Virus record (IMG/VR): IMGVR_UViG_3300027733_000141
Location: 1 to 32,596 of that record
Source: a virus
Direction: 5' to 3' (one strand)
Length of the DNA: 32,596 nt
Shown: piece by piece, positions 1 to 32,596 of the stretch
Layout of the letters: each line of letters opens with the position of its first letter
Numbering within the stretch: position 1 is the stretch's first letter
Notes under the pieces: model-generated
The model's input: only the letters and a program-made list of their open reading frames with translations
What the model was told of the DNA's origin: nothing
Databases searched by the model: none
Translations under genes and position numbers: made by a program

Positions 1-375
1 GACCGACTCATCAAAGAATACGGGGTGGCACCAGACAGCATTGACACAGCTTACCGACTGAGCCATGACTACGAAAGACGCATCAAGTTCCAAGCAGACA
101 TTCAGGATTACGTTGACATGTCAATCTCGTCAACCATCAATCTACCCTCCTGGGGAAGTGCTGGAAACAATGACAAGCGCGTACAGTCTTTTACAGAAAC
201 TCTTGCAAAGTATGCCCCAAGACTGCGAGGTTTCACTTGCTATCCAGACGGAAGCCGAGGCGGACAACCTCTCACGTCCGTACCATACGAAGATGCCATT
301 AAAAGCAAAGACATGATCTTTGATGAAGTTGACATCTGTGAATTCACAGGTCACGGTGGAAGCTGTGGCGTATGA
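1..375 (+). CDS. nrdJ: Class II (adenosylcobalamin-dependent) ribonucleotide reductase, C-terminal end (5' cut by window)
   Basis: The frame is open from base 1, so this is the last 124 residues of a longer protein; the GTG at 25 is not a real start. The end matches the C-terminus of monomeric B12-dependent ribonucleoside-triphosphate reductases: an ISSTINLPSWG segment, then YAPRLRGFTCYPDGSRGGQP, then a Cys-containing tail ending TGHGGSCGV. Class II enzymes reduce ribonucleotides to deoxyribonucleotides using adenosylcobalamin and work with or without oxygen. In a phage this supplies dNTPs for replication and makes the infection depend on host or environmental B12. The gene overlaps the next ORF by ATGA. 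Family assignment is strong; the catalytic core lies outside the window. Confidence 0.9.
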   Translation, partial: DRLIKEYGVAPDSIDTAYRLSHDYERRIKFQADIQDYVDMSISSTINLPSWGSAGNNDKRVQSFTETLAKYAPRLRGFTCYPDGSRGGQPLTSVPYEDAIKSKDMIFDEVDICEFTGHGGSCGV

Positions 376-518
376 GAGTAATTCTTGTAGAAATGATTAA
401 CGGTATTCAACTAGGCATTGAGCATGTTACTGGAGATGACGATGAGGATTATGAAAACCTCATTGCTCTAAACATTTTGTGCTTTAGGTTTATCTTTATG
501 AAAATGAAAGAAGAATAG
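372..518 (+). CDS. Small phage protein of unknown function (48 aa)
   Basis: This short ORF starts at an ATG that overlaps the TGA stop of the reductase gene (ATGA), the usual sign of translational coupling. The product has a hydrophobic N-terminus with MINGIQLGIEH, an acidic centre (GDDDEDYENL) and a hydrophobic C-terminal segment (ALNILCFRFIFM) ending in lysines and glutamates. It is the last gene of its operon: a terminator begins directly after its stop. I do not recognise the family. Confidence 0.6.
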   Translation: MRVILVEMINGIQLGIEHVTGDDDEDYENLIALNILCFRFIFMKMKEE

Positions 519-520
519 GC

Positions 521-565
521 AAAAAAATAGCCCCCTATAGCTGCAAGGCCGTAGGGGGCTTTTTC
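521..565. terminator. Bidirectional rho-independent terminator between convergent operons
   Basis: The arms AGCCCCCTA (529-537) and TAGGGGGCT (552-560) form a perfect 9-bp stem with a 14-nt loop. On the plus strand the stem is followed by TTTTC. On the minus strand it is followed by CTATTTTTTT. It lies exactly between the end of the plus-strand reductase operon and the end of the minus-strand virion operon, so it can stop transcription from both sides. Confidence 0.9.
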
Positions 566-1358
566 ATTTCTGGAAATACTTAGATGCCCAAGTACCCAGT
601 TGTTTAAGTTTATCTGAACCAGAATTAATCATACTGTCTATTGGATCAACCTTTGGCTGTGGAGCTTGAGGCTCAGGATTTAGATTAATCTCTACAGGTT
701 GTCTTGCAGGATTACCATACTTACTGTACATAACTTCTGCTAATGCTTTTGGACTATCGTAATATTCCTTCACAATATCCAAAGCAGAAGCATCCGCTTT
801 AACAGGATAAGCTTCATGTTTGTCTGAAAAACCGTACATATCTCTAATGATGGTTTTACCCTTTTCATTATAAGCCTTGGCACTACCAAAAGTGTTTTTT
901 ACACGATAAGCAGGATCAGTATACATCTTTTCAATAATTTCTTTTGGAGATTCGTAGATGTCTGCAGACTCGCTAGTCTCTTTGGGGTAGTAATCTTTGT
1001 AAGAAAAACTAGTTCTGTCCTTAGTCCTATCGTAGCTTTTTAAACGACTTTTGAGATCTTTTTGCCATTGTGGATAGGTTATAGGAATCTCTTTGTCATC
1101 ATCCCCCGTTACCATACCATAAGGTGTTGTAGCAGGATCGTAGTTCTTTCTTGGCATAGTAGACAGTCTACGTAAATAGTCCTGTTCATCGGCATTACGC
1201 TGATTGGCTCTATTTACAGTAGTTTTAAGAGCAGCAAGTTCTTCCGCTGTTAAGTCTTTTTCTGTAATGGGAGAACGATCTCCCAATACATATCCAGCAA
1301 ATTTTCTAGCGGGCAAAGGAACTGCTTGTTTATAAAGGTCCCCTAATGTATCAGCCAT
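564..1358 (-). CDS. Putative internal virion/ejection-associated protein (264 aa)
   Basis: This is the last gene of the minus-strand late operon; its ATG overlaps the TAA of the 1446-aa protein by one base (TAATG). The product is hydrophilic and highly charged, rich in Tyr, Lys and Asp, with no membrane segment. It carries repeated short units of the type DxYxSPKEIxEKMYTDPxY (about residues 135-153) and YYDSPKALAEVMYSKYG (about residues 198-214), which look like copies of one motif. Position after the large ejection proteins suggests a virion or ejection role, but I recognise no named domain. Confidence 0.65.
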   Translation of the reverse strand: MADTLGDLYKQAVPLPARKFAGYVLGDRSPITEKDLTAEELAALKTTVNRANQRNADEQDYLRRLSTMPRKNYDPATTPYGMVTGDDDKEIPITYPQWQKDLKSRLKSYDRTKDRTSFSYKDYYPKETSESADIYESPKEIIEKMYTDPAYRVKNTFGSAKAYNEKGKTIIRDMYGFSDKHEAYPVKADASALDIVKEYYDSPKALAEVMYSKYGNPARQPVEINLNPEPQAPQPKVDPIDSMINSGSDKLKQLGTWASKYFQK

Positions 1359-4300
1359 TATTCAGCCTCCAAACGGTTACGGAGTCTTGCTGCCTCAATA
1401 AGTTGACGAGCATTAGTTCCATTAGCAGCTTTCAGCATCATGCTTTCTTTGTCAGTCATGGCTTTTTCCATGGCTTTATTGAAGATTTGATCCGTTGTAA
1501 TAGGCTGACCTTTCAGACGTGTGTAGAGCTTGTTCAACTCACCAAATCGTTTCATGTCGCCTTTCATCTGAGCTACCACAGCCATGTTAACAAGTTCTCC
1601 ACCCTTCTCATTATAGAGACGTAGTTCTTTGTTAGCCTGATAGGTTAAGTCACGCTCAACCACCTCACGCTGGCTTTTTAAGCCCGTCATACGACGCAAT
1701 TCAACTTCTTCTGGAGTACGGACAAAGGCTACATCTTTATTACCAATATCGGTTGTTTTAAAGACTCCTACACGGCCTCCAGGACGTTGTTGGTAGGTTA
1801 TACCAGCATTAGCTGGAGCCATCTCGTAAGCACCCTGTACACCGCTAGGCAGGATATTCATAACAGCCTGAGCTGTCTTTTCTCTACTAGTTGGGTCTGC
1901 AAGAGCTTTACCAGCAGAAACTGCTTGTTTAGCTATATCTACCACTGGACCACCTGGGGCCTGTAACATACCACCAACTCCAGGGGCAGCCACACGAGAA
2001 GTAAGTCCTAGTCCCGTTGTCTCAGACAAAGCACCGTAGACAGAACTTCTACCGAAGGTGTCAATAGCCCATGTCTTTGGATCACGGAGGAATGGAGAAT
2101 CTTCCATACTAGCCCACACATCGGCAGGCAAAGCATTGTCTTTAATCCATGTAAACAGTTTGTTGGTGTCTTCTATATAAGGAACACCCATTGCGCCAGC
2201 AGTTAAGTATTGAACTCCTATTGCAGCAAGCAATGGACCATAGTTGCCTTTTGTAGCTTCCCCAATAAAATACGTATATTGGTTGTAGAAGTTCATTGGG
2301 TAAGTTTGCAATGTGTTTAAAGCATTACCTGCTGTACCTAACTTAGAAAACACCATTGGACGTTCTGTTTGGCGATAATCCACCATAGCAGTATTCACAA
2401 GCTCTTCTGCTTTTTGAAATAAAGCAATCTGATCTTTGTACATTCCACTGCTTTTAAGCATATGAGCGTAGGTAGCAAAAGCCACGCCACGAGTAAATGC
2501 GTCAGGAACAGTTAAAGTTTTACTTAATGCATTAGCTGCTTTACCCATTAAACCAAAGTTAGAGGATAGTTGACTTTCATCGTATACAGAACGGGTGGTA
2601 ACACCATTCTCTTCTGCATATAAGAACATGTCTTTAGTAAATTGGTCAGGAAGCTTGTTCATATACTCATGTCCTGTAGACTTGAGGTAGTGAGCAAAGC
2701 CCATAGCCATACCTGTAGGAGCACCAAGCATTACAGCAGTAACTGGATTTCCTTTATACCCTTTAGCACGTAAATCAGTTAAGTAAGGCAAAATGCTACC
2801 AAGCTGAATAAACTGAGCTAACGTAAAGCCAGCAGAAACAGATAACTTATCCAAGATAAAGTAACTCTTAGCTTTACCGATACCGCTACTAAATGCATCA
2901 GAAGTAGTTCCCAATCCTTTACGAAGTGAGTCTTCTATTGCACGAGTTACTTGGGATTGTCCTTGACCTAAAGCATTTTTAAAATACTCACGGGCATACT
3001 TAATGTTGTTAGGTTGCTCATCACGTAACACGGGGTTAGCCAAAACATCTTTAACAATGTCTCCAGCCTTTTGCATTGCAGTCCAATTATAGGCATTCTT
3101 ACCATATTGAATCTGTTCTTCAAAGAAAGCAAGAGATTCGGATAAACCACCATATCCTGGACGGTCTCCAACAAAACCACGGATATTAGATTTCTTTTTA
3201 AAGTGTTTAGTTTGAGCCAGGGTAAACTCAGTTTCCATTACAGTTTGTTCTTCAACAGCTTTTTTTAATGCCAATACAACAGGATCATCGCGACCTGCAA
3301 TGTCTAACATTGTGGTATAAGCACTTTGTAAATCGGTTTTATTTCCCTGCAAGCTAACTGAATGACCCTCAGCATAGTCAACCTTAAGTTCAGGCATTTG
3401 TTTTAATAAAGCCTCAGCTTGAGCTTTAATTCCTAGTTTAGAATCAGAAGCTAAATACCAAGCCAAATGACCATTAGCATCTCTTACTGGCTGACGAAAA
3501 GCTCCTTGCCAACGAGAAGACATGTAAGCTTCTTTAGCAGAAACAAGTGGTTGTCCTTTAGATTGACGAACAGCATTCTGTGCAGCCAATGTATCATCAT
3601 ACATTTCACGTATACGTGAGTAGGCTTCAAGTTGTTTAATAGACAGGTTTTGTTCCAAAATTGTGGAATCAAAAGCCTTATTGCTAAACGCTTCTTTCTT
3701 AAAGATTTCATGCAACTCAACAAGTTCTTTTGAATTCATGCTTCCCAAAGATTTCTCAATTGGAAATATAAAATTACGAATTGCTAAGTCAGCTTTTTTT
3801 GTTTCATTTTGTACAATGCGTCCTACATCACGAATGATAGTAGAATTTGTTTTCATTGCAGTTAATGTAGAACCGCTTTGGAGATAAGTAAATACATTAC
3901 TATCTTTCTCACCAGCAGCTTTCTTAATAATTTGTTCTGCAGGAGTGTTGTCTGGAATAGTTTCACCAGACAATATTTGCTCTGAACGTACAACTTTAAA
4001 TGCGTCAGCTAGTTTGTCAGCAACAGCTTGCCACCCTTCACCCAAGATTTGATTGGCATGTGCCATGGCTTCTGCAAGAGTTTTATACCCAGCATCAAAC
4101 AACGCACGAGCAAAATCCATAACCGCAGGCAATAGTTTACGATTATCAGGCAAAAGATTCATGTCATTCTTAGACATAAGAACGTCTAACAATTGGCCCG
4201 TAGCTTCTTGCAAAGACATACGTTCAGTCATGGCCTCAGAAATAGGACCAATTTTGTTTAATGCTTTAGTAGCAGCAGCCTTTTCTTGTGGAGTTAAATC

Positions 4301-5698
4301 ACCCCAGTTTCTATGAGAAGTACTTTGCAAAATGGCATGAGCACCAAACAAATCACCTTGACCACCACCAGGATGGTTTAAATAATCTTGATAAGCAGCC
4401 TTCATATCTTCAGGAAGTTTGTATGCTGTACCAGGTTCTTTAGCTAAGTTCTGTAATGTTTCTTTAAACTCATTAAAAGAGAATGGACGAACACCTTCTG
4501 GTGTCTGTGCAAACACTTCTTCATATGCACGATGCATATTAGCATGAGGTTCAAACAAAGAAGCTTGTTCACCTGCGCCAGCAGCTTGTGCCAGTTCAGA
4601 ATCACGTCGTTGACGTTCTACCTTGGCTGCTTCTTCTTGTGCTGATAGATGTTCTTGATAACCTGTAGGAGCAGCTTCTCTACGCTGCAGTTCAGCAGCA
4701 TTGAGTTCTGGTCTAGCTTGACGAGCAACATCAAACTCCATTTGCTTTTGACGTTCATCAAGAATGTCTTGAGCAGCACGTTGTTCAGGAGTAGAGCGCT
4801 CTGCTGTTAAGTCCTTAGCCATTTGACTCATAGGAGTAAACTCTTCTGCAGGAGCAAAAGGTTCTCCACCCAAGTCCCGTGTCATACGGTTCATTGGAGA
4901 CTCTTTAGTCATACCAGCAAACTGTTCAGGCAAACCCGTTGGAGCAGTGGACACATCCAAATCTTTTTGCTGTTGTTCCATAGCATCTGCTTTAGATTTG
5001 GCAGCTGTGGGTGCTTCAAAACGACCCATAAATTTACGACCAAAAGCCGTAGGATTGGTTGCTACACCTTGAACAACAGAAGCCATAGCTATATGAGCTG
5101 GGTCTAAAGGTTGTCCACTTAAAAGCTGAGAACCAGCTTCAATGCCACCACCAATACCACCCATAGCTAAACGCTGTGCGCCAGCACCCATAATTTGTTT
5201 ACCAGCAGCATCTACAATGGGAGCTACCGCTCCTGGACGAAATGCTAACAAGTTAGGAGCAAGTCTACCAGCAAAAGATAGGTTAGGATTTTGTTGTGTT
5301 TCAAGTTCACGTTGCTGTTTACCAAAGCCAAAACGCTCTTTCATGGTTTCAGGAACTAGTGATGTGGCAGCTTCCTGCATTTTTTCAACAGCAGTAGAAC
5401 CACCATAAGCACCAGTTAAACCTAAACCAAGGGCTGTAACAGGTCCCAAAACGGGACCAGCTACTGGCACAGCAGATGCTCCAGCAATTAAAGGAGCACC
5501 ATAGGATATAGCAGCAACACCACCAGCCAATCCACCTAATGATGGGAGAGTGCTTTCAACAGCAGACTTACCAAAAGCGGCTGTACCACTGGTTTGTTGT
5601 TTTGATACGTGGGCGTATGCCTCCTCAATATCAGCTTCTGTAGGAGGCGTATCAAACGTTACAGAAAGACCGTTATCAAATTTTACGTTATAGCCCAT
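1358..5698 (-). CDS. Large internal virion (DNA-ejection) protein, 1446 aa
   Basis: This is the largest gene in the window. The N-terminus is a short beta-type module (GYNVKFDNGLSVTFDTPP), followed by a Gly/Ala-rich hydrophobic stretch (about residues 45-110) that could insert into a membrane. Next come a Gln/Glu/Ala-rich helical region (about 230-380) and a long helical C-terminal half. The part around residues 1000-1200 (YPMNFYNQYTYFIGEATKG and following) resembles the large polyvalent-protein-associated helical domains, possibly LPD38, seen in phage ejection proteins; that match is from memory. I see no clear lysozyme or transglycosylase motif. Size and place at the end of the virion operon fit a T7 gp16-like ejectosome component that enters the cell with the DNA. 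Confidence 0.75.
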   Translation of the reverse strand: MGYNVKFDNGLSVTFDTPPTEADIEEAYAHVSKQQTSGTAAFGKSAVESTLPSLGGLAGGVAAISYGAPLIAGASAVPVAGPVLGPVTALGLGLTGAYGGSTAVEKMQEAATSLVPETMKERFGFGKQQRELETQQNPNLSFAGRLAPNLLAFRPGAVAPIVDAAGKQIMGAGAQRLAMGGIGGGIEAGSQLLSGQPLDPAHIAMASVVQGVATNPTAFGRKFMGRFEAPTAAKSKADAMEQQQKDLDVSTAPTGLPEQFAGMTKESPMNRMTRDLGGEPFAPAEEFTPMSQMAKDLTAERSTPEQRAAQDILDERQKQMEFDVARQARPELNAAELQRREAAPTGYQEHLSAQEEAAKVERQRRDSELAQAAGAGEQASLFEPHANMHRAYEEVFAQTPEGVRPFSFNEFKETLQNLAKEPGTAYKLPEDMKAAYQDYLNHPGGGQGDLFGAHAILQSTSHRNWGDLTPQEKAAATKALNKIGPISEAMTERMSLQEATGQLLDVLMSKNDMNLLPDNRKLLPAVMDFARALFDAGYKTLAEAMAHANQILGEGWQAVADKLADAFKVVRSEQILSGETIPDNTPAEQIIKKAAGEKDSNVFTYLQSGSTLTAMKTNSTIIRDVGRIVQNETKKADLAIRNFIFPIEKSLGSMNSKELVELHEIFKKEAFSNKAFDSTILEQNLSIKQLEAYSRIREMYDDTLAAQNAVRQSKGQPLVSAKEAYMSSRWQGAFRQPVRDANGHLAWYLASDSKLGIKAQAEALLKQMPELKVDYAEGHSVSLQGNKTDLQSAYTTMLDIAGRDDPVVLALKKAVEEQTVMETEFTLAQTKHFKKKSNIRGFVGDRPGYGGLSESLAFFEEQIQYGKNAYNWTAMQKAGDIVKDVLANPVLRDEQPNNIKYAREYFKNALGQGQSQVTRAIEDSLRKGLGTTSDAFSSGIGKAKSYFILDKLSVSAGFTLAQFIQLGSILPYLTDLRAKGYKGNPVTAVMLGAPTGMAMGFAHYLKSTGHEYMNKLPDQFTKDMFLYAEENGVTTRSVYDESQLSSNFGLMGKAANALSKTLTVPDAFTRGVAFATYAHMLKSSGMYKDQIALFQKAEELVNTAMVDYRQTERPMVFSKLGTAGNALNTLQTYPMNFYNQYTYFIGEATKGNYGPLLAAIGVQYLTAGAMGVPYIEDTNKLFTWIKDNALPADVWASMEDSPFLRDPKTWAIDTFGRSSVYGALSETTGLGLTSRVAAPGVGGMLQAPGGPVVDIAKQAVSAGKALADPTSREKTAQAVMNILPSGVQGAYEMAPANAGITYQQRPGGRVGVFKTTDIGNKDVAFVRTPEEVELRRMTGLKSQREVVERDLTYQANKELRLYNEKGGELVNMAVVAQMKGDMKRFGELNKLYTRLKGQPITTDQIFNKAMEKAMTDKESMMLKAANGTNARQLIEAARLRNRLEAE

Positions 5699-5710
5699 AG
5701 AAATCCTCGA

Positions 5711-6676
5711 TTATTGAGTCGGAGTTACAGTGAATTTTGCACCACTTTTTGTTGTACCAGAAACAGGTCCAGCAGGAGCTGCTGAAGATGCTGGAGGAGC
5801 AGGAGCATTTGGAAAACCACCGCCACCCATAACCATTTGCAATGCTTGTAATTTTTGTGCTGCTTGAGCATCACCCGCAGCAGCACTTTTTTGCAGATCT
5901 TTAATATTAGCTTCTTTAGAAAGAGCTTCTAAACGAGTTGCTTCTTCTGTATCGCCACGTAAACGTGCTTTAGCAGCATGATTACCATACACAACAGATT
6001 GTGCTTGATATGTTCTAGCGGCAGACAAGTCTTGCTGTAAAGTCTTTTCAAGATTAGCTTTTTCTTGGGCAAGTTTTGCTTTAGCAGCTTCACGCATACC
6101 TTCAACAGTAACTTGATTTTTACCTTGTTCTTTAATTCCATCAATGTGTGAACGGTAAGCAGCACCTTGCTGAATGATTTTATTTCTAAAAGCATCTAAA
6201 GCTTGTGGCAGTTTATCAGGAGGAATCTGTGAGGTTTGCTGCCAAATGCTTTTAACGGCAGGATCGTTAGTATCAATACCATTTTGCTGAGCAAAGTTGG
6301 CAAGCCATGCATGACGAGCAGGAGGAGGTATGTTAGCTAACTGTGCAGCAGCAACTCCCATTAGTTGGCTATAAGCATCTGCTTTTTTAACAGCACCTTC
6401 CAGTTTACCAATGGTTAAATCAAACTTACCTTTTTCAAGTTCTACAGCACCCTTTTCAATGTCTTGAGCGCCTTTATCAAGACCCTGTTTTTTGCTCTGA
6501 AGTTCTAAAGGATGCAGTTCTGCTTGTTGAGAGGTACGCTGCATAATGTCTGCCATCTGTGCTTGACGATAGGCTTCTTGTGATTTCTGTTCGTTTGCAG
6601 CTTGAGCCATTTGTGAGCCAGCTACTACAGCTCCGCCCATTGGTCCCAAGTTTTGAAACATTGAGGATAAATCCAT
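5711..6676 (-). CDS. Putative internal virion/ejection protein (321 aa, coiled coil)
   Basis: The N-terminus (MDLSSMFQNLGPMGGAVVAG) is hydrophobic and Gly-rich. It is followed by long Gln/Ala/Lys/Glu-rich helices, with probable coiled coil around residues 25-80 and 180-270, and a Pro/Ala-rich linker near the C-terminus before a short TKSGAKFTVTPTQ tail. This hydrophobic-start, helical-body layout is common in podovirus ejection proteins. It sits directly upstream of the 1446-aa protein with a 12-base gap. The assignment rests on composition and position, not on a recognised domain. Confidence 0.65.
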   Translation of the reverse strand: MDLSSMFQNLGPMGGAVVAGSQMAQAANEQKSQEAYRQAQMADIMQRTSQQAELHPLELQSKKQGLDKGAQDIEKGAVELEKGKFDLTIGKLEGAVKKADAYSQLMGVAAAQLANIPPPARHAWLANFAQQNGIDTNDPAVKSIWQQTSQIPPDKLPQALDAFRNKIIQQGAAYRSHIDGIKEQGKNQVTVEGMREAAKAKLAQEKANLEKTLQQDLSAARTYQAQSVVYGNHAAKARLRGDTEEATRLEALSKEANIKDLQKSAAAGDAQAAQKLQALQMVMGGGGFPNAPAPPASSAAPAGPVSGTTKSGAKFTVTPTQ

Positions 6677-6686
6677 ATACTATCCT

Positions 6687-7748
6687 TTATTTAGACATTG
6701 CGTACAAAGTAGCAAGTGTAGCAGGAGTGTTCATCATACCGTAACGATTACCTAAACCTAAATTAGCCAAGGAGTTTTGACCACTTTGCATACCAGTTAA
6801 AGCATTAGTTTTATATTTAGCTATGGCACCTGCAAGTTCATTTGCACGGGTTCCATATTGACTGTTACGTCCAGCTTTAGCATCTGCACGAGCCATTTGC
6901 TGTTGTAACAAATTGTATTCAGGAGAACCAGGAGCATACATGTTATTAATGTCTGCACGGTTTTGATTGTACATACCTTCTTGTGCTTTAGCCATTTTGT
7001 TCTTGGCATACATGTCATACAAACTAGCAGCACCATAGATGGTAGGAATTGGTTTCTCTTTAGCAAAGTCATAAGCTTTGCTAGCCATATTAGCTAAACT
7101 AAAAGGTGATTCTACACCAGGCATAGCAGGACCGCTATTAAAAGCGGGCATCATGTCTTGTATACCAGAATAATCTAAAGGAGCAGAACTTCCCATAGAA
7201 CTGGTTACAGCATTATTTAATACTTGTTGTGTTTCAGGGGCAGCAGATAATGGTAAACTACGAGTAGTTAAAGGTCCTTCTGTTACAGGGGGGAAATTAC
7301 TAGCTCCACTACTTCCTAATGTTTCTGGAAGAGCTTGAGGAGTCATGTCTCCACCTGCAGGAATACCATCAAATGTTCCAATGTTATTTTCAAGTCCTGG
7401 AACTGCGTTACCAGTAATAGAGGCTACGTCTGCAGCACTGCTAGCATATGGGGCAAACGCTTCTGCAAACTGAGAACCAGCAAGAGTGTCTAAACCTCCA
7501 AGAGATTCAAGATAACCTAAGCCTCCTGCTCCTCCTAATCCTGCCATACCAGCGGTTCCTAGACCACCAGCAGTAAGTCCTCCACCAGCACCTGTAGCTG
7601 CCATATCACCAAGGAAAGCTCCACCACCTGCTGCCTCAGCAGCACCCAAGCCAGCTAAACCTTCTCCTGCACCAGTAGCAAGCATGTCTCCAAGAAACAT
7701 TTCTCCAGCACCAGCTTCTAGCAATAACGGTTCAAATCCTGTACACAT
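6687..7748 (-). CDS. Putative internal virion protein (353 aa, Gly/Ala-rich N-terminus)
   Basis: The first 90 residues are strongly Gly/Ala/Leu-rich and contain an imperfect duplication, FLGDMLATGAGEGL then FLGDMAATGAGGGL. The middle is low-complexity Ser/Pro/Gly. The last 130 residues are helical and Gln/Met/Asn-rich (NKMAKAQEGMYNQNRADINN onward). The MCTGFEPLL start resembles many podovirus proteins of the T7 gp14 position, where a hydrophobic internal protein begins the ejection set. It overlaps the GNAT gene stop by one base. Function is inferred from composition and gene order. Confidence 0.65.
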   Translation of the reverse strand: MCTGFEPLLLEAGAGEMFLGDMLATGAGEGLAGLGAAEAAGGGAFLGDMAATGAGGGLTAGGLGTAGMAGLGGAGGLGYLESLGGLDTLAGSQFAEAFAPYASSAADVASITGNAVPGLENNIGTFDGIPAGGDMTPQALPETLGSSGASNFPPVTEGPLTTRSLPLSAAPETQQVLNNAVTSSMGSSAPLDYSGIQDMMPAFNSGPAMPGVESPFSLANMASKAYDFAKEKPIPTIYGAASLYDMYAKNKMAKAQEGMYNQNRADINNMYAPGSPEYNLLQQQMARADAKAGRNSQYGTRANELAGAIAKYKTNALTGMQSGQNSLANLGLGNRYGMMNTPATLATLYAMSK

Positions 7749-8206
7749 TATGCAATCTCCTTATTGAATACGTATCCCATAGCATTATATCCTAAACGGG
7801 TATACATACCCTGTACCTTGTCCATATTAATACCAGTCGTGTGACCGATGACGATTGAGGTTGCTTTGTTGTCTTTAGACCACTTTTCAAAGTTCTTGAA
7901 TAAGCGGACAAACAAAATAGAACCACGATGTTCTGGCTTTATAAACATTGCCATGTCGCCTGCTGTAAGCTCATCAGAGAAGTATTGCTCACTAATTCTA
8001 CCAAGGATGCCACCTTCAATAACACCGTTGTTTTTAGAATACGTTAAATACATCCTATTAGGATGAGCTTTAGTAGCCAACAAAATCTTGCTCATCTTAG
8101 AGCGGTCAAACTTTTTGTTTTTAAAATGAGGAGATTCTTGGTGCATTTGCTCAGAAATGTCCAAGAGTTGTTGTAAGTCCTCATCCATAAGATGTGTATA
8201 AATCAT
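7748..8206 (-). CDS. GNAT-family N-acetyltransferase
   Basis: The 152-aa length and pattern fit the GNAT fold: an N-terminal helix pair, a strand with GGILGRISE (about residues 65-73), the core strand AGDMAMFIKPEHRGSILFVR (about 82-101) with an acetyl-CoA-loop-like RGS, and a C-terminal GMYTRLGYNAMGYVFNKEI typical of the last GNAT strands. Such enzymes transfer an acetyl group to an amine; the substrate cannot be told here. Many podovirus operons carry one beside the ejection proteins. It overlaps the upstream gene by 4 bases. Confidence 0.75.
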   Translation of the reverse strand: MIYTHLMDEDLQQLLDISEQMHQESPHFKNKKFDRSKMSKILLATKAHPNRMYLTYSKNNGVIEGGILGRISEQYFSDELTAGDMAMFIKPEHRGSILFVRLFKNFEKWSKDNKATSIVIGHTTGINMDKVQGMYTRLGYNAMGYVFNKEIA

Positions 8207-8697
8207 GTTAAGAGTACCGATTTCATTGTACCACCATCATTGGTCCAGAGTTTAACTAAACCAGAGGTTGTATTTTTATACACAGCCGCTTTACTAGCAG
8301 CAATGTCGGAAGTAGTTGGATCACTAGACAAACTTTGAACGGCTAACAAATTAGCTGAACCTGTAGTATTTTGATTCCAAGTTGGAACTGTTCCTGTAAG
8401 TCCACTATAAGCAACATTAGTTGCTGTAGCAGCATTACCAGAGATGTTAGGAAGGGCTGTTACATTTGCTGCTTCAGCAGAAGAAATGTGATATTGTCCT
8501 GTACCTAATATACTAGTTAACAGTCCGTGGTTTTTATTCTGTAAGTCCGCAATTGAACTGCCAGCTTTGTTGACAAGGTCCCAAGAAACAGAACCATTAG
8601 TATTAAGAAGAACGTAGAGTTGGTTATACCATGCTGTCCAAGCAAAGTCACCAGCTCCAGCCCTTGTTGGTGGTGGGGGTAGTCCTCCGCCAGCCAT
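8203..8697 (-). CDS. Putative virion appendage/fibre protein (164 aa)
   Basis: The Gly/Pro-rich start (MAGGGLPPPPTRAG) is followed by a short helical part with FAWTAWYNQLYVLLN. The rest is a Ser/Thr/Asn/Gly-rich body containing SGNAATATNVAYSGLTGTVP, a repeat type common in phage fibres. The C-terminus reads VYKNTTSGLVKLWTNDGGTM, like tail-fibre head domains that begin new beta modules. It lies between the gp10-like tail factor and the GNAT gene and shares bases with both. It is probably a tail-associated structural protein. Confidence 0.6.
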   Translation of the reverse strand: MAGGGLPPPPTRAGAGDFAWTAWYNQLYVLLNTNGSVSWDLVNKAGSSIADLQNKNHGLLTSILGTGQYHISSAEAANVTALPNISGNAATATNVAYSGLTGTVPTWNQNTTGSANLLAVQSLSSDPTTSDIAASKAAVYKNTTSGLVKLWTNDGGTMKSVLLT

Positions 8698-10142
8698 TAG
8701 ATACTACCTTTGTTAAGGTCAACTTCTAAACCTTCTAAACGAAGAAGATGTGGAAGGCTGTATGTTAGTTTAAAAGCACGTCGTCTAAACTGTCCTAGCT
8801 GGTCAATTTTAGGAAGATCAGCATTAAAGTTTAATGTACGGGCTGTACTAAATGTCTTATAGTCATCATCAGACCATTGCACCGATACCGCTATGTCTGT
8901 TCCTGTCGAATCAGGAACATCTCCTATGATAGATAAACGATACATAAATTTACGGTTAATGGTATCAAAGTCGAGCTTAGCAGAAGTAAAAACACAATCA
9001 ATGGCTGTTCCAGCGTCAGTAAACAATGTTTCATCCATTGTGTAAACTTTGCCGTTTGCCTTATCCAATACGTAAGCGCTTCCGTTAGGACCGTCTGTAC
9101 CATGTGAGCATAAGAATGCTCCTGATGCTGTACTCCACTCGTGCCACATTTTTGTATCAAAGCTGTATACCAATGTCCTGTTAGTTAAACAAACGACATA
9201 ACATTTCTGTCCTGCCACACGAACACAAAAAGCTTGTGCAGTTGGAAGATTTGCACCTTCTGCAAGGAGCGCACTCTTTATTGCAGGGATACCAATTTCA
9301 GCTGCCTTAAACCCGTCAATGGTCCACACCGTGTGACCACCATTGTTTGTTTCACCTATCATGATAACTTCTGTTTCTGTTTGTACAACAGAATCTCTAG
9401 CAGCAGTACCAAACTGTTGCACAGCAGAATCATGACGTCCTAGGGGACTTCCTGTAGCATTAGCTACGTCGTATAAGTATTCAACGCTACTAGAACCTAC
9501 AGCATAAATGTAATTGTTGTTTTTAGACAACGCTACAATAATGTCTGGGTACATTTCAGCAGAAATATAATCACCTGCTGTCCATAATGACGGATCATCT
9601 AAATTACTATTATAGATGTCAGCAGTGTTTGCTTTAGCAACAAACAAATAAGCATCTATAAAGATAGGAATAGGTACATGTGGTGTAGGAAACTCAGCAT
9701 CTGTTATTTTAACAGCAGTAGTTGAGTTGCTAAACACATATCCATCAGTGCCATCTAATAGTACAAGAGACACAGTTCCTGTACTGCTAACAAATTCTGT
9801 AAAACCTACAGAACCCGTAGAAGTTGCTAAGGTTAATACAGCAGAACCGTTTGCATAAACTTTGTCACCAACAACAGCCATGCAATAACCAGTACCACTA
9901 ATAACCCAATAATATATACCACGTCCTTCACCTGTCTGTGTAGTAAAAGCTTGAGCTACACCTGGACGGCTTTTAATAAAATATTTACTTTGATCTCCAA
10001 CAGGACTCTTAATAACCTCCACCATCATGTTTAACAGACGGAAATCCTGTGCAGCATTAGTACCACGCTGTTGTGGATTGGAGATAAAATTGACTCTCTT
10101 GGTTTCGTATGTTTGAATTGCTGGTGTTTTTGAGTAGGCCAT
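8697..10142 (-). CDS. P22 gp10-like packaged DNA stabilization / tail hub protein
   Basis: The product is 481 aa, close to P22 gp10 (472 aa). It has the family pattern: an N-terminal arm with LLNMMVEVI, a GVAQAFTTQTGEGRGIYY-type blade, repeated beta blades with VYSFDTKMWHEW (about residue 325-336) and TVWTIDGFKAAEIG, and a beta-rich C-terminus. In P22 this protein sits below gp4, plugs the portal channel after packaging and anchors gp26 and the tailspikes. The gp4-like gene lies immediately upstream with no gap, the same order as in P22-like tails. Family assignment is good. Confidence 0.85.
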   Translation of the reverse strand: MAYSKTPAIQTYETKRVNFISNPQQRGTNAAQDFRLLNMMVEVIKSPVGDQSKYFIKSRPGVAQAFTTQTGEGRGIYYWVISGTGYCMAVVGDKVYANGSAVLTLATSTGSVGFTEFVSSTGTVSLVLLDGTDGYVFSNSTTAVKITDAEFPTPHVPIPIFIDAYLFVAKANTADIYNSNLDDPSLWTAGDYISAEMYPDIIVALSKNNNYIYAVGSSSVEYLYDVANATGSPLGRHDSAVQQFGTAARDSVVQTETEVIMIGETNNGGHTVWTIDGFKAAEIGIPAIKSALLAEGANLPTAQAFCVRVAGQKCYVVCLTNRTLVYSFDTKMWHEWSTASGAFLCSHGTDGPNGSAYVLDKANGKVYTMDETLFTDAGTAIDCVFTSAKLDFDTINRKFMYRLSIIGDVPDSTGTDIAVSVQWSDDDYKTFSTARTLNFNADLPKIDQLGQFRRRAFKLTYSLPHLLRLEGLEVDLNKGSI

Positions 10143-10859
10143 TTACATTGTCTTTCTACCAGCAGTGTCTGGTTGGAAGAATATACCACCCTCTTCAGTA
10201 CCAAACGACAGAGCTTTCTCATGGAAGAACTCAGCTTCTTTAGCCAGCAATTGTCTGTCCTGTAAAGGAACACCATATTCTGGAGACAGCCTGTGAGCCA
10301 ATCCATAGATGATTGCTTCTGTCCATTCAGACGGAAAGTCAATGTCATCTGTAGAAGATGTCATGTCCTCAAAAGGAGTTTGATAACGTAGGGTAATAGT
10401 GGTTGTAGAATCGCTAGGCTTGGGCCATAAATTAATTACACCATAATCACGCAAAGGTTGATAATACAAATTAACTGGTGTGCCAGAAGAATTAACTAAT
10501 GGTAAAATAGCGTAGTTATAATTTGTATAAATGTTCATTGGAACATTAGAATATGAGGTGCTGTCATTACGCCAAGCTTGTATAACCTTAAGCGGTTTAT
10601 TTGTATTAAACGTTTGACTAGGACCAATGTTGTATGCGGCTGTGCCTGTAGTTACAGTGAAGGTGTAACTTTTAATTGACCAGAGGGGCATGCCGTCTGT
10701 TTCAAATGCCTTAATCATAGCGTTAAGGGCTTGTGTTGCGTCAGTAATTTGATAAGTCTCTGGAGAACTACCTCCTGACAAAACACCAAGTTTCCGCAAT
10801 GCCGCAGAAATAATCTCGTTTCTGTTAAGTTTCCAAGTAGTTGTGCCCGAAGTGCTCAT
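10143..10859 (-). CDS. P22 gp4-like tail accessory factor (head completion/connector)
   Basis: The 238-aa product opens with an alpha-helical block, NEIISAALRKLGVLSGG then ALNAMIKAFETDGMPLWSIK (about residues 13-62). A beta-rich middle with LWPKPSDSTTTITLRYQTPF follows, then a helical C-terminal part (WTEAIIYGLAHRLSPEYG). This is the pattern of P22 gp4-type accessory factors, which bind under the portal once DNA is packaged and allow the tail to attach. P22 gp4 itself is shorter (166 aa), so this one is enlarged. Direct contact with the gp10-like gene supports the call. Confidence 0.8.
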   Translation of the reverse strand: MSTSGTTTWKLNRNEIISAALRKLGVLSGGSSPETYQITDATQALNAMIKAFETDGMPLWSIKSYTFTVTTGTAAYNIGPSQTFNTNKPLKVIQAWRNDSTSYSNVPMNIYTNYNYAILPLVNSSGTPVNLYYQPLRDYGVINLWPKPSDSTTTITLRYQTPFEDMTSSTDDIDFPSEWTEAIIYGLAHRLSPEYGVPLQDRQLLAKEAEFFHEKALSFGTEEGGIFFQPDTAGRKTM

Positions 10860-10861
10860 AA

Positions 10862-11323
10862 TTAACCCGCTTGTTTGTGATATTCGTCCTCAGTTAAAAT
10901 ACCAGGTAGGTATTTTTTTTGAGGATTAAAAATTGTTAGTTTTTGTTGCCGCATTTCTGGGGCAAAGGATATGTGAGTCCATTTACCATATTCATAAATC
11001 ATCTGGTCAAACTTAATACCAGAAGCTTCTATGGCTTTACACACTGCATAAGGATTGCCAAAGGGGGATACAAAGTCTATTGCCCAACCATCCATATGGC
11101 TAGACACCTTGCTACCGCCCACTGCCACATTAACTTCTGGCAGGCGAATCCAAGAGTTTACAGAAATGGATTTACCAAGGAGTGCCCTCACTTGTTCCAT
11201 ACCGATTGCTGCTTTCTTCATGTTCTCAAGTTGACGAGCATCGGGTTGATTATTAATACCCAAACGGATGGCTGTGTCCGAGTGGGTTGCTTCTTCCAAG
11301 CTAAAGTGTTCGGAAAGAATCAT
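10862..11323 (-). CDS. Peptidase M15-type endolysin
   Basis: The product is 153 aa with the M15A pattern. SEHFSLEEATHSDTA opens the domain, EQVRALLG and VNSWIR follow, and the zinc site is visible as SSHMDGWAIDF (His76 and Asp83) and WTHISF (His117). The FDQMIYE segment carries the acidic residue usually near the catalytic site. These enzymes cut peptide cross-links in peptidoglycan. It overlaps the holin gene by 4 bases, forming a lysis cassette in the middle of the virion operon. There is no signal peptide, so it needs the holin for release. Confidence 0.9.
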   Translation of the reverse strand: MILSEHFSLEEATHSDTAIRLGINNQPDARQLENMKKAAIGMEQVRALLGKSISVNSWIRLPEVNVAVGGSKVSSHMDGWAIDFVSPFGNPYAVCKAIEASGIKFDQMIYEYGKWTHISFAPEMRQQKLTIFNPQKKYLPGILTEDEYHKQAG

Positions 11324-11793
11324 TTCTTTTTCATTTCAGCAAGTTTCTCAATTGTACGACCACCAAAGTATGCACCCATTATTAGCATACCCCATTGTCC
11401 TAACAACTGAACATAAGACTCATTGGCATTTAAACCAAAAGCACTCATCATAGCAAACAGAAAGTATCCCATAAAAATAGCTACAAGGCTCATAGGACGT
11501 ATATTCTTAGACAACCAAGAGTCAGACGACATGTCTGCATCCCAGCGTTTAGAAACATTGTCATTCTCATTCTTGCCAGCATCTGCTGCAACTTTAGCAA
11601 ACTCAAGTTCAAGTTCTGCTATTTTCTGTGCTGCTGTTGGGTCACCTGCTATGGCTTTAGCAACTTCTGCTACGCTGTCAGAAACACCCAGTCTAGACGC
11701 TATTGCTGATACGGCAGCACCACCTAAAGGACCAGCTACAGCTGTAGCCAATGTTGGAGCTATGTTTTTAAGTAGCCCTAGCAAATCATTCAT
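11320..11793 (-). CDS. Holin, GTA 3-TM type
   Basis: I start at the ATG at 11793, preceded by AAAGGAACAACA; an upstream in-frame start at 11889 would lie inside the preceding gene and has no good ribosome site. The 157-aa product has an N-terminal small-residue hydrophobic helix (about 10-33), a charged middle with WDADMSSDSWLSKNIRP, and two clear membrane segments (about 101-120 and 127-145), then a lysine-rich tail. This matches the gene-transfer-agent family of holins that open the inner membrane for lysis. The M15 endolysin follows directly. Confidence 0.82.
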   Translation of the reverse strand: MNDLLGLLKNIAPTLATAVAGPLGGAAVSAIASRLGVSDSVAEVAKAIAGDPTAAQKIAELELEFAKVAADAGKNENDNVSKRWDADMSSDSWLSKNIRPMSLVAIFMGYFLFAMMSAFGLNANESYVQLLGQWGMLIMGAYFGGRTIEKLAEMKKK

Positions 11794-11983
11794 TGTTGTT
11801 CCTTTTACATGTTTCAAGTTGTCGTTCCAAACGAGCAACAGTTTTATTAGCCAGCTTACGTTCTTCTTTGGTCCACCATACAGCAACAAAAGTTACAGTG
11901 ACCAAATAGCATGCTGCTATAACTACAGTTAATATCCCCAACGTCGTACTCGATCCAACTCCACTAGTTCTTGAAGCGCCCAT
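11786..11983 (-). CDS. Small membrane protein in the lysis cassette (65 aa)
   Basis: The start at 11983 is preceded by AGGAAACTT; a longer frame from 12013 lacks this. The product has a Gly/Ser-rich N-terminus, one membrane helix (about residues 15-37, TLGILTVVIAACYLVTV) and a charged coiled-coil-like C-terminus (EERKLANKTVARLERQLE). That topology, next to holin and endolysin, fits an inner-membrane spanin or an accessory holin, but no partner lipoprotein with a lipobox is evident. It overlaps the upstream gene by 55 bases and the holin gene by 8 bases. Confidence 0.65.
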   Translation of the reverse strand: MGASRTSGVGSSTTLGILTVVIAACYLVTVTFVAVWWTKEERKLANKTVARLERQLETCKRNNNE

Positions 11984-12501
11984 AAGTTTCCTATAATAAA
12001 GACAATGGCACAAACAATAGCTACTGCAATCCAGGAATATTCTTCAAATAGTTGTAGTTGATATTCCCGTTTAAGTTTGGCTATACGTTCTAGCTCATCT
12101 TGTTTCTTTTTAAGAAGCGCTCGCTCTTCCGTAAGTCTGTCTCGTTCTTCTGTGATTTCAGTCCACAGGTCAGGCATCCCTAGCTCCCAGCGCACCATGT
12201 GCTCTAAGTCAGCGTAATACCTTCTAATTTGTCTAACACGCATGACATTGTCAATGGCTTCTTGTGTGACATTGCGTGGCTTACCAGCCAACACATCTGC
12301 CTTACGTTGAACCTTTTGTTTTTCGTGTTCTTCTTCTAAAGTTTGTTGTCCTACAAAGAAAGAGGACAGGAATCCTCCAACTTCTTCACCAATGTGAGCT
12401 ACTTCTTTTCCAGTCGCTTTAAGTTCTTTGTAAACAGAAATGCAACCTTGTATACCGCTGTAAGCGGCTTTACAAGTAGCAAAGATGGTTATGGGGTCAA
12501 T
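11929..12501 (-). CDS. Membrane-anchored coiled-coil protein with a non-standard or missing start codon
   Basis: The frame is open from a stop at 12523-12525 and reads like real protein (SENKIDPITIFATCKAAYSG, then ELKATGKEVAHIGEEVGGFL), yet it has no ATG, GTG or TTG before the GTG at 12294. The listed start is an ATT codon (12501) with AGTGAG upstream; the GTG at 12294 (AAGG upstream) would give a 121-aa version. The C-terminal half has a charged coiled coil (about residues 118-155) and one membrane helix (YSWIAVAIVCAIVFIIGNLW). It lies in the lysis region, upstream of the holin. Function unknown. Confidence 0.6.
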   Translation of the reverse strand: MDPITIFATCKAAYSGIQGCISVYKELKATGKEVAHIGEEVGGFLSSFFVGQQTLEEEHEKQKVQRKADVLAGKPRNVTQEAIDNVMRVRQIRRYYADLEHMVRWELGMPDLWTEITEERDRLTEERALLKKKQDELERIAKLKREYQLQLFEEYSWIAVAIVCAIVFIIGNLWALQELVELDRVRRWGY

Positions 12502-12508
12502 TTTATTC

Positions 12509-12688
12509 TCACTTAAGGTGGGTTAACATTGCAAATAATGTGCCTGCCATACCTGTCATCATAATGCCACAAGCGCCTATTAGGATACCTTCTAAGCGCT
12601 TTAAACGGGCATTAATGACAGCATAGCGCTCAGCACATACCAACTCATGGGCAGACAATTTGGCGTCTGTAGCGTCAATTGTTGCCAT
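12509..12688 (-). CDS. Small holin-like / XhlA-like membrane protein (59 aa)
   Basis: This ORF starts at the ATG at 12688. Its N-terminal 33 residues form a charged amphipathic helix (DAKLSAHELVCAERYAVINA, then RLKRLEG), followed by one membrane segment (ILIGACGIMMTGMAGTLFAML) and a short HLK tail. Amphipathic helix plus one C-terminal membrane helix is the layout of the haemolysin XhlA family, which acts with holins. It is the first gene of the lysis cassette in transcription order. Family assignment is by topology only. Confidence 0.65.
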   Translation of the reverse strand: MATIDATDAKLSAHELVCAERYAVINARLKRLEGILIGACGIMMTGMAGTLFAMLTHLK

Positions 12689-12691
12689 AGG

Positions 12692-12943
12692 TTATGCCAG
12701 AGCATTTTTTGCTACTTGTGCTTCATATGCTGCGACTACTGCATCAGTCCATGCTGCGTTGCATATCGCCACTACATTGGCTGGTTGACCTGTTAAGTCT
12801 TGTGCTGGTGTCAGGCTTGTACGATGGTATGTCTGTGCTATCTGCTCACCATCTTTTAGGATGCGTGTTGCTTCCCGATACAGCACTATGCCGTTTTCGG
12901 TGACTGTGATTTGGTCTACTGTTTTTGTTTCTGTAAATGCCAT
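12692..12943 (-). CDS. Small phage protein of unknown function (83 aa)
   Basis: The ATG at 12943 is preceded by AAGGAACAAAC. The N-terminal half is beta-like (VDQITVTENGIVLYREATRI), followed by DGEQIAQTYHRTSLTPAQDL and a helical Ala-rich C-terminus (AAWTDAVVAAYEAQVAK). Proteins of this size and pattern are common after fibre genes in environmental phages, but no function is known to me. It sits between the last fibre gene and the lysis cassette. Confidence 0.7.
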   Translation of the reverse strand: MAFTETKTVDQITVTENGIVLYREATRILKDGEQIAQTYHRTSLTPAQDLTGQPANVVAICNAAWTDAVVAAYEAQVAKNALA

Positions 12944-12952
12944 GTTTGTTCC

Positions 12953-13510
12953 TTATGTGCTTGTTATATATGTGAGAGAAAAATATAAAGAATTATTTGA
13001 CATATTTGCGTTTATAGTTCTTGTATATGGACTAGGTAGGTTGTAAAGACGGATATTTGTAACTCCATTTAATACAACCATTCCAACAGTACTACTAGAA
13101 TAATTTGAAATTCCACCGCCACCACCAACTTGAGCCGAAGTAAAAGGTAATCCTCCAAGTTCAACATTCGCTGTATTTGCAGTTACAGGCCAAGCAAGGT
13201 TTTCTATATTAATTGTTACTACTCTGCCTATTTTTGTATATGTTTGTGTTGTGTTTGTAAAACTTAATCCAGCACCACTAACATCAGTAGCAGTCCAAGT
13301 CCCCTCCTCATAATCATCTAGCGTGTTTGCGTTAGATGATGCTGATTGGGTTGCGGGGAAAGACACACCAGCACCACTAGCAGATGCTGTAGCACCACCT
13401 ACACCAATGGTAGATGTAAACGATGGTGTAGCTAAAGGAGCACCTGCTACTGTTTGTGTTGAACTATTAGGGAACGTAAGTCCGTTTGTTCCGTCGACAA
13501 TTACACTCAT
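12953..13510 (-). CDS. Tail fibre/appendage protein (185 aa)
   Basis: The N-terminus VIVDGTNGLTFPNSSTQTVA is a common phage fibre attachment module. A Gly/Ala/Ser-rich shaft follows. LDDYEEGTWTAT (about residues 64-75) introduces a beta-rich C-terminal domain, a junction seen in many phage fibres. There is no enzyme motif. Its ATG overlaps the stop of the preceding 54-aa gene (ATGA). It is probably one of several exchangeable receptor-binding or decorating fibres. Confidence 0.7.
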   Translation of the reverse strand: MSVIVDGTNGLTFPNSSTQTVAGAPLATPSFTSTIGVGGATASASGAGVSFPATQSASSNANTLDDYEEGTWTATDVSGAGLSFTNTTQTYTKIGRVVTINIENLAWPVTANTANVELGGLPFTSAQVGGGGGISNYSSSTVGMVVLNGVTNIRLYNLPSPYTRTINANMSNNSLYFSLTYITST

Positions 13511-13671
13511 GCTAGTTGCTCCTCAGTGGGTTTAGGCAATGTAGGGTGTTCCCACTTGGCTATGTAATCGCCTTTGCCGTCAGAGTCGTTTTGTAGTGTT
13601 ATTACAGTCATGAAGTCATGGTCTGTAAGTTGTGGATAAAGTGCTTTTATTTTGTCGTAGAGTGTCATCAT
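13507..13671 (-). CDS. Small fibre-partner protein (54 aa)
   Basis: The start is either ATG 13671 or the adjacent ATG 13668; AAGGAG lies 3 or 6 bases upstream, so the second may be used. The product has the features MTLYDKIKALYPQLTDHDFM and DSDGKGDYIAKWEHP, then a Pro-rich tail. The stop overlaps the next gene by ATGA and the start overlaps the upstream fibre gene. Small proteins of this kind often sit after fibre genes in phages and are thought to be assembly partners; that role is inference. Confidence 0.65.
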   Translation of the reverse strand: MMTLYDKIKALYPQLTDHDFMTVITLQNDSDGKGDYIAKWEHPTLPKPTEEQLA

Positions 13672-14210
13672 GCGCTCCTTATCAATGCACCATTAAACCA
13701 AGTACTAGGAATACCAGTACCAGAAGTCACCGTTCCACCAGAACTTTGATACCAATACATTTCAATGTAATCTGTACTGCCGTTGCAATATACAAGAGAA
13801 GATATTACAACCTGTCCGTTAATTGAACTTGCTACATACGCAAGTTGTCCATATTTATAAGCAGAACCATTTTTATATATCATTGGAAAATGATAACCGC
13901 TTGTAAATGTTGGTGGCCCTATTGCAGCATTTATTTGGTAATAACCAGCAACTGTTGGTGTAAATGTTGAAGAAGCAAAATTATTATTTGTATCGAATTC
14001 TTCTGTTGCAAATAAAATTTTTGTATAAGTATTATTTGGAGTTGAAGTACCCGCGCTTGCATAAGCACTAAACGCTGGCATATTGCCACTAACCATCATT
14101 GTTCCAGTTGTATCTGGGATGTTGACAGTTTGATTTGAATTGGTGCTAGGACCAGCCAAGGTCATTGACCCTGTGCCTGATGCATTAGCACTTGGAATTA
14201 ATGATGCCAT
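13668..14210 (-). CDS. Tail fibre/appendage protein with C1q-like C-terminal domain (180 aa)
   Basis: The Ser/Gly/Thr-rich N-terminal 45 residues contain NQTVNIPDTTGTM, a short fibre repeat. From about residue 49 the protein reads like a C1q/TNF-type jelly roll: PAFSAYASAGTSTPNNTYTK, then FTPTVAGYYQINAAIG, then YIEMYWYQSSGGT near the end. Such domains form compact trimers at fibre tips and bind surface ligands. It overlaps its neighbours on both sides, so it is translationally coupled to the two small partner genes. Confidence 0.72.
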   Translation of the reverse strand: MASLIPSANASGTGSMTLAGPSTNSNQTVNIPDTTGTMMVSGNMPAFSAYASAGTSTPNNTYTKILFATEEFDTNNNFASSTFTPTVAGYYQINAAIGPPTFTSGYHFPMIYKNGSAYKYGQLAYVASSINGQVVISSLVYCNGSTDYIEMYWYQSSGGTVTSGTGIPSTWFNGALIRSA

Positions 14211-14377
14211 TATTGTGTTCCTTCGTCTGCGGGAGTAGGCGCGTTGCCTTCAGCCACCCACTTTAAATAGGCTTGGTAGTCTGTGTTAGCGGGGTCAAAT
14301 GGAATAAATGCTCCATCTGATAGACGCTGAACAGTATCTTGAATTCTTTGATTATTTAAAGGACATAATTTATACAT
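14210..14377 (-). CDS. Small tail-fibre assembly-like protein (55 aa)
   Basis: This ORF begins immediately after the TAA of the 377-aa fibre gene, and its own TAA overlaps the next ATG (TAATG). The product contains [20 protein letters not shown] and [14 protein letters not shown], a well-known pattern (residue change, IP.DP.N.DY..Y..W...GN.P.PAD) of small phage proteins encoded next to tail fibres, often annotated as fibre assembly proteins. The pattern is strong; the chaperone role is family-level inference. Confidence 0.8.
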
Positions 14378-15511
14378 TTATAACTCCGCATCTAGTTTTG
14401 CATAAAGGTCACCGCCATTGCACCAAACTACATAGGCAGTTCCATCAGTTAAAGCAGGCCCACCTCTAAACCTTAAAACCTGACCAGTAACATTTGAATT
14501 TACTGTAGTATTTAAAGTGTAAGTAAATGAACTTCCAGCAGAGCCAAAAGAAGAAGCATATAAGATATTAGACGAACCCGCTACTGCCGTTGCAGTTGGA
14601 TTTGTCCTCATTGTTGGGCCTTGAATATTTATATTTGATTCACTAGCACCAGCAGAACTTGATGCTCTAATAACACTTAATGCACCACCAGAATTTCCAG
14701 CAAACAACAAAAGATTTTGATAATAACGCTGACAAAGTGCAAATTCAGTACCATAAGGTCTGTAATCAAACGATGTTGCTGTTGAACCTTTTTCTACTTG
14801 TACGCCTGTTATGTAGAAAGTTGCTCCGTTTGTGCCGACTAAGTTGGTTTGTCCTGTTGCCCCATAAGCCGATGAAGCTGTCCATGACCCAGCAGTTTGC
14901 AAATTAGATGACCCAGTTCCTAAACTAAAATTTAACCACAATCCACCACTATTTGTTGTATACCAAGTTCCTGTTGTATCACCAGCAATGGTTACTGATT
15001 TTTGTTCCCAAGTATTGGCTGCTGAAATAGTATAACTAAATGGATAAAATCTGTTACCACTATCATTATTAATACTTCCGCCAAAAGTGCCAGTTAATGA
15101 ACTGCGAACCCAAAACGATAAAGTTACAGTAGAAGCGTTGGCAGTTCCCCAATTAAAGTCAGCAGTATTAAATCCTTCTATTGATTGTCTTAGTAAAAAT
15201 ATGTCTGAGCTAGTAATTGAATAGGCAGAACTAGAAGTTGCGCCTAAATAATTTCTAAATCCCGCTGGAGGGGTTACAGAACCAGCGTTTTGCTGAACAG
15301 TATATTTAGAAGATTGATTTGCGTAACCAGCCCATCTATCTACTGTGTATGTGTTTGCACCGTTTGCAGGAGTAACACTAGCCCCTGCATTGCGCTGGTC
15401 AATCACCATCGCACCATTGATGATTCTATTGCGAAACACGCCTGAATCGGGGCTAAGGGTGCCCCCGCTAGAACCTACTAGCTTGTCTGTATTAATTGTT
15501 CCGTATGCCAT
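14378..15511 (-). CDS. Main tail fibre-like protein (377 aa)
   Basis: A short N-terminal attachment module (YGTINTDKLVGSSGGTLSPD) leads into VFRNRIINGAMVIDQRN (about residues 26-42), a signature of many environmental phage fibres. A large beta-rich domain with an aromatic, Ser/Thr/Asn-rich face follows, like a carbohydrate-binding jelly roll (FWVRSSLTG, then FYITGVQVEKGSTATSFDYR about 230-250). FALCQRYYQNLL begins a second, smaller domain. This is the longest fibre in the window and the likeliest receptor-binding protein. Its small partner gene follows directly. Confidence 0.78.
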   Translation of the reverse strand: MAYGTINTDKLVGSSGGTLSPDSGVFRNRIINGAMVIDQRNAGASVTPANGANTYTVDRWAGYANQSSKYTVQQNAGSVTPPAGFRNYLGATSSSAYSITSSDIFLLRQSIEGFNTADFNWGTANASTVTLSFWVRSSLTGTFGGSINNDSGNRFYPFSYTISAANTWEQKSVTIAGDTTGTWYTTNSGGLWLNFSLGTGSSNLQTAGSWTASSAYGATGQTNLVGTNGATFYITGVQVEKGSTATSFDYRPYGTEFALCQRYYQNLLLFAGNSGGALSVIRASSSAGASESNINIQGPTMRTNPTATAVAGSSNILYASSFGSAGSSFTYTLNTTVNSNVTGQVLRFRGGPALTDGTAYVVWCNGGDLYAKLDAEL

Positions 15512-15519
15512 ATTTATCC

Positions 15520-15927
15520 TTACAAAACAATCCAGCGTTGACCGCTGGGAATTGTCACGGTTGCACCGCTATTAACAGTTATTGGACCAACAGACATGGC
15601 GTTTTTATTTGTAGACAGTGTGTAACTTGTAGTTACTGTTACACCGTTTTCATAAAACACATCGTCACCGCCAGCTCCCGTTGCACCACCACCAGCAACC
15701 CATGCTGTACCACTCCAAGTTTCATTTTTATTTAAGGAGGTGTTAAAGCGAGTGTAACCAACAGCAGGACTACCGTCACGTTGAGCAGTTGTACCTGCTG
15801 GCAAAGCAGCAGAACCTGTAGTGGCTGTTTGTTCAACCTTGTATGTATTTAAATTAGTCAGGTTGGTGTCCATCTCATTATTAGTGAGAGGACTACCTTT
15901 ACCTGCTCTAGTAACTATGGTAGTCAT
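15520..15927 (-). CDS. Fibre/appendage attachment protein (135 aa)
   Basis: The N-terminus TTIVTRAGKGSPLTNNEMDT followed by NLTNLNTYK is the standard attachment segment of many phage fibre proteins. The middle holds RDGSPAVGYTRFNTSLNKNE with TWSGTAWV, a typical fibre head motif. The C-terminus is a short beta repeat (VGPITVNSGATVTIPSGQRW) resembling a trimerising end. The protein is short, so it may form an adaptor or short fibre rather than a full receptor-binding fibre. Confidence 0.72.
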   Translation of the reverse strand: MTTIVTRAGKGSPLTNNEMDTNLTNLNTYKVEQTATTGSAALPAGTTAQRDGSPAVGYTRFNTSLNKNETWSGTAWVAGGGATGAGGDDVFYENGVTVTTSYTLSTNKNAMSVGPITVNSGATVTIPSGQRWIVL

Positions 15928-15940
15928 GTATTTATCCTAA

Positions 15941-16390
15941 TTAACCTACGGTAATTACCCAAGTAATGGTCATTTCGTCAGCAGCGCCTTTGTTTACAAC
16001 AGAGAACACTGTGCGTGACAATAAAGTACCAGCGGAACTAGCATTAAAAATACCAGCTTCAACTAAAGCACCAGTGCCTGTACCAGCAGGGAAAGTAGAA
16101 ACGTATGTAACAGTGTTTGTAGAAACAGTGCCACCAGATACTGTAGTTGCTACACGAGCAACTTCTGTACCTAAAGCTGTATTGCCTACAGCAGCTGCAG
16201 TGCTGTCTGTTCCAACAGCAATCCAACCCATAACGCTAGCGCTAGCAGCAGCCATACGTGAAGCAATAAAACCTTTACCAGCAGTAACAACCAAGTTTTT
16301 AAGTTCACGTTGGTCTTTAATTGTGCCAGTAGCTGCATCTTTAACTGTGATGGTCAGGTCGCCTTTCATGGCGAATGTGTCATTAATCAT
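15941..16390 (-). CDS. Putative structural (appendage) protein (149 aa)
   Basis: The start ATG at 16390 is preceded by AAGG. The product begins with MINDTFAMKGDLTITVKDA and has ELKNLVVTAGKGFIASRMAA (about residues 29-48), followed by a Ser/Thr/Ala/Gly-rich beta body and a final strand block (EMTITWVITVG). This layout recurs in phage proteins encoded just before tail fibres. I do not know an experimentally defined function. Confidence 0.65.
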   Translation of the reverse strand: MINDTFAMKGDLTITVKDAATGTIKDQRELKNLVVTAGKGFIASRMAAASASVMGWIAVGTDSTAAAVGNTALGTEVARVATTVSGGTVSTNTVTYVSTFPAGTGTGALVEAGIFNASSAGTLLSRTVFSVVNKGAADEMTITWVITVG

Positions 16391-16399
16391 TTGAATACC

Positions 16400-17191
16400 T
16401 TAAAATGTAGTGGTTGATCCAACGTAGTCTGCTCCAAAATAAGAGGGACCAACGTAGTTTGCATAGAAAATGCTACCAGCATCTGTTGCTGCAGTTGTAT
16501 CTGATAAAGACCGCAGATAAGTTAACACCTTAGTTAAACTCTCTGTGATTGTTGTTGTATCTGCTAAAGCTTTACCTACAGTACGTGCAGTTGTTTCTGT
16601 TGGTGTAACAGTGTCAGCGTAGCTACGTGCATACTTAACAGCATTAGTAAACGTTTCTGCTATTGTTGTAACATCAGACAATGCTTTGCCTAGTGCAAGT
16701 ACTTTGGCTTCTGACATTGTAGTGGTGTCTGTAAATGTTCTTACAAACCTTCTAACAACACCAATTGTCTCAGTTATTGTTGTACTGTCAGCTATAGCAG
16801 TAGAATCTTTAAGAGCTAATGATTCTATAATGTTTAATTGATCATTAAACGTTCTATACCATTTAACAACAATATAGAAATTGTCTTGCATGTAGTCTGA
16901 AAGAAAATACCCAGGTTCAACATAATCTTGATCTTGATTATCTGACACATTAGCTGTATCAAACAAACCAAATTTAGTAATGTAAGTATCTTCTGCTGGA
17001 TATGGTCTTGCCCACGGTACAGAAATCTGTTCACGTTGTACACGAAGCAGGTCTTGCGGATGACGCTGTTCCCAGTCTTCTCTGCAAACTATTAAACCAT
17101 CCCATCGTTTTTGTAGACTAGAGGCTTTAAATTTACGTCCGCATGAGTCACACAGCGCGTTCCAGTCTCCTAAAATTAGATGGTTTTTCAT
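16400..17191 (-). CDS. Structural protein with N-terminal zinc-binding segment and alternating 20/18-residue repeats
   Basis: The N-terminal 50 residues contain CDSCGRKF and a later VCREDWEQRHPQD, a Cys/His pattern that could bind zinc and that recurs in phage structural proteins. The C-terminal half is built of repeats that start with D followed by T/V-rich residues and a TE or SE pair: five units of 20, 18, 20, 18 and 20 residues, the short ones ending GKALS/A and the long ones ending in R(S/T) plus an aromatic or Leu. Short YVGPSYFGADYVG units close the protein. Probably a fibrous virion part; exact place unknown. Confidence 0.65.
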   Translation of the reverse strand: MKNHLILGDWNALCDSCGRKFKASSLQKRWDGLIVCREDWEQRHPQDLLRVQREQISVPWARPYPAEDTYITKFGLFDTANVSDNQDQDYVEPGYFLSDYMQDNFYIVVKWYRTFNDQLNIIESLALKDSTAIADSTTITETIGVVRRFVRTFTDTTTMSEAKVLALGKALSDVTTIAETFTNAVKYARSYADTVTPTETTARTVGKALADTTTITESLTKVLTYLRSLSDTTAATDAGSIFYANYVGPSYFGADYVGSTTTF

Positions 17192-17195
17192 AGCA

Positions 17196-17567
17196 TCACT
17201 TCAGAAAACGTAGTTTGTAGATTGTAGAACGAAACAGTTTTACAACATTGTCAATATCGTTCTGAATAGAAGTGTCTGTTTTTTCAAAAGCTTCATACCT
17301 ATTACCTTCAATCCACTTTAAAGTTTCTTTCATATACTTTAAAGGATCGGTGGCATCTTTAGCAGCTAAGGTAGGGATGTCTAGGAGTTCTTCCTGTTCA
17401 CCTTGCCATTGTTCTGCTATGCCATCAGCATGATCGACAATTTCTTCATAAAACGTGTTTAAAGCCATATGCTCAGAGAAGCTACTAGTCTTTAAATGCA
17501 ATTGATGAGCAACTGTCCTACTTAAAAACAGCACACCGATAAATTTACCAGCGGCTTGTTTACTCAT
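17196..17567 (-). CDS. DUF5856-like helical protein, possibly ferritin/Dps-like fold (123 aa)
   Basis: The product is all-helical with a dense N-terminal His/Glu pattern: RTVAHQLHLKTSSFSEHMAL then FYEEIVDHADGIAEQWQGE. This recalls the phage family DUF5856 and, by spacing of H, E and D residues, ferritin-like or Dps-like four-helix bundles. No full di-iron site can be proven by eye. It lies between structural genes. Possible roles are a virion component or a metal/DNA-binding protein; I rate the family as likely and the fold as a guess. Confidence 0.6.
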   Translation of the reverse strand: MSKQAAGKFIGVLFLSRTVAHQLHLKTSSFSEHMALNTFYEEIVDHADGIAEQWQGEQEELLDIPTLAAKDATDPLKYMKETLKWIEGNRYEAFEKTDTSIQNDIDNVVKLFRSTIYKLRFLK

Positions 17568-17575
17568 AAGTTACC

Positions 17576-18046
17576 TTATTGTAGTGGGACGACGTAAGCA
17601 CCATCCTCAAGGGGTTCATAACGAAGATAGTGTTTCCATGTTCCTGTAGTAGAACCAACGCCAACTACAATGGATAATGTACCATCTTTAAAAATAATAC
17701 CACGTGCTGTGGTGTTTAACGCCACACCAGTTGCTGCAACAGTAGGAGCTGCAGCCAAAGTAGAACCATCCATAACAACTACAGTACCTGCAACAGCGTT
17801 AGCTAAAGAAGCAGATGCTCCTGAAATAGTTGCTGCTGTACCTGTTGTAGGAGTAAGTTTATATTGAAGAGTTGAAGCGGTAGCACCGTTTGCTGAATAA
17901 CATTCAGAATGCAAACTTAAGATTTGTACATCACCAACAGCAGTAAACAAAGTGTCAGCTGTTACCATCACTTTAGCAGCAGTTTTAGCTAAGTGATCTG
18001 TTGATCCCACTATGCCTGCTGCATTATTGTTAACCATAGCGCTCAT
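17576..18046 (-). CDS. Putative structural protein (156 aa)
   Basis: A beta-rich, Ala/Thr/Gly/Val-rich product. The start AMVNNNAAGIVGSTDHLAKT is followed by ALFTAVGDVQILSLHSEC-like strands and a C-terminal LSIVVGVGSTTGTWKHYLRY. Composition and position (first of several such genes after the capsid group) fit a head decoration or tail-tube-type protein. It has neither charged helices nor enzyme motifs. A one-base gap separates it from the upstream gene. Confidence 0.6.
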   Translation of the reverse strand: MSAMVNNNAAGIVGSTDHLAKTAAKVMVTADTLFTAVGDVQILSLHSECYSANGATASTLQYKLTPTTGTAATISGASASLANAVAGTVVVMDGSTLAAAPTVAATGVALNTTARGIIFKDGTLSIVVGVGSTTGTWKHYLRYEPLEDGAYVVPLQ

Positions 18047-18047
18047 G

Positions 18048-18401
18048 TTATACTCCCATCAAAACGTTGACAGAAGCACCTGTACCAGAAATTGCAGTGA
18101 CGTTAGCACGTACAAATTTCCATGGAGCTGAAGTAGCGAAACCGTCAGCTGTTAAAGTAGTACCAAGTGTTAAAGTAATTGTGCCTAAGTCTACATAAGA
18201 GTTGGCATCATCCAGATTACTGCCTTGGATTTTAACAATTGCTGAACCAGTACTTGCAGTTGTAGTACCAGTTACTTGAAAGGTAGCGTAAGGGCTATCT
18301 TTAAAAATTCGGGGGGTAGCACCAGTGGCGGTTAAACCCGTACCACCTGGGTCGAGGTTATATACCTTGCCACATTTGACCCATACATTAGAACCAGCCA
18401 T
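18048..18401 (-). CDS. Putative structural protein (117 aa)
   Basis: The ATG at 18401 is preceded by AAAGGAAAA. The product is a compact beta-sandwich-like protein: NVWVKCGKVYNLDPGGTG at the start, ATFQVTGTTTASTGSAIVKI in the middle, WKFVRANVTAISGTGASVNV at the end. The alternating strand pattern is typical of small phage decoration or carbohydrate-binding-like domains. It is the first gene after an intra-operon terminator, so its expression depends on read-through or on an unrecognised promoter. Confidence 0.6.
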   Translation of the reverse strand: MAGSNVWVKCGKVYNLDPGGTGLTATGATPRIFKDSPYATFQVTGTTTASTGSAIVKIQGSNLDDANSYVDLGTITLTLGTTLTADGFATSAPWKFVRANVTAISGTGASVNVLMGV

Positions 18402-18444
18402 AATATTTTCCTTTTACCAAAGACGGAAGACTCACCATCTCCCA

Positions 18445-18475
18445 AAACAAAGAAAAGGGGCATTGCGCCCCTTCC
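18445..18475 (-). terminator. Intra-operon terminator after the capsid group
   Basis: On the minus strand the hairpin arms AAGGGGC and GCCCCTT (plus-strand 18455-18461 and 18467-18473) form a 7-bp stem with a 5-nt loop, followed by TTTTCTTTGTTTTG. It lies just after the 139-aa gene that follows the capsid gene. Partial termination here would make capsid-region mRNA more abundant than downstream tail mRNA. Confidence 0.75.
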
Positions 18476-18477
18476 CA

Positions 18478-18897
18478 TTAACGAACGTAGTAAACTACTA
18501 CGGTCCAAGCGCCAGCTGTAGAAGCTGTGCCTGATTCTGCATACTTAGCATACAACTTGATGTCACCAACGACGGGGACAGGTTGTGTGTTAGGATAGTT
18601 TGCAGACCATGCAGTTGTAATTGCTACTTTACCACCAGTTAAAACGCTTTGAGCGTTAATAATCTCAGTGGAGGTAGTAGAAGTACCAATGCTTAGTGTT
18701 GCTGTTGTACCAGCGTCTGAAGCCGTACCAAAGATGTCAATATTGATAATTGATGCATCAGCAGGCAATAAAGCCTTTAATGCAGCAGTTGTATCAGTAC
18801 GAGCAACTTGAAACGCCTTAACTACAACATCTTTACTTGTTGGAACTAAGGGGCTAGCTTGGCCCAGAGGAGAGAGATCAGTTGCGAGAAAACCCAT
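18478..18897 (-). CDS. Putative head/decoration-type structural protein (139 aa)
   Basis: The start MGFLATDLSPLGQASPLVPT is followed by KDVVVKAFQVARTDTTAALK and beta-rich Ser/Thr/Gly segments; the C-terminus is AWTVVVYYVR. It is cotranscribed with the major capsid gene 48 bases upstream and is closed by a terminator, which suggests it is needed in capsid-like amounts. No domain recognised. Confidence 0.6.
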   Translation of the reverse strand: MGFLATDLSPLGQASPLVPTSKDVVVKAFQVARTDTTAALKALLPADASIINIDIFGTASDAGTTATLSIGTSTTSTEIINAQSVLTGGKVAITTAWSANYPNTQPVPVVGDIKLYAKYAESGTASTAGAWTVVVYYVR

Positions 18898-18944
18898 AAT
18901 TTATCCTTTATAGTTAATAGGGGAGACAAGCTCCCCCAGATAAA

Positions 18945-19853
18945 TTAAGCGCCAGGCGAACCGTAGATACCACGAACGTCGGTTGCACCGAAGCTGAAAC
19001 GAGCGGTAGCCTTGAACTTAGCGTTCTCAGTGTCCCAATCGTTGTCCATGTCGAACTGGTCAGCGCGACGCTCAAAATACTTCATGCCGTGTGGCACGTC
19101 AGTACGAATGAACCAAGCATCTGGGTCAGTCAAGAAGTGGCTAGTCACGATTTCTGGGATCATGCCCATAGTCTTGATAGCATTCAAATCGTTGTTGTCA
19201 GTGCCGACGCGACCGTCAGTACCCAAGATACGCTTTGCTTCAAACATCAATTGACGTGGGATGATAAGCGAATCAGGACGAACAGCAATCAACAAACCAG
19301 CATCATTGGTGAAACCAGCGATGTCGATACATGCTTGCTCTAAAGAAGCCTCTGACAAGTCAGCAGCAGTAGACAAGGTATTAGACCATGTTCCGCCTTT
19401 GAGGTTGACGTGAGCAGAGCTAATCAATTCTTTACCGTCACCATAGGTGTAAGCGTTGTTAAACGCACGGTTGTAAACGTTAGCACCAATAACTTCTTTA
19501 GTTTGGCGCATAGAGAAGGCCAAACCTTGAGCTTTACGTTGACCGACGACATCATATTGGTCGTCTTCCATCATTTCACGAGTGATGATGAAACCCAACG
19601 CAAACACAACGTGTTGATAACGTGTAATGAAAGCTTGACGCTCGCTATCATAAGAGATAGGTGCGCCTTCAGCTTTTTGAACGCCTAGACCAAAAGAAGA
19701 GATACCGACGTCTTCTTCGTAAGCTTTCTGTGAAGTAAACTTATCGAACAACTTGTCGTATTCTGTTCCATATTCGTCATATGATTTGCCATACCAAGCA
19801 TTGATGCCAGGCCATAGCGCTTTGGCAAACGAGCCGCTATTAATAATAGACAT
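18945..19853 (-). CDS. Major capsid protein, Mu gpT-like (HK97 fold)
   Basis: The 302-aa product matches the Mu gpT-type major head subunit: a helical start (YGKSYDEYGTEYDKLFDKFT), the E-loop region with YDSERQAFITRYQHVVFALG, then ITREMMEDDQYDVVGQRKAQ and the A-domain core with LLIAVRPDSLIIPRQL, ending in DPDAWFIRTDVPHGMKYF and ARFSFGATDVRGIYGS. Such proteins form the icosahedral shell around the scaffold. No prohead protease gene is seen in this window, consistent with an uncleaved capsid protein and a separate scaffold. Codon choice here is more GC-rich than in its neighbours, fitting high expression. Confidence 0.88.
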   Translation of the reverse strand: MSIINSGSFAKALWPGINAWYGKSYDEYGTEYDKLFDKFTSQKAYEEDVGISSFGLGVQKAEGAPISYDSERQAFITRYQHVVFALGFIITREMMEDDQYDVVGQRKAQGLAFSMRQTKEVIGANVYNRAFNNAYTYGDGKELISSAHVNLKGGTWSNTLSTAADLSEASLEQACIDIAGFTNDAGLLIAVRPDSLIIPRQLMFEAKRILGTDGRVGTDNNDLNAIKTMGMIPEIVTSHFLTDPDAWFIRTDVPHGMKYFERRADQFDMDNDWDTENAKFKATARFSFGATDVRGIYGSPGA

Positions 19854-19871
19854 ATTCTACCTTTCCTTTAA

Positions 19872-20495
19872 TTAATAACCTGTAGCGCCAGTACCAGTAC
19901 CATATGCAACTTGGTTAAGTTTTACATAGTAGCTGAAATACGTGTCACCAGGAATGTTATCGGGACGATTGGGGAAGCCCACAATCTTCAAAGGCAGAGT
20001 GGCTGTTGATGCCAATCCTGAGCTATCAAGCTGCATGCCAGACGAACCCGAAGCTGTATTACCAGCAGTAGTTGTGAACTGACCGTTCTGACCAACGTTA
20101 GCGGTAATGGTAGCAGCAGCCACAGAAGTGCCTGCATACTGAACTTCATACACTAGATTAGGATCATCTGCTACCAAGAGGTAACGATCTGTAGATGCAC
20201 GACGATATACAGGAGTATTCAAATCGGTCACTGGAGGCATGTTAGTCAAATCACCAACGCCTGTGAACAAAATGCCTACAACGATACCGACAGCAACGTC
20301 AGTAGCACCAGCACGGGTGACTGTGGGGGCACCAGTGGCAGCGCGAGCGTCACCAGCTAGTTTCACAGCGTCGCCAACCATAATGACTGTTGAGTCAGAG
20401 GAAGGCACAAAATATAAATTGGCTTGACCATTGTATGGTGAGCCAGTAATTGTTTTAACAGGACGGAACCCGTTAATACGAGATACACTTGCCAT
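19872..20495 (-). CDS. Putative head structural/decoration protein (207 aa)
   Basis: I start at the ATG at 20495, preceded by GGAGAATTGCTA; an upstream in-frame ATG at 20537 lacks a good ribosome site. The product begins MASVSRINGFRPVKTITG and is beta-rich, with PVYRRASTDRYLLVADDPNL in the middle and a Ser/Gly/Thr-rich linker before a C-terminal GDTYFSYYVKLNQVAYG. It lies directly upstream of the capsid gene, where many phages place a decoration or cement protein. Role inferred from position. Confidence 0.65.
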   Translation of the reverse strand: MASVSRINGFRPVKTITGSPYNGQANLYFVPSSDSTVIMVGDAVKLAGDARAATGAPTVTRAGATDVAVGIVVGILFTGVGDLTNMPPVTDLNTPVYRRASTDRYLLVADDPNLVYEVQYAGTSVAAATITANVGQNGQFTTTAGNTASGSSGMQLDSSGLASTATLPLKIVGFPNRPDNIPGDTYFSYYVKLNQVAYGTGTGATGY

Positions 20496-20547
20496 TAGCA
20501 ATTCTCCATTAATAAAATAGACATTTCCTAACGGCACTTAAAATTAG

Positions 20548-20958
20548 TTAGCCTCGACTGATGTCGAGCTTACCATAAGTACCATCAAGAGCTTTTGCTT
20601 TGGTGGCGTTTTCCAGTTCATTGACATGGGCTTGTTTTTTCATTTGGTCTTCTTCGTACCATTCTTTTTTGATACGTACGACGAATGCCTTTTGCCCTTG
20701 TCCAACGGAAAGCTGAGCTTTAGAGCCTTCTGCTGACGCAGAGTTAACTCGTTTGTCTCCCACCCTCACAGAGTCATTATCCACTAGCTCATAACCAGCT
20801 TCTACAAACTCCTGCACTCGATCTCCCGAGTCGTTAATAATTCTATATTCGTAACTGGGGTCTTTTCCAGCTACAGTTAAAACCTTACGTGAACCCACGG
20901 GAACACGCTGCGTACGACCTCTCGGTGCTTTCGCAATTGCTTCTTTAATGTCACTCAT
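20548..20958 (-). CDS. Small head-region protein of unknown function (136 aa)
   Basis: The product is basic at the N-terminus (APRGRTQRVPVGSRKVLTV). A segment DPSYEYRIINDSGDRVQEFV with EAGYELVD follows, then a charged helical C-terminus (IKKEWYEEDQMKKQAHVNEL). Proteins with this G-YEYR-IND-G-RV pattern lie between scaffold and capsid genes in many environmental phages, but I know of no defined function. It starts 2 bases after the scaffold gene, so it is cotranslated with it. Confidence 0.65.
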   Translation of the reverse strand: MSDIKEAIAKAPRGRTQRVPVGSRKVLTVAGKDPSYEYRIINDSGDRVQEFVEAGYELVDNDSVRVGDKRVNSASAEGSKAQLSVGQGQKAFVVRIKKEWYEEDQMKKQAHVNELENATKAKALDGTYGKLDISRG

Positions 20959-20960
20959 AA

Positions 20961-21743
20961 TTAAGCTCCTTTAATACGTTTAAGTTCAACCATGTATTCC
21001 TTTTCAGTCATAACACCAGTTCGAACAAAACGTTGCATCACTCGACGCTCATCATCGCTAAGTGCAACATCGTTGTTACCCTTAACTCCTTTATTTGTAC
21101 TACTTTCTACCGCTCCAGGTTTGTCCCTGTTAGCGTTACGGAATTTTTGAGGAAATTCGTCGCGAACTTGTCGCTCCACCTCTTTAAGAACCTCACCAGG
21201 AGCAAGTCCTTTGTAGGCAAGGTCTCGGCCTAAAGCATCAGCATAAGCTCGCATTGGTTGACTAGTTTCATACCATTTGTTTTTATCAACCCAATTCACA
21301 AATTCAGGATTTAGTTGTTCCTGTTGTGGTTGAAATGCGGCTTGTTTAAGTTTACTCTGTTCATCTTTGACAAGATCAATCTGGTCGTCTAGTTTGACGA
21401 CAGCGGCTGCGTCACCATCTTCTAGTGCAGCAATCTTTTGTGCTTTTAATGCCTGTATCGCACGCGCATACTCCGTTTCACGGGTTTTGGCGTGGTGGCC
21501 TTTTAGATCATCAAGGGCACGTTTAAATTCTTTAATTGTGCGGTTTTGATCTTCAATTTTCTTAAAGAGTTCTCCTCGATCCAAGAATTCTTTGGCTGGA
21601 CGCCATTGTTCTGGATCACCTTCCCACTCATCTTGTGGGACCCAACCCTGTTCCATTGCTTGCTGCTCTGCAGCGGATAGCTTTGTGGTTTCTTCAGGTG
21701 CGGGGGCGTTACCTTCTGGGGCAACAGTTGTTTCTTCAGCCAT
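20961..21743 (-). CDS. Scaffolding-type protein (260 aa)
   Basis: The product is acidic, lacks cysteine and is mainly helical. Its N-terminus is Glu/Pro/Ala-rich; EQGWVPQDEWEGDPEQWRPA (about residues 31-50) is a motif seen in many phage scaffold proteins. A coiled coil follows (about 68-135) and the C-terminus is basic (EKEYMVELKRIKGA), as expected for binding the capsid protein. It lies between portal and capsid genes, the standard place. It would shape the prohead and then leave. Confidence 0.82.
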   Translation of the reverse strand: MAEETTVAPEGNAPAPEETTKLSAAEQQAMEQGWVPQDEWEGDPEQWRPAKEFLDRGELFKKIEDQNRTIKEFKRALDDLKGHHAKTRETEYARAIQALKAQKIAALEDGDAAAVVKLDDQIDLVKDEQSKLKQAAFQPQQEQLNPEFVNWVDKNKWYETSQPMRAYADALGRDLAYKGLAPGEVLKEVERQVRDEFPQKFRNANRDKPGAVESSTNKGVKGNNDVALSDDERRVMQRFVRTGVMTEKEYMVELKRIKGA

Positions 21744-21752
21744 CTAGGCTCC

Positions 21753-22079
21753 TTATTCGGGTCTAAAAATAGAAATGATGTCCTCATCATTGAGGGCTAC
21801 AAATTCTTCATTGGTGTAGGGATCTTCTATGTGTTTCCCAGCAAATCGTGCATAAGCTATGTAGTCTCCCACCTTAATAGGGCACTCAGCTCCAAAATCA
21901 CGAAAGGCTGTGGGTCCAATGGACACTACAACACCTTTATCCACACCTGCTTGGGCGCGTTTACGGTCGTCATTGTCTGGAATAACAATTCCCGCTTCAC
22001 GGGCACGCTTAAACGTTTTATCTGTTTCTTCCAATTTGTCTGCTTTAATGACAATGCGATGTATTACTGGAATAATCAT
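21753..22079 (-). CDS. Phage-encoded GroES-like co-chaperonin (Cpn10)
   Basis: The 108-aa product has the Cpn10 pattern: IIPVIHRIVIKADKLEETDK, a mobile-loop region with REAGIVIPDNDDRK (about residues 28-41), GVDKGVVVSIGPTAF, then KVGDYIAYARFAGKHIEDP and a C-terminal EFVALNDEDIISIFRPE. Co-chaperonins cap GroEL and set the cavity for folding. T4 gp31 is the known phage example, needed to fold its large capsid protein. No GroEL is present in the window, so it would work with the host chaperonin. It lies between portal and scaffold genes and overlaps the upstream gene by 4 bases. Confidence 0.85.
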   Translation of the reverse strand: MIIPVIHRIVIKADKLEETDKTFKRAREAGIVIPDNDDRKRAQAGVDKGVVVSIGPTAFRDFGAECPIKVGDYIAYARFAGKHIEDPYTNEEFVALNDEDIISIFRPE

Positions 22080-22285
22080 AGAGTCTCCTCTTCACCTTCA
22101 TACTCAATGTTTACCATATCTTTGTAAGCTTTAATTGCACCTACAAATTGACTGTCTTGGACTGGGTTTACACCCGCACTGTCTCCAAGCATAGCCTGTA
22201 AATCATTAATACGTTGGTTTAATTGGCTGAAAATCACCTGAGTGACAGGATGACGTTTCCAATCAACAAAATCTGCTTTATTCAC
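22076..22285 (-). CDS. Small protein between portal and co-chaperonin (69 aa)
   Basis: The product starts MNKADFVDWKRHPVTQVIFS and continues with a helical QLNQRINDLQAMLGDSAG, then QFVGAIKAYKDMVNIE and an acidic end. Similar short proteins with a W..HPVT..F / R...L...L.....N pattern sit just after portal genes in many phages of this type. It may be a head-assembly helper, but no function is established. It follows the portal stop by 2 bases. Confidence 0.68.
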   Translation of the reverse strand: MNKADFVDWKRHPVTQVIFSQLNQRINDLQAMLGDSAGVNPVQDSQFVGAIKAYKDMVNIEYEGEEETL

Positions 22286-22287
22286 GC

Positions 22288-24303
22288 TTATTTAGCTCCT
22301 TTAGATGGCTCTTTTGCCTTTTGTTTCGCTGCAGATTCTGCATGAGACAACTTTTGCTGATGTGTATTATCAGCGTGCATCAATTTCTGTATAAATGCTG
22401 CCTGTTCGGTAGCAGAAAAGATGCGTTGCTTGTGTACGGCTTCTGCAGCCTGAATATTAGCCATGTCCTGCCTGTGTTGCATGTCTTGTGCATGCTCCTG
22501 CTGGGCCATTGCCAATTGAACTTGTTTGCTACGCTCTTCCAACTGCATTTTATGCTGCTGGGCTTGCGATTGCATTTGTATTTTTTGACCTTCAAGCTGA
22601 CCTTTCATCTGCATTTCTAGCATTTTGGGGTCAGGAGGTGGTTGGAGTTGACCAGATTCAGCCACTTGTGGGTTCAAAAGGTCTTGCCAGTTAGGCTGTT
22701 CTTGTGCATCTAAGATTCTCTGTACTACTTTGACAGGATCAAGCACGCCAGTAGGCAACAATTCCATTAGACCCTGAGCTTTGAGCAGTTTTTCTGTTTG
22801 CGACACAGCAGTGGGGTCAGCACCTGGGTAAATTTTGTGGGCTTTGGGATCAAAGTCCTGGGGATTAATCATGATGTTAAGGTCTTGTACTTCTGTAGTT
22901 GGGTTCAAATACAGATAATTAAGCCTTGCAATCTTTAAAAACTCTTCAGTCAAGCTGCGATACAATCGTTTGTACACAGCTGTAAACACTTTCATGCCTT
23001 GCTCAATGGTAGCCATTGTAGTGGTGGCAGGAGTGTTTTGTCCTGGCATTTTACCAACAAAGATTTCAGCAACTGAGGCTAGTTCTTTACCAGAGGTAAT
23101 TAAACTGCCCATCAACTGGAACAGCACATTGCTAGGTTCTTTAGTTGGAAGGGGAACAATTTGTTGTTTAAGGTCTGAACCAGTAGAGTTGACTGCTTTC
23201 CACTCACCAGGAGTAAATCGGTTGTCACCCATACGGATGCGTAAACCTTTACCAATAAAACCAGACTGCAATGTGGACAGATGTCCAGAGTCAAGCAATT
23301 GGTTAATCAAAGTGTTTACTGATTCATTGATTGGACCAAGGAGGACACCAAAGCCAATATCATAGAATCCACCATCAGGATTAGGAATGAAACCAAACTT
23401 AGTGTAATACTGAATTGGATCAATCTTGTGAATCTTTCCATCAGGTCCCTGTTTGATCGTCGTTTCATCAAACCTAGCCACAATACGGACCACTTTTTTG
23501 CTTTCTTTGTGGAAGGTAACAATGTATGGTTCTTTGTAGCCGTCGTCATCTAAGTCTAAGAAGGTGTGTTGTTCAATGAATGTATAAGGGGTTGTTTCGT
23601 CAACAACCGATGGGCCAACCACATTAAGTAGGGGTTGTGGAGCACGTCCAAGATCAAGATCCAACCACAAACCAGATTGCTGGCGCTCTTTGAGCTTACG
23701 TGGGGACATCTCAATAATCTCGGAAATGCGTTCTGCATCACACAAGTTACGTGCCCAGTGGTTTACAACCAAGTTTTTAGGCATTACTAGATGTGAGCAG
23801 TTCTCTTCGTTTAAGCTATCCCAGTAGGTTTTCTTAAACATTGTACCTAGGATTGGAAGCATGATAAGCATCTTATCCATGTCCTCTTCCCAGCCATACA
23901 TATCCTGCAATAGTTGCACAGACATGTACGTAGACACTGCTTCTGCAATTTCTGTCTTAGCTCCATCTGGGTCTTTGCCCAAAGGTTTAGCGTGTACAAT
24001 TTTGCCGTTAGAAGGAACTAAGGAAGGATAGGCACGTGCTGCAAACTGCATAGCCGCTGTAGACAGCAAAGGGTATTTAACGTTTGCTGCTCCTACCCAT
24101 GGATAGGTTTTAGGCTCAACCGTTTGCTTTGCTAGCTTTGTCCATTCGTCTACATGCTTTACCCAGTCTTGTCTAGATTGTTCATCTAAGTCATATCCAG
24201 CAAAAGCATCTTGTCCAATTTTACGAAGCTGTGCTTCATCCAGGGACTCAGCAATGTTAATGCTTTCTAGCATTGCAGCTAACGGTGTTTGATTTTCATC
24301 CAT
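22288..24303 (-). CDS. Portal protein, podovirus type (671 aa)
   Basis: The length fits P22-like portals. VGAANVKYPLLSTAAMQFAA then RAYPSLVPSNGKIVHAKP (about residues 71-108) is a signature of this portal group. NLVVNHWARNLCDAERISE and a wing with TFIEQHTFLDLDDDGYKEPY follow, and the stem region contains GVLLGPINESVNTLINQL. The last 110 residues are a Gln/Met-rich coiled coil, as in portals with a C-terminal barrel. The portal forms the dodecameric DNA channel at one capsid vertex and docks the terminase and the gp4-like factor. It starts 3 bases after terL. Confidence 0.88.
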   Translation of the reverse strand: MDENQTPLAAMLESINIAESLDEAQLRKIGQDAFAGYDLDEQSRQDWVKHVDEWTKLAKQTVEPKTYPWVGAANVKYPLLSTAAMQFAARAYPSLVPSNGKIVHAKPLGKDPDGAKTEIAEAVSTYMSVQLLQDMYGWEEDMDKMLIMLPILGTMFKKTYWDSLNEENCSHLVMPKNLVVNHWARNLCDAERISEIIEMSPRKLKERQQSGLWLDLDLGRAPQPLLNVVGPSVVDETTPYTFIEQHTFLDLDDDGYKEPYIVTFHKESKKVVRIVARFDETTIKQGPDGKIHKIDPIQYYTKFGFIPNPDGGFYDIGFGVLLGPINESVNTLINQLLDSGHLSTLQSGFIGKGLRIRMGDNRFTPGEWKAVNSTGSDLKQQIVPLPTKEPSNVLFQLMGSLITSGKELASVAEIFVGKMPGQNTPATTTMATIEQGMKVFTAVYKRLYRSLTEEFLKIARLNYLYLNPTTEVQDLNIMINPQDFDPKAHKIYPGADPTAVSQTEKLLKAQGLMELLPTGVLDPVKVVQRILDAQEQPNWQDLLNPQVAESGQLQPPPDPKMLEMQMKGQLEGQKIQMQSQAQQHKMQLEERSKQVQLAMAQQEHAQDMQHRQDMANIQAAEAVHKQRIFSATEQAAFIQKLMHADNTHQQKLSHAESAAKQKAKEPSKGAK

Positions 24304-24306
24304 GTG

Positions 24307-25824
24307 TTAGTACCCAGTGTATGCGTTGCGCCCTTGTTCCATATTGCCTGAAGTGTTTACTTCATCAGCATAGAGTTCGTCTTCCATTTCTTGTTTTGTG
24401 GGAGCTTCAATGAGCTGATCTAACATAAGTCCCAAGTACGCAAAGGCGTCAACTTGGTCATCATGTTTACCACGAGGGAAGGAAAGACATTCGTTTTCAA
24501 AGATAGGATACCAATCACCTTCTTTGTCAAACTTAAGGCCATGTGCTCTGAGACGGGCTTGAATGCTCCGAGCACGGGTTGGCTTGTCTTTGCCTCCGTG
24601 CTTTAAGGGCAACAGAGAAATGTATGTATTGTTTTTAATCATCTCTTCACGTAAGAACGGGCCGATGGCTTTTGAGATTTGCATATCCTCAACACCCATG
24701 GCTACAGGATCATAAAGCTTTTGAAGGGTTAAGAATGTATCAACAATTTCTTTACCATCCATACGCTCACGGATAATGTTCTTTAAGTGAATTCGTTTAT
24801 CTTCGTCAACACCTGCTATCACAAACACAGAGAAGTCAGCCTTCTCGCTTTCTGAAATAGCCAAGTCGGCAGTGACGTAGTAGTTGAGCTTTGTTTGACG
24901 ATCATCTTGCGTTATAGGCAGAAAGTCGCTTCGTTTAAAGAAGCTGACACTTTCGTCAATTGGCTCGTTTAAATATTCCTGACTGTAAATGTCTGTAGTT
25001 CCATCCTTGACGGCTTCTTCATACAGCATCTTAAAGTCAGCAGCACTTTTCTTTGAAGGCCATAGCAACTTAGTAAAGTCACTATTGTGGGCACGGTATT
25101 TAACCGCCTTCCACATACCTTTACGTGTAGAGTATTGCTTTAGTTCTTCAATGACAGTCATCTTGTCTGATGCATTGGGCATGTTGCGTTCTAACAGGCT
25201 GTCAGCGTGCAGGATTGTTCCCACCATACGCACGATACCTGAATCACTTCTACAGGGCAGCAAGGCCCCTTTAAACCACTTACGCATTTTTTCACGACGG
25301 TCTTTGTTCATAACAAGCTCATCGTTTTCCATATCATCACACATAATGATGTCAGGACGAGACCCATTCCAGATTAATCCACGCAGCTTCTGTTCCGCTC
25401 CCTTGGCAATGATCCTGAACTTATGTCCGTCCTCACACTCAACAATGATGTCCGCTTCCGTGTCTTTGGCAAACTGGACAATGTTCTTATCGTTCTTTTT
25501 AATTCCAAACAACTGAATGAGTTCTTCATTCTCTTGCAATTCTTGTTTGAAAGTTCCTAAGAACAAAGCTGCCTGTGATTCTGTGTCAGACACAAGCAGC
25601 ATAAATTTTCTTTCTCTAAACAGGAGCGTGGCTAAGCCATAGCCTAGCGTCACCCCTGTACTTTTGGCATGCCCTCGTGGGGCAGCAATGGCTACAAACT
25701 TTTCATTGGAACAACATAGGTCCCAACATTCCTTGTGGAAATCAGGAGAACTGGCTTGACCGTCAAAGCGACTGGACAGGACACTTCCCACAAATCCAGC
25801 AACAACCTCAGCGGTAAGCTTCAT
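24307..25824 (-). CDS. terL: Terminase large subunit
   Basis: The 505-aa product has both domains. ATPase: Walker A PRGHAKST (residues 49-56) and Walker B PDIIMCDDMEND (157-168). Nuclease (RNase H fold): YYVTADLAISESEKADFSVF with Asp320 and Asp330, a middle acidic pair in MGVEDMQISK (379-380), and a final RGKHDDQVDAFAYLGL with Asp455-Asp459. It pumps DNA into the prohead through the portal and cuts the concatemer. It starts at the base before the HNH stop codon. All catalytic motifs look intact. Confidence 0.95.
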   Translation of the reverse strand: MKLTAEVVAGFVGSVLSSRFDGQASSPDFHKECWDLCCSNEKFVAIAAPRGHAKSTGVTLGYGLATLLFRERKFMLLVSDTESQAALFLGTFKQELQENEELIQLFGIKKNDKNIVQFAKDTEADIIVECEDGHKFRIIAKGAEQKLRGLIWNGSRPDIIMCDDMENDELVMNKDRREKMRKWFKGALLPCRSDSGIVRMVGTILHADSLLERNMPNASDKMTVIEELKQYSTRKGMWKAVKYRAHNSDFTKLLWPSKKSAADFKMLYEEAVKDGTTDIYSQEYLNEPIDESVSFFKRSDFLPITQDDRQTKLNYYVTADLAISESEKADFSVFVIAGVDEDKRIHLKNIIRERMDGKEIVDTFLTLQKLYDPVAMGVEDMQISKAIGPFLREEMIKNNTYISLLPLKHGGKDKPTRARSIQARLRAHGLKFDKEGDWYPIFENECLSFPRGKHDDQVDAFAYLGLMLDQLIEAPTKQEMEDELYADEVNTSGNMEQGRNAYTGY

Positions 25825-26118
25825 TTAATGTTCTCGTCTACTGGTTTGGCTCTTGAGGCTTCCGTCTCCATTTCTAGAAAAGCTTCTATTTGAGCCTTTA
25901 GAGACAGAGCGAGCGTTGGAAAGAGTATTGGCTCCGCCTTTGGAAAGAGGTCGGATGTGGTCGAGGTCATTTCCGTCTCCTTTGTGGGTGATGCCTTGAG
26001 CATTAGCTTGTCTCCGTAAGGTGGTTCTTTCCGACCGATTGTGTATCTGGTCTGGACGGCTGTGGTACTTCGCGTATTCCTTCGCGTAGTCCCTCTTCCC
26101 ATTGGTCATGTATGGCAT
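25825..26118 (-). CDS. HNH endonuclease-like protein (97 aa)
   Basis: I start at the ATG at 26118, 7 bases after GGAG; an ATG at 26124 in the same frame is too close to that site. The N-terminus is basic (NGKRDYAKEYAKYHSRPDQ). The motif DLDHIRPLSKGGANTLSNAR (about residues 53-72) with a later SNRSF is a clear HNH pattern of the small type found next to terminase genes. Such proteins help the terminase of some phages at cos cleavage. The first third overlaps the terS frame. It ends just before terL. Confidence 0.8.
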   Translation of the reverse strand: MPYMTNGKRDYAKEYAKYHSRPDQIHNRSERTTLRRQANAQGITHKGDGNDLDHIRPLSKGGANTLSNARSVSKGSNRSFSRNGDGSLKSQTSRREH

Positions 26119-26764
26119 CAGCATTCTCCAAACTGGTTGCGGGAGCAGGATTCGAACCTACGACTTCCAGCTTATGAGACTGGCCTTCTACCTCTGAATT
26201 ATCCCGCGTTTTAATCTCAACGTCCTCTGCATCGATGATGAGAGGGTCTTTTTTCTTTGTTACAAATTCTGCAAACTTTTCAGCCAGCTTAAGCAAACGA
26301 TCCTCGTCTTGCTTCTCTTCCTGCTGGGGAGCAGCTGCCTTGTCAAGCAAGGCTCGTTTATCCAAAAGGTCAACAGCAACTTTATGGGCATCCCGTAGGT
26401 TGACCTGCTTGCGAACCATCTCGCCAGACTTTTGGTCAAACATGAAATCCCCGTTAACAATCCTATCCTCGACAGCCCCTAGGCTGGCATCAACGATTTT
26501 CTTCAAGCGTGCAGACATCTGCATGTTTTCTTGAAGCTTGATGTCCTCAACCGTGTTTTTCCACCATTCGGTGGTTTTCCACACACGGAGGGTTATTTCA
26601 GGGATGGCAAGCACCCTGCTCGTAAGAGCCAAGTTGCCAAGAAGCAACCAAGATTGGACAGCTTCTATTTTTTGCTTGTCACTCCAGGAATGGTTAGAAC
26701 CCGTGCTCAAAGCACGTTTCTTTGGGCTGCGTTTTTTAGCAGCAGGATTGTCCGATAAAGCCAT
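26003..26764 (-). CDS. terS: Terminase small subunit-like protein whose frame runs through a tRNA gene
   Basis: I start at the ATG at 26764, preceded by GGAG. The N-terminal 110 residues have a basic start (AAKKRSPKKRAL) and a helix-turn-helix-like WSDKQKIEAVQSWLLLGNLA with ITLRVWKTTEWWKNTVEDIK, as in DNA-binding small terminases. A helical oligomerisation part follows (to about residue 175). Residues about 186-210 are a translation of the tRNA gene, and the last 40 or so lie in a frame overlapping the HNH gene. Natural homologues probably end near residue 180; this tail looks acquired. It is the first gene of the late operon. Confidence 0.78.
   Translation of the reverse strand: MALSDNPAAKKRSPKKRALSTGSNHSWSDKQKIEAVQSWLLLGNLALTSRVLAIPEITLRVWKTTEWWKNTVEDIKLQENMQMSARLKKIVDASLGAVEDRIVNGDFMFDQKSGEMVRKQVNLRDAHKVAVDLLDKRALLDKAAAPQQEEKQDEDRLLKLAEKFAEFVTKKKDPLIIDAEDVEIKTRDNSEVEGQSHKLEVVGSNPAPATSLENADAIHDQWEEGLREGIREVPQPSRPDTQSVGKNHLTETS
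26134..26208 (-). tRNA. tRNA with CAU anticodon, initiator-like (C1 x A72)
   Basis: The minus-strand sequence from 26208 folds as a full cloverleaf of 75 nt with encoded CCA. The acceptor arms CGCGGGA and TCCCGCA pair except for C1 with A72, the mark of bacterial initiator tRNA. The anticodon loop is CTCATAA in a CCAGT/GCTGG stem. The T arm is GTAGG-TTCGAAT-CCTGC. The D arm has GAGGTAG. Unlike E. coli initiator tRNA, the anticodon stem lacks three G-C pairs and the D stem has T11-A24. It may be a phage initiator tRNA or a hybrid; elongator Met or Ile(AUA) is the alternative. Confidence 0.88.
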
Positions 26765-26801
26765 TGTTTTTGTTCTCCACAAAAAGATCCTCTAGGAAAC
26801 A

Positions 26802-26819
26802 GGCATCATTTGTGATGCC
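26802..26819 (-). promoter_or_regulatory. 5' leader hairpin of the late operon mRNA
   Basis: The arms GGCATCA (26802-26808) and TGATGCC (26813-26819) form a perfect 7-bp stem with a 4-nt loop. On the minus strand it begins about 5 bases after the predicted transcription start (near 26824), so it would sit at the very 5' end of the late mRNA. No T-tract follows on either strand, so it is not a terminator. A 5' hairpin of this kind usually protects mRNA from decay; an operator is the alternative. Confidence 0.6.
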
Positions 26820-26830
26820 GTATACTTAAT

Positions 26831-26859
26831 ATTATACCATAGATTAAAGTAAATGTCAA
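26831..26859 (-). promoter_or_regulatory. Perfect-consensus sigma70 promoter for the late (virion) operon
   Basis: Minus-strand TTGACA (26859-26854), a 17-base spacer and TATAAT (26836-26831) match the full consensus in both boxes. The predicted start is near 26824, about 60 bases before the terS ATG. The A/T-rich block just upstream (26860-26902) can act as an UP element shared with the divergent promoter. It is the only strong promoter I see for the 26-kb minus operon. Confidence 0.88.
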
Positions 26860-26902
26860 GCTATTTCTAAAAAATTTATAAAAAAAATTTTAAGACTACA
26901 TC

Positions 26903-26931
26903 TTGACAAAACAGGAATTGTATGTTATACT
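26903..26931 (+). promoter_or_regulatory. Sigma70 promoter for the plus-strand arm
   Basis: Plus-strand TTGACA (26903-26908), a 17-base spacer and TATACT (26926-26931) match the consensus at 11 of 12 positions. The predicted start is near 26938, inside the A/T tract. The first gene begins about 1.1 kb downstream, giving a very long leader that contains all the repeat families of the control region. The -35 box is 43 bases from the -35 box of the divergent promoter. Confidence 0.85.
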
Positions 26932-26991
26932 ATATATTAATATATATATTATATTATATATTATTATATTATTATTATATTATATATTATA
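26931..26991. repeat. 61-bp pure A/T tract
   Basis: Every base from 26931 to 26991 is A or T, in irregular TAT/ATT repeats. It starts at the last base of the plus promoter -10 box. Such a tract melts easily and could be a DNA unwinding element of an origin. It is immediately followed by a GC-containing alternating tract, a sharp change in base composition. Confidence 0.75.
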
Positions 26992-26993
26992 CT

Positions 26994-27044
26994 TATACGC
27001 ACGTACACGTGCGCATGCGTACGCACGAGCAAGCTCATGCTTGC
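26994..27044. repeat. 34-nt alternating pyrimidine-purine tract and nested inverted repeats
   Basis: Bases 26994-27027 alternate pyrimidine and purine without a break, a pattern able to adopt Z-DNA. Inside it are CGCACGT/ACGTGCG (26998-27004 and 27007-27013), the palindromes CGCATGCG (27012-27019) and GCGTACGC (27017-27024). Just after it, GCAAGC/GCTTGC (27029-27034 and 27039-27044) forms a hairpin with a 4-nt loop. No gene covers it. Confidence 0.65.
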
Positions 27045-27384
27045 GACAATGTACGCGCGAAGCGCTATGACCATCTTGCTTACATTGAACCTAAAGGTTG
27101 TATGCGAGGCCCTAGCCGAGCTTAGCATGTGTCTAGAATCGATTTAAACACCCCTAGAAGCTCCTGAAAGGAGCATGGGAATACCTAGGTAGCCAAACTA
27201 TAAATAATCGTTTTAAACGCTTGTCCTATAAACAGTATACCCCACCCCTTTTAAAAACAATAATTACCGTAGTAAATAGGGTTACGCACAATTTCCCTCC
27301 AGCCAAGTTTCCCCCCACCCCCCCTTTGAATATTCAAATGATGAGGTGATGTTTTAAATTATGCATTTCAAATATAATCAAATA
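27045..27384. other. Non-coding control region, left part
   Basis: No convincing ORF. The stretch contains the small hairpin GCTCCT-GAA-AGGAGC (about 27161-27175), two C-rich blocks (CCCCACCCC near 27240 and C6-A-C7 at 27311-27324), and directly after the second a perfect 14-bp palindrome TTTGAATATTCAAA (27325-27338). It would be part of the long leader of the plus transcript. Confidence 0.5.
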
Positions 27385-27461
27385 CTTATATAAGCCCATG
27401 CTGATATACTTATATGCGGATTCGCTTATATAAGCCGTTGCCATTTCTTAGATTCTAAGAT
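27385..27461. repeat. CTTA...TAAG palindrome cluster, left group
   Basis: Three perfect inverted repeats share the half-site CTTA/TAAG: CTTATATAAG at 27385-27394, GCTTATATAAGC at 27424-27435 and CTTAGATTCTAAG at 27447-27459. A half copy, CTTATATGCGG, lies at 27409. The same family returns at 27811-27963. Spaced palindromes of this kind are typical binding sites of a dimeric DNA-binding protein. Confidence 0.65.
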
Positions 27462-27503
27462 TGTAAACGCGAATGATTCTCATTCTCACCCACTAGAATG
27501 TAG

Positions 27504-27643
27504 GTAATACTTTAGTTCTAACCCTATACAAAGTAATACTTTTGTTTCTAGAACCACTACCTATATACATCAATAGTAGTAATGTCCCAGAAATGGTGTA
27601 ATACTTTTGTTTCCTAAACGGAAACTAGATGAATACTTTAGTG
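27504..27643. repeat. GTAATACTTTWGT iteron-like direct repeats
   Basis: Four direct copies start at 27504 (GTAATACTTTAGTTCTA), 27533 (GTAATACTTTTGTTTCTA), 27598 (GTAATACTTTTGTTTCCTA) and 27631 (GAATACTTTAGTGTC). Spacings are 29, 65 and 33 bases, close to multiples of three helical turns. An inverted copy lies at 27758-27773. Short, regularly spaced direct repeats in a non-coding block beside A/T-rich DNA suggest replication iterons. Confidence 0.6.
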
Positions 27644-27720
27644 TCAAAAGTGTCGGAAAACCGACAGTTAGTAAGCACTCACTTGTCAAAAAGTCGACAC
27701 TAGTGTCAAAAAACCGACAC
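27641..27720. repeat. Cluster of seven TGTC-core sites in direct and inverted order
   Basis: Within 80 bases the core TGTC (or GACA inverted) occurs at 27642, 27651, 27663 (inverted), 27685, 27696 (inverted), 27704 and 27716 (inverted), mostly as GTGTC followed by A-runs. They form TGTCGG-AAAA-CCGACA (27651-27666), the perfect palindrome GACACTAGTGTC (27696-27707) and GTGTC-N8-GACAC (27703-27720). This is a dense protein-binding array, probably an operator or initiator site. Confidence 0.6.
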
Positions 27721-27810
27721 CATTTTGGAAACCAAAGTGTTACAAAATGAGCCAAAATAATACTAAAGTAATATGGCACACTAGTTGCTTACTATATAGG
27801 TATCAGAGAA

Positions 27811-27963
27811 AATCTTATTTAAGGGCTAAAATTGAAAACAAAAGAATTCATTTTACTAGTTGGCATAATCTTTGCTTACTTAATAGTATCAGGATTAGAC
27901 AATCTTAAATGAGGGAATCTTAGTTAAGAAAATCTTAGTTAAGAAATACTTAGATTCTAAGAT
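27811..27963. repeat. AATCTTA 15-mers and CTTA...TAAG palindromes, right group
   Basis: Four 15-base units occur: AATCTTATTTAAGGG (27811), AATCTTAAATGAGGG (27901), AATCTTAGTTAAGAA (27916) and an exact second copy (27931). The last three are contiguous. Each contains CTTA-N2-TAAG or a one-base variant. The element CTTAGATTCTAAGAT (27949-27963) is an exact copy of 27447-27461. The group ends about 65 bases before the first plus-strand gene, so its binding protein could control that gene. Confidence 0.65.
27832..27912 (+). CDS. Possible 26-aa single-helix membrane peptide (TTG start)
   Basis: A TTG at 27832 follows AAGGG by about 8 bases and opens a 26-codon frame ending TGA at 27910. The product starts MKTKEF, has a continuous hydrophobic stretch of about 15 residues (ILLVGIIFAYLIVSG) and ends LDNLK. 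This basic-hydrophobic-polar layout is that of a small inner-membrane peptide. It lies between the control-region repeats and its stop overlaps one of them. It could be chance in A/T-rich DNA. Confidence 0.35.
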   Translation: MKTKEFILLVGIIFAYLIVSGLDNLK

Positions 27964-28028
27964 AATGTCGAATTGAATGGCATGGTGTCATTCAGACGGC
28001 ATTACATTGAAATCTTGGAGATTTTATC

Positions 28029-28895
28029 ATGGCATTTTATGACATTTCATTCAGTGATGATGCGGTAACTTTTGTAAACACTAAGACGAATAAGGCGGAG
28101 AAATTCGAATTATTCGAGCAAATGGCGGACATTGATGCGATTCGCATAGTCAATGGCGAGATTAAGGCTAGAGACAATGTTTCAAAGGCTAGTGTCTCAC
28201 TATTGTCTCATTTATTGGATTCGCCTAGATTAGACGAATATAAGGGTAAAACCCCTATAAATGAACTAATCCCGAATGACCTAAAATCCGCCATTCGTGA
28301 CATTGAGACAGAATATTTAAAACCGATATTCTCAGCCCCTATGATTGAAAAGGGCAACACAATGGCAACCATTGAAAAACAATGGCAACTATTTGCTAGT
28401 GGTTTGCGTGAAGGCGGTGGTTATGCCAATGCAAAATCTAGGGTTATTAAATACTTTGCTCATATTGGCAAATTACCCCTAGCAGAGAATGGCAAATGTC
28501 TTACAGTGGCATCAATAGACAAAATTTTGTCTAATGAAATGTCTAAGATTGTGCCTGATGTAAAAGGCGGTATAGCCGATAAACTGGTGAAATTGTCTCT
28601 AGAAATTGAGAATAGAAAAGAAACTACGGACTTAGGCGATTACCCTACTGCTATTGCATCACTTAAGAGTATGCTAGCAACATACGAAGGGCTATATCGT
28701 GAGACATTAGAGAATCTTACAATGGCTATCGGTAATACTAATTTGCAAAATGTCGCACAAATGGCTATTGCAAAGGCTAGCGAGAAACCTAGTATAGAAT
28801 CCATTGATGCACAATATCAGAATGGACAAATAGACGATACTACCTATCAAATTATGATGCTAGAACACCATAATATAGAAATTGTCTTAGAATAA
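28029..28895 (+). CDS. Phage protein of unknown function (288 aa), first gene of the plus arm
   Basis: The ATG is preceded by GGAG with an 8-base gap. The N-terminus is a small beta unit (FYDISFSDDAVTFVNTKTNK). The rest is mainly helical with charged segments (AIRDIETEYLKPIFSAP, TLENLTMAIGNTNLQNVAQM) and an acidic C-terminus. There is no membrane segment, and no nuclease, polymerase or ATPase motif. It is set apart by the long control region before it and by tandem terminators after it, so it may be made alone and early. It is a candidate for the protein that binds the nearby repeats, but nothing in its sequence shows this. Confidence 0.75.
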   Translation: MAFYDISFSDDAVTFVNTKTNKAEKFELFEQMADIDAIRIVNGEIKARDNVSKASVSLLSHLLDSPRLDEYKGKTPINELIPNDLKSAIRDIETEYLKPIFSAPMIEKGNTMATIEKQWQLFASGLREGGGYANAKSRVIKYFAHIGKLPLAENGKCLTVASIDKILSNEMSKIVPDVKGGIADKLVKLSLEIENRKETTDLGDYPTAIASLKSMLATYEGLYRETLENLTMAIGNTNLQNVAQMAIAKASEKPSIESIDAQYQNGQIDDTTYQIMMLEHHNIEIVLE

Positions 28896-28912
28896 AATCT
28901 CTCTCTCAAATT

Positions 28913-28938
28913 AGCCCGCCATTGTGCGGGCTTTTTTT
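28913..28938 (+). terminator. Rho-independent terminator 1 of a tandem pair
   Basis: The arms AGCCCGC (28913-28919) and GCGGGCT (28926-28932) form a 7-bp GC-rich stem with a 6-nt loop, followed by an unbroken T tract to 28938. It begins 18 bases after the stop of the 288-aa gene. Confidence 0.92.
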
Positions 28939-28941
28939 GTT

Positions 28942-28969
28942 GCGTAACTTTTTAGTTACGCTTTTTTTT
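28942..28969 (+). terminator. Rho-independent terminator 2 of a tandem pair
   Basis: The arms GCGTAACT (28942-28949) and AGTTACGC (28954-28961) form a perfect 8-bp stem with a TTTT loop, followed by eight T residues (28962-28969). It starts only 4 bases after the first T tract and ends 24 bases before the next ATG. Confidence 0.9.
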
Positions 28970-28992
28970 GTGCCTAAAATTTGAGGTGTTGT

Positions 28993-29247
28993 ATGGATAC
29001 AACGGGTCTATCAAATAGGTCTATCAGCACGGTCTATCAACAGGCGTGGTGCAAGTGTGGTCAATCCATTGGCTCAGAACGATTTAACTTAGGATATAGG
29101 CTATGTCTAGTTTGTGGAGAAAAAGACGCAAAGCAAAGAAAGTTTACAGTTGTGCCTATGCCCAAGAGTAACTACATTTTAGTTACAGACATGGCACTAT
29201 TGCGAGGTTTAAACAGTTCACATAAGGGGAATTCAGATGGACTTTGA
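28993..29247 (+). CDS. Small zinc-ribbon-like phage protein (84 aa)
   Basis: The ATG at 28993 is preceded by GAGG. The product has CKCGQ (about residues 19-23) and CLVCGEKDAKQRK (about 41-53), four cysteines placed as in a zinc ribbon, then a C-terminal KSNYILVTDMALLRGLN. Proteins of this size with this CxC/CxxC pattern are frequent in early regions of environmental phages, without a known function. The first 16 codons contain three copies of the GGTCTATCA motif in three frames. Confidence 0.72.
   Translation: MDTTGLSNRSISTVYQQAWCKCGQSIGSERFNLGYRLCLVCGEKDAKQRKFTVVPMPKSNYILVTDMALLRGLNSSHKGNSDGL
29005..29040 (+). repeat. Triple GGTCTATCA motif (three of six copies in the plus arm)
   Basis: Copies lie at 29005-29014, 29018-29027 (last base G) and 29031-29040. 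Further exact copies of GGTCTATCAA are at 29919-29928, 31203-31212 and 32579-32588. All are on the plus strand. The three listed here fall in three different reading frames of the same gene, so protein sequence does not explain them. Confidence 0.75.
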
Positions 29248-29356
29248 AACATTTATCTTTAGATTCGGGCTAACCATTGTGTTCAGCATCATCATTGCAA
29301 TGAATGTCATTGGTTGCGTATTGGTGGGCTATGGTATAGGACACTTTCTATTATGA
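29237..29356 (+). CDS. Small membrane protein (39 aa)
   Basis: The ATG overlaps the end of the zinc-ribbon gene by 11 bases and the stop overlaps the next start (ATGA). Almost the whole product is one hydrophobic segment (FGLTIVFSIIIAMNVIGCVL) with an acidic start (MDFETF) and a Gly-rich end. Tight coupling on both sides supports that it is translated. Function unknown. Confidence 0.6.
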   Translation: MDFETFIFRFGLTIVFSIIIAMNVIGCVLVGYGIGHFLL

Positions 29357-29694
29357 TGATACTCAATCCCAAGGCTAAAGAATCTCAACAGCAAGAAATT
29401 GAGAAACACAAACAATGGCTTGCTAAAGCCAATGCGGGTCAAATTGAGTTGGGCTTTGATTTTGAAGCCCGTCTTAACATTATAAAATCCAATCTATGGA
29501 AAAGCATTCGTGACCTATTACCAGAGGGTAGACAGGCAGAGGTCTTAATGTCTTTACAGAAAGTTTATCTGTCCAACACTAAAATAGATTTAGACATGGA
29601 CAATTTGGATTCAGCCATGGTATGGCAAGACACCATACAAGGGCATGAGTATTGGGCAAGTTTACATTCAATGTGTATGGAGAATGATATATGA
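29353..29694 (+). CDS. Small helical protein of unknown function (113 aa)
   Basis: The start is ATG 29353 (or the adjacent ATG 29356), coupled to the stop of the upstream gene. The product is hydrophilic and helical: KAKESQQQEIEKHKQWLAKA, then DFEARLNIIKSNLWKSIRDL, LPEGRQAEVLMSLQKVYLS and an acidic C-terminus. No domain is recognised. It overlaps the next start by ATGA. Confidence 0.65.
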   Translation: MMILNPKAKESQQQEIEKHKQWLAKANAGQIELGFDFEARLNIIKSNLWKSIRDLLPEGRQAEVLMSLQKVYLSNTKIDLDMDNLDSAMVWQDTIQGHEYWASLHSMCMENDI

Positions 29695-29837
29695 AAATCG
29701 TTAATGTTTTTGTTAAACGGAGTCGTTTGGTCGGTAAAAACTACCATTATACGCTATTTGCACGCAATGCACCGAGAGCGTTTACCTACTTCAAGTGGGA
29801 TAAACCTATTTCTATGCAAGCCTTTTGTAAATTGTAA
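29691..29837 (+). CDS. Small basic protein of unknown function (48 aa)
   Basis: The ATG at 29691 overlaps the upstream stop (ATGA). The product is basic and aromatic: MKIVNVFVKRSRLVGKNYHY, then ARNAPRAFTYFKWDKPI and a short FCKL end. A longer frame from 29704 to 29991 covers the same DNA, but its first part reads less like protein and lacks a ribosome site. Coupling supports this frame. Function unknown. Confidence 0.6.
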   Translation: MKIVNVFVKRSRLVGKNYHYTLFARNAPRAFTYFKWDKPISMQAFCKL

Positions 29838-29847
29838 GGGGATTCAC

Positions 29848-29991
29848 ATGAACACTTGTCCTGAATGTAGTGAGTATGTATTGTGTAAAGAATGCCAGCA
29901 GGCTTTTGAAGAGGCTCAGGTCTATCAACAAGCCGAGCCAGAGCCAACACGCATCAACATAGCCAGTGGAGAAGATGTATGTTTAGCGTAA
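29848..29991 (+). CDS. Small zinc-binding-like protein (47 aa)
   Basis: I start at the ATG at 29848, preceded by AAGGGGATTCAC. The product opens with CPECSEYVLCKECQQAFEE, two CxxC pairs 7 residues apart that could bind one zinc ion, then a Gln/Pro/Glu-rich tail. The stop region overlaps the next start by 13 bases. One GGTCTATCAA copy lies in this gene (29919-29928). Function unknown. Confidence 0.6.
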   Translation: MNTCPECSEYVLCKECQQAFEEAQVYQQAEPEPTRINIASGEDVCLA

Positions 29992-30407
29992 AATGGAAAT
30001 CCCGTGACTTCGAGAAGAACGGTCGTGACGGCACAATCAAGTATCAGGTTGGTAAAAATGAGGCTATGCTTGTCTGTAGAATAGAAACATGGGCATTTGG
30101 TAGTTGTGCTTGCTTTGCATTAAGTAGGTTCAATGATGCCTACAACTTTCGCTATGATGCAGAGAACATTGATAAATTCTTTGAGTTTGTCTGCGGTTTA
30201 GACGAAGATTGGAAGCCCAGAGAGTTTTACTTTCTGTTAAGCAAGAGCCAACTTGCTCAGGATAAACTAAAGTTTCTGTATAGACACCCCAATGTCAAAT
30301 TGCGTGATGTGTTTAGCAACAAATCCCATGGTCCAAACAAAGTTTATTTGTTTAGATATTCTGCAAGTAAGGATTTCAAAGCCTTCCGTAAATTGAAGGG
30401 TATGTAA
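29979..30407 (+). CDS. Phage protein of unknown function (142 aa)
   Basis: The product is a mixed alpha/beta protein: MFSVKWKSRDFEKNG, then beta segments with RIETWAFGSCACFALSRFND, a helix (NIDKFFEFVCGLDEDW), LSKSQLAQDKLKFLYRHPNV and a final FRYSASKDFKAFRKLKGM. The SR-F-D--N and LL-KSQL----L-FL-RHPNV spacing looks like a compact conserved domain, but I cannot name it. It overlaps its neighbours, so it belongs to the operon leading to the amidoligase. Confidence 0.65.
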   Translation: MFSVKWKSRDFEKNGRDGTIKYQVGKNEAMLVCRIETWAFGSCACFALSRFNDAYNFRYDAENIDKFFEFVCGLDEDWKPREFYFLLSKSQLAQDKLKFLYRHPNVKLRDVFSNKSHGPNKVYLFRYSASKDFKAFRKLKGM

Positions 30408-30793
30408 TGAACATCATAGACATATACATAGGCAGAGATTTCTACGACTACAAGCGTAGCCCGTCACACCACGCGTGTGAAACCAATGTAGATGATGACT
30501 ACATTGATGGACAACTCGAGAGAATTGTCAAGGAGTTTAAAGCCAAGAAAATCCCTTGGTATCTAATGACTGTCACCACATATGAGGTGGGTGGTGATGT
30601 TAACACTGCTCATTATCACAATGCTCACCCCATGAAGGAGAAAATCATTCTCAATAAACCCGCTAAAGATGCACCACCCCCTAGGTATGGAATTAACATT
30701 GAAGAACTAATTAACGGTCATCATGGATTGGCTGTTAATGTCTATGCACCGCCAGAAGCACAACAACCTGTAGAGGAGCCTGACTTTGATTGA
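30407..30793 (+). CDS. Phage protein of unknown function (128 aa)
   Basis: The ATG overlaps the upstream stop by one base. The product has IGRDFYDYKRSPSHHACETN near the start, DDDYIDGQLERIVKEFKAKK as a helix, a beta part with WYLMTVTTYEVGGDVNTAHY, and a Pro/Glu-rich acidic C-terminus. Several His residues cluster in HYHNAHPM (about residues 68-75), which could bind a metal. No family recognised. It is coupled to the next gene by an 8-base overlap. Confidence 0.62.
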   Translation: MNIIDIYIGRDFYDYKRSPSHHACETNVDDDYIDGQLERIVKEFKAKKIPWYLMTVTTYEVGGDVNTAHYHNAHPMKEKIILNKPAKDAPPPRYGINIEELINGHHGLAVNVYAPPEAQQPVEEPDFD

Positions 30794-31202
30794 ACTAACA
30801 TTTGCCAGTAAGCGTGTAGTTACACCCCCTCCTGTATTGGAGGTGTCTAAACTACCATGGTATCCTGCAATACCCCCTAATGTTCAGCAACTAGCCGATG
30901 CCAAAGGCATCACTGTCCCTGAATATTTGAGGCGTGATAAGATTGTCCAAGAACTGTATGCCACAGTTAAACTGAAGGCGGGTGATACCGCATACCCAGT
31001 CAATGCTAGTGGCTATGCCAAGTATGGTGCTTCCATTGTCATAGGTGTATGTAAAACATACAAAGACTTTGGCACTGATGGTGTATGGAATGATGACAAT
31101 CCCATGATTATCACCTTCTCTCCTCTCAAGAAACGAGAAGAACACATCTTCTGCACAGCGGATTACCTCGTTCATCGTAACCCCCACATAATTACTTGCT
31201 AA
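30786..31202 (+). CDS. Phage protein of unknown function, beta-rich (138 aa, TTG start)
   Basis: The TTG at 30786 follows GAGGAG by 7 bases and no better start exists nearby. After a Pro-rich N-terminus (KRVVTPPPVLEVSKLPWYPA) and a helix (VQQLADAKGITVPEYLRRDK), the C-terminal half from about residue 63 (LKAGDTAYPVNASGYAKYGA onward) reads like a small SH3/KOW-type beta barrel, with FCTADYL near its end. The fold is a guess. It is directly upstream of the amidotransferase in the same operon. Confidence 0.6.
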   Translation: MIELTFASKRVVTPPPVLEVSKLPWYPAIPPNVQQLADAKGITVPEYLRRDKIVQELYATVKLKAGDTAYPVNASGYAKYGASIVIGVCKTYKDFGTDGVWNDDNPMIITFSPLKKREEHIFCTADYLVHRNPHIITC

Positions 31203-31213
31203 GGTCTATCAAA

Positions 31214-31891
31214 TTGCCTACACTAGCCTACTCACCGTTCGGTAACGGACACTCCATCTACCCCTTTGACGAACTATTCGACAATCAAGTAGATGCCTAT
31301 GTTAATGGATTCAATGGTGTTGATGCCTTCCTGTTATGGGGTGGCACAGACATTCATCCATCATTCTATAATGAATCTCCACATAGATTCAATCAAGCCC
31401 CATCATTCCCATCTGAGCGTGATATGTGGGAATGGGGTGCAATGAAAGCGTGCAAAGCCAAGGGTATACCAATCATTGGTGTATGCCGTGGTGCTCAGTT
31501 CATGTGTGCATTTGCAGGTGGTAAACTGATACAACACGTATCAGGGCATGACCGTGGCTATCACCCAGTGGTTACATCATATGGTAAGACTTATGATGTT
31601 ACATCAGCACATCATCAGATGCTTGACCTAACAGACACTGAGCATGAACTAATTGCGTGGTCTCCATCTAATCTCAGTGCTGTATACTATGGTGCTAAGA
31701 ATGAGACACCAGAACATCTATTGTTACAGATGCGAGAGTCTAAGTTTAAAGAACCAGAGATTGTATACTTCCCTGAGTTCAAAGGTTTGGCTATTCAGGG
31801 ACACCCTGAGTGGGCTGATTTAAAAGAAGAGTTTGTGCAAGAAACAAACCGTTTAGTTGTCGAGTATCTATTTAACGAGAAATGGAAATAA
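31214..31891 (+). CDS. Class I glutamine amidotransferase / peptidase C26-like
   Basis: I start at the TTG at 31214, 9 bases after AAGG; an alternative TTG at 31196 overlaps the upstream gene. The product has the class I amidotransferase triad: nucleophile Cys in IIGVCRGAQFMCAFAGGKL (about residue 91), and His and Glu in QGHPEWADLKEEF (about 197 and 199). LLWGGTDIHPSFYNE and TSAHHQMLDL match the gamma-glutamyl-GABA hydrolase (PuuD-like) branch. Such enzymes cut glutamine-type gamma-glutamyl amides and can supply ammonia. It directly precedes the amidoligase gene, which points to a joint reaction. Confidence 0.88.
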   Translation: MPTLAYSPFGNGHSIYPFDELFDNQVDAYVNGFNGVDAFLLWGGTDIHPSFYNESPHRFNQAPSFPSERDMWEWGAMKACKAKGIPIIGVCRGAQFMCAFAGGKLIQHVSGHDRGYHPVVTSYGKTYDVTSAHHQMLDLTDTEHELIAWSPSNLSAVYYGAKNETPEHLLLQMRESKFKEPEIVYFPEFKGLAIQGHPEWADLKEEFVQETNRLVVEYLFNEKWK

Positions 31892-31893
31892 CT

Positions 31894-32596
31894 ATGCGTC
31901 TAGGCTCTGACCCCGAAGTATTCCTGCAAGACCAAGCAGGTAATCCCGTATCTGCCATTGGTTACATCAATGCAGACAAGTGGAATCCTATGCAGATTCC
32001 TGATATGCCTGAAGGCTATACCTTGCAAGAGGACAATGTGTCCCTCGAGTATGGTGTGCCACCAGCATCTAGTGCCGATGAATTTGTTCTTCACATTAAC
32101 AGTGTGATGACCAAGTCTAAGGAATATCTACCTAACCTATCATTCTCTAAGTTGTCATGTATCATCTTCCCTGAGAGTCAGATGAATGACCCTCGTGCCC
32201 ACATCTTCGGTTGTGAGCCTGACTTTGATGCTTGGACTAAGGATGTCAACAAGAAACCGAATCCTCCTCATCCTCTTATGCGTAGCGCTGGCGGTCACAT
32301 CCATGTCGAGACGCAGAAAGATGCACTCGATGTTATCCGTGCCATGGATTTATTCCTTGGTGTCCCCTCTGTGCTAATGGACGATGGTGAGATGCGTAAG
32401 CAGTTGTATGGTAAGGCTGGTGCATTCCGTGCCAAACCATATGGCGTAGAGTATCGCACTCTCTCTAACTTCTGGATATTTAACGATGACTTGATTCGTT
32501 GGGTCTGGAATAATACTCAGCGTGCGTTAGATAGCGTAGGCGTAGTAGATGTGTCAGCAGAGCAAGAGCGTATCTTGCGGTCTATCAACAACAGCG
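31894..32596 (+). CDS. phiEco32-like COOH-NH2 ligase (amidoligase) type 2, 3' cut by window
   Basis: The ATG at 31894 lies 2 bases after the amidotransferase stop (an in-frame ATG at 31882 is possible). The 234 visible residues show the family pattern: GSDPEVFLQDQAGNPVSA at the start, LQEDNVSLEYGVPPASSADE (about residues 46-65), FGCEPDFDAWT, RSAGGHIHVE (about 131-140) and YGKAGAFRAKPYGVEYRTLS with SNFW. These are conserved segments of the phage amidoligases with a glutamine-synthetase-like fold (COOH-NH2 ligase type 2), thought to join a carboxyl to an amine using ATP. The substrate is unknown. Confidence 0.88.
   Translation, partial: MRLGSDPEVFLQDQAGNPVSAIGYINADKWNPMQIPDMPEGYTLQEDNVSLEYGVPPASSADEFVLHINSVMTKSKEYLPNLSFSKLSCIIFPESQMNDPRAHIFGCEPDFDAWTKDVNKKPNPPHPLMRSAGGHIHVETQKDALDVIRAMDLFLGVPSVLMDDGEMRKQLYGKAGAFRAKPYGVEYRTLSNFWIFNDDLIRWVWNNTQRALDSVGVVDVSAEQERILRSINNS

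Follow-up and report, generated by a model that had tools for sequence, protein, structure and literature searches.

The window analysed here is the entire 32,596-bp virus record IMGVR_UViG_3300027733_000141, i.e. an assembly fragment. A second record, IMGVR 3300009184_000129 (L002), matched the window with 99.95% identity over its first 8,068 bp and extended beyond the window end, and its far end was 99.9% identical with the left end of the window over 7.6 kb. The overlap at both ends implies that the two records make up a single genome of about 48 kb. The window starts within a ribonucleotide reductase gene (positions 1–375), the counterpart of which in L109 (4837–6507), a 556-aa ORF, matches in three separate stretches and may be interrupted or rearranged. 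Among the late genes, a minus-strand tRNA-Met gene with anticodon CAT (26134–26208) overlaps the 3′ portion of a 259-aa ORF (26003–26782). No convincing gene is present over about 1.2 kb (26800–28028), which contains two strong divergent sigma-70-like promoters predicted from consensus matches, one on the plus strand facing the early region (26903–26931; TTGACA-17-TATACT with TG before the −10 element, 11/12) and one on the minus strand facing the late genes (26859–26831; 12/12). Further along, two successive plus-strand intrinsic terminators (stems at 28913–28932 and 28942–28961, each followed by a T run) lie 3′ of a 288-aa gene, and the stretch leading to the genes of interest starts downstream of them.

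The plus-strand genes at the right end of the window encode a 142-aa protein (29979–30407) with no Pfam match, a 128-aa protein (30407–30793) and a 138-aa protein (30786–31202; TTG start with GAGGAG upstream), the latter two with no Pfam or PHROG match, followed by a peptidase-C26-type class I glutamine amidotransferase or predicted gamma-glutamyl hydrolase (C26; 31214–31891) and a phiEco32-like COOH-NH2 ligase type 2 (31894–32596). The 128-aa protein gave a weak PADLOC match to HamA (E 0.0045).

The C26 amidotransferase and the COOH-NH2 ligase

A preliminary description, made from the window alone, had recognized an intact Cys/His/Glu class I amidotransferase, followed after 2 bases by a phiEco32-type ligase with its conserved segments, and searches with the C26 and ligase family models bore out both assignments well above the curated cut-offs. 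C26 matched PF07722 at 2.5e-20 (73.6 bits, cut-off 20.5), PHROG_7218 at 1.7e-27 and the GATase model PF00117 at 2.2e-6, and its triad (Cys97, His203 and Glu205) was invariant across 59 aligned relatives, as were His139-His140-Gln141 and the remaining named positions of Gln201-His203-Pro204-Glu205. The start of the gene had previously been placed at 31196, which adds six residues and would overlap the 138-aa gene. Because the relatives begin with ‘M..L(T)xYSP’, the start is likely to be TTG 31214, giving a protein of 225 aa; this codon lies 11 nt past the upstream stop, with an AAGG Shine–Dalgarno-like site at 31202–31205.

Comparison of the C26 profile with the PDB gave Lin1909 (1.2e-24), a ‘probable glutamine amidotransferase’ entry which we take to be SpuA (2.4e-15) and PuuD (3.2e-12) as the best matches, with ammonia-channelling domains ranking behind. 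The best NCBIfam match was the gamma-glutamyl-CDP-amidate hydrolase NF045546 (1.1e-10); at 41.9 bits against an equivalog cut-off of 250 bits, C26 is related to this Campylobacter enzyme but was rejected as its equivalog.

The ligase gene starts at ATG 31894, 2 nt past the C26 stop, and runs off the contig after 234 of 252 codons. The complete gene, 252 aa from ATG, is present in L002 (7366–8124). It matched PF14395 (3.7e-14, 53 bits, cut-off 25) and PHROG_3815 (1.2e-68, 232 bits), and 26 columns were invariant among 69 relatives, including Asp6, Glu8, Glu52, His135, Glu186 and Arg188; by analogy, these acidic, histidine and arginine residues may serve catalysis. None of the PDB sequences was matched by the ligase profile. 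AlphaFold2 gave a confident model (pLDDT 96.5), with which Foldseek retrieved YbdK-type carboxylate-amine ligases, gamma-glutamylmethylamide synthetase (GmaS), glutamate-cysteine ligase (GCL) and glutamine synthetase (GS) with E-values down to 1.6e-4, the likeness being at the fold level only (TM about 0.46). The modelled fold is thus of the glutamine-synthetase/gamma-glutamyl-ligase (GS/GCS2) type, in line with the earlier prediction that the pair forms an amide or gamma-glutamyl-type bond.

Relatives of the ligase were present in 316 isolate phage records, with many Pseudomonas and E. coli phages among them, and in at least 168 IMG/VR stretches, whereas 84,980 species genomes yielded just three MAG contigs, two of them from one MAG. 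The family is therefore essentially viral, and a cellular origin or a bacterial operon was set aside as a clue to function, since these contigs offered no cellular context.

The six-gene cassette and its neighbours

The pair had been described as standing at the end of an operon. Instead, the operon continues in L002, where positions 6668–11359 encode C26, the COOH-NH2 ligase, a 199-aa protein, Amidoligase_2 (PF12224, 9.9e-6; PHROG amidoligase, 2.7e-33), a class II amidotransferase (PF13522, 1.5e-18) and a RimK-like ATP-grasp ligase (PF08443, 6.1e-9), with primase, helicase and family A DNA polymerase genes downstream. C26 and the ligase are thus the front of a six-gene block. This block is almost certainly the phage “peptidoglycan modification cassette” already published from many phages (PMC5498523; PMC11945000; PMC10580990; genome table in PMC3890496), as the ligase, Amidoligase_2, the class II amidotransferase and the ATP-grasp enzyme occur in one block with C26 or a gamma-glutamylcyclotransferase (GGCT). 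In phiEco32, LUZ24, tf, PA11 and RIO-1/HP1 the same families stand in nearly the same order beside primase and polymerase, the common set being the COOH-NH2 ligase, a 186–199-aa protein, Amidoligase_2, the class II amidotransferase and the ATP-grasp enzyme.

To define the gene content across relatives, a profile from 13 aligned ligases was used to collect 168 IMG/VR relatives, of which 80 loci were taken and combined with 12 isolate phages, giving a sample of 92 loci that is weighted towards the relatives of the window. Local profile searches found Amidoligase_2 and the class II amidotransferase in 89 loci each, the ATP-grasp enzyme in 85, C26 in 79 and the 199-aa protein in 76. About 65 of the 92 loci had the gene order seen in L002, and two further arrangements were present. 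Six loci, namely L020 (Rhizobium phage RHph_N3_13), L073, L074, L076, L077 and L084, carried two class II amidotransferase genes each rather than one. C26 and the ligase did co-occur in related phages, as had been expected (C26 in 80 of the 89 loci with enough context), but the ligase does not always come with C26, which is absent from phiEco32-like and LUZ24-like phages.

The 199-aa protein, a member of the commonest cassette form, is encoded between the two amidoligases (L002: 8121–8717) and carries an RxPxRQWxRG...N motif. Its relatives were phage-only, including one in Salinivibrio phage CW02. The AlphaFold2 model was confident (pLDDT 94.6), yet a structural comparison with the PDB gave no match below E 0.03, just SH3/KOW-like barrel fragments, and the structure was set aside as a functional clue.

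The three genes upstream of C26 behaved differently. The preliminary description had suggested that the genes at 29979–31202 might belong to the same system, and had asked whether the 128-aa and 138-aa proteins travel with the pair. The 142-, 128- and 138-aa genes were found in 10, 11 and 16 of the 92 loci respectively, and all of these loci sit in one supported ligase clade, which includes the window; phiEco32- and LUZ24-type cassettes differ in this respect. Because they are confined to this clade, we rejected them as general cassette parts and regard them as clade-specific neighbours that are probably not in the same system.

C26 and GGCT as alternative members

Members of the window's clade carry C26 but lack GGCT (none was found in the near-identical record searched for the window's phage), and the reverse holds for the phiEco32-like and LUZ24-like phages. 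We searched for GGCT (PF06094) and C26 (PF07722) across 26 whole records, which settled two apparent double absences: Cronobacter phage A24 has a more distant GGCT, and L058 has C26 at its other end. Among the 89 loci with enough context, 67 had C26 only, 13 both and eight GGCT only, so that 88 carried C26 or GGCT or both; the single locus with neither (L072) also lacked the remaining cassette genes in the stretch examined. The GGCT-only loci retain the YGSL/YGTL motif and the catalytic-type glutamate of LEG/LES. The 13 loci with both enzymes rule out strict mutual exclusion and imply that the two are not strictly interchangeable. Fisher's test on the pattern gave p = 0.0006 with incomplete loci included, a value on which we do not rely because the labels are clustered on the ligase tree, leaving 3–4 independent pairs, too few for a significance test.

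GGCT cleaves gamma-glutamyl amines, releasing the free amine and pyroglutamate, and is unable to provide a synthetase with ammonia. Should C26 share one job with GGCT, that job is gamma-glutamyl removal, and since cassettes lacking C26 carry GGCT, C26 most likely strips gamma-glutamyl groups. Lin1909, SpuA and PuuD as the closest solved relatives fit the same activity. Taken together, the GGCT pattern and the solved relatives suggest that C26 probably removes gamma-glutamyl groups.

In the alternative case, C26 would act as a glutaminase that supplies ammonia to the ligase next to it, and the two would form a primary amide in the manner of MurT/GatD on peptidoglycan. The intact class I triad, the additional match to the GATase model and the position of C26 directly upstream of the ligase, at most 40 bp away, in 30 of 79 loci are consistent with such a role. 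However, C26 lies 300 bp to 4.6 kb from the ligase in about half of the loci, nearly every cassette already has a separate class II amidotransferase, GGCT-only cassettes do without C26 although GGCT is no ammonia supplier, and the closest solved relatives of C26 include stand-alone gamma-glutamyl hydrolases. We therefore consider ammonia donation by C26 unlikely. Thus, where the amidotransferase had been proposed to supply ammonia or to trim the product, trimming is favoured, because GGCT stands in for C26 and stand-alone hydrolases are among its closest solved relatives, and ammonia supply is disfavoured.

A proposed gamma-glutamyl chemistry and its target

The families, the fold and the gene order described above are observations; the substrates, the order of the reactions and the purpose that follow are a proposal. 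We think it likely that the known cassette, of which the two window genes are the first, attaches and removes gamma-glutamyl-type groups. The GS/GCS2-fold ligase would use ATP to activate a carboxylate, for which the gamma-carboxyl of glutamate is the likeliest candidate, and join it to an amine; GS-fold ligases also take substrates other than glutamate. Amidoligase_2 and the ATP-grasp enzyme may add one or two further amide bonds, and the class II amidotransferase could serve as an ammonia source or a second glutaminase. C26, or GGCT in other phages, would take off the gamma-glutamyl group, either deprotecting or releasing the product or stripping an existing target.

Two characterized pathways resemble this scheme in part. 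The Puu/Spu gamma-glutamyl polyamine pathway likewise combines a GS-fold ligase (PuuA) with a C26 hydrolase (PuuD/SpuA), and these hydrolases rank with the best PDB matches of the window's C26. The phage ligase differs in being a small protein of the GS fold that matches no PDB chain in sequence, and the cassette is without the aminotransferase and dehydrogenase steps and has extra ligases. In butirosin biosynthesis, ATP-grasp gamma-glutamyl ligation by BtrJ is followed by GGCT deprotection by BtrG, and the GGCT forms of the cassette combine an ATP-grasp enzyme with a BtrG-like GGCT, a likeness resting on the record note on tf_25. The window's phage has no GGCT by the search above, and no antibiotic genes were seen. 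By comparison with both pathways, the cassette could run an obligatory gamma-glutamyl protect-and-deprotect cycle in which C26 and GGCT are unrelated stand-ins for the removal step, yielding a small, phage-specific isopeptide or conjugate instead of a lasting change to peptidoglycan, with the 199-aa protein as a carrier or specificity factor; we regard this stricter version as speculative and rather doubtful.

Cell-wall precursors are the usual published guess for the target. In the proposal of superinfection exclusion (PMC5498523; PMC10580990; PMC11945000; with Iyer 2009 and Hardies 2013 linking the cassette to cell-wall modification as cited in later papers), the cassette as a whole alters peptidoglycan side chains. 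As a proposal about the target, it can hold together with gamma-glutamyl removal by C26. In phage HP1 the predicted cassette genes are transcribed immediately after infection (PMC7082346), in keeping with this proposal. However, the sequences studied here gave no pointer specific to peptidoglycan, and our literature search found no enzymatic, biochemical or genetic test of the cassette, including of peptidoglycan change in infected cells, nor a demonstrated substrate for any of its members. We therefore treat peptidoglycan as a conjecture with somewhat less than an even chance of being right, and exclusion of superinfecting phages as a reading of similarly tentative standing.

Other roles appeared less promising. 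PADLOC gave no match to known anti-phage defence systems among the cassette proteins, so a known defence system was rejected, and a role in DNA base modification was likewise set aside, as a non-exhaustive scan of seven proteins from the rest of the record matched no base-modification family. The presence of phage ZRK32 was associated with better host growth on nitrate or ammonium, attributed to its amidoligase and GGCT (PMC10945688), and the cassette might accordingly aid host synthesis of amino acids or glutathione-like compounds from ammonium. However, the growth effect is tied to these genes by correlation, cellular genomes hardly ever carry the ligase, which sets it apart from typical auxiliary genes of host origin, and the cassette adjoins replication genes in phages mostly described as lytic. 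A part in auxiliary nitrogen metabolism thus seems very improbable.

The cassette itself was known; the present analysis adds its completed gene content, the C26-or-GGCT rule, the ligase fold and a conserved 199-aa protein without a solved fold. Two of these offer testable handles: cassettes carry an enzyme predicted to remove gamma-glutamyl groups from one of two unrelated families, and the commonest form includes the phage-only 199-aa protein. If gamma-glutamyl removal is indeed the shared step, the C26 of one phage should substitute for the GGCT of another.

A second cassette arrangement is represented by loci L078, L079, L085, L087 and L100. About 3–5 kb upstream of the ligase, each has an intact GGCT beside a GGCT paralogue without YGSL and LEGY, and in L085 and L100 a C26 paralogue without CRGxQ or HPE is also found at the GGCT pair. 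These paralogues appear to be catalytically inactive copies retained alongside active ones.
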